A stretch of DNA of 64,000 bases from positions 558,001 to 622,000 of the forward strand of contig JAJXYY010000042.1 of the NCBI GenBank assembly GCA_021780315.1, written 5' to 3'. Of this stretch, positions 1 through 64,000 are shown piece by piece. How positions within the stretch are numbered: the stretch's first letter is position 1; each line of letters begins with the position of its first letter. The translations under genes and the position numbers were made by a program. This DNA comes from Acidobacteriota bacterium (GTDB taxonomy: Bacteria; Acidobacteriota; Terriglobia; Terriglobales; Acidobacteriaceae). The notes below the pieces were generated by a model. That model was not told where the DNA came from and did no database searches. It saw only the letters and a list, made by a program, of their open reading frames with translations.

Positions 1-249
1 CGGGAATCCAGCCAGCCGATAAGCAAAGGTGCCGTCCCCGTTGAGGTTGCCGCAGGTAGTGAAGTATCCGGCCAGCGGCGAGGGCCGCTCCCACATCTCG
101 CGGCCGCAGCGAGCAAACCGGTAGTCCTGCGGCGAAAGCTGCTGGCGGTTGATCACCCACAGGCTCTGCGCCAGCAGACACAGCAACAGCATGCCAGCCC
201 AACGTTGCGGCCGGCCAATCTCAATCTTCGGAAACGTAATGCCCAGCAA
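1..249 (-). CDS. Membrane or secreted protein, N-terminal part only (cut by the window edge)
   Basis: A minus-strand reading frame stays open from about 249 to the window edge, giving up to 83 residues. A hydrophobic stretch (MLLLCLLAQSLWVI) lies near the N-terminus and is followed by a polar domain with three cysteines (RCGREMW, TTCGNLNGDG). This suggests a signal anchor with the rest outside the membrane. The start is unsure: TTG at 249 follows a weak purine stretch, and an ATG at 192 would begin directly at the hydrophobic segment. It is divergent from the DUF2251 gene. I do not recognise the family. Confidence 0.5.
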   Translation of the reverse strand, partial: MLGITFPKIEIGRPQRWAGMLLLCLLAQSLWVINRQQLSPQDYRFARCGREMWERPSPLAGYFTTCGNLNGDGTFAYRLAGFP

Positions 250-297
250 ATCGACCCCGCTTGTCTCTGATGCGTGTACTTATCGTATCGTGAAGAA

Positions 298-735
298 ATG
301 GAGTCGCTCACCTTTGCCCCCGGCCGCGCTTTTCTCTCGTCAAACTCTCCCGCGGTTCCATGGACTGTGGTCTTTGAGGATGAGGGGGTGGCTGGCTATT
401 TTTATGCGTGCGACCGCTCGCAGGAGATCCACGAAAACAGCATTTTAGACGCAATGCTGATCTACAACGTCGGCGCACTGGCGCGCAGCGATGCGGAGTT
501 GGAACGGCCCTCGCCGGAGCGGATCGCTTCGGTGCAGTGGTCGCGCGATGGCCTGCAAGTAGTGTTGTATCTGGATGGCGTGGCCCAGGCTCTATACGAC
601 TTTAAGGCGAGGACCGGGATGTGCCGCATGGACTTTCCAAACTTCATGCAGGAGCAGGGGGAGAACTGGCGGAAGTCCACCCATGCGTGGAACGATGCGG
701 CGCTGCAGCGTTTTGAGGCCGCACTGTACGCCTGA
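298..735 (+). CDS. DUF2251-like small cytoplasmic protein
   Basis: The product has 145 residues if ATG 298 is used; an in-frame GTG at 274 would add eight. Neither start has a good ribosome site. The core (WTVVFEDEGVAGYFYACD near residue 22, then DAMLIYNVG and VQWSRDGLQVVLYLDG) matches my recollection of DUF2251, a small uncharacterised bacterial family. No signal peptide or membrane segment is visible. It is divergent from the truncated gene at the left edge and convergent with the nucleotidase, whose stop lies 10 bases beyond. Function is unknown. Confidence 0.65.
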   Translation: MESLTFAPGRAFLSSNSPAVPWTVVFEDEGVAGYFYACDRSQEIHENSILDAMLIYNVGALARSDAELERPSPERIASVQWSRDGLQVVLYLDGVAQALYDFKARTGMCRMDFPNFMQEQGENWRKSTHAWNDAALQRFEAALYA

Positions 736-745
736 GGGCACGGCT

Positions 746-1288
746 TCAGCCGAGGAACAGCTTCTCAACATCCAGCCAATCATTCACGCGCCGGAATCCG
801 GTGATGTTGACATTGTGTGGGGAGCTGTACAAGATGCCTTCGCCCTCAAAACGCCGCAATTGGCGTGGGTTATCGTCAATCAGGTACTCCGCGCGCAGGA
901 TACCCTTGTCGCCGCAGTAGACGATGTGGGACGCAGGAATAAAGGGGAAGTAGCGCTCCAGCCAGCGGTATTTAGCCGAGAACGAGGTGGGCACTTCCAT
1001 GGCGGCGGTTGCGATGAAGACCTCGTAGCGCTTCTGCAGGGCACGCATGACCCGCTGCGACTCCGGCATGACTTCGAGCACCTCGAAGAAGTCCTCGGAT
1101 CGCAGGTAGGCCTCGAGCGCTGGGTGGCGGTCGAGCGAGACGACATCCCACAGCCACTTGCCATGCAGATCGTCTTTGGTGATCTGCTCATCGTGGTCCC
1201 GGTTATACCGCAGCAGATGCTCTGCCACGGCATCGGCCATCACCTCATCCATGTCTACACAAACGCGCTTCAACAGTTCCTCACACAT
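746..1288 (-). CDS. 5'(3')-deoxyribonucleotidase of the HAD superfamily
   Basis: This 180-residue protein resembles the NT5C/5'-nucleotidase family, which removes phosphate from (deoxy)nucleoside monophosphates in the cytoplasm and limits nucleotide pools. HAD motif I is VDMDEVMAD, with the nucleophile Asp12 and general acid Asp14. The IATAAME segment fits motif II, the Lys of SAKYRW motif III, and LIDDNPRQL the acidic motif IV. Its length is normal for the family. It is 13 bases downstream of the zinc-ribbon coiled-coil gene on the same strand and is probably cotranscribed with it. Substrate preference cannot be read from the sequence. Confidence 0.85.
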   Translation of the reverse strand: MCEELLKRVCVDMDEVMADAVAEHLLRYNRDHDEQITKDDLHGKWLWDVVSLDRHPALEAYLRSEDFFEVLEVMPESQRVMRALQKRYEVFIATAAMEVPTSFSAKYRWLERYFPFIPASHIVYCGDKGILRAEYLIDDNPRQLRRFEGEGILYSSPHNVNITGFRRVNDWLDVEKLFLG

Positions 1289-1301
1289 GCAACCAAAGTA
1301 G

Positions 1302-2081
1302 TTACAAAGACCGGATGATGGAGGCTGCGATGCTCTCCACCGGCACGGTTTTACGCTGCGGAGCGTCGCGGGCGGGGTCGTAGTACAGCAGGCGTCCGCA
1401 GCTTTCGCATGTCATCATGGTACTGTCATCGCCGCGATCGCGCAGGTCGTTCCAGCGCTGCGGGCGCAGCATCATCTGGCAGGCCATACATTTCTGATTC
1501 AAGCCCTCGGCCAGCCCGGTGCCCTTGGCTTTGGCGATTCGGTCGTAGAGCGAGAGCGCCTCCTCCCCGATGCCGGTGCGTACGGCAGCCCGCTGCTGTT
1601 CGACGGCAGCCAGAGCCGTCCGATCGCTAGCGATGGTGGCTGCGGCCCGCAGGCGTTCGCGTTCCAGGGTATCGGTCGCCGCCGCAACGGCCTCATCGGC
1701 CAGCTTCTTCTGGGCCTCCAGCGCTTCGCTGCGTTCCATGCTCTCAAGCTCTGCGTCTTCGATCTTGCTGATTTCACCTTCGGCAAAGGCAATCTCATGG
1801 TCGAACGCGGTGACCTGCACGGTGGTGGTGGCGAGGTCCATCTGCTTGCGAACACGAGCAATCTTCGCCTGATGATCCTTGATGTCGGACTCTTGCCGGC
1901 GGCGCTGAACCTCTTCTTTTGCAATGAGATCGAGTATGAGTGCCCGCTGGCCTTCGACTGCTTTGAGCTTGGTTTCCAGTGCTGCGACCAGCTTGGGCAG
2001 CGCGGTCATTTCATCGCGTAGACGCTTGGCTTCAATGTCGTGAGTCTGCAGCACAATCAGCTGTTGTAGATCCGGATGCAT
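1302..2081 (-). CDS. Coiled-coil protein with C-terminal C4 zinc ribbon (DUF164 / zf-RING_7 type)
   Basis: The product has 259 residues. The first two thirds are highly charged, heptad-rich helix (EKLxx, LERERLR patterns), a long coiled coil. The C-terminus has a four-cysteine ribbon, CMACQMM and CESCG, about 25 residues apart, as in the CT398/DUF164 family, proposed to bind nucleic acid or act as a flagellar/secretion accessory. ATG 2081 was chosen because AGGAG lies 5-6 bases upstream; an upstream in-frame start at 2117 has no such site. The nucleotidase gene follows at a 13-base gap. The biochemical role is not established. Confidence 0.8.
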   Translation of the reverse strand: MHPDLQQLIVLQTHDIEAKRLRDEMTALPKLVAALETKLKAVEGQRALILDLIAKEEVQRRRQESDIKDHQAKIARVRKQMDLATTTVQVTAFDHEIAFAEGEISKIEDAELESMERSEALEAQKKLADEAVAAATDTLERERLRAAATIASDRTALAAVEQQRAAVRTGIGEEALSLYDRIAKAKGTGLAEGLNQKCMACQMMLRPQRWNDLRDRGDDSTMMTCESCGRLLYYDPARDAPQRKTVPVESIAASIIRSL

Positions 2082-2259
2082 GGTGCTCCTCCTGCGGCTC
2101 GCTGCGGCAAACTGCACCAGCAGCGGAAAAAACCGAGTCTAGCACGCAGGTGTGCCATACGAGGTGCCAACGGCCACACGAGACGGCACCTGCATCACCA
2201 CAATCATGCACAACCGCCGTAGAATAATAAGATAAGCAACCTAAGGACGATATCTACGC

Positions 2260-3192
2260 ATGTACACGAGCACTCAGGCGATTTTGGCAGGACAGGTAGA
2301 GGCTGCGGCAAAGGCCGCCGGACTGGCAATACTTTCGAGCGAAGTGGGCGCGGACTTCTCGGGCAATCCGACGACACGTTTTACTCTGGCGCTGGCGGAC
2401 GACACCGCCCGGTCCACGGTACTGGAACTCAGCGACAAGTTTGACTTCAGCCACACTGACCTGCTGAGCGAAGTGCGGGTGTATCTGGCGGAGACCGCCA
2501 AACGGCTGAAGAATCCCAGGCCGGACTGCTACCTGACTCTGCACGGGATTCCGTTGAGCTTTGGCAAGTTTGCGTGGCCGTTCCACACCTCCACCTCCGG
2601 CGCGGACACGCTGCTGGTGCATGGAGAAGTTCGCTTGGAAGACGGGGAGGAGAGCATGCTGAACGCCAAGATCGCTGCCTCCATGACCCTGACGTTTGCC
2701 GAGATTGTTCAGGCACCCGAGCAGCCGTTTGCGGAAGGCTTTATCTACAACGCCGTGCGCAAGACGATGGATCAAGGTCAGTTGGAGCTGGTGAAGAGCG
2801 GCAATCGCCAGCCGGTGCCGGTGACCACGCGCTACTACAGCCGTTGGCAGAAGAAGTTCAGCTTCAACGACACGACCGAAGCACAGCGGATGGAGTATCT
2901 GGCGGCCAAAGTGTATTGGCTCTCCGGCGTTCTGGGTGGCGGGCAACCGGTGTGGTTGCTGGATCCTCGCGACGCCCAGTACCTGAATGCGACTGTCGCG
3001 GAGTTGAAGCATGCCGCGGAAGCTCTGGCCGGCGAAGGCATTATCCAACTGGCGAGCGACACGGAGTACGGTATCCCGACCGAGGCCCTGCTGGGGCATC
3101 GCGCCCGCTACGAAGTGGAGTTGGCTGAGGCACTTGCGTTTTTGAAGCCAACCTTCAATGAAGACATGCGTGGCGGCCATACCAACATGTAA
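2260..3192 (+). CDS. Hypothetical 310-residue protein, unrecognised family
   Basis: A soluble protein without signal peptide or membrane segment. AAGGA lies about 10 bases before ATG 2260. It is moderately acidic and mixes beta-rich segments (LTLHGIPLSFGKFAWPF, LLVHGEVRLEDGEE) with a C-terminal helical part (VAELKHAAEALAGEG). No catalytic motif is apparent to me. Codon use matches its neighbours, so it is a genuine gene. The preceding zinc-ribbon gene is divergent, and a small secreted protein gene follows at 78 bases on the same strand. It may be a lineage-restricted acidobacterial family. Confidence 0.7.
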   Translation: MYTSTQAILAGQVEAAAKAAGLAILSSEVGADFSGNPTTRFTLALADDTARSTVLELSDKFDFSHTDLLSEVRVYLAETAKRLKNPRPDCYLTLHGIPLSFGKFAWPFHTSTSGADTLLVHGEVRLEDGEESMLNAKIAASMTLTFAEIVQAPEQPFAEGFIYNAVRKTMDQGQLELVKSGNRQPVPVTTRYYSRWQKKFSFNDTTEAQRMEYLAAKVYWLSGVLGGGQPVWLLDPRDAQYLNATVAELKHAAEALAGEGIIQLASDTEYGIPTEALLGHRARYEVELAEALAFLKPTFNEDMRGGHTNM

Positions 3193-3270
3193 TTTGCTGG
3201 GTATTTCGAGGGTGTGATAGTGTTCTACCGGCCAAAATATGGAGTACGGCCGGAAATGAATGAGGACACT

Positions 3271-3609
3271 ATGAAGAAACTGACTCGATTTGCTACGCCA
3301 CTGGTTGCAGTGGCGATGTTGAGCACCGCACCACTTTTCGTGCACGCTCAGAACTCCCCCAAGGGCAACAACCAGGCACAAAGCCAGGATTGGAACACGC
3401 CACCCGCCGGGACGGAGCAGGAACAGCAGGGTTATCGCGACGGTATCGAAGCCGCCAAGCTCGATCAGGCCGCGAAGCGGAAGATCGATGCCAAGGCATC
3501 GCACCTGTATGTCCACCCACCCGTCAAGGGCCAGGCGCGCGACGCCTACCGCAACGGATTTACGGGCGGTTATGAAGCAGCATTGAAGCACCAGACGTCT
3601 GGAATGTAA
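3271..3609 (+). CDS. Small secreted hypothetical protein
   Basis: The product has 112 residues. Residues 1-25 form a clear Sec signal peptide (MKKLTRFATPLVAVAMLST, then cleavage after VHA). The mature part is short, hydrophilic and Gln/Asn/Lys rich, with two similar GYRDGIEAA / AYRNGFTGGYEAA segments, each around a G-Y/F-aromatic core, which look like a duplicated short helix-turn unit. ATG 3271 is preferred because GAGG lies six bases upstream. A strong intrinsic terminator follows at 3671, so the gene ends its own transcript. Function unknown. Confidence 0.75.
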   Translation: MKKLTRFATPLVAVAMLSTAPLFVHAQNSPKGNNQAQSQDWNTPPAGTEQEQQGYRDGIEAAKLDQAAKRKIDAKASHLYVHPPVKGQARDAYRNGFTGGYEAALKHQTSGM

Positions 3610-3670
3610 TTGAAGCTCAACTCCATCGACGCTGCTGCTCAGTAGCTGATACAACAGAAGAAACGAAAGA

Positions 3671-3695
3671 GGTCCCGCACCGGGGCCTTTTTCTT
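3671..3695 (+). terminator. Intrinsic terminator after the small secreted protein gene
   Basis: A seven-base-pair stem, GGTCCCG / CGGGGCC with one G-U pair and loop CAC, is followed by TTTTTCTTT. It lies 62 bases after the stop codon. Confidence 0.8.
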
Positions 3696-3794
3696 TGCCA
3701 CAATCCTCGCCATGCTTTTTCAGGTGGCAGATGAGTGCCACCAATGCAGTGTAGCTAGCCAACCTTGCTGATTTTTCAGGGAGAATGACGAACC

Positions 3795-6164
3795 ATGCGG
3801 ATGATGGGAACGAGTGTGTTGATTGCCAGTATGACGCTGGGCCTGCTACAGGTACAGGCGCAGGATGTACCTGTAGCAGCAACCGTACCCGGCACCACGG
3901 CACCCAGCATCGCAGCCACAACTCCCAGCACGGCAGCGCCAGCCGGCCGAGGTGCTGAGGTGCAGATCGACGGACTGGTGCGGCGCGATGCCTACTCGAT
4001 TGCGCTCACGCTGCCCGGCCAGACCTCCGCCAAAGTGATGGAAGCCAGTGGCAGTGCGCCGGCAGGGCCGCCCAGCACCGAGCTGCTGCTGCACGACTTC
4101 ACGTTCGAAGGCGCACCGGTGACCAGCAACAAGCTGCACTTCAAACAACTGGCGCCGGGGGTGATCGAAATTACCAGTGTGGCGTATTCGGTAGGTGACT
4201 GGCAGTTCGCGGTGCGGGACGCAGCCAACTACTATGGCCTGGGCGAACGCTTCAATGCGTTGAACCACACCCACACCATCGTCAAGAATGCCTCGCAGGA
4301 CAACGCCCACGCCAAGGGCTCCGGCACCTACAAGCCGGTGCCTTTCTTTATGAGCACCAGCGGCTACGGCTTGTGGGTGGACACCACCGCCGAGGCCACG
4401 TTCGACATGAATGCCACCAGTACGGCAGATGTACTGATTACGGTGCCCGCAGCCAAACTGCGCCTGATACTGATTACCGGACCGGAGTTTCCGCTGATTC
4501 TGGAGCGCTTTACCGGACAGACGCAGCGGGCAATTCTTCCGCCTTATTGGGCGTTTGCGCCGTGGATGGGCCGCGATTACCACCAAAATGAGCAGCAGGT
4601 GCTGGAGGATGTGAGCAAGACGCGGGCACTGGGACTACCGGCCAGCGTCATCGTGATCGACTCGCCCTGGACAACGTCTTATAACAGTTACAAATTCAAT
4701 CCAAAGCAGTTCGACGACGCACCCGGCATGGTGAAGCAGATCCACGGAGCCGGATACAAGCTGGTGCTATGGCATACGTCGTGGATAAACAAGCTCTCCG
4801 ATACACCCAAGGAGCAGGGCTTTGCCGACAAGATGGAGCCGAAGGCCGAGACCTACGATGAGGCGGCGGGCGATGGCTACTTCGTCAAGCGTCCGGACGG
4901 TACGCCCTATGTAGGCCGCTGGTGGAAAGGTATTGGCTCGATGATTGACTTCACCAATCCTTCGGCGAAGAACTGGTGGCAGGATCAGGTTCGACAGGCG
5001 ATCCGCGCCGGGGCTGACGGCTTCAAAGATGATGATGCTGAAGGCAGCTTCCAGGGCGATGTCGCGTTTGCCGATGGCAGCGACAAACGCCTGATGCGTA
5101 ACCGCTATGCGCTGCTCTACAACAACGCAATGGAGGAGTTGATCCAGAAAGACCTGAAGGGCAATGGAGTATTGTTTGCGCGCAGTGTGACGACGGGTGC
5201 GAATGGGATTGGCTTTCTGTGGGGAGGCGATAACGAGTCCAGCTTCAGCCCGGAGAATGGTCTGCCGACCGTCGTAACGGCTGGACTGGGCGCGGGCATC
5301 AGCGGGATGCCACTGTGGTCCGCGGACCTCGGTGGCTATCTGAAGACTGCGACCACGCCCGATCCGCTGCTGGAGATGCGTTGGACTGAGTATGCCGCAT
5401 TTACGCCGACCATGGAGATTCTGTCGCAGGCGAACGTGCAGCCTTGGAACTGGGACGAGAAGTCCGGTGGCACTCAGGCGCTGGACGTCTATCGCAAGTA
5501 CGCCGTGCTGCACATGAGCCTGTTTCCCTACCGCTACGCTGCCGCGCAGGAGGCGGCGAAGACCGGGATGCCGATAATGCGGGCGTTGGCTCTGGTGTAT
5601 CAGAACGACGAGCGCGCGCGCCAGACGACGGACGAGTATCTATTCGGACCCGACCTGCTGGTCGCACCGGTGATCGATGAGAACACACGCCGCCCGGTGT
5701 ATCTGCCAGCGGGCCAGTGGCTCGACTACTGGACCGGTGCGGCGGTTAGTGGCGGCAAGGTGATCGTTGCCGATGTCCCGGTCGATCAGGTTGCGTTGTA
5801 CGTGCGGGCAGGCGCTGTGATTCCCAAGATTCCTGAGGACGTGATGACGCTGGTCCCGCAGAGCGAGAGCGGCAATCAGCAGGTGAAGTCGCTGGATGAT
5901 CGGCGGGTGTATGAGTTGTATGCTGCGGCGGATGGGAAAGCGGGTGCGACCACCATCACCGACTTCGAAGGCCGTACGGTGACCCGCAAGGGGACGTCGG
6001 TGACGATCACGGGCGACTCTGCGGCGCACATTATTCTGCGCTGGAAGTTTGCCATGCCAACGTCGGCGACGGTGAATGGCGAGACGATTCCGGTACAGAC
6101 TGGCGAGAACGGTGCATTTGTCGAGTTTGACCACCTGAAGGACAGTACCGTCCGTTGGCAGTAG
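3795..6164 (+). CDS. Secreted GH31 family alpha-glycosidase (alpha-glucosidase or alpha-xylosidase)
   Basis: A 789-residue protein with a signal peptide (residues 1-22, ending VQAQ) followed by an Ala/Thr/Pro linker, so it is exported. The N-terminal beta-sandwich contains YYGLGERFNALN near 146. The barrel starts at PPYWAFAPWMGRDYH near 249. The nucleophile motif KDDDAE at 411-416 fits the family pattern KxDxxE with Asp413, and GGDNES gives the likely acid/base Asp479. The 66-residue spacing equals that of E. coli YicI (416/482). A C-terminal beta domain follows. Retaining hydrolysis of alpha-linked glucose or xylose is expected; the exact substrate is not readable. It stands alone between terminator-bounded neighbours. 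Confidence 0.9.
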   Translation: MRMMGTSVLIASMTLGLLQVQAQDVPVAATVPGTTAPSIAATTPSTAAPAGRGAEVQIDGLVRRDAYSIALTLPGQTSAKVMEASGSAPAGPPSTELLLHDFTFEGAPVTSNKLHFKQLAPGVIEITSVAYSVGDWQFAVRDAANYYGLGERFNALNHTHTIVKNASQDNAHAKGSGTYKPVPFFMSTSGYGLWVDTTAEATFDMNATSTADVLITVPAAKLRLILITGPEFPLILERFTGQTQRAILPPYWAFAPWMGRDYHQNEQQVLEDVSKTRALGLPASVIVIDSPWTTSYNSYKFNPKQFDDAPGMVKQIHGAGYKLVLWHTSWINKLSDTPKEQGFADKMEPKAETYDEAAGDGYFVKRPDGTPYVGRWWKGIGSMIDFTNPSAKNWWQDQVRQAIRAGADGFKDDDAEGSFQGDVAFADGSDKRLMRNRYALLYNNAMEELIQKDLKGNGVLFARSVTTGANGIGFLWGGDNESSFSPENGLPTVVTAGLGAGISGMPLWSADLGGYLKTATTPDPLLEMRWTEYAAFTPTMEILSQANVQPWNWDEKSGGTQALDVYRKYAVLHMSLFPYRYAAAQEAAKTGMPIMRALALVYQNDERARQTTDEYLFGPDLLVAPVIDENTRRPVYLPAGQWLDYWTGAAVSGGKVIVADVPVDQVALYVRAGAVIPKIPEDVMTLVPQSESGNQQVKSLDDRRVYELYAAADGKAGATTITDFEGRTVTRKGTSVTITGDSAAHIILRWKFAMPTSATVNGETIPVQTGENGAFVEFDHLKDSTVRWQ

Positions 6165-6188
6165 CAAACGCAAAAGACGGTAGCCGAG

Positions 6189-6629
6189 CTACATCGCGAT
6201 GGACGTACCGCAGTGGGGACAGTAGGCTGCGGTGTTGTCGATGGACTGGCCGCAAGCTCTGCAGCAGTAAAAGAGGTTGCTGGCGGTCTGTTGTGGAGGC
6301 GGCGGTTGGAATGGAGATTCGTTAAGGATACGGCTGGCAATATAGCTGGCCTGGGCGGCGTTGTACTCGGCGACGCGGCGCGGCATAAAGAAGCAATCAA
6401 TAAGACCAAGAATGGCGGGAATGCCGGTCCACGAGAAGATCAGGTAGAGCGTGCCCAGTCCGTTGCGGTGCAGGTAGAACTGGTGGATACCGAAGCAACC
6501 GAGGAATACGGCGAGAAGCACACCCACGACCTCATCCTTGCGTGCGCTCTCGTATTCGGCAAAGAACCACACGCGTTGCTGCTCGGTCATGTTGGCCGTG
6601 AGCAGCGGGTTGGTGGGATAACTCGACAT
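6189..6629 (-). CDS. TM2 domain membrane protein with C-terminal zinc ribbon
   Basis: The product has 146 residues. Residues about 34-80 form a TM2 domain: two membrane segments joined by the signature GCFGIHQFYLHR, then GLIDCF. A Pro-rich linker (PFQPPPPQQ) leads to a C-terminal zinc ribbon with CRAC near 123-126 and CPHC at 137-140. An N-terminal helical segment of some 30 residues precedes the membrane part. TM2 proteins are common and uncharacterised in bacteria; the zinc ribbon may mediate protein contact. It is convergent with the GH31 gene (25 bases between stops). Confidence 0.85.
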   Translation of the reverse strand: MSSYPTNPLLTANMTEQQRVWFFAEYESARKDEVVGVLLAVFLGCFGIHQFYLHRNGLGTLYLIFSWTGIPAILGLIDCFFMPRRVAEYNAAQASYIASRILNESPFQPPPPQQTASNLFYCCRACGQSIDNTAAYCPHCGTSIAM

Positions 6630-6780
6630 AGCAACATCTCCTGACTAACTGGAGATGATACGCGTGGCAGCGGGGAGAGGTTCCATCGACCGCCGCGAGC
6701 ATCATGACGTTGACCTGCTCAGCGGCGATTCATCCCGAGAAGGCTGAGATGTGCTGACCGATCCGTCATTGCCTCGCGCA

Positions 6781-6821
6781 GATTGAACAAGAGCTGACAG
6801 CGTGATAACTCCTGTTCAATC
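6781..6821. repeat. Inverted repeat downstream of rpoD
   Basis: GATTGAACA at 6781-6789 is the exact inverse of TGTTCAATC at 6813-6821, and the stem can continue with GAG/CTC after a one-base mismatch. It sits 22 bases beyond the rpoD stop. There is no T-run, so it may be an RNA 3'-end stabiliser or a factor-dependent terminator. Confidence 0.5.
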
Positions 6822-6842
6822 GACTGAAAACAACACCTGCGA

Positions 6843-8555
6843 TTACATATCCTTGACCCCGTCGACGAAGGCCTTCAGCTTGCGGCTGCGGCTGGGGTGA
6901 CGGAGTTTGCGGAGGGCCTTGGCTTCGATCTGGCGGATGCGTTCGCGGGTGACCTGGAAGGACTGGCCGACCTCTTCGAGGGTGTGCTCGGAGCCGTCTT
7001 CGAGGCCGAAGCGCATCTTGATCACACGCTCTTCGCGCGGGGTCAGGGTGCGGAGGACCTGCGAGGTGTACTCCTTGAGGTTGACCGAGATGACGGCGTC
7101 TGAGGGGCTGACGGCCATGCGGTCTTCGATGAAGTCTCCGAGGTGCGAATCTTCCTCTTCGCCGATGGGGGTTTCGAGGGAGATGGGCTCCTGTGCGATC
7201 TTGAGGACCTTGCGGACCTTCGCGACCGGGATGTCCATGCGGCGGGCGATCTCTTCCGACGACGCTTCGCGGCCAAGCTCCTGCACTAGCTGACGGCTGG
7301 TGCGGATGAGCTTGTTAATGGTCTCGATCATGTGCACCGGGATACGGATGGTGCGTGCCTGGTCTGCGATCGCGCGGGTAATGGCCTGACGGATCCACCA
7401 GGTGGCGTAGGTCGAGAACTTGTAACCGCGGCGGTACTCAAACTTGTCCACGGCCTTCATCAGGCCGATATTGCCTTCCTGAATCAGGTCAAGGAACTGC
7501 AGGCCGCGGTTGGTGTACTTCTTCGCGATGGAGACGACGAGGCGCAGGTTGGCTTCGATCAGCTCCCGCTTGGCCCGCTCCGCGTCCATGTCGCCCTGGA
7601 TCATCTCGCGCTGGGTACGCTTCAGGTCGGCGAGCGGAATACCAGCATCGGCCTCTACGCGCTCCAGATCGGTGCGGCAGTTCTTCTGCTGGCGCTTGTA
7701 CTCCTTGCGCAACTCTTCGGACTTGGACGCCTCGTACTTGGCATCGAGCGACTTGATCTGGCGCTCCAGTGTCCGCATGGCGTCGACCGTCTTGTTGACC
7801 TTGTCGAGCAGCCGCTTCTTCTCGCCGTTCGTGTACTTCAACTCGCGGATGATGCGGTTGACGTAGACATGCTCGCGACCGATCAGCCAGCGGGTCTTGC
7901 GGGTATCCTTCGCCTTGGCCTTGGCATCCTTGCCCAACGGGGCGGCCAGCTTTTCTTCCAGTGCCTGGATCTTCTTCTGGTGCTTGACGATCACGTCGAT
8001 GCGGCCGACCGTAGCACGCACTCTGGACTGCAAAATCTCTTCCGTCAGCTCTTCTTCATCGAAGGTAACGACTTCCTTGATGTTGCGTACGCCGCGGCGC
8101 AGGTCTTCACCGAGCGCGACGATCTCGCGGATGACGATCGGTGAACGCGAGATAGCCTTCATCACGCGAATCTGCCCCCGCTCGATACGCTTGGCGATCT
8201 CGACCTCGCCCTCACGGGTGAGCAGCGGAACCGTACCCATCTCGCGCAGATACATACGCACCGGGTCGTTGGTCTTTTCGAGCGTTCCCGGGGAGAGATC
8301 CAGTTCGACGTCGTCGGACTCTTCGCCCGCCTCCGGCTCGTACTTGTCGCGGTCGCCACCCATGCGCGACTCACCCGAGAGCACGTCAATGCCCTGAGTG
8401 TTGATGGTGGTCAGCAGGTCGTCGAGGTCGTCGGGGGTGGTAATGTCACCCGGCAGCAGGTCGTTCACTTCGCCGTAGGTGAGATATCCCTTTTCTTTTC
8501 CAGTGTCGATCAGCTTGTCTAGGTCGTCGTCGTACTTGTCAATTTCATCAGCCAC
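6843..8555 (-). CDS. rpoD: RNA polymerase primary sigma factor RpoD (sigma-70)
   Basis: The product has 570 residues from GTG 8555, chosen because AGGAG lies 11 bases upstream and the protein then opens with the region 1.1 helix ([16 protein letters not shown]). Region 1.2 is [17 protein letters not shown] charged Lys-rich non-conserved insert follows. Region 2 carries [20 protein letters not shown] and [14 protein letters not shown], which bind core polymerase and the -10 element. Region 4 ([28 protein letters not shown]) is the -35-reading helix-turn-helix. An in-frame extension upstream to 8663 is open but lacks a ribosome site. It is the housekeeping sigma factor. dnaG, its usual neighbour, lies 6 kb away. 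Confidence 0.97.
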
Positions 8556-8873
8556 GGCTGTGCGCACTCCTGCGAATAATTTCGATTTCCGGGTGTCCGC
8601 GCCTGTTGCGGTGGCATTCAGGCGGACTAATCCCTTGGTTGTTGCGTAATGGGCAGGGAGCAAATTGCGGTTTAGACCGCGTTGGCAAGCCGGAACCTAT
8701 TAGAAGGTCAAGGCATTCGAAGGCACACGTCCCCAGCGAATCACAGAATACCACATTCTTTAGACGCTTACCGCGTGAAAAAGATTCCCGCCTGCCCGCA
8801 TGCCCGGCTCCTTGTGCTAGCGTCATATTCATTCGCCGATATCACGTTCACTGTATACAAATTAGGAGACTTG
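8556..8873. promoter_or_regulatory. Divergent intergenic region between rpoD and an acyltransferase
   Basis: These 318 bases must hold start signals for both flanking genes. AGGAG at 8864-8868 serves the acyltransferase, and AGGAG just inside the left end serves rpoD. A short hairpin, GCGGT-ttag-ACCGC, is near 8668. I see no convincing consensus -35/-10 pair and no small gene. Confidence 0.4.
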
Positions 8874-9983
8874 TTGGCTGCTCAAACAAAGCGCTTTTAT
8901 CGACCGGAACTGGATGTATTGCGTTTCTTTGCCTTTTTTTGCGTGTTCGCACACCATACCTTGAATGTGAAGAGTGCCGGTGGGCGCTTTGGAGGAGTCA
9001 CCACAGCCCTGGAAGTCTCCCTCAGCTTCGCCGTCAGCCTGTTTTTCATGCTGAGCGCGTTCCTGATCACCACGCTGCTCGAAATGGAACTGCAGCGCAA
9101 TGGGCACATCCATGTGCAGGCATTCTATGTACGACGGATAACGCGCATCTGGCCCCTTTATTACATATTTCTTCTAGTCAATCTGGGCATTAGCATTTAC
9201 CTCGTCTCCTGGAGGATCAGCAATTCGTTCGTAGCAGCCTGGGTTCTGATGGTCGGCAACTGGTACATGATCGTTCAGCACTCGATCCTGACACCCATGA
9301 CGGTGTTGTGGAGCGTGAATATCGAAGAGCAGTTTTACCTGTTCTGCCCATGGATCGTGGCGATCTTTCGTCGCAAAGGCCTCATCGCCTTCGCCATGGT
9401 GACCATCGCCATCTCGATGGCAACGCTCTTCTGGATGGGGCACAGGCATATCGTTGACGACAACTCCCTGCGCTTCAATACGTTGGTCGAGCTGCAGTAC
9501 TTCGCCGTGGGCACCATCGTCGCGATGCTGGTGCGGCGGCGCGACCTGACCGTCTCGCCGTTCGTGCGTGCAGCGTTGTTTTCTCTGGGACTCTGCTGCT
9601 GGGTGGGCGGCACCTATTTCTTCGACAGCCGTTGCCAGACAGCCCACTTGTCCTGGTGGTCACCAGCCAGCGAATATGCGTTGGTCAATCTAGGCTGCCT
9701 AGCCTTTTTCTTCAGCTTTTATGGACTTACACTGGGCAAGGCAATGCGTCCGTTCATCTACCTGGGAAAGATCTCCTACGGCCTGTACCTCTATCACATT
9801 CTCTTTGCTGTGATGGTGAGAGGGATGTTCTCCGGCCACGATGGCGTCGCCTATAAGCTAATCCGCACTTCACTCTCGCTTGGTTTGACGATCGTCACTG
9901 CATCCGCATCCTACGCGTGGCTGGAGAAGCCATTTCTTCGCCTGAAAGAACGGTTCACCTTCGTCCAGAGCCGGGCTGCGTAG
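8874..9983 (+). CDS. Acyltransferase 3 family membrane protein (OafA/YrhL-like)
   Basis: The product has 369 residues from TTG 8874, which has AGGAG five bases upstream; longer in-frame versions have no ribosome site. The N-terminus carries the family signature RPELDVLRFFAF and the catalytic-type His pair FAHH (27-28). About ten membrane helices follow, including SLFFMLSAFLITTL and the conserved ISYGLYLYHILFAV near the C-terminus. Such enzymes transfer acetyl or other acyl groups from the cytoplasm to surface polysaccharide or lipid sugars. It is the only plus-strand gene in the polysaccharide group and is convergent with the GT-C-like gene. The acceptor is unknown. Confidence 0.88.
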   Translation: MAAQTKRFYRPELDVLRFFAFFCVFAHHTLNVKSAGGRFGGVTTALEVSLSFAVSLFFMLSAFLITTLLEMELQRNGHIHVQAFYVRRITRIWPLYYIFLLVNLGISIYLVSWRISNSFVAAWVLMVGNWYMIVQHSILTPMTVLWSVNIEEQFYLFCPWIVAIFRRKGLIAFAMVTIAISMATLFWMGHRHIVDDNSLRFNTLVELQYFAVGTIVAMLVRRRDLTVSPFVRAALFSLGLCCWVGGTYFFDSRCQTAHLSWWSPASEYALVNLGCLAFFFSFYGLTLGKAMRPFIYLGKISYGLYLYHILFAVMVRGMFSGHDGVAYKLIRTSLSLGLTIVTASASYAWLEKPFLRLKERFTFVQSRAA

Positions 9984-10054
9984 TTTGCGACGGACACAAC
10001 CTGCTCAGATCACTCCTAACCAGACTGCTGATTTTGCCACAATGATGGAAGCTA

Positions 10055-11140
10055 TCAACAAGAGCCATCCGTACGAGCAGATAGCGCCAGGTCGGCACGA
10101 ATCCCATACGCTCGTTCGAAGATCAATGTGCAGAGTACGGCGACTAGCCCAATCAATTCTCCGAAAACACGACTTTCAGGAAGCAAGCCGACCAAGAACA
10201 TGATGATCAGCCATGTGGGAATCAGGAGACTGTAAGCACGCAACCGTCGCTCGGGTAGTAAGTGCCAAAACAATAGTGGCACTGGCAGCAAAAAGCCGCA
10301 GGCGCTGGCAATCTGCGACCATGTTTGCGGACTTGCAAAGAAATGAAGATTGTAGCTAACGGTCAATCCCATATCGCTACCATTGCCCGCGTACTTCCGC
10401 AAGAAATATCCGCGAATACATAGCCATACCACGATCATGGTTATCGCAATGGCACCTTCAACCCATCTTTTCCGAGGCTGCTGCGAGGGAAACCACATAT
10501 TGATGAGAACCAACGGAACGACCATGATGGTTGTCTCGCGATTGAAACAACAAAGGACAAAGAGAGGAAGCAATAAAGCATAGCGACGCACATAGCTGAG
10601 ATACACGCAGAGCGTGAAAAGGAACGCCGCTGGCAGGTCGTAAGGAAAGTAGATCGCTTCTTGAAAGCGAACAATGTAGGTTGCCGAAGCCATCCAGAGC
10701 ACCAGCGCAAACGGAAGCCAAGAAAGACGGGCACCGTGAGGCTGCGACAAATGACGATAAAACATGCTCACCACCACACCCAACAGCAAAAAAGCAGCCA
10801 GATCGACCAAGAGTAATGCCAGGACATCCGGATTCCGAAAAGGGTCGCCAAAGTGGGCTGCCATTCGAGTCATCCAATAGTTGTTATTCGCGTAGCGCAT
10901 AACAACGGAGAGCAGCATTCGAGACTGATACGGAAGACGCTCCGTACCAGACTCATACCGATGGGCGTCCAAATAAGGCTGGTTGATGATGAAGTAAGAA
11001 CGCAGAAACTGGAGTGTTGCGAGTAGATAAGACATCCAGAGAACAACACGTAGGATGTACCGTCGGCTTGCGCCAGTCGTGCCGCATGAGACTATGTTCA
11101 ACCGAGCAGCCCTCACTCGAATGCCGTCTGTGCCGATCAT
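10055..11140 (-). CDS. Multi-pass membrane protein, probably GT-C-like or polysaccharide polymerase
   Basis: A 361-residue, very hydrophobic protein with roughly nine to ten membrane helices (e.g. VVLWMSYLLATLQFL, VLALLLVDLAAFLLLGVVV, WLIIMFLVGLLPE). An early soluble loop contains HRYESGTERLPYQSRMLL, where acidic and basic residues cluster after helix 1 as in lipid-linked-sugar transferases. A conserved-looking CFNRET follows a middle helix. ATG 11140 has AGGAG six bases upstream. It lies downstream of the flippase gene and probably belongs to the same surface-glycan unit. Base composition here is visibly more AT-rich than the flanks. The family assignment is inference. Confidence 0.7.
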   Translation of the reverse strand: MIGTDGIRVRAARLNIVSCGTTGASRRYILRVVLWMSYLLATLQFLRSYFIINQPYLDAHRYESGTERLPYQSRMLLSVVMRYANNNYWMTRMAAHFGDPFRNPDVLALLLVDLAAFLLLGVVVSMFYRHLSQPHGARLSWLPFALVLWMASATYIVRFQEAIYFPYDLPAAFLFTLCVYLSYVRRYALLLPLFVLCCFNRETTIMVVPLVLINMWFPSQQPRKRWVEGAIAITMIVVWLCIRGYFLRKYAGNGSDMGLTVSYNLHFFASPQTWSQIASACGFLLPVPLLFWHLLPERRLRAYSLLIPTWLIIMFLVGLLPESRVFGELIGLVAVLCTLIFERAYGIRADLALSARTDGSC

Positions 11141-11219
11141 ACATGTCTCCTGTTTCCGTGTTAGCTAAAGCGAGCTTGGGTCGAGAATATCCCACGTCAT
11201 CGCATTATGCGCAGACTAC

Positions 11220-12614
11220 TTAGCTTTCCAGCCCTGGCTTGGACCGCGCAAACCGGGCCATTAACGCGGCTGGCCGCAGCGAGTGTGGCCAGTGCAGCAG
11301 ACTGGCGAGAAATGCTGGCAGCGTGTCCTCTGCAATCCCCAGCGAGGCTGGCAGAACGTAGAAGTTCATCACCATCTCCGACAGCAGCAGCGAGGTCGCA
11401 GCACCGTACAGGCCAAATCGCCGGGCGAGAAAGTAGGTCGCCACTACAGTCAAGGTTGTGCCCGTGATGTAGTAGGCGGCCAGCTTCTGATGTCGATTGG
11501 TGGCCGCCAGCAGCGTGGAACTGGTGCTCCACATGGTGTAGAAGACCACCACCAGCAGTAGTATAGTGAGCAATCCGCGACTCGGAGGAACGTGGCCACC
11601 GGTCCAACGATGCAGAAACCACGGTCCGACCGTCATCATGCCTGCGATCACCACCACAGCAATGAGCAGCGCCAGTTGGCACGCGCGACGGTGGAGCGTC
11701 CGCGTCAAGGGGATATCCCCTGCGCCGTATGCGATCGACATCTCCGGCCAGAACGTTCCGTTCACCATCTGTACCAGTTGCAGCGCGACCCGCGAGACCG
11801 TGCGCGCCGTACCAAAGATGACCACCTCAGTCGGCCCGAGAACATACCCCACTGCCAGCAGGGTGCCTTGCAGATTGAGCGCATTCCCAATAGGGAAGCC
11901 CATAAAAGCAATCGCCGGCGCAGTAAGTCTGCGGATCTCCTCCAGCCGCGCATAGTGCCAGCCGAACCGCAGCCACGGAATATCACGCCGTACCATCACG
12001 GACAGACTCAGAGTGCCCACAATATTCGCTATGGCAAACACCAGCGCTGTACGCCGAGGACCAGCACCTGCAATTACTGCCAGAATCATGCAGAAGAACG
12101 AACTCAACGAGAGTGCGCTCTTGATAAACGAGCCATAGGCATAGCGCGCGATACACCGGTAAGCCGACTGGATCAGTTGCTCCAGTTGTCCAAACAGTAC
12201 TGCAATGCCCATATAAAAGACAACCCACTTGGTGTCGCTCTCGCTGATCGAAACGATCTTGAGATACTGCGCCACAGGCAGGTAGTACAGCCCCAAGGAC
12301 AACGCCAGTATGGCCGCGCTGCACAGAATCGTGATCAGCCACCAGCAGCTCTGAAAGACGCGCAGTGCGCCATCGCGATCGTCCCGTGCCACCAGCATCG
12401 TCATCTCGTTGCCGGCGACGCTGCCAAAGCCGAGATCGCTGAAACCCAGATACGTCGGGATCGAGTTGATGATGATCCACTCGCCATAGAGCGGCACACT
12501 CCAGAAGTGGAGGAAGACCGGCACCTGTACCAACTGCACCACGGACCCACCCAGCTTGCTCACCCAACTGGAGAGAAAGCCAAACAGCAGACGCCTTTGG
12601 GTGGAGCTATCCAT
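11220..12614 (-). CDS. Oligosaccharide flippase family protein (Wzx/MVF-type)
   Basis: The product has 464 residues and about 12-14 membrane helices, beginning with FGFLSSWVSKLGGSVVQLVQ, the typical first helix of polysaccharide-biosynthesis flippases. The segment GEWIIINSIPTYLGFSDLGFG is the recognisable Wzx-like signature after it. The role is to flip undecaprenyl-linked sugar repeats to the outer face of the inner membrane. The surrounding GT2, acyltransferase and GT-C-like genes support that. No ABC-transporter genes are nearby, so a Wzx/Wzy-type path is more likely. The substrate is unknown. Confidence 0.85.
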   Translation of the reverse strand: MDSSTQRRLLFGFLSSWVSKLGGSVVQLVQVPVFLHFWSVPLYGEWIIINSIPTYLGFSDLGFGSVAGNEMTMLVARDDRDGALRVFQSCWWLITILCSAAILALSLGLYYLPVAQYLKIVSISESDTKWVVFYMGIAVLFGQLEQLIQSAYRCIARYAYGSFIKSALSLSSFFCMILAVIAGAGPRRTALVFAIANIVGTLSLSVMVRRDIPWLRFGWHYARLEEIRRLTAPAIAFMGFPIGNALNLQGTLLAVGYVLGPTEVVIFGTARTVSRVALQLVQMVNGTFWPEMSIAYGAGDIPLTRTLHRRACQLALLIAVVVIAGMMTVGPWFLHRWTGGHVPPSRGLLTILLLVVVFYTMWSTSSTLLAATNRHQKLAAYYITGTTLTVVATYFLARRFGLYGAATSLLLSEMVMNFYVLPASLGIAEDTLPAFLASLLHWPHSLRPAALMARFARSKPGLES

Positions 12615-12656
12615 GGCTTGTATCCAGACCCAACCATACCGTAGCTATTCGCATCG

Positions 12657-13652
12657 TTAGCCGCGCCTCGTATAAGCGTAGAGCCGCTGTGCCAGTGGTC
12701 GGATCAGATTCTTTGCTGTGTGAAGCCAGTGGAATTGCTGGGTAATTACTTTGCCGTCCGCGAAGTCCTTCAGCATGGCTTCGCCAGAGACTCTGGCTGC
12801 CCATGTTGAAAATAACGGTGCGATTTCGGCTCGTTCTTCCGGCAAATATTCCTGACTGGCTGCCGAGAGGTAGCGGAGATAGTTATCGCAGCTGGCCTTA
12901 TCAATCCAGCTCAGGTCGCTCATCCCGGCGCGCTGCGCTGCCGTTGGCATGACGCTATAGAACATACGCTGCTCATCCCGAAGCCACATCCCGATGCGCT
13001 TCCGAAATTTATTGCCATCGTGGCCAACCCTGTAACCGCTGATGATTTCGCTTTCATAGATGAAGGAGCCAAAAGGGGCGAGTTGCATGAAGATCGGCCA
13101 GTCGCCAAATGACTCCATATCTTTGGGGTAGCCTCCGGACACCACCAGAGCCTCGCGCTTGATCGCAAATGCTGCAAAGCTGGCTTTCGGACCGTGTTTC
13201 TGTTCCAGCAGCGTCATCGGTGGCGTTGTCACCTTGGCGACGCTCAGCAGATACTCGGTACTGAGGACTGCCCCTGCGTAGTCAATATTCTCCCAACCTG
13301 CCCGAACCAGTACTGCATCGCTGCGCCGTTCCGCTCCCCGCAACAGGACCTCACAGAAGTTAGGTCTTGCTATATCGTCGCTACTGAACAATGTGCACCA
13401 GTCGCCCCTCAAGCTGGAGAGCGTAAAGTCCCACTGTCCGCTCACGTTGCAGTTCAGCGGCGGCTTCACCCCGCGGACATGGCTTGAATATTTCTCGATA
13501 ATTTCAGCGGTGTGATCTGTACTGTGGTGATCTGAGATTACGATCTCGTCAGGCGGACGATTCTGCCGTAGCAAAGACTGGATTGTCGCTTCAAGGTACT
13601 CTGCCTGATTGTAGGTGGGGATTCCTACGGACAAGGTCAACGGCTCGGCCAT
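12657..13652 (-). CDS. GT2 family glycosyltransferase, copy 1 of a tandem pair
   Basis: The product has 331 residues from ATG 13652 (an in-frame start at 13685 is also possible). The GT-A fold begins with LSVGIPTYNQAEYLEAT. The nucleotide-sugar segment VISDHHSTDHT and the SSDD metal-binding motif (near residue 99) follow. No membrane segment is present, so it is cytoplasmic. It shares its whole length with the next gene upstream, including YRVGHDGNKFR and the C-terminal GKxI motif, with many substitutions, so the two are an old tandem duplication. Donor and acceptor sugars cannot be inferred. Confidence 0.87.
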   Translation of the reverse strand: MAEPLTLSVGIPTYNQAEYLEATIQSLLRQNRPPDEIVISDHHSTDHTAEIIEKYSSHVRGVKPPLNCNVSGQWDFTLSSLRGDWCTLFSSDDIARPNFCEVLLRGAERRSDAVLVRAGWENIDYAGAVLSTEYLLSVAKVTTPPMTLLEQKHGPKASFAAFAIKREALVVSGGYPKDMESFGDWPIFMQLAPFGSFIYESEIISGYRVGHDGNKFRKRIGMWLRDEQRMFYSVMPTAAQRAGMSDLSWIDKASCDNYLRYLSAASQEYLPEERAEIAPLFSTWAARVSGEAMLKDFADGKVITQQFHWLHTAKNLIRPLAQRLYAYTRRG

Positions 13653-13688
13653 TGTATGCATTGTAGCAAATTGAATTGCTACCAACTT

Positions 13689-14684
13689 CTAACGTCGCTG
13701 CATGGTACCAATCAGGCGATGCAGATAGGGCTTCAACATTCGGCGCACCCTGCGTCCCAGGGGAATCGGGGTATCGATGCGCTTGCCAGCCGCAAACGCC
13801 TGTAACGACTTCTCCGTCCCAGTCGCCGCCGCCCAGGGCGCAAACAACTGCACCACCTCCGCCCGCTCTGCCGGCAAAAACTCCTTGCTGGCGGTGGACA
13901 GATAGCGCAGGCAGTTATAGCGGCTGGCCTCGACGATCCACTGGGTCGCTTGCATGCCGCCGCGCTCCGCAGCCAGTGGCATTACCGTCGCGAAGATGCG
14001 TTGCTGGTCGCGCACCCACATGCCAAGGCGATCGCGAAATTTATTGCCATCATGGCCGACCCGATAGCCGCTGATCAGGTCGTGCTCGTAGACAAAGGGT
14101 CCAAACGGAGCCACTTGCAGAAACAACGCCCAATCGACCAGCGACTCCAGCGTCTCCAGAATCGGCCCGGATTTTGCATAGGCGTCACGCCGGAGCGCAA
14201 AGGCGGCACCACTGACCTTGGGGCCATAGCTCTGCGACGTCAGATTCGCAGGAAAGCTCTGCACTTTTGGCACACTCAGCAGATAGTTCTTCTCGATCGA
14301 CTTTCCTTGTTGGTCGAGAAAGTCCCAGCCCGACCGCACCAGCACGGCATCGTCGCGCCGGGCGGCGCCACGCAGCAATACCTCGGCAAAGTGCGGATAG
14401 ACCACATCGTCGCTGCTGCACAACGTAATCCAGTCGCCGGTCTGGCTGGCCAGCGTGAAGTGGTACTGGCCTGCAAGGTTCACGCCCGGCGGAGGCTGCA
14501 GGCTCTTGACTCTGCCGGCATACTTCTTGAGTACCTGCTGGGTGTTGTCCGTGCTGTAGTGGTCCGAGACGAGAATCTCATCGAATGGCCGCGTCTGCTT
14601 CAGCAGCGACTCCAGCGTCTCTTCCAGATACTCCGCCTGGTTGAACGTGGGGATGCCGACGGAAAGCGTCAACGGCTTAGTCAT
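13689..14684 (-). CDS. GT2 family glycosyltransferase, copy 2 of a tandem pair
   Basis: A 331-residue paralogue of the gene at 12657-13652 and of equal length. It contains LSVGIPTFNQAEYLEET, VSDHYSTDNT and the metal-binding CSSDD motif. YRVGHDGNKFRDRLGMWVRDQQ is nearly shared with copy 1. The C-terminus is basic (RRVRRMLKPYLHRL), which may allow peripheral membrane attachment. The gene starts 86 bases after the dnaG stop on the same strand and leads the four-gene minus-strand polysaccharide run (GT2, GT2, flippase, GT-C-like). It could be transcribed from dnaG, which would be unusual. Confidence 0.87.
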   Translation of the reverse strand: MTKPLTLSVGIPTFNQAEYLEETLESLLKQTRPFDEILVSDHYSTDNTQQVLKKYAGRVKSLQPPPGVNLAGQYHFTLASQTGDWITLCSSDDVVYPHFAEVLLRGAARRDDAVLVRSGWDFLDQQGKSIEKNYLLSVPKVQSFPANLTSQSYGPKVSGAAFALRRDAYAKSGPILETLESLVDWALFLQVAPFGPFVYEHDLISGYRVGHDGNKFRDRLGMWVRDQQRIFATVMPLAAERGGMQATQWIVEASRYNCLRYLSTASKEFLPAERAEVVQLFAPWAAATGTEKSLQAFAAGKRIDTPIPLGRRVRRMLKPYLHRLIGTMQRR

Positions 14685-14770
14685 GCTCTAAAGTTTAGCA
14701 AGCGGAGACAATCCGCCTGCCTGCACATTCGGAGCAGACGCAATGTTTCAGCAGAGACGTTGCGGTAGTC

Positions 14771-16567
14771 CTAGCGCAGGCGCAGCAATTTATCGATGCG
14801 CAGCTTTTCTGTCATCAACGTGGTGAGCATGGCCTGATCGCCACGCCGGTCCGCCTCCGCAATCTGTGCGCGAATCTCCCGCTGCCGCCGCTCCAGTTGC
14901 CGCCCCTCCAGCGTATGCAGCGCGTTCTCCACCTGCTGGGTCATGGAGAGCGCATTACCGTCGCGCGGATCGGTCTCGCCTGTCTCCGCTGCCTGCTGCA
15001 GCGTTCTGGCCAGCAAGGCGCGGCTGGGCTGGTCCGGCGCGGCATCCAGCGGATTGGGCGGCACCGGAGCATGGGCCAGCGACTCCAGCAGCGCTGCCGC
15101 CGGCAATCCGTCGTACCACTCAGGATGCTCCGCAAGACGCGCCGCCGCCAGAGTACGTGCTGCATCGTGCTCCGGCAACACCAGCGCACGCAGCAGCACC
15201 CGCTCAGACTCGCTGGCAGGCTCTTCTCGGTGCGCCTTCACGCTCTCCATCCGCTGGGCCGCAGCCTGCTTCAACTCCTGTCGCATCACAGCCGAGTCGA
15301 TGCTCAGCTTCTGCGCGGCATCTGCCGCAAACTCGTCACGCTGAATGCGGTTCGGCATCCGCCGAATGTGTGGCAGCAGAAAGTTCATCGCCTTCACCTT
15401 GGCCTCTGCCGTACGGCCCGGAAACAGTTGCCGTGCTCGGTCGATCAGGTAGTCGGAGTGCCGCTTGGCACCGCGCAGCGCAGCCATGTAGGCCTGCACA
15501 CCCTGCTCGCGCACATAGCGGTCCGGATCGAGGCCGCCCTCCAGCGCCACGACCTTCACGTTAAAGTCGTCTTCCGTCAGCAGCGCAATCGACTTCTCGG
15601 CAGCATTTGCTCCTGCCGTATCGGGGTCGAAGTTGACCAGGATCTGCTTGGTAAACCGACTCAGCAGCCGCACCTGCATCTCGGTAAAGGCCGTACCCGA
15701 AGTCGCCAGTACATTCTTGATCCCCGCCATATACACCGAGATGCAGTCCATCTGGCCTTCCACCAGCAGCACAAAGTCGTTGGCGCGAATGTCGCTCTTG
15801 GCCTTGTCCAGATTGAACAGCACCTGCCCCTTGGAGTAGAGCGCAGTCTCCGGCGAGTTCATGTACTTCGGCCCGGACTTCTCGTCCGAGTCCAGCGCCC
15901 GTGCCGTGAACGCAATCGTCTTGCCCTGCTCGTTCGCAATCGGAAAAGTGATGCGCTTGCGAAACCGTGCATACATCTGCCCCTGGCTGCCATCGGCCTG
16001 CTCCTTGGCGCTGAACAGCCCGCTGGCACGCATCGCTTCTTCGCTGAAGTGCGCCTTCAGGCGGTCACGCATATCGTTGAAGTCATCCGGCGCATAGCCG
16101 ATGCGGAAGGTCGCAACCGTCTCCGGCGTAACACCCCTGCCGGTCAGATACTCCCGCGCCCGTGCCGCGCCCGGCGACTTCAACTGCGCCTCAAAGTACT
16201 GCGTCGCCGCCTCGTGTATATCGATCAACTGCCGTCGCAACCCCGCCTCGCGCGCCTCTTCCGGCGAGTTGAACTCCCGCTTCGGCAAAGCGATGCCGCA
16301 TTTGCCCGCAACCGCGCGAACCGCCTCCGGAAAGCTGATGTTCTCAAGCTTCATCACAAAGGTGAAGACATCGCCTTTCTCGTGGCAGCCAAAGCAGTAG
16401 AAGTAGCCATGCGTGGCATTCACACTGAACGAGCCGGTCTTCTCCTTGTGAAACGGACACAGGCCCGTATAGTTCTGCGCGCCGGTCTTGCGCAGCTTCA
16501 GGTAGTCGCCAATCACTTTGACGATGTCAGCCTGCTGCTTCACGGTTTGAGCAAAGTTGTCGGACAT
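14771..16567 (-). CDS. dnaG: DNA primase DnaG
   Basis: The product has 598 residues and synthesises RNA primers at the replication fork. The CHC2 zinc ribbon is intact: Cys37, His40, Cys58 and Cys61 (LCPFH, YCFGC). The catalytic Toprim domain carries LVEGQMD with Glu270 and FDPDTAG with Asp314 and Asp316, the metal ligands. The C-terminal helical part, which contacts DnaB, is less conserved, as usual. ATG 16567 (MSDNFAQTV) was chosen over an upstream TTG at 16588. Promoter elements should lie in the 88 bases shared with the divergent M42 peptidase gene. rpoD is not its neighbour here. Confidence 0.96.
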   Translation of the reverse strand: MSDNFAQTVKQQADIVKVIGDYLKLRKTGAQNYTGLCPFHKEKTGSFSVNATHGYFYCFGCHEKGDVFTFVMKLENISFPEAVRAVAGKCGIALPKREFNSPEEAREAGLRRQLIDIHEAATQYFEAQLKSPGAARAREYLTGRGVTPETVATFRIGYAPDDFNDMRDRLKAHFSEEAMRASGLFSAKEQADGSQGQMYARFRKRITFPIANEQGKTIAFTARALDSDEKSGPKYMNSPETALYSKGQVLFNLDKAKSDIRANDFVLLVEGQMDCISVYMAGIKNVLATSGTAFTEMQVRLLSRFTKQILVNFDPDTAGANAAEKSIALLTEDDFNVKVVALEGGLDPDRYVREQGVQAYMAALRGAKRHSDYLIDRARQLFPGRTAEAKVKAMNFLLPHIRRMPNRIQRDEFAADAAQKLSIDSAVMRQELKQAAAQRMESVKAHREEPASESERVLLRALVLPEHDAARTLAAARLAEHPEWYDGLPAAALLESLAHAPVPPNPLDAAPDQPSRALLARTLQQAAETGETDPRDGNALSMTQQVENALHTLEGRQLERRQREIRAQIAEADRRGDQAMLTTLMTEKLRIDKLLRLR

Positions 16568-16655
16568 ATCCCCTGCGCGGTGATGCAATCAAAACCTGCA
16601 CGATGTACCGCTGAATATCGAGTGTAGAACGTGGCGGCAATGATATAGTCCGCGT

Positions 16656-17810
16656 ATGAAAAAGTGTTTTGGGGTGATTCTTGGCGCGTTCGTGATGACC
16701 GCGACGCTGGCTCTCGCGCAAACCGCAGACCGCACGCAACTGCTGCTGCAGCAGCTTGCCGACGCACCCGGTCCCCCAGGCGCGGAAGAGCCCGTTCGCG
16801 CCATCATGGTCCAGCAGATGAAGCCGCTCGCGACCGAGGCCATTCGCTACGACGGTATGGGCTCCGTCATCGCCCAGCAGGGGAGTACCGGCCCCCGCAT
16901 CATGATCGACGCCCATATGGACGAGCTGGGCGGTATGGTTCGGCGCATCACTCCCAACGGCTTCCTGACCATGCAGATGCTGGGCGGCTGGCTCGATCAG
17001 GCCCTGGTCGACCAGCGCTGGATCATCCTCGGCAGCAACGGCCCGGTCCACGCCGTCACTGGTATCCGCGACATCCACATCGTCTCGCCCGACGAGCGAA
17101 CCAAGGTCTTCCCACGCGATCAGCTCTATCTCGATATCGGTGCCAAAGACGCAAAGGAGGCAGCCGCCATGGGCATCGAACCCGGCGATCCGGTCGTCCC
17201 CGATGCACCGTTCACCGTGCTGAATGGTACGAAGAACTACCTCGGCAAAGGCTGGGACGACCGCATCGGCTGTGCCGTGCTAATCGAAGTGATGCGCCGC
17301 ACCGCCAGCCTGCCCCACGCGAACCAGTTGTTCTACGTCGCCACTACTCAGGAGGAGATCGGCCTGCGCGGAGCCCGAACCGCCGCCCAAACCGTCAAGC
17401 CAGACATCGGCATTGCCATCGAAGGCGGCATCACCGGAGACACCGCCGGCGCGCGCCCCGAGGAGACCCAGGCTAAACTCGGCGCCGGCCCCGGCATGTT
17501 CCTCTACGACAGCAGCACCATCCCCAATCGCAAGATGGTCGCCTTCACCAAACAAACCGCGGCTGCCAAAGGCCTGCCCCTGCAAGCCGATCTGGTGCAG
17601 GGCTATGGCGACGACTCTGCCGAGATGCAGACCACTAATGGCGGTACCCCCACCATCAATCTCGTGGTTCCCGTCCGCTACACCCACGCGCACAACGGAA
17701 TCGTCAACCGCCAGGACTTCGACCAGATGGTCGATCTCGTCGTTGCCATGCTGGTGCAGATGGACAGCAAGACCGTGCAGTCGTTGCGCGACTTTACCCC
17801 TGCGCCTTAG
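16656..17810 (+). CDS. Exported M42-family metallo-aminopeptidase
   Basis: The product has 384 residues. Residues 1-21 are a signal peptide (GVILGAFVMTATLALAQ), so the enzyme is exported, unlike most cytoplasmic M42 (glutamyl/leucyl aminopeptidase) members. The two-metal site is visible: His87 (DAHMDELGG), bridging Asp201 (GWDDRIG), catalytic Glu233 with ligand Glu234 (QEEIGLRG), Glu256 (AIEGG) where M42 usually has Asp, and His344 (YTHAHNG). Removal of N-terminal residues from peptides is expected. The gene is divergent from dnaG. Confidence 0.88.
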   Translation: MKKCFGVILGAFVMTATLALAQTADRTQLLLQQLADAPGPPGAEEPVRAIMVQQMKPLATEAIRYDGMGSVIAQQGSTGPRIMIDAHMDELGGMVRRITPNGFLTMQMLGGWLDQALVDQRWIILGSNGPVHAVTGIRDIHIVSPDERTKVFPRDQLYLDIGAKDAKEAAAMGIEPGDPVVPDAPFTVLNGTKNYLGKGWDDRIGCAVLIEVMRRTASLPHANQLFYVATTQEEIGLRGARTAAQTVKPDIGIAIEGGITGDTAGARPEETQAKLGAGPGMFLYDSSTIPNRKMVAFTKQTAAAKGLPLQADLVQGYGDDSAEMQTTNGGTPTINLVVPVRYTHAHNGIVNRQDFDQMVDLVVAMLVQMDSKTVQSLRDFTPAP

Positions 17811-17972
17811 CCGTCGCAGATACGCGTTTTTGATCGCAGCAAAAGAGGTTTGCGATCGAAAATATTCACGGAACTTCTCCCTCCGGCCCGTGTCTCTATG
17901 GGGGTGGCAAGAGTCAGCCTGACTGATAGGCAGACTCCACATCCAGAGCTCGTCTCCCAGAGGTCGTACTCC

Positions 17973-18983
17973 ATGCGTATTGTTCACACTCTTCGTCGCT
18001 TTCTTGTTGCGGCAGCCTTGCTAGTGGCGCCCGCGGCCTCCTTCGCCGGTATCTTTGTCTCGGTCAATATCGCTCCCCCGGCCCTGCCTGTGTACACCCA
18101 GCCACTGTGTCCCGGCGACGGCTATTTATGGACGCCCGGCTATTGGGCCTACGGTCCGGCAGGCTACTACTGGGTTCCCGGCGTCTGGGTACGCCCACCA
18201 CAGGTCGGCGTTCTATGGACACCCGGCTACTGGGGTTGGAGTGGCGGCGCCTACATCTTCCATGAAGGCTACTGGGGGCCGCACATCGGCTTCTACGGTG
18301 GAGTCAACTACGGCTTCGGCTACGTCGGCGTCGGCTACGAAGGCGGCTACTGGAACCACGGCGTATTCGCCTATAACCGCACCGTCAACAACGTCAACGT
18401 CACCAATGTGACGAACGTCTATAACAAGACCGTAGTGGTGAATAACAACGTCACCAACAACCACGTAAGCTACAACGGCGGCACTGGCGGTATCCAGGCC
18501 CAGCCCACCCGGCAGGAGCAAGCCGCCCTGCGCGAGCAGCACGTCGCTCCCACCAGCGAGCAGCAGGCCCATGTACAGGCTGCCCAAGCCGATCGCAGCC
18601 AGCTTGCCAGCGTCAACGGTGGCCGGCCCCAGACCGCTGCCCTGCCCCGCGTTGGAGCCCGCGCCGCCAACCAGCAGAGCCGTATCGCCAATGGCATTCG
18701 CTCCGGCCAACTGACCCCGCGGGAGACCAGCAACCTCGAATCCCGCGACGCCAGCATCAACCGTCAGGTTGCGACTGATCGTGCCGCCAACGGTGGACGC
18801 CTTACCCCGCAGGAGCGACAACAGATCAACCAGCGCCAGAACAACGTCAGCCGCTCCATCTACAACGACCGCCACAACGCCGCCAACGACCGGCCGGTAC
18901 AGCAACGGCAGCAGGCCCAACGGCAGCAGCGGCAGGCTCAGCGCGAGCAGCCCCGAGCCCAGCCAGCACATGAGCCGAAGTAG
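17973..18983 (+). CDS. Secreted YXWGXW/WXPGXW-repeat protein with Gln/Arg-rich tail
   Basis: The product has 336 residues. Its signal peptide ends PAASFAG. Residues about 45-100 contain repeated aromatic units (LWTPGYW, YYWVPGVWV, LWTPGYWGW, HEGYWG) of the YXWGXW type (PF12779-like). A Gly/Tyr-rich stretch (GGVNYGFGYVGVGYEGG) and an Asn/Val/Thr stretch (NVTNVTNVYNKT) come next, then an unstructured Gln/Arg/Ala tail (QQRQQAQRQQRQAQ). It is probably a cell-surface or outer-membrane-associated protein. ATG 17973 was chosen because AGAGG lies about nine bases upstream; an in-frame start at 17850 would lack a signal peptide. Confidence 0.8.
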   Translation: MRIVHTLRRFLVAAALLVAPAASFAGIFVSVNIAPPALPVYTQPLCPGDGYLWTPGYWAYGPAGYYWVPGVWVRPPQVGVLWTPGYWGWSGGAYIFHEGYWGPHIGFYGGVNYGFGYVGVGYEGGYWNHGVFAYNRTVNNVNVTNVTNVYNKTVVVNNNVTNNHVSYNGGTGGIQAQPTRQEQAALREQHVAPTSEQQAHVQAAQADRSQLASVNGGRPQTAALPRVGARAANQQSRIANGIRSGQLTPRETSNLESRDASINRQVATDRAANGGRLTPQERQQINQRQNNVSRSIYNDRHNAANDRPVQQRQQAQRQQRQAQREQPRAQPAHEPK

Positions 18984-19047
18984 AGAATTCCACCCGGTAG
19001 AACCGCCCATCCGCGATTGGGCATCCCACGCCTAAAATAGACGAAGG

Positions 19048-19836
19048 ATGCCCAATCAAGACCTGCTCGACCGCGTCTGCATCATTCTGGTGCGCGCCCG
19101 CAATCCCAACAACATCGGCGCCGTCGCCCGTGCCATGCACGACTTCGGCTTTCGTCATCTTCGGCTGGTCAACGACTACGCTGTCCCCTTTGAGTCGGCG
19201 CGCTCGGCCATCGATGCCTCCGCCGTCCTCGCCGCCGCCACCGTCTTCCCCACCGTCGCCGAGGCTGTCGCTGATTGCAGTCTCGTCTATGGCACCACTG
19301 CGGTGGGCGAGCGCGTACTGGAGCACCCGCTCCAGGCCCTGCCGGAGGCCGCCGCAACCATCCTCAGCCACCTCGCCGTGGCAGCGCAATCTGCAACGCA
19401 TCCCACCGAGGATGCCCATCCGGAGCCGCGTATCGCGCTGCTCTTCGGCTCCGAAAAGACCGGCCTCAGCAACGACGAACTCAGCCACTGCAGTGCACTG
19501 CTCACCATCCCCATGCAGCAGCACGACGATCTCCGCCACCCCTCCATGAACCTCGGCCAGGCGGTCGCGGTCTGCCTGTGGGAGCTGGTTCGCCAGCCCG
19601 GCACACCTGTAGCCTCTTCCGCCCACGCACCCGCCGGAGCCGCCGTGCTGGAGCGCCTGACCACCCTCATGATCGAAGTACTCGAACGTACCGGCTACCG
19701 TCGCCACCACCCCGCCAACAGCGACGACGCCCAGGTCCGTCGGCTCATCCATCGCCTCGGCCTCTCCGCCATCGACGCACCCGTGTGGATGGGCTTCCTG
19801 CGCCAGATCCTGTGGCACGCAGACAACCAGCAATAG
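19048..19836 (+). CDS. SpoU/TrmH-family RNA 2'-O-methyltransferase (TrmJ-like)
   Basis: A 262-residue SPOUT methyltransferase. Motif 1 is ARNPNNIGAVARAMHDFGF near residue 16. Motif 2 is LLFGSEKTGLSNDEL near 130, and motif 3 is IPMQQHDDLRHPSMNLGQAV, forming the knotted SAM site. The order and the N-terminal catalytic domain with a C-terminal helical extension resemble TrmJ, which methylates tRNA position 32. The exact target (tRNA or rRNA) is inference. The gene follows the YXWGXW gene at 64 bases on the same strand. Confidence 0.87.
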   Translation: MPNQDLLDRVCIILVRARNPNNIGAVARAMHDFGFRHLRLVNDYAVPFESARSAIDASAVLAAATVFPTVAEAVADCSLVYGTTAVGERVLEHPLQALPEAAATILSHLAVAAQSATHPTEDAHPEPRIALLFGSEKTGLSNDELSHCSALLTIPMQQHDDLRHPSMNLGQAVAVCLWELVRQPGTPVASSAHAPAGAAVLERLTTLMIEVLERTGYRRHHPANSDDAQVRRLIHRLGLSAIDAPVWMGFLRQILWHADNQQ

Positions 19837-19944
19837 CTCGCGCAACCACCAGCCCGGCAGCCTTGGCCACGCAAGCCCTCGGTCTGTACACTAACCAGCA
19901 TCCATTTCATTCGACGTAACCACCTATCGTTGGAGGCCAGAAGC

Positions 19945-22320
19945 ATGTTCGCAGGCAAGCGCAGCGCAGGATTCACCAGTGTCGTGATCGCAGCGACCTT
20001 CACCCTCTCCGGTCTGGCCCAGCAGGGCCGCCTGCTCACCACCGCAGACTACGCGCACGCTGAGCAGTACATGAACTACAACCTCGACCCGCAGGTCTTC
20101 CACGCCGTGGAACACCCCGCCTGGCTGGATGCCTCCCACTTCACCTTCCGCGACTCCGCACCAGATGGCGCCACCTTCCTGCTCGTCGACCCCGCCAGCA
20201 AGACCGCTGTCCCAGCCTTCGACCACGCCAAACTGGCCGCTGCCCTCACCGCTCACGCGCATGGCAAACCCAGCTTCCGGCCCAACGACCTGCCCCGCGG
20301 CGAGTTCTCCCTCGCCAACAACGGCACCACCGTCATCCTGCCCAAGCTGGGGCTCAGCTGTGACCTCTCCGGCGCAGGCGTCTGTACTGCCACTCCCGGC
20401 ATGCCGCCCAAAGATCACGAACCGCTCAACATCTCGCCCGACAAATCCAAGGCTGCCTTCATCCGCAACTGGAACCTCTGGCTCCGCGACCTGAAGACCG
20501 GCACCGAGACCCAGCTCACCACCGACGGCGTCAAAGACTTCGGCTACGCCACCGACAACGCCGGCTGGAAGCACACCGACGAGGCCATCCTCGTCTGGTC
20601 GCCCGACTCCCAAAGAATCGCCACCTTCCAGCAGGACCAGCGCAAGACCGGCGAGATGTACCTCGTCCCCGTCACCAACTCACACCCCAAACTGGAAGCC
20701 TGGAAGTACCCTCTGGTCGGCGATAAAGACGTCACCATGATCGAGCGCGTCATCCTCGATCTCGACGCCAAGAAAGTCATCCGCCTGAAGATGCCGCCCG
20801 ACCAGCACCGCTCCACCATCTGCGACGATGTTAGTTGCAGCGGCAACGGCTGGGACGACGTCCAGTGGGCTCCCGACGCCACCCACCTCGCCTTCGTCTC
20901 CACCTCCCGGGATCACAAACAGGAGTGGTTGCGCGTCGCCGATGCCACCACCGGCGATGTCCGCGAGGTGTACAGCGAGAGCGCGCCCAAGTTCTTCGAG
21001 TCCGGCCAGGACAAGGTCAACTGGCACTACCTGCCCGCCTCCAACGAGTTCCTCTGGTTCTCCGAGCGCGCCGGCTGGGGCCAGATGTACCTCTACGACC
21101 TCGCCACCGGCAAGCTCAAGAACCAGATCACCCAAGGCGACGGCAACGTCACCCAGGTGCTCCACGTCAATGAGAAGACCCGCACCATCTACTATCTCGC
21201 CGTCGGCAAACAGCCCGGCCGCGACCCCTACTTCCAGCACTTCTACAGCGTCCACTTTGACGGCTCCGGCCTCACCCTGCTCACCCCGGAGAACGCCAAC
21301 CACGAGATCACCGTCTCGCCTGACGGCCACTACTTTCTCGACGTCTACTCCACCCCCACCCAGCCCCAGACCACCATCGTCCGCGACAACACCGGCGCGC
21401 TCGCCATGAACGTCGCCAAAGAGGACATCAGCAGGATCGTCGCCGCCGGATGGAAGCCGCTCACCCCCGTCACCGTCAAAGGACGCGACGGCAAAACGGA
21501 CCTCTACGGCTTCCTCTTCAAGCCCACCAGCTTCGATCCAGCGAAAAAGTATCCTATCGTCAACCAGGTCTATCCCGGCCCGCAGATCGGCTCCTGCGGC
21601 GACCGTAACTTCCATCCTGCGCACCACGACATGCAGTCGCTGGCCGAACTCGGCTTCGTCGTCGTCTGCATCGACGGCATGGGCACCCCCTCCCGCTCCA
21701 AGGCCTTCCACGAGTTCTACTACGGCAACCTCGGCGACAACACCATCCCCGACCAGGTCTCGGGCATGAAAGACCTCGCCGCCCAATTCCCCTGGATCGA
21801 CCTCAGCCGCGCCGGCATGTACGGCCACTCCGGTGGAGGAAACGCCACCGCCGCCGCCATGTTCCACTTCCCCGACTTCTTCAAGGTGGGCATCAGCGAG
21901 AGCGGCAACCACGACCAACGCGACTACGAAGACGACTGGGCCGAGAAATGGGCCGGTCTTGAAGTTCGCTTCCCCGATGGCACCAGCAACTACGATGCCC
22001 AGGCCAACCAGGCCTACGTCAAAAATCTGAAAGGCCACCTGCTGCTCGCCCACGGCACCATGGACGACAACGTGCCCATGAACAACACCCTGTTGGTCGT
22101 CGACGCCCTCATCAAGGCCAACAAGGACTTCGACCTCGTACTAATCCCCAACGTCGCCCACGGCTACGCAGCCGGGTCGCAGTACATGTCCCGTCGCCGC
22201 TGGGACTACTTCGTCCGTAACCTCGCCGGTGACACCCCGCCGCACGAGTACCAGATGAAGCCCTACGCCGAAGTCCGTACCGCCCTCGGCCAAAGCGGCC
22301 CCAACGACGACAGCGAATGA
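19945..22320 (+). CDS. Exported S9B dipeptidyl-peptidase IV-like serine peptidase
   Basis: The product has 791 residues from ATG 19945, with GGAGG eight bases upstream. A signal peptide is followed by the DPP-IV N-terminal beta-propeller (about 60-500) with repeated WSPDSQ/WAPDAT blades and an EE-type region. The C-terminal alpha/beta-hydrolase domain holds the triad Ser629 (YGHSGGGN), Asp707 (GTMDDNV) and His739 (NVAHGY). The family cleaves N-terminal dipeptides, usually after proline, outside the cytoplasm. With the nearby exported M42 and M28 peptidases it supports a peptide-scavenging lifestyle. A strong hairpin follows the stop. Confidence 0.92.
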   Translation: MFAGKRSAGFTSVVIAATFTLSGLAQQGRLLTTADYAHAEQYMNYNLDPQVFHAVEHPAWLDASHFTFRDSAPDGATFLLVDPASKTAVPAFDHAKLAAALTAHAHGKPSFRPNDLPRGEFSLANNGTTVILPKLGLSCDLSGAGVCTATPGMPPKDHEPLNISPDKSKAAFIRNWNLWLRDLKTGTETQLTTDGVKDFGYATDNAGWKHTDEAILVWSPDSQRIATFQQDQRKTGEMYLVPVTNSHPKLEAWKYPLVGDKDVTMIERVILDLDAKKVIRLKMPPDQHRSTICDDVSCSGNGWDDVQWAPDATHLAFVSTSRDHKQEWLRVADATTGDVREVYSESAPKFFESGQDKVNWHYLPASNEFLWFSERAGWGQMYLYDLATGKLKNQITQGDGNVTQVLHVNEKTRTIYYLAVGKQPGRDPYFQHFYSVHFDGSGLTLLTPENANHEITVSPDGHYFLDVYSTPTQPQTTIVRDNTGALAMNVAKEDISRIVAAGWKPLTPVTVKGRDGKTDLYGFLFKPTSFDPAKKYPIVNQVYPGPQIGSCGDRNFHPAHHDMQSLAELGFVVVCIDGMGTPSRSKAFHEFYYGNLGDNTIPDQVSGMKDLAAQFPWIDLSRAGMYGHSGGGNATAAAMFHFPDFFKVGISESGNHDQRDYEDDWAEKWAGLEVRFPDGTSNYDAQANQAYVKNLKGHLLLAHGTMDDNVPMNNTLLVVDALIKANKDFDLVLIPNVAHGYAAGSQYMSRRRWDYFVRNLAGDTPPHEYQMKPYAEVRTALGQSGPNDDSE

Positions 22321-22357
22321 CCTGCCTGCGGTATCCCCGCAAAGCAGTCCACCAACT

Positions 22358-22389
22358 GGCCGGGAGAGCAACCATTCGCTCTCCCGGCC
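22358..22389. terminator. Strong hairpin between convergent S9 peptidase and polymerase genes
   Basis: A perfect 12-base-pair stem, GGCCGGGAGAGC / GCTCTCCCGGCC, has an eight-base loop. No long T-run follows on either side, so it may work as a bidirectional, weakly intrinsic terminator. Confidence 0.65.
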
Positions 22390-22458
22390 ATCACTCTTCA
22401 CGCGCAATCCACCTGCGCGGCAACCACCCGCAACCCACGACGGCATGACGGTCGAAGC

Positions 22459-23778
22459 CTACATCCAGTCCGATCCATACTGCACCGGAATCTGCGTAAA
22501 GGCGATCCGCGTCGGCGCCGCCTCCCGCGCCGGCAGCATCCCGGCAAAGTGCAGCGTCGTATGTCCATACTTCAGATTCAGCTTGTCCATCGTGGCGGAA
22601 AGCTCCGCGCGATTGCAGGGATCGGCAAACAGCTCCGCCTGATACTCGTCCTCCGGCACCAGGTTCCGCAGCGTGATTCCCACAAAAAACGGCTTGTTGA
22701 ACTCCACCCCCTGCGGACGTTTCGCCCACAGGCTGCGCAGCACCTCCAGCAGCGTCAACGTGTCCTGACACTCGCGAAACCGCGCCTCCATCGCCCAGCC
22801 CGAGTGCTGAATCCCGCTGAAGTGCTGCTTCGCTGCCATCTGCGCCGCCTGCTGCTTCGTCAGTTGAAAACGAATGGTCACCGCCAGCGATCCGGTATAG
22901 AACTTCTCCATCCGCAACCGCATTGCCGCCTTGTGCAGCAGCTTGTGCGCCACCGCCCACGCGCCCTGCTGGCTGCGATGCTCCGGCCCCAGGACATGCG
23001 AGTGGCCCAGCGACTTCTGTACCTCCGCCACCACCGCCGCGCCATCGTCGCCGCTGTCCGCCCCACGCAGCCAGTGGTACAGCCGGTCACCCCACACGCT
23101 GTCCCACAACCGGTGCATCCCCTGGCGATCCAGCGCGAGCAACTGCGGCATGGTCGTAATGCCCTTCTTATTCAATCGGGCCTCCGTGCGCGCACCAATC
23201 CCCGGCAGATCGCGCAGCTCCAGATGCGCAATCGCCCGCGGCAACTGACTCGGCAGCAGTCCGATCAGCCCATCCGGCTTCTGCATGTCGCTCGCAATCT
23301 TCGCCAGAAAACGGTTCGGCGCCATCCCGATGGAGCAGCGCAGCGCCACCCCCACATGGCGATAGATCGACTGCTTGATCTCCAGCGAAATCTGCCGCGC
23401 CCGCGGCGGCTCCTGCTCCCGCCCCATCAACTGGCATACCATCTCGTCGATCGAAGGCGTATGCGCCACCGGACACACCAGCTCCACCGCCTCCGCAATC
23501 GCCTTCGAGTACTTCGCATACTCCGCATGATTGCCCGCAATCAGCACAATCTCCGGACAGATCCGCTTCGCCTCCCCCACCTGCGTCCCCGTCTTGATCC
23601 CCAGCGCCTTGGCCTCATAGCTGGCCGCGATGCAGCACGTCGTATCCGCCATCGTCGGCACCACCGCCAGCGGACGCCCACGATACTCCGGGTGCAACTG
23701 CTGCTCCACCGACGCAAAAAAACTGTTCAGGTCAATGTGCAGAAAGCCGAATCGGTCGGGATGGAGAGCAGTCGCCAT
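22459..23778 (-). CDS. Y-family translesion DNA polymerase (DinB/Pol IV-like)
   Basis: The product has 439 residues. The palm metal ligands are present: Asp16 in FLHIDLNSFFASVEQ and the pair Asp111-Glu112 in TPSIDEM. The HhH motif LPGIGARTEARLNKKG near 210 and a C-terminal little-finger domain follow. This matches DinB-type polymerases that copy damaged templates. It is longer at the C-terminus than E. coli DinB (351 residues), and the usual SIDEA is SIDEM, so it may belong to a divergent DinB subgroup. ATG 23778 is the likely start; no LexA-type box was recognised upstream. It is convergent with the S9 peptidase gene. Confidence 0.88.
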   Translation of the reverse strand: MATALHPDRFGFLHIDLNSFFASVEQQLHPEYRGRPLAVVPTMADTTCCIAASYEAKALGIKTGTQVGEAKRICPEIVLIAGNHAEYAKYSKAIAEAVELVCPVAHTPSIDEMVCQLMGREQEPPRARQISLEIKQSIYRHVGVALRCSIGMAPNRFLAKIASDMQKPDGLIGLLPSQLPRAIAHLELRDLPGIGARTEARLNKKGITTMPQLLALDRQGMHRLWDSVWGDRLYHWLRGADSGDDGAAVVAEVQKSLGHSHVLGPEHRSQQGAWAVAHKLLHKAAMRLRMEKFYTGSLAVTIRFQLTKQQAAQMAAKQHFSGIQHSGWAMEARFRECQDTLTLLEVLRSLWAKRPQGVEFNKPFFVGITLRNLVPEDEYQAELFADPCNRAELSATMDKLNLKYGHTTLHFAGMLPAREAAPTRIAFTQIPVQYGSDWM

Positions 23779-23828
23779 AGTCAGAACTGCCAGACTCCAA
23801 GGCTCTGGCCTGCACTTCATTATATTCG

Positions 23829-25232
23829 CTATTTATTCGCCATAGCCATACCCTGCCACATCCGCGCCATCGCCAGCAGTGGATTGTGCCCCAGATAATC
23901 CGCAAAGGGCTCATTCCGCTTCGTCTGCGGCTTGCGCTTCAGATCTTCGGGATGTCCGCCCATCGGATCGTAAAACTCCCACAGCACGCCCGTCCGAGCA
24001 TACTGTCGCGCAGTATCGTCCAGCGCTGCCTCCAGCAACCGTCGCGCATCGTCTCGTCGGCCATAGCGAAGGCAACCTCGCGCCGCCCAGTAGGTCATAC
24101 TGTTCCACACCGGCCCACGCCACATCCGCAGCTCAAACTTCGGATCGCTCCGCGCCACCGTCGCAATCGGATGCGGCGTAAAGAACCGGTCCTGACGCAT
24201 CAGCCACAGCTCGATCAACCGCTGCGCCTGTCGCGGAGTAGCCGCACCCACCACCATCGGCCACATCCCCTCGAACGAGTGCGGCCGCCGCGCCCTCGGC
24301 ATCGCCTGCACCCACGAGTCGTAAAAAAAGCCGTCCTGCTCATCCCAAAGCTGCGTCTGCATAAACCGCCGCAGATGGTCCGCACGCGCCGTCAACGCGC
24401 TCGCGTCCTGCCCCAGCATCCGCGCCCACTTCGCCGCATACCAATACTCCTGGTACACCTGCGCCGTCGCATCCACGCACGCTGTAGAAGCAGCATGGGC
24501 ATCAATCCGCGTGGCGTCGAACCGCACCCCTTCATCCACGCCGCTCTCCCACTGGTGCGTCACAATGTCGAGATACAAAAAGCCATCCGGCTGCGCACGT
24601 CGCTCTCGCTCAAACCAGCCCAACTGCAGCCGCGCATGCTGCAGCATCTCCGCCATCAGCACCGGGTCGTTCCCGGTCTGCTGTAAATAATCGTCCGCCG
24701 CCACCACCCACACCGGCGGATGCGTCTGGGTAGGACTGTACTTTGCAGCCTCCTCGTTGTGCGTCTGCTGGCTCGCTTGCCCGCCCGCCTGACCCCCATA
24801 GATCACCGGATCATCCGCCGCCGTCGGCGTCCTCATCCAGTACAGCCCCGGCAAAAAACCCGATGGCAGTTGCAGCCGCACATCGTTCAGCAACTCCTCC
24901 CGCGCATGCTCCGGAGCCGTCGGCATCACGTCCAGAATCTCGTGTACCAGATCCCAGTGCCCAAAGCCCGGGCCATACCCATAGCCGCGCCCAGTATCTT
25001 CCCACGGAAACGCAAACGGTGCGGTCGCCGGATGCGTACTGGCCCGATGCAATGCCACGTCGTACGCCAGCATCGGCCGCCAGGCAGGCTTGCCCAGCGT
25101 GGCCACCTCGGCCTCCAGTCCAGCCGCCCAGTCCGGCGCTGCAACCGTCCGGTCCAACGCAGCAGACCCCGCCTGTGCCACTAACGGAACCACAACGACC
25201 CATAGTATCGCGCCACGCAGCCAATCACGCAT
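23829..25232 (-). CDS. Exported (alpha/alpha)6-barrel glycoside hydrolase (GH63/MGH1-like)
   Basis: The product has about 467 residues with a signal peptide (GAILWVVVVPLVAQAGSA). It contains PFAFPWEDTGRGYGYGPGFGHWDLV, THQWESGVDEGVRFD and RMWRGPVWNSMTYWAARG. These alternate helices and conserved acidic/aromatic loops as in GH37/GH63 glucosidases, where Asp in WESGxD and a late Glu are catalytic. The C-terminal EFYDPMGGHP also fits. Of two adjacent ATGs, 25232 gives better spacing from the GGAGG upstream. It may act on exported or environmental oligosaccharides. The gene stops 50 bases before the polymerase start on the same strand. Confidence 0.8.
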   Translation of the reverse strand: MRDWLRGAILWVVVVPLVAQAGSAALDRTVAAPDWAAGLEAEVATLGKPAWRPMLAYDVALHRASTHPATAPFAFPWEDTGRGYGYGPGFGHWDLVHEILDVMPTAPEHAREELLNDVRLQLPSGFLPGLYWMRTPTAADDPVIYGGQAGGQASQQTHNEEAAKYSPTQTHPPVWVVAADDYLQQTGNDPVLMAEMLQHARLQLGWFERERRAQPDGFLYLDIVTHQWESGVDEGVRFDATRIDAHAASTACVDATAQVYQEYWYAAKWARMLGQDASALTARADHLRRFMQTQLWDEQDGFFYDSWVQAMPRARRPHSFEGMWPMVVGAATPRQAQRLIELWLMRQDRFFTPHPIATVARSDPKFELRMWRGPVWNSMTYWAARGCLRYGRRDDARRLLEAALDDTARQYARTGVLWEFYDPMGGHPEDLKRKPQTKRNEPFADYLGHNPLLAMARMWQGMAMANK

Positions 25233-25291
25233 CATCCCTCCGAAGATACCCGACTCCACCCCTGCACGAGCACTGCTAAAATCGCTGTCTT

Positions 25292-26902
25292 ATGACACAT
25301 GCCGCCAAGATCGCCGAACTCGCCGCCCGCCACGCCATCGCCGAAGAAGGAGGTGGCCCCGACCGCCGTGCCCGCGAACGTGCCGCCGGCAAACTCTCCG
25401 CGCGTGAGCGCATCGATCTCCTGCTCGACGAGGGCACCTTCGAAGAGACCGATAAATTTGTAACCCATCGTGCTACAGACTTCGGCATGGACACCCAGCG
25501 CGTACCCGGCGACGGCTTCATCACCGGGTACGGCCGCGTCCACGGCCGCGTCGTCTTCGTCTTCGCCCAGGACTTCACCGTCTTCGGCGGCTCGCTCTCC
25601 GAGTCCAACGCCGCCAAGATCGTCAAGATCATGGACATAGCCATGCGTGTCGGCGCACCCGTGGTCGGCCTCAACGACTCCGGCGGAGCCCGCATCCAGG
25701 AGGGCGTCGTCTCCCTCGCCGGCTACACCGATATCTTCCTCCGCAATACCCTCGCCAGCGGCGTCGTCCCGCAGATCTCCGCCATCCTCGGCCCCTGCGC
25801 CGGAGGTGCCGTCTACTCCCCCGCCATCACCGACTTCACCCTGATGACCGAGAGCACCAGCTACATGTTCGTCACCGGGCCGGATGTCATCAAAACCGTC
25901 ACGCACGAAGACGTCACCAAAGCCGAACTCGGCGGCGCCCTCACCCACAACGAGATCTCCGGCGTCGCCCACTTCATGTCCCACGACGATCAGGAGTGCC
26001 TCGCCACCGTCCGCGAACTGCTCGGCTTTCTGCCCTCCAACAACCTCGACGACCCACCCCGACGACCCACACAGGACCCCGCCGCCCGCGCCGACACCGC
26101 CCTCGACGCCATCATCCCCGCCGAGAGCAACCAGCCCTACGACATGGTCGACGTCATCACCCGCATCGTCGACGACGGCTACCTGTTCCAGGTCCACGAG
26201 CACTACGCCCGCAACCTCGTCGTCGGCTTCGCCCGCATGGATGGCCGCCCCGTCGGCATCGTCGCCAACCAACCTGCCTTCCTCGCCGGCGTACTCGACA
26301 TCAACGCCAGCGTCAAAGGCGCGCGCTTCGTCCGCTTCTGCGATGCCTTCAACATCCCGCTCATCACCTTTGAGGATGTCCCCGGCTTCATGCCCGGCGT
26401 CCAGCAGGAGCACGGCGGCATCATCCGCCACGGCGCAAAACTGCTCTACGCCTTCGCCGAGGCCACCGTCCCCAAGCTCACCGTCATCACCCGCAAAGCC
26501 TACGGCGGCGCCTACTGCGTCATGAGCAGCAAGCACCTCCGCACCGACCTCAACCTCGCCTGGCCCACCGCAGAGATCGCCGTCATGGGTCCCGAGGGCG
26601 CAGTCAACATCGTCTACAAACGCGAGTTCGACCTCACCCTGCGCCGCGCCGAAGCCGTCATGCCCCAGGGCGTCACTTTGTCCGAAGAACAAAAACTCGC
26701 CATCCTCACCGAGATCCGCCAGGAGAAAGTCGACGAGTTCCGCGAGCGCTTCGCCAATCCCTACGTCGCCGCTGAACGCGGCTACATCGACGCCGTCATC
26801 CGCCCCAGCGAGACCCGCCGCCGCCTCAACGCCGCACTCGACATGCTCAGCACTAAACGCGACCGAAACCCCGCCAAAAAGCACGGCAACATACCGCTGT
26901 AA
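25292..26902 (+). CDS. Acyl-CoA carboxylase carboxyltransferase (beta) subunit, propionyl/methylcrotonyl type
   Basis: A 536-residue member of the carboxyltransferase family, which moves CO2 from carboxybiotin to an acyl-CoA. Visible are the N-terminal acyl-CoA half ([59 protein letters not shown]) and the C-terminal half ([31 protein letters not shown]). Length is normal for PccB. The matching biotin carboxylase and carrier genes are not adjacent but lie at 50255-52314. A cupin gene follows two bases later, suggesting cotranscription. The acyl substrate (propionyl, acetyl or other) is not certain. Confidence 0.93.
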
Positions 26903-26904
26903 CC

Positions 26905-27264
26905 ATGCCCACCATGCCTGCCAACGTTATCTCCACCAGCAATGCAGAACACTACACCTGGGGCGCAGCCTGCGACGGTTGGTACCTCGTCAAGACGCCC
27001 GCGCTCCACATCATCGAGGAGCGCATGCCGCCCGGCACCAGCGAAACCCGCCACCACCACACCCGGGCGCGCCAGTTCTTCTTCGTGCTGGAAGGTGAGT
27101 TATCTCTTGAGGTCGAGCAGCACCTCTTCCTGCTCCACGCAGGCGAGGGCCTCGAAGTTGCACCCGGACAGGTGCATCAAGCCATCAATCGCAGCGCCGC
27201 GGCCGTTAGACTGCTGGTAACCAGCCAGCCTCCCAGCCACGGCGACCGCATCGAAGCAGAGTAG
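26905..27264 (+). CDS. Single-domain cupin protein
   Basis: A 119-residue cupin_2-type beta-barrel. The metal-binding first motif is visible as SETRHHHTRARQFFFVLEG (three adjacent His, then Gln and Glu), and the second motif as APGQVHQAINRS with one His. No signal peptide is present. The gene starts two bases after the carboxyltransferase stop; an alternative ATG is at 26914. Such cupins bind small ligands or act as dioxygenases or isomerases. A link to acyl-CoA metabolism is only suggested by position. Confidence 0.82.
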   Translation: MPTMPANVISTSNAEHYTWGAACDGWYLVKTPALHIIEERMPPGTSETRHHHTRARQFFFVLEGELSLEVEQHLFLLHAGEGLEVAPGQVHQAINRSAAAVRLLVTSQPPSHGDRIEAE

Positions 27265-27266
27265 CC

Positions 27267-27656
27267 TTACTTGCCAGTATCGATCTTCAGGATGAACAGG
27301 AACTGGTTCTTCGTATCGAACGAGCTGATCGACTTGACGGCACTCTTCTTGCCGTTGCTCTCCGCCCACACTTCGTAGTCCGTGCCCTGCGCCAACTGGC
27401 CAAAGCGGTAGCCGCCCTGGTCGTCGGTAATGTAGCTCTTCACCGCCAGCGAACGACCATCCTTCAGGTACACCACCGCACCCTTGATCGCCGCATCTGA
27501 CTTGTCCGTTACCTTACCCTGCACCACACGCTGCACCGGCCCGCGCTGCTGCGCCACCGCAGGAACAGCACGCAGCACATACCCTCCCAACATCAGGGAG
27601 CAGCACACCAGCAGCGTCTTACCGGCAAACAGGCGGAACGTACCAGGACTTTTCAT
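27267..27656 (-). CDS. Secreted carboxypeptidase-regulatory-like (CarboxypepD_reg) protein
   Basis: The product has 129 residues from ATG 27656. A signal peptide (LFAGKTLLVCCSLMLGGYVL) precedes an immunoglobulin-like beta domain: GKVTDKSDAAIKGAVVYLKD, then TDDQGGYRFGQLAQGTDYEV. This is the CarboxypepD_reg fold, widespread in secreted acidobacterial proteins and in TonB-dependent-transporter N-termini. The cysteine pair inside the hydrophobic segment could be a lipobox, but no clear lipobox is seen. It is convergent with the cupin (two bases between stops) and lies 40 bases downstream of the LysW-like gene. Confidence 0.78.
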   Translation of the reverse strand: MKSPGTFRLFAGKTLLVCCSLMLGGYVLRAVPAVAQQRGPVQRVVQGKVTDKSDAAIKGAVVYLKDGRSLAVKSYITDDQGGYRFGQLAQGTDYEVWAESNGKKSAVKSISSFDTKNQFLFILKIDTGK

Positions 27657-27696
27657 ACTCCCAAGTATACGTCCACCGCCGTTTGCAGCAGCGCGA

Positions 27697-27897
27697 CTAA
27701 TCTTCATCCTCGTCATCGATCGGTGCGGCCTCTTCGTCGTCATAGCCTTCGGCTTCAATCGGAGCAAGCTCGATCGGGTCCACCGACACGACCTCCAACT
27801 CCAGCCCACACTCATCACACAGTACGGTTTCGCCTTCTTCTACTTCGTCCGCATCCACACTGATCGGGTTATCGCATTCAGGACATACAACGGCCAT
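27697..27897 (-). CDS. LysW-like acidic zinc-ribbon protein lacking the EDWGE tail
   Basis: The product has 66 residues. The N-terminal half, with Cys5-Cys8 (CPEC) and Cys27-Cys30 (CDEC) and GLELEVVSVDPIEL, matches LysW/ArgW, the carrier protein that protects alpha-aminoadipate or glutamate in lysine/arginine synthesis. Known LysW proteins end in EDWGE, whose last Glu forms the isopeptide bond. This one instead has a longer acidic tail ending IDDEDED. No lysX, lysZ or lysY homologue is in the window. It may be a LysW relative with another role (chaperone, regulator or zinc buffer) rather than an amino-group carrier. Confidence 0.75.
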   Translation of the reverse strand: MAVVCPECDNPISVDADEVEEGETVLCDECGLELEVVSVDPIELAPIEAEGYDDEEAAPIDDEDED

Positions 27898-27936
27898 CTT
27901 GGTTGCCTCCAGGCTAGTTCTTGTTACGCTGATCTT

Positions 27937-27962
27937 TCCCTATAGGATGTCCCTATAAGATA
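27937..27962. repeat. Tandem 13-base repeat upstream of the LysW-like gene
   Basis: TCCCTATAGGATG at 27937-27949 is followed at once by TCCCTATAAGATA, differing at two of 13 positions. CCTATAGG within it is palindromic. It sits 40-65 bases upstream of the LysW-like start and about 110 upstream of the M28 gene, in a divergent promoter region, so it is an operator candidate. Confidence 0.5.
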
Positions 27963-28067
27963 TCCACTATGTTCTTACCACCGCATGGCTATTTCTAGCG
28001 GCCTTGCGCCGGTACGTCAAGCTTACGATTGTTCTACCGCTTCAGTTTCCACATGAGGAAAATTAAC

Positions 28068-29627
28068 GTGACCATTCGACGCACCCCGCTCCGCTTCGTT
28101 TGCAGCCTCTCTCTCTGCGCCGCATTCTTTCTACCGCTCGCCGCCCAGGCGCAGCCGCCAGCACCCGTCGGCGCACCAGTCACCGTAGCCCCGGTCGACC
28201 CCGCCATCGCCGCCGCTCTCCAGCAGGTCTCCCCCGACCGCATCCACGCCACCATCGAGAAACTCGTCAGCTTCAACAACCGCAGCACCCTCTCCAGCAT
28301 GGATACCGACCTCGCTCCCGGCACCGGCATCAACGCCGCCGCCGACTGGATCTTCTCCCAGTTCCAGAGCTACTCCGCCGAGTGCGGAGGATGCCTGGAG
28401 GTCAAGCGCGACGTCTTTGTCGAGCCAGCCGTCCCCGGCTCCCGCATCATCCGGCCCACCCGCCTCCAGAACATCTACGCCGTCCTCAAGGGCACCGATC
28501 CCGCCCAGGCCGCCCGGCGCGTCCTCATCACCGGACACTACGACTCCCGCAACTCCGACAACTTCGACACCCACACCCCCGCCCCCGGCGCCAACGACGA
28601 CGCCAGCGGCACCGCCGTCTCCATGGAGTGCGCCCGCGTCCTCAGCAAACTCAAGTTCCCCAGCACCATCGTCTTCGTCACCGTCGCCGGCGAAGAGCAG
28701 GGCCTCTTCGGCAGCCGTCACCTCGCCCAACTCGCCAAGTCCGAAGGCTGGCAACTGGAAGCCGTCCTCAACAACGACATAGTCGGCGGCGATACCACCC
28801 CAGGCGTCAACGCTGACAAGTCCGTCGTCCGCATCTTCTCCGAAGGCATCCCCGCCACCGCCACCCCGCAGGAGATCCGCACCATCGAAAGTATCGGTGC
28901 CGACAGCGACTCCTCCTCTCGCGAACTCGCCCGCGCCATCGCCGACGTAGGCCGTACCTACTTCACCCCCTCCATGCAGCGGGCCGCAGCCCTGCCCGGC
29001 CAGGTGCACAGCAACGCCATCCGCAGGCTCCCGGCCTTCCACCCCGTACTCATCTTCCGCCGCGACCGCTTCCTGCGCGGTGGCGACCACACCAGCTTCA
29101 ACCTCGAAGGCTTCACCGCCGTCCGCATCACCGAGTGGCAGGAGAACTTCAACCATCAGCACCAGAACCCCCGCATCGACACCGGCACCCTGCCCGACGG
29201 CACGAAAGGCCCCATTCAATACGGCGACCTGATCCAGTACGACGACTTCAACTACATGGCCAACGTCGCTCGCCTCAACGCCGCCTCGCTGGCCACCTTC
29301 GCCTCCGCCCCCGGCCTGCCCCAGAACGTGACCGTCCTCAACCCGCCCTACGACCCCCGCACCAGCCTCACATGGGAGCGGCCCGCTGGCATGCCCGCCA
29401 ACGCCACCTTCGAGGTCGTCTACCGCGACACCCAGGCACCCGACTGGACCAGCTTTGTCTCCGCCGGTAACGCCACCTCCATCATCCTGCCTATCTCCAA
29501 GGACAACACCATCTTCGGCGTCCGCTCCGTAGACCCCGCCGGTCATCGCAGCGCCGCCGTATACCCCATGCCCGCAGCCAACAACGTTCCACCCGTACCC
29601 GGAACCACCATCCCCGCACCAAAGTAG
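28068..29627 (+). CDS. Exported M28-family zinc peptidase with C-terminal Fn3-like domain
   Basis: The product has 519 residues from GTG 28068 (GAGGA about eight bases upstream; longer in-frame starts exist). A signal peptide ends LPLAAQA. The two-zinc aminopeptidase site is complete: His in GHYDSRN, bridging Asp in GANDDASG, catalytic and ligand Glu in AGEEQGLFGSRH, Asp in NNDIVGG and His in RGGDHTSF. The last about 90 residues (PQNVTVLN, TSLTWERP, NTIFGVRSVDPAGH) form a fibronectin-type III-like beta domain. It probably trims extracellular or periplasmic peptides. It is divergent from the LysW-like gene. Confidence 0.93.
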   Translation: MTIRRTPLRFVCSLSLCAAFFLPLAAQAQPPAPVGAPVTVAPVDPAIAAALQQVSPDRIHATIEKLVSFNNRSTLSSMDTDLAPGTGINAAADWIFSQFQSYSAECGGCLEVKRDVFVEPAVPGSRIIRPTRLQNIYAVLKGTDPAQAARRVLITGHYDSRNSDNFDTHTPAPGANDDASGTAVSMECARVLSKLKFPSTIVFVTVAGEEQGLFGSRHLAQLAKSEGWQLEAVLNNDIVGGDTTPGVNADKSVVRIFSEGIPATATPQEIRTIESIGADSDSSSRELARAIADVGRTYFTPSMQRAAALPGQVHSNAIRRLPAFHPVLIFRRDRFLRGGDHTSFNLEGFTAVRITEWQENFNHQHQNPRIDTGTLPDGTKGPIQYGDLIQYDDFNYMANVARLNAASLATFASAPGLPQNVTVLNPPYDPRTSLTWERPAGMPANATFEVVYRDTQAPDWTSFVSAGNATSIILPISKDNTIFGVRSVDPAGHRSAAVYPMPAANNVPPVPGTTIPAPK

Positions 29628-29678
29628 TCTGTCCCCCGGTAGGAACCCGCGGGCTGTGTTGAAATAGAGGCAGCAACT

Positions 29679-30527
29679 ATGCCCCGTTCCGGTTCCATCT
29701 CGCTGAGTATGCCCCCGTTCGCGGGGGCTACTCGCAAAATCATCCTCGCCAACGTCGCCGCCTTCTTTGCCCTGGGCGTGCTCTCCTGGATCTCCCCCAC
29801 AGCCTACCTCTTCCTCCGCATCCATCTGATGCTGGAGCCGCTGGCCGTCGTGCGTGGTGAACTCTGGCAGATCTTCACCTATGCCTTTGTCCAGGAGGGC
29901 ATCCTTGCCATCCTCTTCGGCATGCTCACTCTCTGGTTCACCGGCTCTCTGCTGGAAGGCGCCCGCGGCAGCCGCTGGCTCGCCGAGCTCTACCTCACCT
30001 CCGTCATCGGTGGCGCACTCATCGCCGCAGCCCTCTCCTTCACCCACATCTTCCACCTCCGGCCGGATGTCGGTGCCGTCGGAGCCTGGGGCGGCATCTT
30101 TGGCCTGCTCGTCGCCATCGCCATGCTCTTCGGAGACCAGGAGTTCCTCCTCTGGTTTGTCCTCCGCATCAAGGCCAAGTACATGGTCACCATCTACATC
30201 CTCATCGCCGTCGCCGTCCTGCTCAAGCAGGCCGACACCTTCGGCGCACTGCTCCAGCTCTCCGGCGCGCTCTGCGGCTTCCTCTACGTCAAGCTCGCAC
30301 CCAGCCGCGGCCTCGCCTTCGGCTTCTCCGAGGCCTACTTCAACCTCCGCAACCAGTACTACCGCGCCAAACGCCGCCGCGCCGCACGCAAATTCGAGGT
30401 CTACATGCGCAAGCAGAATCGCGAAGTCCACTTCGACCAGGACGGCCGCTACGTCGACCCCGACGAGCTCCGCAAATCTCCACCGCGCGATCCACGCAAT
30501 GGAAACGACAAGCGCTGGATGAACTAA
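29679..30527 (+). CDS. Rhomboid-like membrane protein without the catalytic dyad
   Basis: The product has 282 residues with about six membrane helices, arranged as in a rhomboid protease (PF01694): [20 protein letters not shown] matches the first conserved region. The active-site loop should read GxSGxxxG but here is GAWGGIFG at 135-142, with Trp137 in place of Ser. The helix that should carry His reads LSGALCG (194-200), without His. The protein is therefore a pseudoprotease. The C-terminal 80 residues are soluble and very basic ([20 protein letters not shown]). Its stop overlaps the convergent MCP gene by four bases. A possible role is a scaffold or quality-control factor. Confidence 0.82.
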
Positions 30528-32113
30528 ACCACCGGCTGCACCGCCCGACCCACATACCACGCGCCAATCACTTCCCTCTCAGCGCCTAGCATCGGCTCAT
30601 ACCCCGCAACATACGGCCTGCCCAGAATGTACGCATACCCGAAATAAGCCTCGCCCTGCAGCAGCTGCTGCAGCACCACGCCTCGTGGATTCAGCACCGT
30701 ACCCACCGCCCGGCTGCCATCCGCGCGCAGCACACTGGTCGCCACCCGCTGCATCGATACCCCACGACCATCCTCGCGGCGCATAAACAACGTCGCCCCC
30801 AGCCCCGTCCTGCGCTGCACCTCGTCCACCAGATCGCCGCAGCTCTGCCCCGCACGCGACCCGAACCAGATGTCCGCACCTTCGCGTCCGTCCACCTGTA
30901 GCCGCGCCGGCCCCGACCCCAGACACAGCTCCCGCAGCACCTCCAGCGCCGCCTCCATCTGCGGACGCGCCGCCTCCGCCTCCATCCATCGATCCGCCCC
31001 CACCGCCGCACTCCCGGGCCGCCACGACCCACTCGCCGCACCGTTCTCCGCGCTGCAGCGCTGCGCCATCTCCTCCATACCGCTCTCCAGCTCGCGTGAG
31101 CTGCGAATCATCTGCGTACTCAGCTCCGCCGATGCATCCGCATCCCACGTACACTCGTTGGTCGTCTCCGCCAGCTCCCGCAGATGCACATTCACCTTGT
31201 CCGCCGCCGCAATCTGCTGGCTGGCCGCAACACTTACCTCCTGCGTAATATCGCCGATCTTGGCAATCGACTGCAGAATCTCCTGCAGCGCCGCATCCGC
31301 AGCCCGCTCCATCGCCGCGCTCTCCGTCACCGCCACACGGTTCTTGTGCATGGACACACTCGCCTTGCCCGTCGCGCCCCGCGCTCCCGCAATCATCTCG
31401 CCGATCTCCACCGTCGCACTCGTCGTCCGGTCGGCCAGCAAGCGCACCTCCTTGGCCACCACGTTGAACCCCGCGCCATGCTCCCCCGCACGCGCAGCTT
31501 CAATCGCCGCATTCAATGCCAGCAGGTTCGTCTGGTTGGCAATCTCACGAATCAGACCCACCACTCGCTCTATCCGCAGCACACTCGCCGCCACCTCGTC
31601 CATCAACTCCGTACAGTGCGACGCCGATCCCGCCATCGCCTCCAGCAACTCCGTCCGCTGCCGCACCACCGCCGTACCCACCGACACCTTCTCGAACGCG
31701 TCCGCCATCCGCGCCACCGTCGCCGCGCTGTTCCGGCTGCTCTGCTCCGCCGCCGTCCGTATCTGTTCACTCATCGCGCTGACCGCCAGAATGTTGCTGC
31801 TCTGCTGGTGCGATCGCTGTGCCGTCACCATCGCCGAGCGCACTACCCGCTCACTGGTCGCGGCCAGCTCTCGGCCTTGTCCCGCCAGCGCACTGCAACT
31901 CTCCTGCATCCAATCCCCACCCGGCTCCCACTCCTCGCCACGCACCAGCGTGCTCGCCGCACGGCCACCCAACCAACCCCATCCCGCCAGCCAGCGCAGC
32001 ACCGCCGCAACCGCCACGCCCCGCCTCGCAATATGCCGCGTCGCACCATACTCGCGAGCACCCGAACCTGAACCAACATCTGTAGTGACATCCGAAGCGA
32101 CATAGACCGTCAT
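30524..32113 (-). CDS. Methyl-accepting chemotaxis-like signalling protein with C-terminal Cache-like domain
   Basis: The product has about 529 residues from ATG 32113 (start unsure). Residues about 70-350 form a long helical coiled coil. The receptor hairpin near 180-230 includes [20 protein letters not shown] and [14 protein letters not shown], which docks CheA/CheW. The C-terminus ([34 protein letters not shown]) looks like a single Cache sensor domain, which normally sits before the signalling part and outside the cell. Only one weak hydrophobic stretch occurs near the N-terminus, so it may be cytoplasmic. Adaptation sites cannot be defined. It overlaps the rhomboid-like stop by four bases, tail to tail. 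Confidence 0.78.
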
Positions 32114-32172
32114 ACCGACAGATATCGGCAACCAACCAGCCTGCCATCACCCAGCCCCGGTAAAATCACTCC

Positions 32173-32568
32173 ATGGAAATCAAACGCATCGGCTCCCAGC
32201 CCTCCGGCAAAGGTCCCGCAGACTGGTTCACCGGAACCGTCCGCATCGACCCGCTCTTTCAAGCACCAGATCCTGCACTGGTCGCCGGCGCCACCGTCAC
32301 CTTTGAGCCCGGCGCACGCACCGCCTGGCACACTCATCCCCTCGGACAGACCTTGATCGTCACCGCAGGCTGCGGATGGGTCCAGCGCGCAGGCGCTCCC
32401 ATCGAAGAGATTCACCCCGGCGACGTCGTCTGGTTCTCCCCGGGAGAAAAACACTGGCACGGCGCAACCCCCACCACCGCCATGACCCACATCGCCATTC
32501 AGGAACGACTCGATGGCAAGGTCGTCGAGTGGATGGAGCACGTCAGCGACGAACAGTACCAACGCTGA
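32173..32568 (+). CDS. Manganese cupin, close homologue of acidobacterial hydroxynitrile lyase GtHNL
   Basis: A 131-residue single-domain cupin. Metal ligands His53 and His55 (AWHTH), Gln59 and His94 (GEKHWH) match those I recall for the Granulicella tundricola enzyme, as does His96. Ala40, Val42 and Gln110, the engineered active-site positions of that enzyme, are also the same here. Almost every stretch ([37 protein letters not shown]) agrees with my memory of it. The reaction known for that homologue is formation/cleavage of (R)-cyanohydrins such as mandelonitrile. The natural role is uncertain, and many relatives are simply called quercetin-dioxygenase-like cupins. Confidence 0.88.
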
Positions 32569-32614
32569 CGCACATCCCCTGCCCGCCTGACCTCCAGCCC
32601 TGCCGGTGCGGAGA

Positions 32615-34438
32615 CTAGCTCCGCACCACCGTCCGCAGGCTCAACTCCTTCATCTGCTGCTCGCTCACCGGAGTCGGCGCATCCACCATCAGGTCGATCG
32701 CCTTCGCCGTCTTCGGGAACGCGATCACCTCGCGCAGGCTCGTCGCCCCCGCCAGAATCATCACAATCCGGTCCAGCCCCAGCGCAATCCCCCCATGCGG
32801 CGGCGTGCCATACTCCAGCGCATCCAGGAAGAACCCAAACCGCTCCTTCGCCTCCGCATCCGTCATCCCCAGCGAACGGAAGATCTCCGCCTGCACATCC
32901 TGCCGGTGGATACGGATCGAGCCAGAACCCAGCTCCGTCCCATTCAGCACAATGTCATATGCCAGCGCACGCACCGCGCCCTTGTCGTTCACCAGCCGGC
33001 CCGCCTTGATGTCTTCCTCGTGCGGCGACGTAAACGGATGGTGCGCTGCATTCCACACCTTCGCCTCCTCGTCCCACTCGTACATCGGAAAGTCCGTGAC
33101 CCACAAAAACTTGAAGTCCGCCTCGGTGCCGGTCTTCTCAAAACGCTTGTGCTTCTCCGCAAACTTCTGAGCCAGTTGCAGCCGCAACCCGCCCACCCGC
33201 TTGTAGATCCACTGCGGGTCGTAGTTCCACTTCTCCGGCGTCCCCAGCTTCGGCGTAATCACCACCAGCAGATCGGCCGCGCCACCCGCCATCCGGGCTT
33301 CAATCGTCGCCGCCAGCGGAGCAAAGGCCTCATTCGTCTTCAGCCGCGCTACATCCAGAAAGTCCAGCCCGCACTCACCAAACGTCGTCCGAATCTCTTC
33401 CACCAGCCCGCGCTTCTGCGTCCCGCTCAGCCCACCCGCCTCCGGAATCACAAACCCCAGCACCGGCAGCTTCTGCTCAATCTTCAACGTCTCCCGCAAC
33501 TCCGCGGTCAGCGCATCCGTCAACTCCACCATCGCCGGCAGCCGCATGTCCGGCTTGTCGATCCCGTACTGCCGAATCGCCTCGTCATATGTCATCTGCA
33601 CAAACGGTGGCGTCAGAGAAATTCCCGCCGTCGCAAACGCCGCCTTCAAAAATCCCTCCACCACCCGAAACACCGTCTCCTGCTTCGGAAACGTCATCTC
33701 CAGATCGATCTGCGTAAACTCCGGCTGCCGATCGGCCCGCAGATCCTCGTCGCGGAAGCAGCGCGCAATCTGGAAGTATTTATCGAATCCCGAGATCATC
33801 AGAATCTGCTTGAAGATCTGCGGAGACTGCGGCAGCGCATAAAAACTGCCCGCATGAACCCGGCTCGGTACCAGATAATCCCGCGCTCCCTCCGGCGTCG
33901 AACGCGTCATGAACGGCGTCTCAATCTCCAGAAAACCCTCATCCGACAGATAATTGCGAATCGCCCGCGCCACATCGTGCCGCATCTTGAAGTTCTTCTG
34001 CATCTCCGCCCGGCGCAGATCTAGATAGCGGTACTTCAACCGCACCTCTTCGTTCGCAATCGCCTCTTCCGCAGGCGAGAACGGCGGCGTCTTCGACTCG
34101 TTCAACAGCAGCAACTCCGTCGCCACCACCTCAATCTCGCCCGTCGCCATGTTCGGATTGCCGAGCCCTTCGCCCCGCCGCCGAACCTTGCCCTTCACCG
34201 CCACCACATACTCCGACCGCGCCGTCTCCGCCTTCCCATGCGCCGCAGCCGACACTTCCTTATCCAGCACCACCTGCGTAATGCCCGTACGATCCCGCAC
34301 ATCCAGAAAGATCAGGTTCCCGTGGTCCCGCCGCCGGTTCACCCAGCCCATCAACACCACGTCCTCGCCAGCCTGCTCCGGCCGGAGAACTCCACACATA
34401 TGCGTACGCTGCAAACTACCTAGAAAATCAAGAGTCAC
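32615..34438 (-). CDS. aspS: Aspartyl-tRNA synthetase, probably non-discriminating
   Basis: A 607-residue class II synthetase that charges tRNA(Asp). The start GTG 34438 has GGAAG about five bases upstream. The OB-fold anticodon domain comes first (GWVNRRRDHGNLIFLDVRDR), then the class II core (RYLDLRRAEMQKNF, QSPQIFKQILMISGFDKYFQ, ARCFRDEDLRADRQPEFTQI), the bacterial insertion, and motif 3 (GIALGLDRIVMILAG). His in RRRDHG is the residue type seen in non-discriminating AspRS, which also mischarges tRNA(Asn) for GatCAB. That reading is inference. It lies downstream of hisS on the same strand, a common aspS-hisS pairing. Confidence 0.95.
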   Translation of the reverse strand: MTLDFLGSLQRTHMCGVLRPEQAGEDVVLMGWVNRRRDHGNLIFLDVRDRTGITQVVLDKEVSAAAHGKAETARSEYVVAVKGKVRRRGEGLGNPNMATGEIEVVATELLLLNESKTPPFSPAEEAIANEEVRLKYRYLDLRRAEMQKNFKMRHDVARAIRNYLSDEGFLEIETPFMTRSTPEGARDYLVPSRVHAGSFYALPQSPQIFKQILMISGFDKYFQIARCFRDEDLRADRQPEFTQIDLEMTFPKQETVFRVVEGFLKAAFATAGISLTPPFVQMTYDEAIRQYGIDKPDMRLPAMVELTDALTAELRETLKIEQKLPVLGFVIPEAGGLSGTQKRGLVEEIRTTFGECGLDFLDVARLKTNEAFAPLAATIEARMAGGAADLLVVITPKLGTPEKWNYDPQWIYKRVGGLRLQLAQKFAEKHKRFEKTGTEADFKFLWVTDFPMYEWDEEAKVWNAAHHPFTSPHEEDIKAGRLVNDKGAVRALAYDIVLNGTELGSGSIRIHRQDVQAEIFRSLGMTDAEAKERFGFFLDALEYGTPPHGGIALGLDRIVMILAGATSLREVIAFPKTAKAIDLMVDAPTPVSEQQMKELSLRTVVRS

Positions 34439-34485
34439 AAGTCTTCCTTAACTGAGCTACTTTGCTCGATCCATCACGCCAGCCA

Positions 34486-35793
34486 TCAGCCTCGCAGCAC
34501 CTGCGCCAACTCACTCCGCGGCACCTTCGTCTGTTCGCCAGCCTCAAAATACTTCACCGTCAGAATACCGGACGAAACCTCATCCTCTCCGACAATCACC
34601 ATCCGGTGCGCCAGCTTATCCGCCGCTTCAAACGACTTCCGCAGCCGGAACGTCCCATCGCCAACCTCGACCGTCAGGCCCTGCGCCCGCAACTCCTTGG
34701 CCAGCACCAGCGCCGCCGCATTCTGCGCCACGCCCATCGGAGCAATAAACGCATCTAGCTTCTTCGCCCCCAGCGTGGCATCCGCAGCCAGCGCCATCTG
34801 CGCCTGCAGCGTCAAAATCAACCGGTCCTCCCCGATCGCAAACCCGATCCCCGGAGCCTTCGGGCCACCCAGCATCTCGCTCAGTCCGTCGTACCGGCCG
34901 CCGCCCAGCAACGCATTCTGCGTACCCAGACCGCTGCCATCCGCCACCGTAAACTCAAACGTTGTCCGCGTGTAGTAGTCCAGCCCCCGCACCAGCCTGG
35001 GCTCCACCACATACGCCACGCCGCACGCATCCAGCGCCGCCTTCACCTGCGCAAAGTGCTCCCGGCTAGCTTCATCCAGATACTCCGCAATCTTAGGCAG
35101 CGCATCGATCACCGCCTGGTCGCCCGGCTCCTTGCAGTCCAGCACCCGCAGCGGATTCGTCTCCGCACGCCGCTGACAGTTCTCGCACATCCCCGCCTTC
35201 ACCGGCTCCAAAGCCTCCCGCAACGCCGCAACATACCGCGGACGGTCCGTCGACGAACCCACCGAATTCAACGCCAGCCGCCAGCCCTTGATCCCCAGCT
35301 CATCCAGCAGCGTCGCCAGCATCTCCAGCACCTCCGCATCCCGAATCGCACTGTCCGAACCCGACCACGCCGGCCCAATCACCTCCGCGCCAATCTGCCA
35401 GAACTGCCGGTACCGCCCCCGCTGCGGACGCTCCCGCCGAAACTGCGGCCCAATGTAATACAGCTTCTGCAGCATCCCGCTATCCGCCAGCTTGTGCTCG
35501 ATATACGCCCGCACCACCCCCGCAGTATTCTCCGGACGCAGCGTCAGACTCTGCCCCACACCGCTCTCCGAACGCTGCCGGTCCTGCCACGTATACATCT
35601 CCTTCGAGACAATATCCGTCTCTTCCCCCACGCCCCGCGCAAACAACTGCGTATCCTCGAACACCGGCGTCCGAATCTCTCCAAACCCATACCGCGCAAA
35701 TACCCCGCGCACCACCGCCTCCACCCGGTTCCAAAGCTCCGTCTCCGGCGGAAGCAAATCCCGCGTCCCTCGTACTGCCTTCAAAGTTCCCAT
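34486..35793 (-). CDS. hisS: Histidyl-tRNA synthetase
   Basis: The product has 435 residues from ATG 35793, directly after a close AGGAG. The start GTLKAVRGTRDLLPPE carries the family's RGTRD signature. Motif 2 (YYIGPQFRRERPQRGRYRQF) and the histidine A/B boxes (LVRGLDYYTRTTFEF, GGGRYDGLSEMLGG) follow. The C-terminal anticodon-binding domain begins near 340 (DAFIAPMGVAQNAAALVLA). It forms a pair with aspS (47-base gap). An in-frame start at 35838 is possible but starts within the intergenic stretch of the DUF3857 gene. Confidence 0.95.
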   Translation of the reverse strand: MGTLKAVRGTRDLLPPETELWNRVEAVVRGVFARYGFGEIRTPVFEDTQLFARGVGEETDIVSKEMYTWQDRQRSESGVGQSLTLRPENTAGVVRAYIEHKLADSGMLQKLYYIGPQFRRERPQRGRYRQFWQIGAEVIGPAWSGSDSAIRDAEVLEMLATLLDELGIKGWRLALNSVGSSTDRPRYVAALREALEPVKAGMCENCQRRAETNPLRVLDCKEPGDQAVIDALPKIAEYLDEASREHFAQVKAALDACGVAYVVEPRLVRGLDYYTRTTFEFTVADGSGLGTQNALLGGGRYDGLSEMLGGPKAPGIGFAIGEDRLILTLQAQMALAADATLGAKKLDAFIAPMGVAQNAAALVLAKELRAQGLTVEVGDGTFRLRKSFEAADKLAHRMVIVGEDEVSSGILTVKYFEAGEQTKVPRSELAQVLRG

Positions 35794-35844
35794 TACTCCT
35801 AGTGTAGCGAAATCCGCCGCTCCCAGCCGCTTCTCCAACTGAAA

Positions 35845-38800
35845 CTACATCGGGTACACGATCAACTCGCATACCCCACTGTGGCAGGTCTCCACTCCTT
35901 CCCGGACCAGGCTGGCCGCAGATCCGGCCGGAGTCCACCCAGCAAACTTTACCTGCAACAGACGCTCGTCCTTCTGCGCAGCAACATTCACCCCCTGCCT
36001 GGCATCCTCTTGGCGCGGCTCACGAACTAAATCCAGCACCGCCCCATCCCGGATCAAAATCTTGTACACCGACATACTGTTCTTCCCCACAACCCTGCCC
36101 AGCGCAAACACCCGCAACTGCATCAGCGCCGCCCGCCCGTCCGTCATGCCCGATTTAACTCCCTGCCCCTCAAGCGCCGCAATCTTCGCCTTCAGCTTGG
36201 TCTCCACCGCTTCCCGCCCCATCAACGACCACGGTCTTGTCTGGCTGTCCTGCAGCAGAATGGATGCCATCTGGTAATACTTCAGCGCTACACTCGCATG
36301 CCCCCGCTTCTCCTCGATCTCCCCCATATGCAGGCCACTCTCCGGACTGCTCTGGTTAAGCCAGCCAGCCCGCACATAGCTCTCTGCTTCGTACATGTGC
36401 CCCTCCTTGAACAGCGCCCAACCCAGCGTGTCCCACGTAGCCACCAGCAAGTTTTGGTTCATCTTCTGCGACAGATCACCACTCCGAGCCATCCAGTTCG
36501 CCGAGTCCGCAGACAATTTGTCCACCACGCTGCGGGCACTCTTCTCTGCCAGATCCAGCTCCACCCCGGCGCTGGCCAACTCATACGCCGCCGAGTTCCG
36601 CATCTGGTCCGAGGTCGCAGTCTGCAGCACCTTCACCAGCTTGGCCTGGCCCTCCGCCGTCTTGCCCGTCTCCAGCTCTGCTATGCCCAGCGGTAACAAT
36701 ACTGCGACATTCGTCGTCGATCTCGCCTCCACCGGCTCCAGCAAACGGATAATCTCCGCCCATCCGCCGCTCGCTTCCAGCATCGAAGCCAGCATAATCG
36801 CCGCAGTATCATCCTCAGGAGTCAGCTTCACCAGCGTCCGCATCGTCGCGACACTGTCGTCATAGTGCCCCAGATTCATCTGCGCCTGGGCCAGCGGTAC
36901 ATACATCGTATAAATCGTTGGATGCAGCTCCACCTCTTTCTTGTAATCCTCAACCGCCAGGGCAAACCGCTGTCTCAGCGCCTCCAGATAGCCGTACGTG
37001 CCCCACAGACGCTCTTGCTTGTCGTTGATCTTCTTCGCCTCATCCAGCAGATGCTCCGCCTCGTTCAGCGCCCCCGACTCCACCGACTCATACGCCCGCT
37101 TCACCAGCTCCGCCGCCGCTGGATTGTTGCTGCCCGCCAGCGGCGGCCCCTGAACCTCACCCTTCGTCCCCGTCGACGTGAGCTGAATATAAGGCTCTCC
37201 CGCATTCAACGTGGCGTCCATCCACGCCTTGTAAGCCTTCCACTCCCCTGCCGGTACCTGCCGCTGATCGATCTCCACCCTGCGCACCACCGTCAACTGC
37301 TCGTGGTCAATCGCATACGTCCGGTCAAAGCTCACATACGGAGTCTTGCGGTGGAGTTCACTGGGCAGCTCCACCCCCCAGCCCTTGGGCAGTTCCAGCA
37401 CCGTCTTCGCAGTATCCACCCTTGGCTCGCCCAGTTGAATCGGCAGTTGCGGCGGATCCTTCTCATCCACCTGGGCCAACATCTCACTCGGAAACAGCGG
37501 CACAATCCTGAAGTTGTCCCAGTCCCCCAGCTTCTCCCGCTCGTAGTCATAGGACAGACGCTCCGGCTCAGCAGTCGCATCCGGCCTGCTCGCCTCCGCA
37601 TGGCTGGTCGTGCCGGCAAACCCCAGTTGCTGCGAGATCGCCTGCGTCAACTGGTCCCACTGTCCCGGCGATACCTGCCGAAATAACGCCCGCAGCACCA
37701 GCTCATCATCCCCTCGCGTCACATACTCCATGTGTGTGTTCGCCGTGCCATTCACCCCCAGCTTTCCAACAGCCGTAAACGCACTGAACGGCACAAACGG
37801 CAGACCTTTCGGCGTTCGTTCCAGCATGGCCGCGCCCTGGTCCGGAACCACCAGCGTCCGCCTGTCCCGCACCACCGACACCAGCATCCGGTACGGCGCA
37901 ACCTCCGCCGTCGCGTCCATCCACACCATCGAACCGCCCATCGGCAGGGCCGTAATCATATGGTTGAACGCCGCTGGCGAAGGCACCTCCTCATTCATCC
38001 GAATCCCCGCGCCAATCATCGCCGCATCCGCATGGAACCCCGCCGCGCCTAGCATCGCCGCCAGCAGCGTGTGCTTGTCCTTGCAATCGCCATACTGATT
38101 TTGCAGTACCTCTCCAGCCGCATGCGGCTGATACCGCCCCACCCCAAACGCCACGCCAATGTACCGGATCTGCGTCGCAACATAGCCATACAGCGCTCGA
38201 ATCTTCTCGTCGTCCGTACTCTTGCCTGCCGTCAGCTCCGCCACCTTCGCCTTCACCGCGCCATCCGCCACCGCACGGTCACCTTCGAGCATCCGGTACC
38301 ACGCACCCACCGCCTCCCAACTCTTGAACGTAGTCCACGCCACTGGAGCCAGCTCCCCCTCCGGGTTATGCTCCTTCTTCGCCGCATCCGCTTGCGCTTG
38401 CTTCTTCTCCGCGTCCGACTGCACCACCGGAGTCAACTGCGACCCCGTCCACCGATACACCTTCTCCCCACCAGCTTCGCTCACCACCGGAGCATGCTCC
38501 GGGCTCCACACCTTCACATACTTGCCCTGAGGCACATGCAACTCCACCGTCGCCTGCAGCACCACCACTCCCGCGCCAAAGTTCTCCTGGCCCCAGAACT
38601 CCCCCGGCACCTCCGCCTTCACCCGCACCGACGTCGCCTTGTACTCCAGACGATCGCCCACCCGCAGACTCCGTATCGGAATCTGCTTCTCCTTCAAATC
38701 GCTGTAAAAAGGAGCTTGCCGCGTAATCTCCTGCGGCATGTCCTGCGCGTCCCCCACCGACGTCTCCACCACGCTGCCATCCGGCTTTCGCACCCGCACA

Positions 38801-39099
38801 TACTGCAACTCAATCCGCTCGCTGCTCGACGCATACGGAATCGTCAACACTCCAAACTGCCGTGCCGCAGCCTCCGACTGAATCCGCATCACCCCGGTCA
38901 GCTCTTTGGTGCCTGTACCATCCGCCGCAAATCGATACACCGTGTCCAGCCGCTCCACCACCACCGGCTCCGCCGCATAGCGATCCACCGGCGCCGCTGC
39001 AGTCCCAGCAGCCTTCGTCGCATCCGATGCCTGACCCACCACCATCCCTGGCATCACAGACAATCCCACCAACACCAGCCAACTCAGCGAAAAATTCAT
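35845..39099 (-). CDS. Exported DUF3857 / transglutaminase-like / TPR protein
   Basis: A 1084-residue protein with a signal peptide (LSWLVLVGLSVMPGMVVG). Residues about 45-240 are a DUF3857 beta domain (VEVERLDTVY-like start, DMPQEITRQAPFYSDLKEKQ). A transglutaminase core follows, with Cys near 335 (YGDCKDKHTLLAAML), His near 378 (FNHMI) and Asp near 393 (WMDATAEV), so the triad seems intact. A second beta domain ends about 600, and TPR units (AYESVESGALNEAEHLLDEA and similar) fill 650-950. A C-terminal beta domain ends in CHSGVCE. Such proteins are common in Acidobacteriota and Bacteroidota; substrate is unknown. It is cotranscribed with hisS/aspS at most by chance. Confidence 0.85.
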   Translation of the reverse strand: MNFSLSWLVLVGLSVMPGMVVGQASDATKAAGTAAAPVDRYAAEPVVVERLDTVYRFAADGTGTKELTGVMRIQSEAAARQFGVLTIPYASSSERIELQYVRVRKPDGSVVETSVGDAQDMPQEITRQAPFYSDLKEKQIPIRSLRVGDRLEYKATSVRVKAEVPGEFWGQENFGAGVVVLQATVELHVPQGKYVKVWSPEHAPVVSEAGGEKVYRWTGSQLTPVVQSDAEKKQAQADAAKKEHNPEGELAPVAWTTFKSWEAVGAWYRMLEGDRAVADGAVKAKVAELTAGKSTDDEKIRALYGYVATQIRYIGVAFGVGRYQPHAAGEVLQNQYGDCKDKHTLLAAMLGAAGFHADAAMIGAGIRMNEEVPSPAAFNHMITALPMGGSMVWMDATAEVAPYRMLVSVVRDRRTLVVPDQGAAMLERTPKGLPFVPFSAFTAVGKLGVNGTANTHMEYVTRGDDELVLRALFRQVSPGQWDQLTQAISQQLGFAGTTSHAEASRPDATAEPERLSYDYEREKLGDWDNFRIVPLFPSEMLAQVDEKDPPQLPIQLGEPRVDTAKTVLELPKGWGVELPSELHRKTPYVSFDRTYAIDHEQLTVVRRVEIDQRQVPAGEWKAYKAWMDATLNAGEPYIQLTSTGTKGEVQGPPLAGSNNPAAAELVKRAYESVESGALNEAEHLLDEAKKINDKQERLWGTYGYLEALRQRFALAVEDYKKEVELHPTIYTMYVPLAQAQMNLGHYDDSVATMRTLVKLTPEDDTAAIMLASMLEASGGWAEIIRLLEPVEARSTTNVAVLLPLGIAELETGKTAEGQAKLVKVLQTATSDQMRNSAAYELASAGVELDLAEKSARSVVDKLSADSANWMARSGDLSQKMNQNLLVATWDTLGWALFKEGHMYEAESYVRAGWLNQSSPESGLHMGEIEEKRGHASVALKYYQMASILLQDSQTRPWSLMGREAVETKLKAKIAALEGQGVKSGMTDGRAALMQLRVFALGRVVGKNSMSVYKILIRDGAVLDLVREPRQEDARQGVNVAAQKDERLLQVKFAGWTPAGSAASLVREGVETCHSGVCELIVYPM

Positions 39100-39201
39100 C
39101 CACTAGATGTACCTATCCAGCGACAAAAATTCCACATAAATCGCTCACCACCAACCGCCTAACCACCTGTATCGCAAACACTAACCCCGCACCGCCCCGA
39201 C

Positions 39202-39714
39202 CTACCCCTCCGCCAGATATATCCGCGTGTAGTCCAGATAGTTCTGCGCATACTTCAGAATCATCGCCCGGTCTGCATCCCCCAGCGTCCGCTTCACCTT
39301 CCCCGGAACCCCCACCACCAGCGAGTTCGGCGGCACCACCATCCCCTCCGGAATCACCGTCCCCGCCGCCAGAATCGATCCCTCCCCCACCCGCGCATTG
39401 TTCAGAATCACCGCTCCCATCCCCACCAGCACTGCATCCTCCAGCACACACCCATGCACCGTTGCATTATGCCCAATCGTCACCATCTCCCCTACAATCA
39501 CAGGATACAAATACCGCATCCCATGCAGCACCGCGCAATCCTGCACATTGCTCCGTGCCCCAATCCGGATCGAGTTAACATCCCCCCGCACCACCGCGTT
39601 CATCCACACGCTGGCCTGCTCCCCCAGCACCACATCCCCAATCACCTGCGCCGATACATCCACATAACATCCCTCGCCCACCACCGGCACCCGCCCCTGA
39701 TAACTGCGAACCAT
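39202..39714 (-). CDS. Gamma-class carbonic anhydrase-like left-handed beta-helix protein
   Basis: The product has 170 residues from ATG 39714, five bases after GGGAGG. Hexapeptide repeats (V-x-x-x-A pattern) build a left-handed beta-helix. Zinc ligands His64, His82 and His87 are present, with Arg43, Asp45 and Gln58 in the positions known from the Methanosarcina Cam enzyme. The H82-H87 spacing of five equals that of Cam. The acidic loop of Cam is missing, as in YrdA/PaaY-like members, so activity is likely but unproved. It is divergent from rpsU and shares the promoter region that holds the palindromic sites. Confidence 0.9.
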   Translation of the reverse strand: MVRSYQGRVPVVGEGCYVDVSAQVIGDVVLGEQASVWMNAVVRGDVNSIRIGARSNVQDCAVLHGMRYLYPVIVGEMVTIGHNATVHGCVLEDAVLVGMGAVILNNARVGEGSILAAGTVIPEGMVVPPNSLVVGVPGKVKRTLGDADRAMILKYAQNYLDYTRIYLAEG

Positions 39715-39794
39715 AACATCCTCCCAACCTGACCCAGATTCTATGCCCCTGCCCCTGCTCCCTGCGACTCTGTCGGCTCCTATGTCATTTACAC

Positions 39795-39809
39795 GACAAT
39801 TCATGTCGA
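39795..39809. promoter_or_regulatory. 15-base palindromic element, copy 1
   Basis: GACAATTCATGTCGA contains CGACA/TGTCG as inverted arms around ATTCA. A copy with a single difference occurs at 54617-54631. It lies between the divergent gamma carbonic anhydrase and rpsU starts, so it is a candidate operator. Confidence 0.4.
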
Positions 39810-39827
39810 TTTAATCGAAAAAAACAC

Positions 39828-39854
39828 TTGTACTTCCTCAGAAATATGTATGAT
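39828..39854 (+). promoter_or_regulatory. Putative sigma-70 promoter of rpsU
   Basis: TTGTAC at 39828-39833 and TATGAT at 39849-39854 are separated by 15 bases, slightly short. TATGAT differs from the consensus at one base. It would give an rpsU leader of about 60 bases. Confidence 0.4.
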
Positions 39855-39885
39855 CAAGCTCCAATCGGAGGTATCCTGATAAGTA

Positions 39886-39897
39886 TCCCAATTGGGA
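39886..39897. promoter_or_regulatory. Perfect 12-base palindrome in the rpsU leader
   Basis: TCCCAATTGGGA reads the same on both strands and lies 22 bases before the rpsU start. It could be an operator or an RNA hairpin that masks the ribosome site. Function is speculative. Confidence 0.4.
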
Positions 39898-39918
39898 CTG
39901 TTTGGAGGTGTATTTTTC

Positions 39919-40116
39919 TTGGCAGAGGTTCGAGTACAAGAAGGCGAACCCCTTGAGAATGCCCTGCGACGCTTCAAGCGTAAGGTGCAGACCGAAGACA
40001 TCATCAAGGAAGTCAAGCGTCACTCTTTCTACCTGAAACCAGGTGAAAAGAAGCGCGTGAAGGAAGCGCTGGCACGTAAGCGCAATCGTAAGAAGGTTCG
40101 TAAGGAGCAGGACTAA
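39919..40116 (+). CDS. rpsU: Ribosomal protein bS21
   Basis: The product has 65 residues, the normal length. It has the S21 pattern VRVQEGEPLENALRRFKRKV followed by a lysine/arginine-rich C-terminus (KKRVKEALARKRNRKKVRK). It binds the small subunit near the anti-Shine-Dalgarno end and aids initiation. The start is TTG 39919, with GGAGG ten bases upstream; an in-frame TTG 27 bases earlier gives a longer protein that would not fit the family. The gene stands alone, away from dnaG-rpoD, which in many bacteria follow it. A hairpin lies 24 bases downstream of the stop. Confidence 0.95.
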   Translation: MAEVRVQEGEPLENALRRFKRKVQTEDIIKEVKRHSFYLKPGEKKRVKEALARKRNRKKVRKEQD

Positions 40117-40139
40117 GTCCAGCCCCCGTAAACAGGGTA

Positions 40140-40175
40140 GGCCGTCACCAATCGCCATCGGCAGACGTGACGGCC
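40140..40175 (+). terminator. Hairpin downstream of rpsU
   Basis: GGCCGTCAC at 40140-40148 pairs exactly with GTGACGGCC at 40167-40175, and a small GCC/GGC stem nests inside the loop. No T-run follows, so it could be an RNA stability element or a weak terminator. Confidence 0.5.
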
Positions 40176-40402
40176 ACCCAAATCACCAGTTCTCGTACTC
40201 CCCTGAGGACTGACCGGCAGAGAAGACGTCGCTCCCGACGACTTGAACTGTGACCGGCTAACCGTCGCACCGCAACACGTCACCCGGGCCCTCATCGAAA
40301 GATACCAGTCAGCACCACCGACTGGCACTTGGGCAGACTACCTCCCCCCGTATGGAGATGTTTAGCCTCTCTTTTTCCGCAGCAAGAATGGGAGAAGCGG
40401 CT

Positions 40403-40819
40403 ATGGAATTCGTGGACAAACTACTCACCTGCATCGACTGTGGCGGCGAATTTATCTTCACCGCCGGGGAACAACTCTTCTTCTTCGACAAGCAGTTCAA
40501 AAACGACCCCAAACGTTGTAAACCCTGCAAATCCAAACGCGCCAACACCGCAGCGTCGCCCGGAAACGGTCCCGCCGCAGCCGGCCTCTGCCGCACCGAA
40601 ACCCGTACCCACTGCTCCGAGTGTGGCATCGAGACCACCGTGCCATTCAAGCCAACTCAGGGCCGCCCCGTGCTCTGTCGACAGTGTTTTCAGGCCAAAC
40701 GCCCCCTCCCGCCAACCGAAGCCGCTACCGCCAGCCTCATCGCTGCCGCTGCGCCCGGTGGGATGGTCGCCGCCGGTATCCCACTCGGTGCCGTACCGGG
40801 CAAACCCCGACACGCCTGA
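40403..40819 (+). CDS. Double zinc-ribbon protein (zf-trcl-like)
   Basis: The product has 138 residues from ATG 40403 (GGAG eight bases upstream). The first ribbon, MEFVDKLLTCIDCGGEF to RCKPCK, matches the probable zinc-ribbon family PF13451 (CxxC twice, 29 residues apart). The second (HCSECGIETTVPF to LCRQCF) matches CxxC-x-CxxC proteins of the same type. The C-terminal 45 residues are Ala/Pro/Gly rich and probably disordered. No signal peptide is seen. It may act in transcription or translation, but this is unproved. It lies 286 bases downstream of rpsU, with the hairpin between. Confidence 0.75.
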   Translation: MEFVDKLLTCIDCGGEFIFTAGEQLFFFDKQFKNDPKRCKPCKSKRANTAASPGNGPAAAGLCRTETRTHCSECGIETTVPFKPTQGRPVLCRQCFQAKRPLPPTEAATASLIAAAAPGGMVAAGIPLGAVPGKPRHA

Positions 40820-40872
40820 GACCCATATCCGCAACCGCACCACTCCAGCTATGCTAGGGGCGAGGGTCCACC

Positions 40873-41796
40873 ATGGATGCAGTCTACCCCCTTGACGCCA
40901 CCGCCCCCGCAAGCGACGCACTCGTACGCGCACGTACCCACCTCGGAGACTACGAACTCACCATCTGCACCGATGGCATATACCGGCTCGACGGCGGTGC
41001 CATGTTCGGTGTCGTCCCCAAGACACTCTGGCAAAAACGCACCCCCGCCGACGACCAGAACTGCATCCTCCTGGGACTCAACACCGCCATCGTCCGCACC
41101 GGACACCACACCGTCCTCATCGAGACCGGCATCGGAAACAAGCAGTCCGCCAAGATGCGTGAGATCCACGGCAATCAGGAACTCCTCCCCACCTCGCTCG
41201 CCGCCGCCGGTATCCACCCCCAAGAGGTCGACATTGTCATCAATACCCACCTCCACTTCGACCACTGTGGCTGGAACACCACCCTCCACCCCGATGGCTC
41301 CGTCACCCCCACCTTCCCCAACGCCCGCTACTTCGCCCACGCCGGCGAGGTCGCCCACGGTCATCTCCAACTCGACCGCGACCGCATCAGCTATCTCTCC
41401 CCCAACTACGATCCGCTCATCCAATCCGGTCAGATGACCCTGCTCACCACCGAAGGCATTCGTGCCAACTCCGAGATCGTCCCCGGAATCTCTGTCGAAC
41501 TCTTCCCCGGCCACACCGCCCAACTCATGGGAGTCCACATCCAATCCACCACCCACGCCGGAACCCAGCGGCACGCCTGCTACATCTCCGACCTCATCCC
41601 CACCAGCGCCCACCTCGACCCCACCTGGGTCATGGGCTACGACCTCGACCCAATCACCTGCATCGCCCAGCGCAAACGCTTCTACCAGCGCGCCATCCCC
41701 GAAGACTGGCTGGTCCTCTTCACCCACGACCACCACAGCCCCATGGCCCACCTCGCCCTCAACGAAAAAGGCAAACCCATCGTCCGGCCAACCTGA
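40873..41796 (+). CDS. MBL-fold metallo-hydrolase
   Basis: A 307-residue metallo-beta-lactamase-fold hydrolase. The dinuclear metal motif HLHFDH at 126-131 is intact. Later His and Asp residues (HAGEVAHGH, FPGHTAQ, SDLIPT, FTHDHHS) complete the site. It belongs to the broad family that includes lactonases and quinone/phosphoesterases; substrate is not readable. No signal peptide is seen. It starts 54 bases after the zinc-ribbon gene and ends one base before the hepT remnant, tail to tail. Confidence 0.88.
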   Translation: MDAVYPLDATAPASDALVRARTHLGDYELTICTDGIYRLDGGAMFGVVPKTLWQKRTPADDQNCILLGLNTAIVRTGHHTVLIETGIGNKQSAKMREIHGNQELLPTSLAAAGIHPQEVDIVINTHLHFDHCGWNTTLHPDGSVTPTFPNARYFAHAGEVAHGHLQLDRDRISYLSPNYDPLIQSGQMTLLTTEGIRANSEIVPGISVELFPGHTAQLMGVHIQSTTHAGTQRHACYISDLIPTSAHLDPTWVMGYDLDPITCIAQRKRFYQRAIPEDWLVLFTHDHHSPMAHLALNEKGKPIVRPT

Positions 41797-41797
41797 A

Positions 41798-42169
41798 TCA
41801 ACCTGCCGAAGCACCACCCTCGCTAAGTCCAAGCTCCTGCTTCCACGCCAGCACCTCCGCCTTCAGCGGTTCCAGCATCGTCTCGACCACCCCCCACACC
41901 ACCACATCATCCACCTGCCCATAGCCATGGATCAGAAAGTTTCGGAAGTCCACGATCTTCCGCGTGTGGACAATCTTGTCCGCGGTTGCAGGAAAGTGCT
42001 TCGTCATCTGCGACAGCGCCTCGCCCACGACGCTGAACTTACGCTCCACCGCAGCCCGTAACATCGCATCCTGCTCGTACACTTGCAGCGTCTTGCCTCA
42101 GGTAAAGACTTCGATATCCGTGATCGCCCGCTCAATCTCCCACAGGTACAACTCCAGATTACGCGGCAT
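41798..42169 (-). pseudogene. hepT: HepT toxin gene disrupted by an in-frame TGA
   Basis: An ATG at 42169 overlaps the mntA stop by 11 bases and opens a 123-residue HepT reading frame. Codon 24 is TGA (minus strand, 42100-42098), so translation should stop after IEVFT. The frame then continues without error and carries the HepT signature RNFLIHGY (R-x4-H-x-Y), the tyrosine that MntA AMPylates. A single C-to-T change from CGA would explain it. A GTG at 42082 could restart a 94-residue N-terminally truncated form. HepT normally acts as an RNase toxin. The toxin is therefore probably inactive, unless the TGA is a sequencing error or is read through. Confidence 0.8.
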
Positions 42170-42467
42170 AAAGATTCACTTTCGTAGCCTCGATCTCCTT
42201 CAGGAAATAAGGGTTCCTGACGCTGCGCAAACTCACCAGATCGACCCTCCGGTCAAACAGTGACGCCAGGCTGCGCTGAAACGAAAAATAGTTCTCCGCA
42301 TACTCACCCGGAGACAGCGCCTCAAACTCCACGACCAGATCAATATCACTCTCACTGGGACTAAAGTCCTCTCGCAAGGCGGAGCCAAATAGCGCCAGAC
42401 CCAGCACATGATGCTGCCGGCACAAACCGGCTAGCTGCTGCCGCTTTATCGAGATCTCATCCACCAT
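42159..42467 (-). CDS. mntA: MntA-type minimal nucleotidyltransferase (antitoxin partner of HepT)
   Basis: A 102-residue nucleotidyltransferase. The polymerase-beta-like motif GSALREDFSPSESDIDLVVEF carries the GSxxR and the SDxD metal residues, complete here. MntA antitoxins AMPylate HepT on its conserved tyrosine to neutralise it. GAGG lies seven to eight bases before ATG 42467. The gene overlaps the disrupted hepT by 11 bases, which keeps the operon arrangement. The antitoxin is intact while the toxin is not, as expected during decay. Confidence 0.88.
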   Translation of the reverse strand: MVDEISIKRQQLAGLCRQHHVLGLALFGSALREDFSPSESDIDLVVEFEALSPGEYAENYFSFQRSLASLFDRRVDLVSLRSVRNPYFLKEIEATKVNLYAA

Positions 42468-42570
42468 AGCCCAACCTCTCTCCCGGCTTGCCCATCATGG
42501 TATCGACCACCAGTGTATCGACACCGCTGATCAAAAGGTATCTCCATCTTCCGCTTCCGCCCCAAACGCA

Positions 42571-42594
42571 GAAAAGCCCTGCCAAAGCAGGGCT
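42571..42594 (-). terminator. Intrinsic terminator of the rplU-rpmA operon
   Basis: An eight-base-pair stem, AGCCCTGC / GCAGGGCT with loop CAAA, is followed on the minus strand by TTTT. It lies 27 bases after the rpmA stop. Confidence 0.85.
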
Positions 42595-42620
42595 GGTCCG
42601 CACCAATCTATTTCAGTTAC

Positions 42621-42896
42621 TTACGCAGGAACCGACATCACGTCCGCCGGGTCGACGTTCACAAAACGTCCATGCTGGCCACGATCCTGGAAGCGAACCA
42701 CGCCGCTGACGGTCGCAAACAAGGTGTCATCCTTGCCCCGGCCAACGTTCGCGCCTGGCTTCAGTGGTGTCCCACGCTGCCGCACGATGATGCCGCCGCC
42801 CAGAATCGCCTGGCCGCCAAACACCTTCACTCCCAGCCGTTGTGCATTTGAGTCGCGGCCGTTTTTAGAAGAACCTAAGCCTTTTTTATGTGCCAT
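42621..42896 (-). CDS. rpmA: Ribosomal protein bL27
   Basis: The product has 91 residues. It starts [20 protein letters not shown], the standard L27 N-terminus that reaches the peptidyl-transferase centre and needs no propeptide cleavage. [20 protein letters not shown] is also typical. The gene follows rplU by 55 bases, the universal rplU-rpmA arrangement, and is closed by the intrinsic terminator at 42571. Confidence 0.97.
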
Positions 42897-42951
42897 TTCA
42901 ATCGCCTCTTTCGCGCCGCCCGCAAGCCATGCGCTCTCAAAATCTAAATTC

Positions 42952-43275
42952 TTAAGCCTTGAAGCTCTTGCCGTTCACCAGAATCTCGTTGATCTTCACT
43001 TCAACGTAGTTCTGACGATGACCCTGCATCTTCTTGTACTGCTTCTTGCGCTTCAGCTTGAAGACCAGAATCTTCTCGCCGCGGCCTTCGCCCACCACAG
43101 AAGCCAGCACCTTCGCGCCAGAAAGCTCCTGCTCGAACTTGCCCTCTTCCGCGCTCACTGCCAACACATCCGAGAACTCTACCGAGCCATTCTCATGCGC
43201 GGTCGTCTCGATCTTCAACTTGTCACCCGGCGATACCAGGTACTGCTTGCCGCCAGTGCGGATAACTGCGTACAT
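42952..43275 (-). CDS. rplU: Ribosomal protein bL21
   Basis: The product has 107 residues from ATG 43275, with GAGG nine bases upstream; an in-frame upstream start at 43311 is not supported. [20 protein letters not shown] and [20 protein letters not shown] are typical L21 segments that contact 23S rRNA. It begins a two-gene operon with rpmA. A promoter about 220 bases upstream leaves a long leader that may hold an L21 autoregulatory element. Confidence 0.97.
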
Positions 43276-43488
43276 GACTAAAAACCTCAAGCGTGTCGCG
43301 GCCATAAACAAGGCCAGCGCAATTCGCTTCCTTCATCTCAGATTGTGCTGCATGGGGCGCATACAGAAGCACTGCATCAAGCCAGCCGAGCCAAACCTCG
43401 CAGTCCCTGTCCTACTGGCCGCCGGTTCGTACCTGCCAACCCTGCAACTCACGAGCAAATCACACACACGCAGGCTGCAGCGCCAAAC
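43276..43488 (-). promoter_or_regulatory. Long 5' leader of rplU
   Basis: If the promoter at 43495-43523 is used, about 210 bases of RNA precede rplU. It is probably where an autogenous L21 leader structure would form. I could not fold it by hand with confidence, and no gene is seen inside it. Confidence 0.45.
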
Positions 43489-43494
43489 TTCAAA

Positions 43495-43523
43495 AGTCTA
43501 TCGCGTTTCCGCCTCGGGGTCAA
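43495..43523 (-). promoter_or_regulatory. Sigma-70 promoter of rplU-rpmA
   Basis: On the minus strand TTGACC (43523-43518) and TAGACT (43500-43495) are separated by exactly 17 bases. It is the best consensus match in the window. It precedes rplU by about 220 bases. Confidence 0.7.
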
Positions 43524-43614
43524 CGACTCTTCCGGCCACCGCGTCCCTCACCCATCCCTCAACCCGCAAAACCCCATAAATACCGCCCGGACACCCCCAA
43601 AAACCGCAACCCCA

Positions 43615-44589
43615 CTACCCCGCATTCTGCCGATTCGGCTGGTTCGCCTTCGTCACCGCACCCACCACCTGGTACCAGCTCACCACCCACGGCACCAGCA
43701 GCGAAAACGCCAGCCTCGCCGCCAGCACCTTAGCCGAAGCCCGCCGAATGCTTCGCCAGTCCAGCCGGTACGCAAAATAAATCTCCAGCCCCAGCACCAC
43801 CAGCAGCGGCACCACCGTCCACCGCAGCAACGCCAGCACCGCCACCTCCGCTACGCACCGCGCCACATTCCGCGCCAGCCGCGCCGGTCTAACCCCCAGC
43901 ACCCCATCCGTAATCGAGTAGCTCGCCAACTGCCGCACCGCCGACCCAAACCCATGCCGTGGCCGATACAACGCCTTCGCCCGCTGCGCAAACGCCGGTG
44001 CCACCACCTTCCGCACCTTCGCGTCGAACATCGTATCCTCGCCCAGAAACACCGTCTCCGGAAAGCCCCCCACCCGCACCCACAGCTCCTTCCGAAACGC
44101 CATCGACCGCGCCGTACACGACTTCGTCGGCTCATCCTCACTCAGCTTGATCCCGAAAAACGGTGCCGAAGCCACATCCCACACCGTCCCCTCCGCCGGG
44201 TCGATATACGATCCCCCCACCGCATACTCCGCCGCCCCGCTGCGAATCGCCTCGGTCAGCCGCCCCAGCCACTCCGGCGCATACACGCAGCCCGCATCCA
44301 CACACACCACAATCTCGCTCGTCGCCGCCGCAATCCCCACATTCCGCCCCCGCGCAATCGGCCCGGGAGACTGCTTCAGACTGCAGCTCTCATCCCGAAT
44401 CGCCACCAGCCCCGGATACCGTGCCTGCGCCCCCGCCAGCCACTCCCACGTCCCATCCGTCGACCCACCATCCACCACCACCACCTCCGCAGGAGCCAGC
44501 GTCTGCCCCATCAGGCTCTCCACCAGCCCCGCAATGTCCTCTGCCTCATTCAGCACCGTCGCTGCCACACTCACACGTGCCATACTCAT
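43615..44589 (-). CDS. Membrane-anchored GT2 glycosyltransferase
   Basis: The product has 324 residues from ATG 44589 (GAGG six bases upstream; starts at 44604 and 44583 are alternatives). A GT-A domain comes first: VAATVLNEAEDIAGLVESL, VVDGGSTDGTWEWL, VDAGCVYAPEW and GGSYIDPAEG. LGEDTMFDAKVRK is the later conserved segment of the family. Two to three membrane helices end the protein (LALLRWTVVPLLVVLGLEI, SLLVPWVVSWYQVVGAV). It is divergent from dut and faces rplU on the same strand with the promoter region between. Probable role: lipid- or polysaccharide-linked sugar transfer at the inner membrane. Confidence 0.87.
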   Translation of the reverse strand: MSMARVSVAATVLNEAEDIAGLVESLMGQTLAPAEVVVVDGGSTDGTWEWLAGAQARYPGLVAIRDESCSLKQSPGPIARGRNVGIAAATSEIVVCVDAGCVYAPEWLGRLTEAIRSGAAEYAVGGSYIDPAEGTVWDVASAPFFGIKLSEDEPTKSCTARSMAFRKELWVRVGGFPETVFLGEDTMFDAKVRKVVAPAFAQRAKALYRPRHGFGSAVRQLASYSITDGVLGVRPARLARNVARCVAEVAVLALLRWTVVPLLVVLGLEIYFAYRLDWRSIRRASAKVLAARLAFSLLVPWVVSWYQVVGAVTKANQPNRQNAG

Positions 44590-44673
44590 CCCGCCCTCGC
44601 ACACTTTCCCTCAAGGCTACCCTGACCATCCCCTCCCGGTCGAACCCTCCCACCGCACGGTAAACTCATCTCT

Positions 44674-45120
44674 ATGCAAGTCAACATCAAAGTCCAGAAG
44701 CTCTCCCTCAACGCCCAGCTTCCTCGCTACGCCCACACCGGCCCCTGGGGAGACCTCGCCGCCGACCTCTACGCCTCCGCGCCCGCCACCCTCGCGCCTG
44801 CCGGACAGCCCGGCAGCACCCAGGCCGTCCCCACCGGACTCGCCATGGAGTTCCCCGCCACCCACGGCGCGCTCGTCGAAGACCGTTCCGGCCTTGCCCT
44901 CCGCGGCCTCACCACCCTCGCCGGCGTCATCGACCCCGGCTACCGCGGCGAACTCAAAATCGTCCTCACCAACCTCGGCCAGACCATCGTAGACATCGCC
45001 CCCGGCGACCGCATCGCCCAGCTACGCCTCGTCCAGCGCATTGAAGCTCAATTCGAAGAAGTTACCCAGCTCCTCCCCGCCCCACGCGGAGACGCAGGCT
45101 TCGGCAGCACCGGCGCCTGA
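44674..45120 (+). CDS. dut: dUTP diphosphatase
   Basis: A 148-residue trimeric dUTPase that hydrolyses dUTP to dUMP. All five family motifs are visible: AADLYAS (1), EDRSGLALRG (2), GVIDPGYRGELKI (3), GDRIAQL (4) and RGDAGFGSTG (5), the last closing the active site with its Phe. Motif 1 has AADLYA in place of the more common GYDLYA; the catalytic Asp in motif 3 is kept. Length is normal. It precedes purL by 53 bases and may share its transcription, a nucleotide-metabolism neighbourhood. Confidence 0.95.
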   Translation: MQVNIKVQKLSLNAQLPRYAHTGPWGDLAADLYASAPATLAPAGQPGSTQAVPTGLAMEFPATHGALVEDRSGLALRGLTTLAGVIDPGYRGELKIVLTNLGQTIVDIAPGDRIAQLRLVQRIEAQFEEVTQLLPAPRGDAGFGSTGA

Positions 45121-45172
45121 ACCCCACCCGCCGCCAACCTCCCCAAACATGCGACAATCTAGGTAGCGAGCC

Positions 45173-47556
<2,384 letters not shown>

Positions 47557-47560
<4 letters not shown>

Positions 47561-49071
47561 GTAACACCCCCCAACATCAACACCCCGCACCTCACCACCC
47601 CGAAGACCTCGCCGAACTCCACGAAGCTGACGACCACTTCGACACCCTCCGTGAAGAGTGCGGCGTCATGGCCATCTACAACCACCCCGACGCCGCCCGC
47701 CTCACCTACTGGGGCCTCTACTCCCTCCAGCACCGCGGACAGGAGTCCGCCGGCATCGCCTCCGCCGACGGCACCGACGTCAACGACATCAAAGGCATGG
47801 GCCTCGTCTCCGAAATCTTCACCGACGACGTCCTCGCCAAGCTCCCCGGATACATGGCCATCGGCCACACCCGCTACTCCACCACCGGTGACTCCGCGCT
47901 CCTCAACGCCCAGCCCATCTCCGTCGAATCCACCCGCGGCCTCATCGCAATCGCCCACAACGGCAACCTCGTCAACCTCGGCAACTCCAAGGAACGCCTC
48001 GAACGCGATGGCGCCGTCTTCCAGACCACCTCCGACTCCGAGATCATCATCCAGCTCATCGCCCACTCCCGCCAGACCACCCTCGTCGACAGCATCGCCG
48101 ACGCCCTCACCCAGGTCGACGGTGCCTTCTCCATCGTCATGATGACCCGCAACCGCATCTTCGCCGCCCGCGACCCCCACGGCTTCCGCCCCCTCTCCAT
48201 GGGCCGCATCCCCGGCGTCGACGGCGCACCCGACACCTTCGTCTTCGCCTCCGAAACCTGCGCCTTCGACCTCCTCCACGCCAAGTACGAGCGCGACGTC
48301 GAGCCCGGCGAACTCATCATGGTCTCCGAAGACGGTGTCACCAGCCGCTACTTCGACCACAACACCAAACAGGCCTCCTGCGTCTTCGAGCACGTCTACT
48401 TCGCCCGCCCCGACAGCAGAATCTTCGGCCGCTGGGTCCAGCAGAGTCGCGAAGAGATGGGCCGCACCCTCGCCCGCGAGTCCGGTGTCCCCGCAGACCT
48501 CATCGTCCCCGTCCCCGACTCCGGCGTCACCGCAGCCATCGGCTACGCTGCCGAGTCCGGCATCCCCTTCAACCTCGGCCTCATCCGCAACCACTACGTC
48601 GGACGCACCTTCATCCAGCCCGAGCAGCGCGTACGCGACTTCGGCGTCCGCATGAAGCTCAACCCCGTCCGCTCCCTCCTCGAAGGCCAGCGCGTCATCC
48701 TCATCGACGACTCCATCATCCGCGGCACCACCTCCCGCAAGATCGTCCGCATGGTCCGCGCCGCAGGTGCCAAAGAAGTCCACCTCCGCATCTCCTGCCC
48801 CCCCACCATCTCCCCCTGCTTCTACGGCGTAGACACCCCCAGCAAAAAAGACCTCATCGCCGCCAACAAATCCATCGAAGAGATCTGCACCTTCATCGAA
48901 GCCGACTCCCTCGCCTACCTCTCCCTCGACGGCCTCATCCATAGCTGCACCATCGAGAAGCCCGGCGCCACACCCATCCACAACACCTTCTGCACCGCCT
49001 GCTACACCGGCGACTACCCCACCCAGTGGGTCGACGTCTCCGAGATCCTCCCCGCCACCACCAACGCCTAA
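47557..49071 (+). CDS. purF: Amidophosphoribosyltransferase PurF
   Basis: A 504-residue enzyme of the first committed step of purine synthesis. An N-terminal propeptide of 34 residues precedes the catalytic Cys35 ([12 protein letters not shown]), as in B. subtilis type PurF. The glutaminase domain follows ([36 protein letters not shown]). The PRPP site in the phosphoribosyltransferase domain is [18 protein letters not shown]. Cysteines in [13 protein letters not shown] and the C-terminal CTACYTG are compatible with an Fe-S cluster. It overlaps purL by four bases. Confidence 0.96.
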
Positions 49072-49097
49072 TCACCCACAAACCACTCAAGCCGCGT

Positions 49098-49135
49098 GCC
49101 GGGTGCCCCATGTCTCGCCCCTGAGACATGGGATT
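49098..49135. repeat. REP-like hairpin, copy 1
   Basis: CGGGTGCCCCAT leads into a perfect ten-base stem, CCCATGTCTC / GAGACATGGG (49107-49116 and 49123-49132) with a six-base loop. A second hairpin with the same CCGGGTGCCCCAT lead lies 80 bases on. Together they look like dispersed intergenic repeats of this lineage. Confidence 0.6.
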
Positions 49136-49185
49136 GGATCGCCGCACGCGCTAATTAAAAAGGGACAATCTCCAATTCAACACTC

Positions 49186-49234
49186 CGGGTGCCCCATCTT
49201 CGCGACAGCTTCATCGTCGCTAAGGTGGGCATTC
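49186..49234. repeat. REP-like hairpin, copy 2
   Basis: CGGGTGCCCCATCTT starts an imperfect stem whose other arm is AAGGTGGGC, with GCGAC/GTCGC continuing inwards (about 49191-49230). The lead matches copy 1. It lies between purF and the convergent Yip1 gene. Confidence 0.55.
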
Positions 49235-49363
49235 GCAAAGCGAACCGCTCTCCTAACCCAGCCCCACACCCCGTGTGCCACTCATACCCCAGCTTCACGC
49301 AGCAGTGGCTAAGGTAAACCACAACCATCCACAACGTCGCCCTGGCCCTGCCCGCACCAACCC

Positions 49364-50104
49364 CTAGCTAAACGAAGCCCCCACCATACTCAGCACCAAC
49401 ATCACGCCCCACCATCCCAACACCACCGCTGCGGCCTTCCCACGACTCACCTTGGCCACCGTAGCCGTACCCAGCACCATCAACACCACCACCCACAGCC
49501 CAATCACATCCAGAAAACCCAGCCCCGCCTTCAACCACGGTGCCGCATCCCCCAGGTAGAACCCCACATTGGTCCCTACCGGGTCCTTGAAGTCGAACCC
49601 CTCCACATTGCCGCCAAAATACACCATCACCAGCGTCAGCACGCCCGTCAGCAGCCGCGGCAGAGAGCAGTACATCCACAAGCAGAACATCTGCCCAAAC
49701 GTCGTCTGCGCCCCCAGCCCGAAGTTGAAGCTGCCCCACATCACCAACGCACCCACCGCACTGATCGCCAGAATAAACACCGGCGAAGCATACGACGTAT
49801 ACCGATACCCCAGCGCCATCCCATGCAGTCGGCCTGCACGCTGCTCCGGCGTCAGATTCGCCAGCGCCTCCTCCTGCTTCGGACTCGAATGGATCATGTT
49901 CTCCACCACCCGATCAAATCCCACCTGCCGATCAATCCCCACCGTCACCACCACCGACATCACCGTAGCCAACACAAACGGCAGCCACCAACTCGTGCTC
50001 CGCAGTATGTCCGCAAACGTCTTCGACGGAGCTACGAACGTATCCACCACCCGCTCCATCTGGCTCAACCCCTGCTCAACGTTCCCCATCCTGGTCTCGC
50101 TCAT
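49364..50104 (-). CDS. Yip1-family membrane protein
   Basis: The product has 246 residues from ATG 50104 (GGGAG five bases upstream). A soluble N-terminus is followed by about five membrane helices: WWLPFVLATVMSVVVTV, SPVFILAISAVGALVMW, FCLWMYCSLPRLLTGVL, LGFLDVIGLWVVVLMVL and AAVVLGWWGVMLVLSMVGA. The phrase TFADILRSTSWWLPF and the later PRLLTG resemble bacterial YIP1 (PF04893) proteins. Function is unknown; these often sit near signalling or transport genes. It is convergent with purF, with the REP-like pair between. Confidence 0.82.
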   Translation of the reverse strand: MSETRMGNVEQGLSQMERVVDTFVAPSKTFADILRSTSWWLPFVLATVMSVVVTVGIDRQVGFDRVVENMIHSSPKQEEALANLTPEQRAGRLHGMALGYRYTSYASPVFILAISAVGALVMWGSFNFGLGAQTTFGQMFCLWMYCSLPRLLTGVLTLVMVYFGGNVEGFDFKDPVGTNVGFYLGDAAPWLKAGLGFLDVIGLWVVVLMVLGTATVAKVSRGKAAAVVLGWWGVMLVLSMVGASFS

Positions 50105-50254
50105 AGCATCTCCCTCAAAGCACACGCCTCAATCCAGCGTTGCAATACTCCCCCGCACAATACCACGCCACCCTCAAAACCCATCTCAAAATCGTCACAC
50201 CTGCCCGTAGCCCTCTACTCCCTACTCCCTCTTCCCTACCCCCTGCCCTTAGCT

Positions 50255-50770
50255 CTACTCCACCACCACCAACACATCCCCCGCCCCCACCGTATCTCCC
50301 ACCCCCACCGCCACCCGCCCCACCCGGCCCGACTTCGGCGCCTTCAGCTCATTCTGCATCTTCATCGCTTCAATCACCACGACTCCCTGCTGTTCCACCA
50401 CATCCTGTCCAACCTCCACCAGCACCCGCACCACCCGTCCCGGCATCGGAGCCTTCACTGCCCGCGGCCCATCCGCGCCCCCACCCACACCCCGCCGCCC
50501 CTGCAGCGACCGCGGATCGCTCACCTCAAAACCATACCGCCGCCCATCCACCACCACCGCCTGACCCGCCCCCGCAGCCTCATCCAGCACGCACCGGTAC
50601 TGCCGCCCCGCAATCACCAGCGACATCACCCCCGCCTGCAGCACGCACGCATCTACCGTCACCGCCACGCCATCCACCACGCACTCCAGCAACCCACCCT
50701 CGCCCGCAGCCCACGTCGTCGGCAACTCCACCCGCTGCGACCTGCCATCCATCTCCAGCCATATCGTCAC
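50255..50770 (-). CDS. Biotin carboxyl carrier protein of an acyl-CoA carboxylase
   Basis: The product has 171 residues from GTG 50770, whose GTGA overlaps the biotin-carboxylase stop, so translation is coupled. The N-terminal 90 residues form a small beta domain, followed by a Gly-rich linker (GRRGVGGGADGP). The biotinyl domain holds VVIEAMKMQN, with Lys137 as the biotin site. It swings between the carboxylase and carboxyltransferase active sites. The last gene of this unit, its partner carboxyltransferase, is probably that at 25292. Confidence 0.9.
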   Translation of the reverse strand: MTIWLEMDGRSQRVELPTTWAAGEGGLLECVVDGVAVTVDACVLQAGVMSLVIAGRQYRCVLDEAAGAGQAVVVDGRRYGFEVSDPRSLQGRRGVGGGADGPRAVKAPMPGRVVRVLVEVGQDVVEQQGVVVIEAMKMQNELKAPKSGRVGRVAVGVGDTVGAGDVLVVVE

Positions 50771-52314
50771 GCGCGCAACCCCTCTCGACGCCCAGCCAGC
50801 GCCCACTTGCTCTCCTGTACTTCGCTCGCCGCAGCCACGCTTCCTTTGCTCCCTGCCGCAAACAAAGCCGCCGCCAAAGCAGCAACCAGATCAACGCCAT
50901 CCTCACCCACCACACTCGCCGGCTCACTCGCCGAATCACTCACAGCCGCACTCACCGCCAGCAACCGTTCCAGATACCCCGTATCAATCCGCGCCGCACG
51001 AAAATCCTCGTCCCGCAGTATCCGCTGGAACAACGAGATATTCGTCTTGATCCCGCCAATCACATACTCCTCCAGCGCCCGCAGCATCCGGTCGATCGCC
51101 ACCTCCCGCGTCGCTCCATACGTCACCAGCTTCGACAGCATCGGGTCATACTCCAGCGGCACCACCCACCCCGCATACACCGCGCAGTCCTCCCGAACCC
51201 CCGGCCCACCCGGCTGCACCAGCTTCGTAATCCGCCCCGGAGAAGGAAAGAAATTGTTCTCCGGGTCCTCCGCATAGATCCTGCACTCCACCGCATGTCC
51301 ACGCAGCCGTATATCTTCCTGACGCACCGCCAGCCGCTCGCCCATCGCCACCCGCAACTGCATCTGCACCAGGTCCAGCCCCGTCACCAGCTCCGTCACC
51401 GGATGCTCCACCTGCAGCCGCGTATTCATCTCCAGAAAGTAAAAATTCTCCACCCCATCCTTCGAACTGCCATCCACCAGGAACTCCACCGTCCCCGCAT
51501 TCACATACCCCGCCGTCAGCGCCAGCCGCACCGCCGCCTCACCCATCCTCCGCCGCAACTCCTCGCTCACCACCGCCGACGGAGCCTCTTCAATCACCTT
51601 CTGATGCCGCCGCTGCACGCTGCACTCCCGCTCCCCCAGGTACACGCACCCGCCATGCTCATCCGCCATCAACTGGATCTCAATGTGCCGAGGACGCTCA
51701 ATCAGCTTCTCCAGATAGACCTCGCCCGAACCAAAGCTCCGCTCCGCCTCACTGCTCGCCGCCACATACGCACTCGCCAGCTCTTCCGCGGCCAGCACCG
51801 CCCGCATCCCTTTACCGCCGCCACCCGCCGCCGCCTTCAACATCACCGGATACCCAATCCCCGCCGCCACCTCCAGCGCCTCCTCCACACTGCCCAGCCC
51901 CGTCACGCTCCCCGGCACCCGCGGCATCCCCGCCGCATCCGCCGCCTGCCGCGCCTTCGTCTTCGACCCCAGCATTCGCATCGCCCGCGCCGGCGGCCCA
52001 ATAAATGTAACCCCAGCCGTTACACATGCCTCCGCGAACTCCGCATTCTCCGACAGGAATCCATACCCCGGATGCACCGCATCCGCACCACACCGCCGCG
52101 CAATCTCTAGAATCAGATCGCCCCGCAGATAACTCTCCGCCGCCGCCGCAGGCCCCAGCCGATACGCCTCATCCGCATGCAACACATGCAGCGCCGCCCG
52201 GTCCACATCCGAGTACACCGCCACCGTCCGAATCCCAATCTCACGACAAGCCCGAATCACCCGCAGCGCAATCTCACCGCGATTCGCAATCAATACTTTT
52301 TTAATCGTTCGCAT
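50767..52314 (-). CDS. Biotin carboxylase subunit of an acyl-CoA carboxylase
   Basis: A 515-residue ATP-grasp enzyme from ATG 52314 that carboxylates biotin. MRTIKKVLIANRGEIALRVI starts the biotin-carboxylase fold. PVMLKAAAGGGGKGMR is the ATP loop, VYLGERECSVQRRHQKVIEE the conserved core with the bicarbonate site, and FLEMNTRLQVEHPVTE the catalytic Glu/Asn/Arg segment. The C-terminal extension (AVSAAVSDSASEPASVV) is not typical of AccC and may be a linker to other subunits. It is coupled to the carrier gene by a GTGA overlap. The family name (acetyl versus propionyl) is inference. Confidence 0.93.
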   Translation of the reverse strand: MRTIKKVLIANRGEIALRVIRACREIGIRTVAVYSDVDRAALHVLHADEAYRLGPAAAAESYLRGDLILEIARRCGADAVHPGYGFLSENAEFAEACVTAGVTFIGPPARAMRMLGSKTKARQAADAAGMPRVPGSVTGLGSVEEALEVAAGIGYPVMLKAAAGGGGKGMRAVLAAEELASAYVAASSEAERSFGSGEVYLEKLIERPRHIEIQLMADEHGGCVYLGERECSVQRRHQKVIEEAPSAVVSEELRRRMGEAAVRLALTAGYVNAGTVEFLVDGSSKDGVENFYFLEMNTRLQVEHPVTELVTGLDLVQMQLRVAMGERLAVRQEDIRLRGHAVECRIYAEDPENNFFPSPGRITKLVQPGGPGVREDCAVYAGWVVPLEYDPMLSKLVTYGATREVAIDRMLRALEEYVIGGIKTNISLFQRILRDEDFRAARIDTGYLERLLAVSAAVSDSASEPASVVGEDGVDLVAALAAALFAAGSKGSVAAASEVQESKWALAGRREGLRA

Positions 52315-52462
52315 TTTCAACCCATCGCAGCACGCCGCCATTCTACCCCGCCACCCTCGCCCACACCACTACGACACCCTCTACCTCTGCCGAAGCCTTC
52401 GAGCACGAGAAGCCAAAACCCAAATAGCTACTGTCGCGTTTGCTCTCTCGCCCACCAGAAGC

Positions 52463-53350
52463 CTATCGCGGAGCACTATCCATCACCTGCACAGAATCAT
52501 CCAGCAGCCGCACATCCACCCGAAAACGCTTGTAGTTCGTGAACGTCTGCACTGTCTCAAACCGGCCCGTCATCCAGTAAATCTTCATCGCTCCCTTCGC
52601 ATCCACCTGACTCATCGCCCACACCGGGGCACTCCTCTGGGAAGCTCCTCCCAACGCGTCCTCCAGCCTCTGGTAGTCCAACCGAAACGTAGTCCCCGCC
52701 AATACGCCCGCATCCACCAACTGCGTCGTCTCGACACGCACTGGCATCGCATCCTGTACATCGATCCAGGTCGTCTCCTTCTCACGTAACGCGCTTTGTT
52801 CTCCCGCGCCACTCCCAACCACGCCCACCCTCGGAGTCGACTCCACCACCACCGCCTCCCGCCCCGCGACCTGCTCATGACCCACCACCCGGTTGTCGAA
52901 CAGCGTCGGCAGATACACCAGTGGCAGATCGAAGTTCACATGTCGCGACAGCAGGCTGCGACGCTTAGCCTCCACTCCCATCTGCTTTCGCTCAGCCACC
53001 GTCTGCGCATACCGTTTCGCCTCCGCCGCTGCCTGCTTCCCATTCAGCGGCTTCCCGTTCTCCTCCACCTTCTTACGGTACGGCAGCCCCTCCACAAATA
53101 CCGTCTCATAGCGGGCTGTCTCATCCAGAGTCACCTTGCCGTGCTTATCGAAGTTACGGTTATGCCATAGCTCATCGTTCGTATACTGCAACATCTGAAT
53201 CTGGTTCGCCGTCAGATTCCGCTCCATGCGCTGCAGCAGCACTGTCAACTCCTCCGGCGTCTCGGCCTTGGTGGTCTTGCCGCACAACATAGTCGCAACA
53301 ACCACAGCACCCACCAGCATCGTCCGCCACACCGCCCGCACCGCCACCAT
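52463..53350 (-). CDS. Exported protein of unknown function
   Basis: The product has 295 residues from ATG 53350 (GGGAG five bases upstream). A signal peptide (RTMLVGAVVVATMLCGKTTKA) is followed by beta-rich repeats: QIQMLQYTNDELWHNRNFDK, LLSRHVNFDLPLVYLPTLFD, VGHEQVAGREAVVVESTPRV. The whole loosely suggests a LolA/RseB-like lipid- or lipoprotein-binding half-barrel, but I could not identify a family with confidence. It lies downstream of the TPR gene, from which it is separated by a terminator, and ends 120 bases before the biotin-carboxylase start. Confidence 0.6.
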   Translation of the reverse strand: MVAVRAVWRTMLVGAVVVATMLCGKTTKAETPEELTVLLQRMERNLTANQIQMLQYTNDELWHNRNFDKHGKVTLDETARYETVFVEGLPYRKKVEENGKPLNGKQAAAEAKRYAQTVAERKQMGVEAKRRSLLSRHVNFDLPLVYLPTLFDNRVVGHEQVAGREAVVVESTPRVGVVGSGAGEQSALREKETTWIDVQDAMPVRVETTQLVDAGVLAGTTFRLDYQRLEDALGGASQRSAPVWAMSQVDAKGAMKIYWMTGRFETVQTFTNYKRFRVDVRLLDDSVQVMDSAPR

Positions 53351-53403
53351 CACATCTCCCAATGCAGCCCCATCACATCGCACACAACGACAAGCGAAAT
53401 ATC

Positions 53404-53438
53404 CCAAAATAAAGAGCCTCCCACATCGGGGAGGCTCT
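53404..53438 (-). terminator. Intrinsic terminator of the TPR lipoprotein gene
   Basis: A GAGCCTCCC / GGGAGGCTC stem with a short loop is followed on the minus strand by TTTATTTT. It lies about 30 bases after the TPR gene stop. Confidence 0.9.
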
Positions 53439-53465
53439 CTCGTTCATCCACTACCAGCAGCAAAA

Positions 53466-54287
53466 CTACTGCATCGTTACGCCGCCAGCATTCTTCTTTT
53501 CTTTGTCCAACTCATTCTGCTTGCGAGCGCCCATTGCCTTCTGGCTCCAGTCATCTGCCTGCGCCAGATCGGCCTTGCGAGCATTGTCATCCCCACACTC
53601 CAGATCGGCCTTGCGGCGATAGGTCAGGTTCAGATACTGCATCGCATCATCGTACGTCTTGTTGATCTCGACAGCCTTCGTCAGATACTGCAAGCCCTCA
53701 TTCACCAACGCCGTGTTAGCATCCTGCAACTTCTGGCAGGCGGCCTTGCTCTTCTTCGGGTTGCCGTTTCCATCATCCGTCAAACCATCCGCAGCCAGAA
53801 TCGTAATCGCATTCTTGTACGACTGCATCCAGTCCACCACGCCCACCGTGTAGTGCGCCTCGGCATCATCCGGAGCAATCGCAATCACCTTCTTCTCGTA
53901 GACCTTGGCATCATCTAGCTTCTTGATGTTGCGATCAATCGAAGCAATCTGCTTCAACGCCGTCAGATCGTTCGGATCCTTCGCCAGCACTTCGTTGAAT
54001 CCATCAAGCGCCTTCTGCGCAACCGCAAGATTCTCAGGCGTATCCAGATTCGGAACCACTTGGTACGAGTACGCAGTCGCCAGATACAACTTCGCAGCTT
54101 CGTACTGAGGGTCTAGCTCAATAGCAGTCTGAAAGTGATTGACGGCCTCTTCATAGCGTGCGTTCTTGAAAGCCTGCACACCTTTGTTTAGCTGGTCGCG
54201 CGCCTTGAGGCGGTTGCACCCGGTTGTCGAGCCCAGCAGCAGAGCCAGCATGGCGGCCGTAACCGGAATCCGTGCGAATAGTTTCAT
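53466..54287 (-). CDS. TPR-repeat lipoprotein
   Basis: The product has 273 residues from ATG 54287. A signal peptide with a lipobox-like end (ALLLGSTTGC, Cys24) predicts lipid anchoring. TPR units follow: RLKARDQLNKGVQAFKN, ARYEEAVNHFQTAIELDPQY, ALDGFNEVLAKDPNDL and AHYTVGVVDWMQSYKN. The C-terminus is Lys-rich (RKQNELDKEKKNAGG) and probably flexible. Its own terminator follows. It sits behind the exbD gene across 670 bases of non-coding DNA, so it is probably a separate unit, though its envelope role would fit the cluster. Confidence 0.85.
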   Translation of the reverse strand: MKLFARIPVTAAMLALLLGSTTGCNRLKARDQLNKGVQAFKNARYEEAVNHFQTAIELDPQYEAAKLYLATAYSYQVVPNLDTPENLAVAQKALDGFNEVLAKDPNDLTALKQIASIDRNIKKLDDAKVYEKKVIAIAPDDAEAHYTVGVVDWMQSYKNAITILAADGLTDDGNGNPKKSKAACQKLQDANTALVNEGLQYLTKAVEINKTYDDAMQYLNLTYRRKADLECGDDNARKADLAQADDWSQKAMGARKQNELDKEKKNAGGVTMQ

Positions 54288-54909
54288 GGGGCGGGTATTC
54301 TCCTTCAAAATAGGCGCGTTCGTTTCTGTCGGACGGCAAAAATTGGCGCTTCGAATTTTCTGCTTGCCCGATGATTGTAACGGTAGAGCAGTTGTTATGA
54401 CTAGAGCTTACATAACTGCAATACAGAACGACAACTTTTGTACACCACTCGCACACACTTTTAATAACCAATTCCACATCCGTACCCCCACCAGCCACAG
54501 AGCCGCTCCATTCACTAAGCACATCCCTGCCATGCGCCTGCATACATCACCCTATCTCCACCAAGACATCCTCCCATCAGCCCTCAGTCCACATCGCGCA
54601 TGGCCAGAAATGACATGACATTTCATGTCGAGATGACACCACTTCCACCGCCCCGCAAGCCCTCAGCCCAATTAGGGCGACCGGTCAACAACAGTTGTCG
54701 AAGACTCTTCGCAGCCAGCACCATCCCCAGCTATCGCTCTGCACGCTGGCGTAGTCCCCCGCCGCCATCCCCACCTGCCGTCGCAGCCCAACCCTGCGCA
54801 ACCACATCCACAGAGACCCACCCATGCAAATACATCAACGCCATCCGTACGCCTGCAGCACCGACTGACCAGCGCTCCGAACACGAACCCCATCCCTGCC
54901 AATAGCAAA
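54288..54909. other. Long non-coding stretch with a palindromic element and possible promoter
   Basis: Over 600 bases lie between the TPR gene and the ExbD terminator. No convincing protein gene is seen; the open frames here are GC-skewed antisense-type reading frames. The palindromic element GACATTTCATGTCGA is at 54617-54631. A possible minus-strand promoter for the TPR gene is in the AT-rich part near 54400-54460 (TTGTCG/TAAGCT, weak). Confidence 0.4.
54617..54631. promoter_or_regulatory. 15-base palindromic element, copy 2
   Basis: GACATTTCATGTCGA differs from the element at 39795-39809 at one base and contains GACAT/ATGTC arms. It lies in the intergenic region upstream of the TPR lipoprotein gene. 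Confidence 0.4.
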
Positions 54910-54932
54910 GGCGACCCACACTGTGGGTCGCC
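54910..54932 (-). terminator. Intrinsic terminator of the tonB-exbB-exbD cluster
   Basis: A perfect eleven-base stem, GGCGACCCACA / TGTGGGTCGCC with a one-base loop, is followed on the minus strand by TTTGCTATT. It lies 26 bases after the last exbD stop. Confidence 0.85.
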
Positions 54933-54958
54933 TCGGAACTCTTACCATCGTTCGATCG

Positions 54959-55393
54959 TTACTGACCTGCTTCAACCCGCGGCGTGATCAGACCAATGTT
55001 GTCCACACCTGCCTGATGCCCGAAGTCGATCACCTCGGCAACCTTGTTGAAGTCTAGATCCTTGTCGCCCTTTACAAACATGACCTTCTCCTGCCGTGTA
55101 GAGAAGATCTCCACCAGCTTAGGTTCAATGTCTGCCTTGTTGAACGACGTGTCGTTGATCTTGTACGAAGGTGCGCCAGCGCCATTCGACAGTACCTGAA
55201 CCACAATCGTCCGGTCGTTCGGCTGATCATGTGAAGGATCCTTCGGCGGCTGGGGAACCAGCGTGTCCAAACCCTTGGGCGTGACCGGTACGATGACCAT
55301 GAAGATGATCAGCAATACCAGTAGAACGTCGATCAGCGGCGTTACGTTAATCTCCGAAACCGCTCCGCCTGTACCTCCACCACCCATTCCCAT
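54959..55393 (-). CDS. ExbD/TolR-family biopolymer transport protein, copy 2
   Basis: The product has 144 residues. A Gly-rich N-terminus (MGMGGGGTGG) precedes one membrane helix, VTPLIDVLLVLLIIFMVIVP, with the conserved proton-pathway Asp in PLIDVLL. The periplasmic domain (TIVVQVLSNGAGAPSYKIND, KVAEVIDFGHQAGVDNIGLI) is ExbD-like. It works in the ExbB-ExbD motor that energises TonB. Two ExbD genes in one cluster suggest a heteromeric or a TolR-like second copy. The two share only the family core. Confidence 0.92.
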   Translation of the reverse strand: MGMGGGGTGGAVSEINVTPLIDVLLVLLIIFMVIVPVTPKGLDTLVPQPPKDPSHDQPNDRTIVVQVLSNGAGAPSYKINDTSFNKADIEPKLVEIFSTRQEKVMFVKGDKDLDFNKVAEVIDFGHQAGVDNIGLITPRVEAGQ

Positions 55394-55471
55394 AGCAATC
55401 TCCTTGGCACTTCATCTACTGCGAGTCCTACTGCGGCATCGCTCAATACGAGCAGCCGCCCCTGCCCTACG

Positions 55472-55915
55472 TTACTTCTTTGCCGGCGTGGAGTCCGACT
55501 CCCGCTTCTCAGTCAACAGACCAAGTTGGCTCACTCCAGCAGAGCGAATGCCGTCAACCGCATCCATCACCTTGCCGTAGTTCGCACGCGTGTCTGCGCG
55601 CATAAACACTTCTTTGTTCGTCTTGTTCTCAAGCTTCGCAGAGATCTTGCTGCCCAGGTCGTCCAGGGTAACCTGATCGCCGCCCAGGAACGTCCGGCCA
55701 TCGCGCGTCACAGCAACGACAACGGCATCTTCCTTGTTGGCATCTTCCATCACCACTGCAGCGTCCGCCTTCGGCAGATCGACGTTGACCTTGTTGTTCA
55801 ACATCGGCGTGATAACCATGAAGATAATCAGAAGCACCAGCATCACGTCCACCATCGGTGTCACGTTGATATTGGAGTTGACCTTCTTACCTTCTTCCCG
55901 CTTATTGATACCCAT
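55472..55915 (-). CDS. ExbD/TolR-family biopolymer transport protein, copy 1
   Basis: The product has 147 residues. After a charged start (GINKREEGKKVNSNINV) one helix, TPMVDVMLVLLIIFMVITP, carries the conserved Asp (VDVML). The periplasmic part includes DRKTFLGGD-like and NYGKVMDAVDGIRSAGV segments. It is the second subunit of the ExbB-ExbD motor. Between it and exbB lies a hairpin of ten base pairs (55973-56004) that could adjust relative expression. Confidence 0.92.
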   Translation of the reverse strand: MGINKREEGKKVNSNINVTPMVDVMLVLLIIFMVITPMLNNKVNVDLPKADAAVVMEDANKEDAVVVAVTRDGRTFLGGDQVTLDDLGSKISAKLENKTNKEVFMRADTRANYGKVMDAVDGIRSAGVSQLGLLTEKRESDSTPAKK

Positions 55916-55972
55916 ACCGTATGCTCCGTCCTGTCTGCGCCTCGTGCTGCCACTGCTGAAGTTCGCTTTGAC

Positions 55973-56004
55973 CTCCGGACGCCGTTCGCTGGCAGCGTCC
56001 GGAG
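55973..56004. repeat. Intercistronic hairpin between exbB and exbD
   Basis: CTCCGGACGC (55973-55982) pairs exactly with GCGTCCGGAG (55995-56004), with a 12-base loop. No T-run follows. It may stabilise the exbB message or partially stop transcription inside the operon. Confidence 0.5.
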
Positions 56005-56071
56005 ATCGTCAAAGCATCGATTCCAGCAGGGTTTCGTCATCGTCACCTATATGCCCGCCAGGGCGTATAGA

Positions 56072-56812
56072 CTAGCGGTGGCTCTGCTTGATGAAGTAGT
56101 CCACCAGCTCGCTCGAGCTGTTGTCCATCTCGACGTCAAACGCTTCTACCTTGCCGGTGAAGTAGTTGAACGTCATAACGGCAGGGATCGCAACCAGCAA
56201 ACCGAACGCTGTCGTTACCAGGGCTTCCGAGATACCGCCGGCAACCGCGCCGATACCCGAGGTCTTCTGCGTCGCAATCTGCTGGAAGGCGTTCAAAATA
56301 CCAACCACCGTACCGAACAGACCGATAAAGGGTGCCGTCGAACCGATCGTCGCCAGACCACCAAGACCACGCTTCAGCTTCGCGTGAACGATCGCTTCCG
56401 AACGCTCCAGAGCGCGCTGCGAGCTCTCTACCTGCTCCTCGGTGATGCTGCCGCCCGAACCGAAGCTGCGGAACTCCTGCAGACCAGCCGTAACAACTTC
56501 AGCAAGGTGAGACTTCTTGCAACGGTCCGCAACCTTGATTGCCTCATCCAGACGGCCGTCCTTCAACGCGCCAGCAACCTTCGGAGCAAACTCACGCGAC
56601 TGCTTACGCGCAGCGGAGAAGTACAGTGCGCGATCGATGATCACCGCAAGCGACCAGATCGACATAATGAAAAGGAGGATAACGACCGCACGGGCCAGGT
56701 TGCCCATGTTGCCCCACAGCTGCAACGGGCTGAAGCCAACAGCGGCTTCCTCAAAGAACATGGCGAGCGTTGCGGGAACATGAGCGAAGTTTGCGAGATG
56801 AGCGAGAATCAC
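56072..56812 (-). CDS. exbB: ExbB/TolQ-family proton-channel protein
   Basis: The product has 246 residues from GTG 56812, ten bases after GGAGG; a longer start at 56893 is unlikely. Three membrane segments are clear: AVVILLFIMSIWSLAVIID, then STAPFIGLFGTVVGILNAF and ALVTTAFGLLVAIPAVMTFNY, with conserved Thr in the last two. The cytoplasmic loop between helices 1 and 2 (RALERSEAIVHAKLKRGLGG) is typical. Together with the two ExbD proteins it uses the proton gradient to drive TonB. Confidence 0.93.
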   Translation of the reverse strand: MILAHLANFAHVPATLAMFFEEAAVGFSPLQLWGNMGNLARAVVILLFIMSIWSLAVIIDRALYFSAARKQSREFAPKVAGALKDGRLDEAIKVADRCKKSHLAEVVTAGLQEFRSFGSGGSITEEQVESSQRALERSEAIVHAKLKRGLGGLATIGSTAPFIGLFGTVVGILNAFQQIATQKTSGIGAVAGGISEALVTTAFGLLVAIPAVMTFNYFTGKVEAFDVEMDNSSSELVDYFIKQSHR

Positions 56813-56935
56813 TGGAATCTTTCCTCCTGGTTGAAGCCTTGTTGAACTGTAACGGTCAGTATCGCGACGGTGAATCACCCAAAAGTCTAACAAGCCGGGT
56901 CGTCACGAAAAGATTGCTCACTACTTGGACGCTGC

Positions 56936-57667
56936 CTAGCCGCCCATGTTGAAATTCACGGTCACCGTCGTCTCTACTTCCGTCGGCTCGCCGTTCAGAA
57001 GATATGGCTTGTACCGCCACGTCCGTACCGCATCCAGCGCAGCAGCCCGCAACATCTCAGGACCACTGATCACCTGCAGATTCTCCACCACGCCCGCCTT
57101 CGAGATCATGGCATGCAGCACCACCGCTCCCGAAACGTGCGCCGCACGAGCAATCGGCGGATAGACCGGCTTCGTCTGCGAGATCGCCAGTCCGTTGATA
57201 ACGCCGCTCGATACACGGGCAGGCCCCGCAGGCTTGGCTACCTTCACCACCGGAACCGGCGCCGAACCAATGCCGCCAAGCACACCGCCCGCAACACCCG
57301 AGCCGCTACCCATTCCGGACATGCCGGCTACTCCAGCCATCTGCGGCGGAGGTGCAGCATCTTCCTTCAGCATCTTGATGTCTTTAGGAATCTTGGTCGG
57401 GGCATGCAAGCCCTGATCGACCTCGGAAACCATCTTGATTGGTTTTACAATCTGCGCCGGCGGAGGCGGCGGTGGGGGTGGGGGCGGTGGGGGCGGTGCC
57501 GTCAACATCGCGGTCATTGCCGTCTTCGGCAATGCTTCCGGATACAGCAGCGGAATAAGAATCATGGTCCCAAGGATGGCGCCGTTGAAAATAAACGTGC
57601 CAATCATCCAATACTTGGACTTGGTCTTGATCTGACCGCCGGATTCCATCAAGGAGTCTTCAAACAT
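56936..57667 (-). CDS. tonB: TonB-family energy transducer with poly-proline linker
   Basis: The product has 243 residues from ATG 57667 (GAGG six bases upstream). An N-terminal cytoplasmic stretch and one membrane helix (MIGTFIFNGAILGTMILIPLL) precede a run of 13 prolines near residue 60 and a Gly-rich linker (GMSGMGSGSGVAGG). The C-terminal domain (AISQTKPVYPPIARAAHVSG, VLHAMISKAGVVENLQVISG, ALDAVRTWRYKPYLL) is TonB_C. It spans the periplasm to contact TonB-dependent transporters. None of those is in the window. Confidence 0.92.
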   Translation of the reverse strand: MFEDSLMESGGQIKTKSKYWMIGTFIFNGAILGTMILIPLLYPEALPKTAMTAMLTAPPPPPPPPPPPPPAQIVKPIKMVSEVDQGLHAPTKIPKDIKMLKEDAAPPPQMAGVAGMSGMGSGSGVAGGVLGGIGSAPVPVVKVAKPAGPARVSSGVINGLAISQTKPVYPPIARAAHVSGAVVLHAMISKAGVVENLQVISGPEMLRAAALDAVRTWRYKPYLLNGEPTEVETTVTVNFNMGG

Positions 57668-57767
57668 ATGCAGCCTCTTTATCGTGAAGAAGAGCTATCA
57701 AACTTAGACACCGAGCAGTTGCAATTTGTTCCCGCTACAAAATCCAGCTTCTTGCCTCGCCCGCAAA

Positions 57768-58727
57768 CTACGCCCGGGCCCGCTTCGCCGGCAGCGTGGC
57801 AACCTTCCCACGAGCCGCCCGCCAATCCTGATACGCCACCAGCATCGGTGCCGCAACCGCAATCGACGAATACGTCCCAATCAGTATCCCAACCACCAGC
57901 GCAAAGGAAAATCCATGCAGCACCTCTCCGCCAAACAGGTACAACGACAACACCGTCAGGAACGTCAGCCCCGAACTCAACACCGTCCGGCTCAACGTCT
58001 GATTAATGCTCCGGTTCACCACATCCGACAGCGTCTCCCGCCGCGACATCGCAAGATTCTCGCGAATACGGTCGAAGACGACGATCGTGTCGTTCATCGA
58101 ATAACCAATCAATGTCAGGATGGCTGCGATTACAGTAAGGGTAATCTCCTGGTTCGTCAAGCTGAATGCGCCTACCGTAATCAGCGTATCGTGGAATACC
58201 GCGACCAGCGCCGCCACGCCATAAATCAGCTCAAAACGGAACCACAGATAGATCAACATACCCAGCAGCGAGTACGCCGTCGCCAGCAACGCCTGCTTCT
58301 GCAACTGCTTGCCCGCAGTCGGCCCAACAATCTCCACCTGCTCGATCGTGAAGCTCGAGTCGTGATAGTTCGCCGACAACGCATTCTCCACGCTCTGTCT
58401 TCCCGCATCGTGCGCCGCATCGGTAGCCGTCGACTGTGGCAGCGCAATAATCACCTTGTTCGCCGCATGACCGCTCGGATCGCTGATCCGCTGAATCCGC
58501 GCATCCCGCACCCCGGCCCGGTCAAACGCCGAGCGGATGTGGTCTTCATTCGGCGTCTGCGAAAACTCCACCCGCACCTGCGTCCCGCCCTTGAAGTCGA
58601 CGCCCAGCGGAATGTGGTGCCAGAACAACATGCTCAGGATGCCCGCCACAGAGAAAATCAGCGAGAAGCCCAGAAAATACCACTTCTTGCCCAACCAGTC
58701 GATCGATGCACTACGAAACAGTTCCAC
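57768..58727 (-). CDS. secF: Protein translocase subunit SecF
   Basis: The product has 319 residues and six membrane helices. Its N-terminus (SIDWLGKKWYFLGFSLIFSV) is followed by a periplasmic domain with GVDFKGGTQVRVEF. The SecD/F core contains SMNDTIVVFDRIRENL, the conserved D-R segment, and NRSINQTLSRTVLSSG. It pairs with SecD to pull exported proteins through SecYEG with proton-motive force. It precedes tonB by 100 bases. Confidence 0.96.
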   Translation of the reverse strand: MELFRSASIDWLGKKWYFLGFSLIFSVAGILSMLFWHHIPLGVDFKGGTQVRVEFSQTPNEDHIRSAFDRAGVRDARIQRISDPSGHAANKVIIALPQSTATDAAHDAGRQSVENALSANYHDSSFTIEQVEIVGPTAGKQLQKQALLATAYSLLGMLIYLWFRFELIYGVAALVAVFHDTLITVGAFSLTNQEITLTVIAAILTLIGYSMNDTIVVFDRIRENLAMSRRETLSDVVNRSINQTLSRTVLSSGLTFLTVLSLYLFGGEVLHGFSFALVVGILIGTYSSIAVAAPMLVAYQDWRAARGKVATLPAKRARA

Positions 58728-58786
58728 GCTCTTACACCCTCAGCGGCGGCCCCGCAGGGCCCCGCAATCTCTCTAGAAATCTCCAG

Positions 58787-60394
58787 CTAAATCGACAACG
58801 CCGCGCCACGTTCCTTCTTCTGCAAAATCGCATCGAAGATCACGCGCGACACAAACACAGCCGTAAACAGATTCGCCAGCAAGCCGAACGTCAACGTCAC
58901 CGCAAACCCGCGCACCGGACCCGTCCCGAATAGGAACAGAATCGCCGCCGACACAATCGTCGTCACGTGGGTATCAATGATCGTCACCCATGCATGCGCA
59001 AAGCCCTGCTGCACCGCCGCCGCAGCCGTCTTACCAGCCCGCAGCTCTTCCCGGATGCGCTCAAAGATCAGTACGTTCGAGTCCACGCCCATACCGATCG
59101 TCAGAATCACGCCCGCAATACCCGGCAGCGTCAGCACTGAACCCGTATAGCCCATAAAGCCCAGCAGGATCAGCAAATTCAACATCAGCGCCAGGTCGGC
59201 ATTGATCCCAGCGCCGCGGTAGTAAATCAGCATGAACGCCATCACCGCCAGCATGCCGGCAATCGCCGCCACCACACCCTGACGAATCGAAGCCGCGCCC
59301 AGGCTCGGTCCAACCGTCCGCGTCTCCAGATAGCTGATCGACGCTGGCAGCGCGCCCGTCCGCAACATCAGCGAAAGGTCCTGCGCCTGTTCCTTCGTGA
59401 ACCCGCCTGTAATCTCGCCACGGTCGCGAATCGCCGACTGGATCCCCGCTACTTCACGCACCTTGTTGTCCAGCACGATCGCCATCGACCCCGGCGTCGT
59501 GCCCGAGGCCTGATGCGCCTCCGTGTACTTGTAGAAACGGTCGCCCGCCTCCGTCGTCAGCGTAAACGTAATGTTCGGCCGGCCATTCTGATCCGTGCTC
59601 GGCTGCGCATCGCGAAAGTCCGTACCTTCCACCTCGCTCGCACGCTTCAACAACCAAACCTGATCTGGCGCTCCCGCCGAACCCGAGCCATGCATCAGCA
59701 CCGCATCCGGAGGAATCGCGCCCGCATTCGCCGTCAACGCATCCTGGTCGCTCTGGTACGGTCCGCCCACCACCGCATGGATGGCCAGCTTCGCCGTCGA
59801 CTGGATCACTTCTTCCACTTCCGCCGGATTGTCGATGCCCGGCAGCTCCACCAGAATCTGGTTCTCGCCCAGCCCGTACTTCTGAATCGTCGGCTCGCTC
59901 ACGCCCAGCTTGTCGATCCGCTCCCGGATCGTCTCAATCGACGTGTCCAGCGTCCGCGTCTCAATATCGTGGATCGCCGCCTGCTTCAACGTCAGCGTCG
60001 ACGAACCATCCGCCAGCGTCGCCACGTCGTAGTTGGCATAGTCGTTGCCTTGCAGCACGCCCCGCGCATCGCTCAGCTTCGTCGCCGGAATCCCCGACAC
60101 CACAATCGCCAGCGGATGCGCCGCGTCCGTCTTGCCTACCGAAGCGCCCGTCACACCCGCCTTCTGCAGGTCAGCCTCCAGCCGCGCCACGTCCCGGTCC
60201 GTCGAAGACGCAACCGCCTCCGCGACGTGTACCTCCAACACCAGGTGCGTGCCGCCCTTCAGGTCCAGTCCCAGATGGATCCGGTCCGTGATCGACTGCT
60301 TCAGCCCGCCATGGGGTATACCCACAATCCCAGCGGTGAACACTACCAATACTGCAACGATGAATGCCGTTTTACCGGTCAGATTCTTGCCCAT
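58787..60394 (-). CDS. secD: Protein translocase subunit SecD
   Basis: The product has 535 residues. One N-terminal helix (TAFIVAVLVVFTAGIVGIPH) is followed by the large periplasmic P1 domain (DLKGGTHLVLEVHVAEA, GVSEPTIQKYGLGENQI) and five C-terminal helices. GAAISYLET-like and GMGVDSNVLIFERIREELRA carry the conserved Asp in the membrane. The length is typical. It is between yajC and secF, as in most bacteria. Confidence 0.96.
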   Translation of the reverse strand: MGKNLTGKTAFIVAVLVVFTAGIVGIPHGGLKQSITDRIHLGLDLKGGTHLVLEVHVAEAVASSTDRDVARLEADLQKAGVTGASVGKTDAAHPLAIVVSGIPATKLSDARGVLQGNDYANYDVATLADGSSTLTLKQAAIHDIETRTLDTSIETIRERIDKLGVSEPTIQKYGLGENQILVELPGIDNPAEVEEVIQSTAKLAIHAVVGGPYQSDQDALTANAGAIPPDAVLMHGSGSAGAPDQVWLLKRASEVEGTDFRDAQPSTDQNGRPNITFTLTTEAGDRFYKYTEAHQASGTTPGSMAIVLDNKVREVAGIQSAIRDRGEITGGFTKEQAQDLSLMLRTGALPASISYLETRTVGPSLGAASIRQGVVAAIAGMLAVMAFMLIYYRGAGINADLALMLNLLILLGFMGYTGSVLTLPGIAGVILTIGMGVDSNVLIFERIREELRAGKTAAAAVQQGFAHAWVTIIDTHVTTIVSAAILFLFGTGPVRGFAVTLTFGLLANLFTAVFVSRVIFDAILQKKERGAALSI

Positions 60395-60509
60395 GATCTT
60401 TATTCAAGGTGCAGCCTGCGTCGCTGATCCTCCAGCACCGCCGCCGCCAGCCTCTCTCTTCCTCGTCCGTCTCTTAACGGTTCAATCTCGTCCTGCCACT
60501 GCCTGCTGC

Positions 60510-60821
60510 TTACTTCTCTTCCGCCGTCGTTACCGTGGCGATTGCATTCTTCACAAACTCCAGCTTCAACCCGTCCGGCTGTACCCGCAGGATCACAACC
60601 TCATCCTTCACCGACACCACCGTACCGACGATCCCGCCGTTAGTCGTTACCTTATCGCCGGACTTCAACTGACCCAGCATCTCCTGCCACTTCTTTTGCT
60701 TCCTTTGGTTCGGTGCAATCATCAAAAAATAAAGCACCACAAAGAACAGTACTGGCAACGCCAAACCGCTCAAATTGCCCAGGCCACCCGCTACTCCCTG
60801 CAACCACATCGCCAGCATCAA
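60510..60821 (-). CDS. yajC: Preprotein translocase subunit YajC
   Basis: The product has 103 residues. One membrane helix (SGLALPVLFFVVLYFLMIA) precedes NQRKQKKWQEMLGQLKSGDK and VTNGGIVGTVVSVKDEVVIL, standard YajC. It associates with SecDF. It leads the yajC-secD-secF unit, with a 115-base gap to secD. The upstream region is shared with the divergent genes beginning at 61387. Confidence 0.95.
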   Translation of the reverse strand: MMLAMWLQGVAGGLGNLSGLALPVLFFVVLYFLMIAPNQRKQKKWQEMLGQLKSGDKVTTNGGIVGTVVSVKDEVVILRVQPDGLKLEFVKNAIATVTTAEEK

Positions 60822-61386
60822 TAAAGCTCCGTTCCTTCGCGCAACAACCTCTACCTACAACACCAGGCAACCATCGCAGCCCACTCGACACCGCTCACAC
60901 ACAAGCGCATCCAGTCTCGGAGACCTCTCCGGCAGGGCACCGCACCCACAGCGCACCTCGCAGCCACTCCAACTCCAAAGCCGCAAAGATGACGCAAGGC
61001 CGCGCCTGAGCTTAAACATCGCCTAGCCCCTAAGCATCGCGTAACCGCAAACCCCTGTCAAGAAGCCCCTCCCCCGAATCCTCCCCTAAATCGCATTTCC
61101 GCCCATACTTCGCTCCCTCACCCTCCAGCACCCATCCATCCCGAGGCGCAGACATCTCGACCACCCCTCCGCCAACTCAACCAGTAACCACCCGCCTCGA
61201 AGCCATCAAAATCACAGGAGCCGCTACCTTTGACCCTCACCATCCGTTGGTAGAGCCACGCCTGCACCAACCCTCCTCGCCCCGCTCCACCGATGCTCCA
61301 AAGTAACTCAATTCCGCCTAAATCAATATATTGCTTGACATACAGCATGACCCATGTAACCTTCCTCCCATATCGGAGGATTTCCC
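60822..61386. promoter_or_regulatory. Divergent control region between yajC and a secreted-protein gene
   Basis: The 565 bases hold start signals for both sides. For the plus strand TTGACA at 61335-61340 is a perfect -35, but the best -10 (TAACCT at 61357) is weak. A palindrome, CCTCC-catatc-GGAGG near 61364-61379, contains the ribosome site. I see no convincing gene; short open frames here look like shadows. Confidence 0.4.
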
Positions 61387-62103
61387 ATGCTGAGCTCTAC
61401 CCTCTTTTATCCTGTGTTGGCCACTCTGGCCTTCATCGCCCCCCCCCAGCAACTGAACGCCCAAAAACCCACCCACGTCTACATCGAAGAGCAAGCCGCC
61501 TTGGCTAAAACTGGCTCACGCATCGCGGCAACCAACGCGGTCGACGCCATCTTTACCCAGGCCGGCATCCTCCCCGAGCTCGCCCATGGAGTCGGCTTCC
61601 AGCAGCGCGTCGTCCAAGCCGAACTTGCCTTCCGCAAAGGCACCCAACCCGCCATTCACGAGAAAGACATCGTCACAGCAGTCAATAACCTCGCCACCAC
61701 CATCAACGCCCCCGCCTGGGCCAGAACCAACCTTGCGGAAGTCGTCAAGCTGCGCCTCTTCGCCTCGCCCATGTTTCCCGGAATGATCCTCAACCACGCC
61801 CCCGACGCCGTGGCCAAACATCAACTCCTCAACCCCGCCATGAGTCCGCTCGAAGCCACCCAGATCGCCCTCATGCTCGTACACCAGAAGCTCGCTAACC
61901 CTAACTATCAACTCACCCGAGCCGAAATTGTCGCCCAACCCGACGAAAACGCCCTCGAAGACCTCCATCAACATCGAACCCGAGCCCTACAGTCCGCCAT
62001 GTCCGGCGCTACCAGCGGCAGAAGCCTACGCGACCTCCTCGCCAGCGCAGATAACTTCCTCACCGACCTTGGCCTCGCGCCCGTTCAGGAGGATGCAAAA
62101 TGA
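61387..62103 (+). CDS. Secreted protein of unknown function, first of a coupled pair
   Basis: The product has 238 residues from ATG 61387, with GGAGG seven bases upstream. A signal peptide (LFYPVLATLAFIAPPQQLNA) precedes a helix-rich domain: GSRIAATNAVDAIFTQAGIL, VVQAELAFRKGTQPAIHEKD, MSPLEATQIALMLVHQKLAN. No family was recognised. The C-terminus is acidic. Its TGA overlaps the next gene's ATG (ATGA), so the two are probably translationally coupled. It could be an envelope-associated chaperone or a novel fold. Confidence 0.75.
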   Translation: MLSSTLFYPVLATLAFIAPPQQLNAQKPTHVYIEEQAALAKTGSRIAATNAVDAIFTQAGILPELAHGVGFQQRVVQAELAFRKGTQPAIHEKDIVTAVNNLATTINAPAWARTNLAEVVKLRLFASPMFPGMILNHAPDAVAKHQLLNPAMSPLEATQIALMLVHQKLANPNYQLTRAEIVAQPDENALEDLHQHRTRALQSAMSGATSGRSLRDLLASADNFLTDLGLAPVQEDAK

Positions 62104-62873
62104 AGACCCTCCTCATCGCCACCCTACTCGCACCCCTCAGCCTCACCCTCATCGGCTGCAGTGGCTCAAACAGCACTACGCCGAGCGCCAATACAATCAA
62201 CATTTTCACCGAATACGGCAACCCTGGCACCTACATTCCCAACGGTGGCCAGGAGGTCTCTGGTTACGACCAGAATCCTATCTGCACTATCGGCACTTCA
62301 AGCTGCGTCAACCAATTTGACGTAACAACCGATTCAAATGGGACTTCAGCAATCCCAACGTCTGACTTTTCGGCCAACTGGTACTTAACCCTTTACCCCA
62401 ATGGCAACTGCCCGATGGGCGGCCCTATCCAGTACGCTGCACCCACAATACAGACTGGAGCCACACAAAACCTCGTGTGCAATGCTCCTGCCATTCAGGC
62501 CATATCCACCAAACCATCCGCCATCACCCTGCAAACCAGCAACAATCCAACCTCCATCCAAATCGTCTCCACCACCCCCCTCCTACCCACCACAACCTCC
62601 AACTCAATCACCGTTGACTCCTACAACGTCAACGCCCAACTGGAAACCCGGGTCGTCTCCACCAATCAATCTGGCGGTGGAACTATACTTACCCTGCCCC
62701 TCAATCCCGCTCTACTCACCGTCGGGTCGCACATCCTCGCGATTCAATCCCCTTCTAACCCCAACGCCTATCTCGGGACCGCACTCTTACTCGTCTACTC
62801 CGGCGGAGGTGGCGGCCAGCCACCGACAGGCTCCTGCTCCAATCCACGGGTAAAGTGCGTCGCCCTGCCATAA
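62100..62873 (+). CDS. Lipoprotein of unknown function, second of a coupled pair
   Basis: The product has 257 residues. A lipobox (LIGC, Cys20) predicts a lipoprotein. The body is beta-rich, Ser/Thr/Asn-rich and resembles two Ig-like or carbohydrate-binding domains, e.g. ILTLPLNPALLTVGSHILAI near 200. A Gly/Pro-rich end (SGGGGGQPPTG) precedes a Cys pair. AGGAGG lies seven bases upstream of ATG 62100, inside the previous gene. Six cysteines suggest disulphides (ICTIGTSSC). No family was identified. Confidence 0.75.
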   Translation: MKTLLIATLLAPLSLTLIGCSGSNSTTPSANTINIFTEYGNPGTYIPNGGQEVSGYDQNPICTIGTSSCVNQFDVTTDSNGTSAIPTSDFSANWYLTLYPNGNCPMGGPIQYAAPTIQTGATQNLVCNAPAIQAISTKPSAITLQTSNNPTSIQIVSTTPLLPTTTSNSITVDSYNVNAQLETRVVSTNQSGGGTILTLPLNPALLTVGSHILAIQSPSNPNAYLGTALLLVYSGGGGGQPPTGSCSNPRVKCVALP

Positions 62874-62898
62874 CTTGATTGTCTAGCGCAACATCATC

Positions 62899-62924
62899 GT
62901 CCGGTCGCCAACCAGCGACCGGAC
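62899..62924. terminator. Hairpin after the lipoprotein gene
   Basis: GTCCGGTCGC / GCGACCGGAC is a perfect ten-base-pair stem with loop CAACCA, 26 bases after the stop. It is not followed by a T-run but by a C-rich stretch, so it may be a stability element as much as a terminator. Confidence 0.5.
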
Positions 62925-62955
62925 GACTCCTCCCCCCGACCCGGAGAAAGCACCC

Positions 62956-63678
62956 TTGAAGATTGTCACCCTTGCCCTGCTCTTATCACTGGCCGCCCCC
63001 ATAGCTCAACCCCAATCACGACCCGATCTCCTGAAGCCCGAAAAGCCCTGGGAGACCACCCTCTACGTCACCGGTGGACCCGCTATAGCCTATAAAGACT
63101 ATGTTTACTTTAGTGCCGGGCAACCTGCTTACTATTACCGTAAAGCGTTGAACATCTTCACCGCCGGGGTCTCGGTCGGCAAAGTCCTACACTACTACGG
63201 ACTGCCAAGTCACCCGCGAGGTCAACTCGAGTACGTCGCCGAGTTCGAACCACTCTGGCTGGCGCACACTCCCGCCCAGACCACGCACTTATATCAATAT
63301 GGCACTTACGTCACGCTTGGCTCCCCACCAAATACGAATACTAATCTGGTCGAAATCGTTCCGCACAACCTCCAATCCGGGATCGCCGTCACCCCTCTCC
63401 TCGTCCGCTACCGCTTTCCCGAAGCCAAGCGCGTCACCCCCTACATCCAGCTAGGCGGCGGACTCCTCTTCACCTTCCACGACTTCCCGCAACCCAACTC
63501 CAGCGTCGTCAACTTCACCCCTCAGGTAGACTTCGGCACCCACATCCGCACCCGTCCCCAACAAGCCATCGTCCTCGGCTTGAACGTCGAACACATCTCC
63601 AACGCCGAACTCGGCAACATCAATCACGGCGTCAACGTCTCACTCATCTTCCGCGCAGGCTACACCTGGTGGCACTAA
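62956..63678 (+). CDS. PagL-like lipid A 3-O-deacylase (outer-membrane beta-barrel)
   Basis: The product has 240 residues from TTG 62956 (GGAG nine bases upstream). A signal peptide (LALLLSLAAPIAQPQ) precedes amphipathic beta strands with aromatic girdles (YVYFSAGQPAYYYRK, GQLEYVAEFEPLW). The C-terminal VEHISNAELGNINHGVNVSL matches the PagL/acyloxyacyl hydrolase core, whose His and Ser (HxS) are catalytic. Expected role is removal of an ester-linked acyl chain from lipid A at the outer membrane. The overall length is more than the canonical 150-residue mature PagL. It overlaps the next gene's start by ten bases. Confidence 0.75.
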   Translation: MKIVTLALLLSLAAPIAQPQSRPDLLKPEKPWETTLYVTGGPAIAYKDYVYFSAGQPAYYYRKALNIFTAGVSVGKVLHYYGLPSHPRGQLEYVAEFEPLWLAHTPAQTTHLYQYGTYVTLGSPPNTNTNLVEIVPHNLQSGIAVTPLLVRYRFPEAKRVTPYIQLGGGLLFTFHDFPQPNSSVVNFTPQVDFGTHIRTRPQQAIVLGLNVEHISNAELGNINHGVNVSLIFRAGYTWWH

Positions 63679-64000
63679 CCCTCCTCCGCATCTTCGCTAT
63701 CATCACCATGGTTGTCCTTGGCCTGCTACCACTCCACGCCTTGGCCAGCCCCATCTGCACCTTCACCCACTCCACCATCCAACTCAGCTACCGCGGCACC
63801 CCCATCGCCGTCGATATCTATCAACCCCGCAGAACCATTCGCCCGCCTGTCCTCTTCCTCATCCACGGCAGCGCGGGCCTCTTCACCCAGCCCGCCAACT
63901 CTACCACCGACACCCTCGATAACTTCGGCGAACACACCTTCGCTCGCGCCTGCTTCCTTGTCGTCCTGCCCCACTACCTCGACGCCCTCCACCTCCGCAG
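63669..64000 (+). CDS. Exported alpha/beta-hydrolase (dienelactone-hydrolase-like), 3' end missing
   Basis: The reading frame opens at GTG 63669, or ATG 63708, and runs to the window edge. A signal peptide (LLRIFAIITMVVLGLLPLHA) precedes a beta-rich start (FTHSTIQLSYRGTPIAVDIY) and FLIHGSAG, the oxyanion-hole His-Gly of alpha/beta hydrolases. The catalytic Ser, Asp and His lie beyond the window. The GTG start overlaps the PagL stop and suggests coupling. Any link to the lipid A or envelope functions next door is inferred. Confidence 0.65.
   Translation, partial: MALTLLRIFAIITMVVLGLLPLHALASPICTFTHSTIQLSYRGTPIAVDIYQPRRTIRPPVLFLIHGSAGLFTQPANSTTDTLDNFGEHTFARACFLVVLPHYLDALHLR

What the first reader, a model, noticed from the sequence alone, without database searches (positions are those of the whole stretch)
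41798..42467. MntA-HepT toxin-antitoxin pair with the toxin broken by one in-frame TGA
mntA is intact and overlaps hepT in the usual operon layout, yet hepT codon 24 is TGA while every following codon, including the RNFLIHGY active motif, is preserved. A CGA-to-TGA change is the simplest cause. It implies recent toxin loss or domestication of the antitoxin, a sequencing error, or readthrough.
Basis: partly seen in the sequence, partly recalled or inferred. Interest (0 to 1): 0.6.

Follow-up and report, generated by a model that had tools for sequence, protein, structure and literature searches.

The report
Toxin-antitoxin pair with recently broken toxin
A bacterial self-poisoning gene pair keeps its antidote gene but has lost its toxin gene to one stop codon, apparently the early stage of a loss that close relatives have taken further; it is a tidy but ordinary case of gene decay.

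Summary
On the minus strand, mntA (42467-42159) is intact and overlaps the hepT frame (42169-41798) by 11 bases. hepT codon 24 (42100-42098) is an in-frame TGA; the rest of the frame, with R-N-F-L-I-H-G-Y, is preserved. It is the only PF01934 gene found in the genome. None of 41 related loci spanning this position has a stop there. hepT was the only clearly interrupted gene found when ORFs of five relatives were compared with the window (about 31 kb covered).

Best explanation: a young nonsense mutation that silenced the toxin of a HEPN/MNT pair. In the genus, 7 of 60 genomes with rpmA carry the pair directly behind it: 5 intact, this one, and a sister species with a frame break in each gene. 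In the other 53 it was not found there. All four members of this genome's immediate clade (support 0.966) have a broken or missing pair.

A restart product (94 or 88 residues) would lack helix 1, which in solved relatives takes part in the dimer and in docking MntA. Readthrough, sequencing error and antitoxin domestication are not excluded. The ancestral codon cannot be inferred. One variant trait: this MntA branch mostly has GSX11DXD, not the published GSX10DXD.

The parts
42159..42467 (-). mntA: intact 102-aa minimal nucleotidyltransferase (antitoxin)
   Evidence: ORF; Pfam PF18765 41 bits and PF01909 40.4 bits, both over cut-off; 22 of 23 columns invariant among ten rpmA-linked relatives are kept
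42339..42386 (-). MNT active-site motif, here GSX11DXD (GSALREDFSPSESDID)
   Evidence: translation; spacing counted
41798..42169 (-). hepT frame, 123 codons plus stop, interrupted at codon 24
   Evidence: translation; PF01934 64.8 bits with X at the stop
42098..42100 (-). premature in-frame TGA, hepT codon 24, directly after the predicted first helix
   Evidence: helix 1 = residues 5-23 in the model of the homologue of G007; 0 of 41 related loci have a stop here
42159..42169 (-). 11-base overlap of mntA end and hepT start
   Evidence: sequence; match coordinates give the same overlap in the rpmA-linked relatives
41921..41944 (-). RX4HXY motif (RNFLIHGY), codons 76-83, downstream of the stop
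   Evidence: translation; E50, R76, H81 and Y83 invariant in the 28 relatives aligned
42080..42082 (-). possible restart GTG (hepT codon 30), would give 94 aa without helix 1
   Evidence: ORF list
42062..42064 (-). possible restart ATG (hepT codon 36), would give 88 aa without helix 1
   Evidence: sequence, by eye
42621..42896 (-). rpmA (ribosomal protein L27), the upstream neighbour that marks the site
   Evidence: found in 60 of 62 genus genomes; gene name recalled from the sequence, not tested
42575..42594 (-). hairpin after rpmA, perhaps a terminator; similar hairpins follow rpmA in the empty sites printed
   Evidence: by eye; the pattern scan found no terminator-like site here
40873..41796 (+). 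metallo-beta-lactamase-fold-like gene, convergent neighbour on the other side
   Evidence: ORF; beside the pair in 4 of 7 genus carriers and within about 1.1 kb of rpmA in 23 of 53 genomes without the pair; gene name recalled, not tested

Best explanation
This is a HEPN/MNT (MntA-HepT-type) toxin-antitoxin pair whose toxin was silenced by a recent nonsense mutation. In intact copies, HepT would act as a dimeric RNase through RX4HXY, and MntA would neutralise it by adding AMP to the motif's tyrosine (shown in other species, inferred here). Here translation of hepT ends after 23 residues, just past helix 1, so no RNase is made (inferred). MntA is left without a known partner; losing the toxin first costs little, because MntA alone was not toxic in the published case. 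The pair occupies a fixed place behind rpmA, and in this genome's clade it is being lost: stop in the toxin here, a frame break in both genes in a sister, no pair found in two more.
For: Shown: the stop and the clean frame after it; the only PF01934 match in the genome, and no PF05168 HEPN as another partner; no stop at this place in 41 of 41 related loci. The order rpmA-mntA-hepT is found in 7 of 60 genus genomes and in 6 of the 8 genomes of a second genus matched. G040 has one frame break in each gene; G046 and G049 have no match to either protein anywhere in the genome; clade {G000, G040, G046, G049} has local support 0.966. Recency: 11 of 11 hepT columns invariant in ten linked relatives are kept, 8 of them after the stop. 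dN/dS against G007 is 0.11 before and 0.15 after the stop (near saturation). G000-only changes do not exceed G007-only changes in 6 of 7 relative-rate comparisons; the seventh is not significant. From passages of PMC7641770: RX4HXY RNase, AMP transfer by MntA, overexpressed MntA not toxic.
Against: No reads and no second strain of this species could be seen, so the stop rests on one assembly. The nearest intact relative is far (65% identity), so the dating is coarse and fits a sequencing error as well. Two possible restart codons lie 15 and 33 bases after the stop codon. Loss as the direction is inferred: pair alleles do not follow the host tree (hepT groups G000 with G007 at 0.94, mntA does not; G040's genes are most like G027's), so exchange at the site is likely too.
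Confidence: 0.8

Rival explanations
1. Sequencing or consensus error: the living strain has an intact hepT.
For: A single codon in an otherwise intact frame; the assembly is a 47-contig draft; all hepT columns invariant in ten linked relatives are kept; no rate increase.
Against: No other clearly interrupted gene among the ORFs compared, which covered 31,044 of 64,000 bases (short and lineage-specific genes were not tested). Independent damage to the same pair in a sister species makes real loss more likely beforehand.
Confidence: 0.1
2. A shorter HepT is made by restart at GTG codon 30 or ATG codon 36 and still works.
For: Start codons in frame, an AGGA stretch shortly before the ATG (by eye); the motif and all later invariant columns are kept; the part after the stop alone passes the Pfam cut-off.
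Against: The product lacks helix 1 (residues 5-23 in the model of the G007 homologue). In the Legionella HEPN, helix 1 is part of the dimer interface and its R17 lies at the charged crevice; in another HEPN helix 1 docks MNT's last helix (passages of PMC11586414). 40 of 41 relatives begin their match at residue 9 or earlier.
Confidence: 0.06
3. The TGA is read through, by near-cognate tRNA or as selenocysteine, giving a low level of full HepT.
For: The frame after the stop is preserved.
Against: None of 41 relatives has a stop or cysteine there. No tRNA-Sec over the gathering score, though this test is weak: the best match scores 46.2 against 47 (75 bases, next 45.5), and the search also rings in all 14 control genomes, over the cut-off in 5. 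The RNA around the stop folds no better than shuffles (z 0.88). hepT itself ends in TGA.
Confidence: 0.03
4. The antitoxin is being kept for a new job (domesticated AMP transferase) after loss of the toxin. This can hold together with the best explanation.
For: mntA is intact and keeps all 16 columns that are invariant in 19 relatives. One genus member (G051) carries an intact mntA away from rpmA with no hepT beside it and no HepT match anywhere in its genome.
Against: Preservation is equally expected just after a recent toxin loss; in the sister species mntA is broken (G040) or not found (G046, G049).
Confidence: 0.08

Closest known systems
MntA-HepT of Shewanella oneidensis (SO_3165/SO_3166; PMC7641770, passages read; PDB 5yep, 6m6u)
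   Same: PF01909 antitoxin next to PF01934 toxin, RX4HXY in the toxin; best fold match of the modelled G007 homologue (5yep_C, probability 1.00, TM 0.68, but E only 8.2e-3 and no match at E 0.001 or better); profile match to 6m6u and 5yep over the last 42 positions
   Different: HepT here is shorter (113-123 against about 133 aa) and 16% identical in the fold match; MntA has GSX11DXD, not GSX10DXD; the toxin here carries a stop
HEPN-MNT of Aphanizomenon flos-aquae (PDB 7ae2 by PMC11586414; 7ae6, 7ae8 and 7ae9 taken to be the same series, recalled)
   Same: Fold match to the HEPN chains
   Different: 14-17% identity; longer HEPN chains
HEPN-MNT of Legionella pneumophila (PMC11586414, passages read)
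   Same: RX4HXY toxin and AMP-transferring MNT
   Different: GSX10DXD, tetrameric HEPN; no stop in the toxin mentioned in the passages read
   Same: Same place behind rpmA, same overlap, same motifs; hepT 39-65% and mntA 48-59% identical to this copy
   Different: hepT open throughout; the convergent neighbour gene was seen beside the pair in G007 and G029 but not in G027, G059, G061

Membership tests
HEPN/MNT toxin-antitoxin modules (PF01934 next to PF01909) | Adjacent genes of the two Pfam families | tested here: met
   Both over Pfam cut-offs, hepT frame scored with X at the stop
HEPN/MNT toxin-antitoxin modules (PF01934 next to PF01909) | A complete toxin gene | tested here: not met
   In-frame TGA at codon 24; so this copy is a relic of such a module, not a working member
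Class I MntA-HepT as defined in PMC7641770 | RX4HXY in the toxin | tested here: met
   RNFLIHGY at 41944-41921, but downstream of the stop
Class I MntA-HepT as defined in PMC7641770 | GSX10DXD in the antitoxin | tested here: not met
   Spacing is 11 here and in 29 of the 33 loci among L003-L045 in which the pattern was found; 10 in L009, L014, L015, L034; 10 loci gave no match. The G, S, D, D residues are all present
NCBIfam type VII MntA (NF047752) and HepT (NF047751) equivalogs | Score over the curated cut-off of 60 bits | tested here: not met
   44 and 38.8 bits
Class I MntA-HepT as defined in PMC7641770 | HepT toxicity and its neutralisation by AMP transfer | not testable with these tools
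   needs expression and biochemistry
PADLOC candidate PDC-S09 | Match to the profile | tested here: met
   mntA 103.9 bits to PDLC04905 over its whole length; hepT frame no match. What the candidate system requires was not looked up

The most novel reading that the evidence does not exclude
The pair is a resident of the ribosomal-protein site behind rpmA whose antitoxin, a GSX11DXD branch, outlives its toxin because MntA has taken on a second substrate; the stop here and the solitary mntA in G051 would be two independent cases of an AMP transferase freed from its toxin.
Probability: 0.07. Interest if true: 0.6.

Novelty: new member of a known kind. Interest (0 to 1): 0.27.

Why it matters
Toxin-antitoxin theory (recalled) expects decay to begin in the toxin. 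This site, in one clade of four species, shows what look like successive stages side by side: toxin stopped, both genes broken, pair not found. That makes a small natural series for asking how such pairs die on chromosomes. The GSX11DXD spacing of this branch also suggests that a search with the published GSX10DXD pattern would miss these antitoxins. Otherwise it is ordinary gene decay.

Tried and rejected
Tried without result: a scan of genome contigs for close relatives gave 2 distant loci only; plasmids gave 2 weak matches; the promoter and terminator scan found nothing; a text search for GSX11DXD gave 0 papers. Paper searches on solitary antitoxins and decaying pairs showed no HepT case in their listings (15 of 22 listed; 4 of 4; 12 of 14); none of these papers was opened. 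Toxin-antitoxin with HEPN and Acidobacteria gave 2 papers, neither opened. Of the papers listed, passages of two were read (PMC7641770, PMC11586414).

Considered and rejected: a stop shared by relatives, or a normal downstream start; the TGA of G307 and the TAA of G236 as further broken toxins (the frames run open to their natural ends; the query P0001 carries an X for its own final stop, so such ends can be counted); window-wide poor sequence; selenocysteine (weak test). In one search one hepT match in an empty site (G017, 28% identity, E 0.03, inside the neighbour gene) was taken as chance. In one search, 16 of the 18 better frames are stop-free in the window; the other two, over L086 and L090 ORFs, had 5 stops and 1 stop, and two short ORFs at about 8.5-8.8 kb were not resolved further. 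iqtree did not run; FastTree was used instead.

Full report
What is there. On the minus strand, mntA (42467-42159, 102 aa) ends inside the start of hepT (42169-41798), with 11 shared bases. hepT codon 24 at 42100-42098 is TGA; the other 122 codons are open up to a natural TGA. Pfam matches mntA to nucleotidyltransferase families and the hepT frame to PF01934 across the stop (64.8 bits with X at the stop, 53.7 for the part after it). The genome has no other PF01934 match, no PF05168 match, and one other PF01909 match, a stretch inside an 896-aa open frame.

Is the stop unusual. Of 43 related loci (L003-L045), 41 span position 24 and none has a stop there; the position carries 12 residue types, so it is not conserved and the original codon cannot be inferred. 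These loci include distant HepT-like genes and one piece of a broken copy (G040). One search gave 42 matches other than the own one at E 1e-10 or better; 13 of the 42 had no locus, and three of those 13 were looked at later (G068, G236, G313). Among them one further gene has a clear internal stop: a TAG in G068 at about residue 54, beside an antitoxin with an altered motif.

Is the assembly poor here. I compared ORFs of 90 aa or more from five relatives (G046, G040, G007, G005, G004) with the window: 124 query ORFs matched (38, 40, 4, 27 and 15), shadow frames included, and covered 31,044 of 64,000 bases. Twenty met a stop in the window. For 18 of them another frame of the same stretch matched the window with a higher score (16 of these better frames are stop-free); one is a longer upstream reading of purL; the last is hepT. 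Sequencing error is therefore possible but not suggested.

The site. rpmA was found in 60 of 62 genus genomes. In 7 of these 60, mntA-hepT lies directly behind rpmA: G000, G007, G027, G029, G040, G059, G061. In the other 53 no such pair was found in the stretch held, which reaches at least 780 bases behind rpmA, 1317 or more in all but one. On the far side, the same convergent metallo-beta-lactamase-like gene was seen beside the pair in 4 of the 7 carriers (G000, G007, G029, G040) and near rpmA in 23 of the 53 genomes without the pair; it was not found near the pair in G027, G059 and G061. In another genus (g64), 6 of the 8 genomes matched have the pair behind rpmA too: G230, G307, G313, G339, G362, G371 (the G339 and G371 proteins are identical); G329 and G343 do not within the stretch held.

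The decay. In a tree of rplU, rpmA and, where present, the neighbour gene (65 genomes), G000 groups with G040, G049 and G046 (local support 0.966; order inside not resolved, 0.158). G000 has only the TGA. G040 has one frame break in each gene and otherwise readable frames. G046 and G049 have no match to either protein in the whole genome. The breaks of G000 and G040 differ, so they are independent. Loss is the simplest reading, but the pair's alleles do not follow the host tree: hepT joins G000 with G007 (0.94), mntA does not; G040's pieces are most like G027's (70-75% identity); and synonymous difference from G007 is higher in mntA (0.81) and hepT (0.67) than in the neighbours (0.52-0.55). 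Exchange at this site is likely as well.

How recent. All 11 hepT columns that are invariant in ten linked relatives are kept, 8 of them after the stop, including E50 and R76, H81, Y83. dN/dS is 0.11 before and 0.15 after the stop against G007, and 0.20 and 0.27 against G027; synonymous sites are near saturation and only 23 codons precede the stop, so this is weak evidence. In seven relative-rate comparisons G000 hepT had more lineage-specific changes than G007 only once (11 against 5, p 0.21), and fewer in six (one with p 0.039). All this fits a young stop or, equally, a sequencing error.

Mechanism. In the published cases HepT is an RNase with RX4HXY, MntA adds AMP to the tyrosine of that motif, and overexpressed MntA was not toxic (PMC7641770, passages including part of the abstract). 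I infer the same for the intact relatives here. A model of the G007 homologue (28 sequences, mean pLDDT 93.0) is closest to solved HepT chains (5yep_C, probability 1.00, TM 0.68, E 8.2e-3; no match at E 0.001 or better). By profile, 6m6u and 5yep match over the last 42 positions (E about 2e-5 to 3e-5). The first helix of the model is residues 5-23, so the TGA falls just behind it. A restart at codon 30 or 36 would lack this helix. In the Legionella HEPN, helix 1 belongs to the dimer interface, and in another HEPN it docks MNT's last helix (PMC11586414, passages). So I expect no working toxin.

Membership. By Pfam and gene order this is a HEPN/MNT module. By the strict published pattern it is not a Class I MntA: the spacing is GSX11DXD. 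Among L003-L045 the pattern was found in 33 loci, 29 with 11 and 4 with 10 (L009, L014, L015, L034); 10 loci gave none. Both proteins fall below the NCBIfam cut-offs (44 and 38.8 against 60 bits). I therefore say that its intact relatives probably work like MntA-HepT, and that this copy is a broken member of a side branch.

Verdict. The finding is ordinary decay made a little more interesting by the series of stages at one site.

Noticed in passing
42339-42386 and relatives' loci: The MntA branch here has GSX11DXD in 29 of 33 loci where the pattern was found (L003-L045), not the published GSX10DXD; a search by the published pattern would miss it.
   Followed up: partly
L149 (G051), about 2084-2389, minus strand: Intact mntA-like gene with no hepT found beside it, away from rpmA, in a genome with no HepT match: a possible solitary antitoxin.
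   Followed up: partly
L142 (G068), about 986-1306: Another HepT-like frame with an internal TAG at about residue 54, beside an antitoxin with an altered motif.
   Followed up: partly
L092 (G040), about 1800-2600: Both genes of the pair carry one frame break each in a sister species.
   Followed up: yes
42159-42467: mntA matches PADLOC candidate PDC-S09 over its whole length (103.9 bits).
   Followed up: no
41798-42467 and relatives: hepT and mntA trees disagree on the nearest relative of this copy, which suggests partner or allele exchange at the site.
   Followed up: partly
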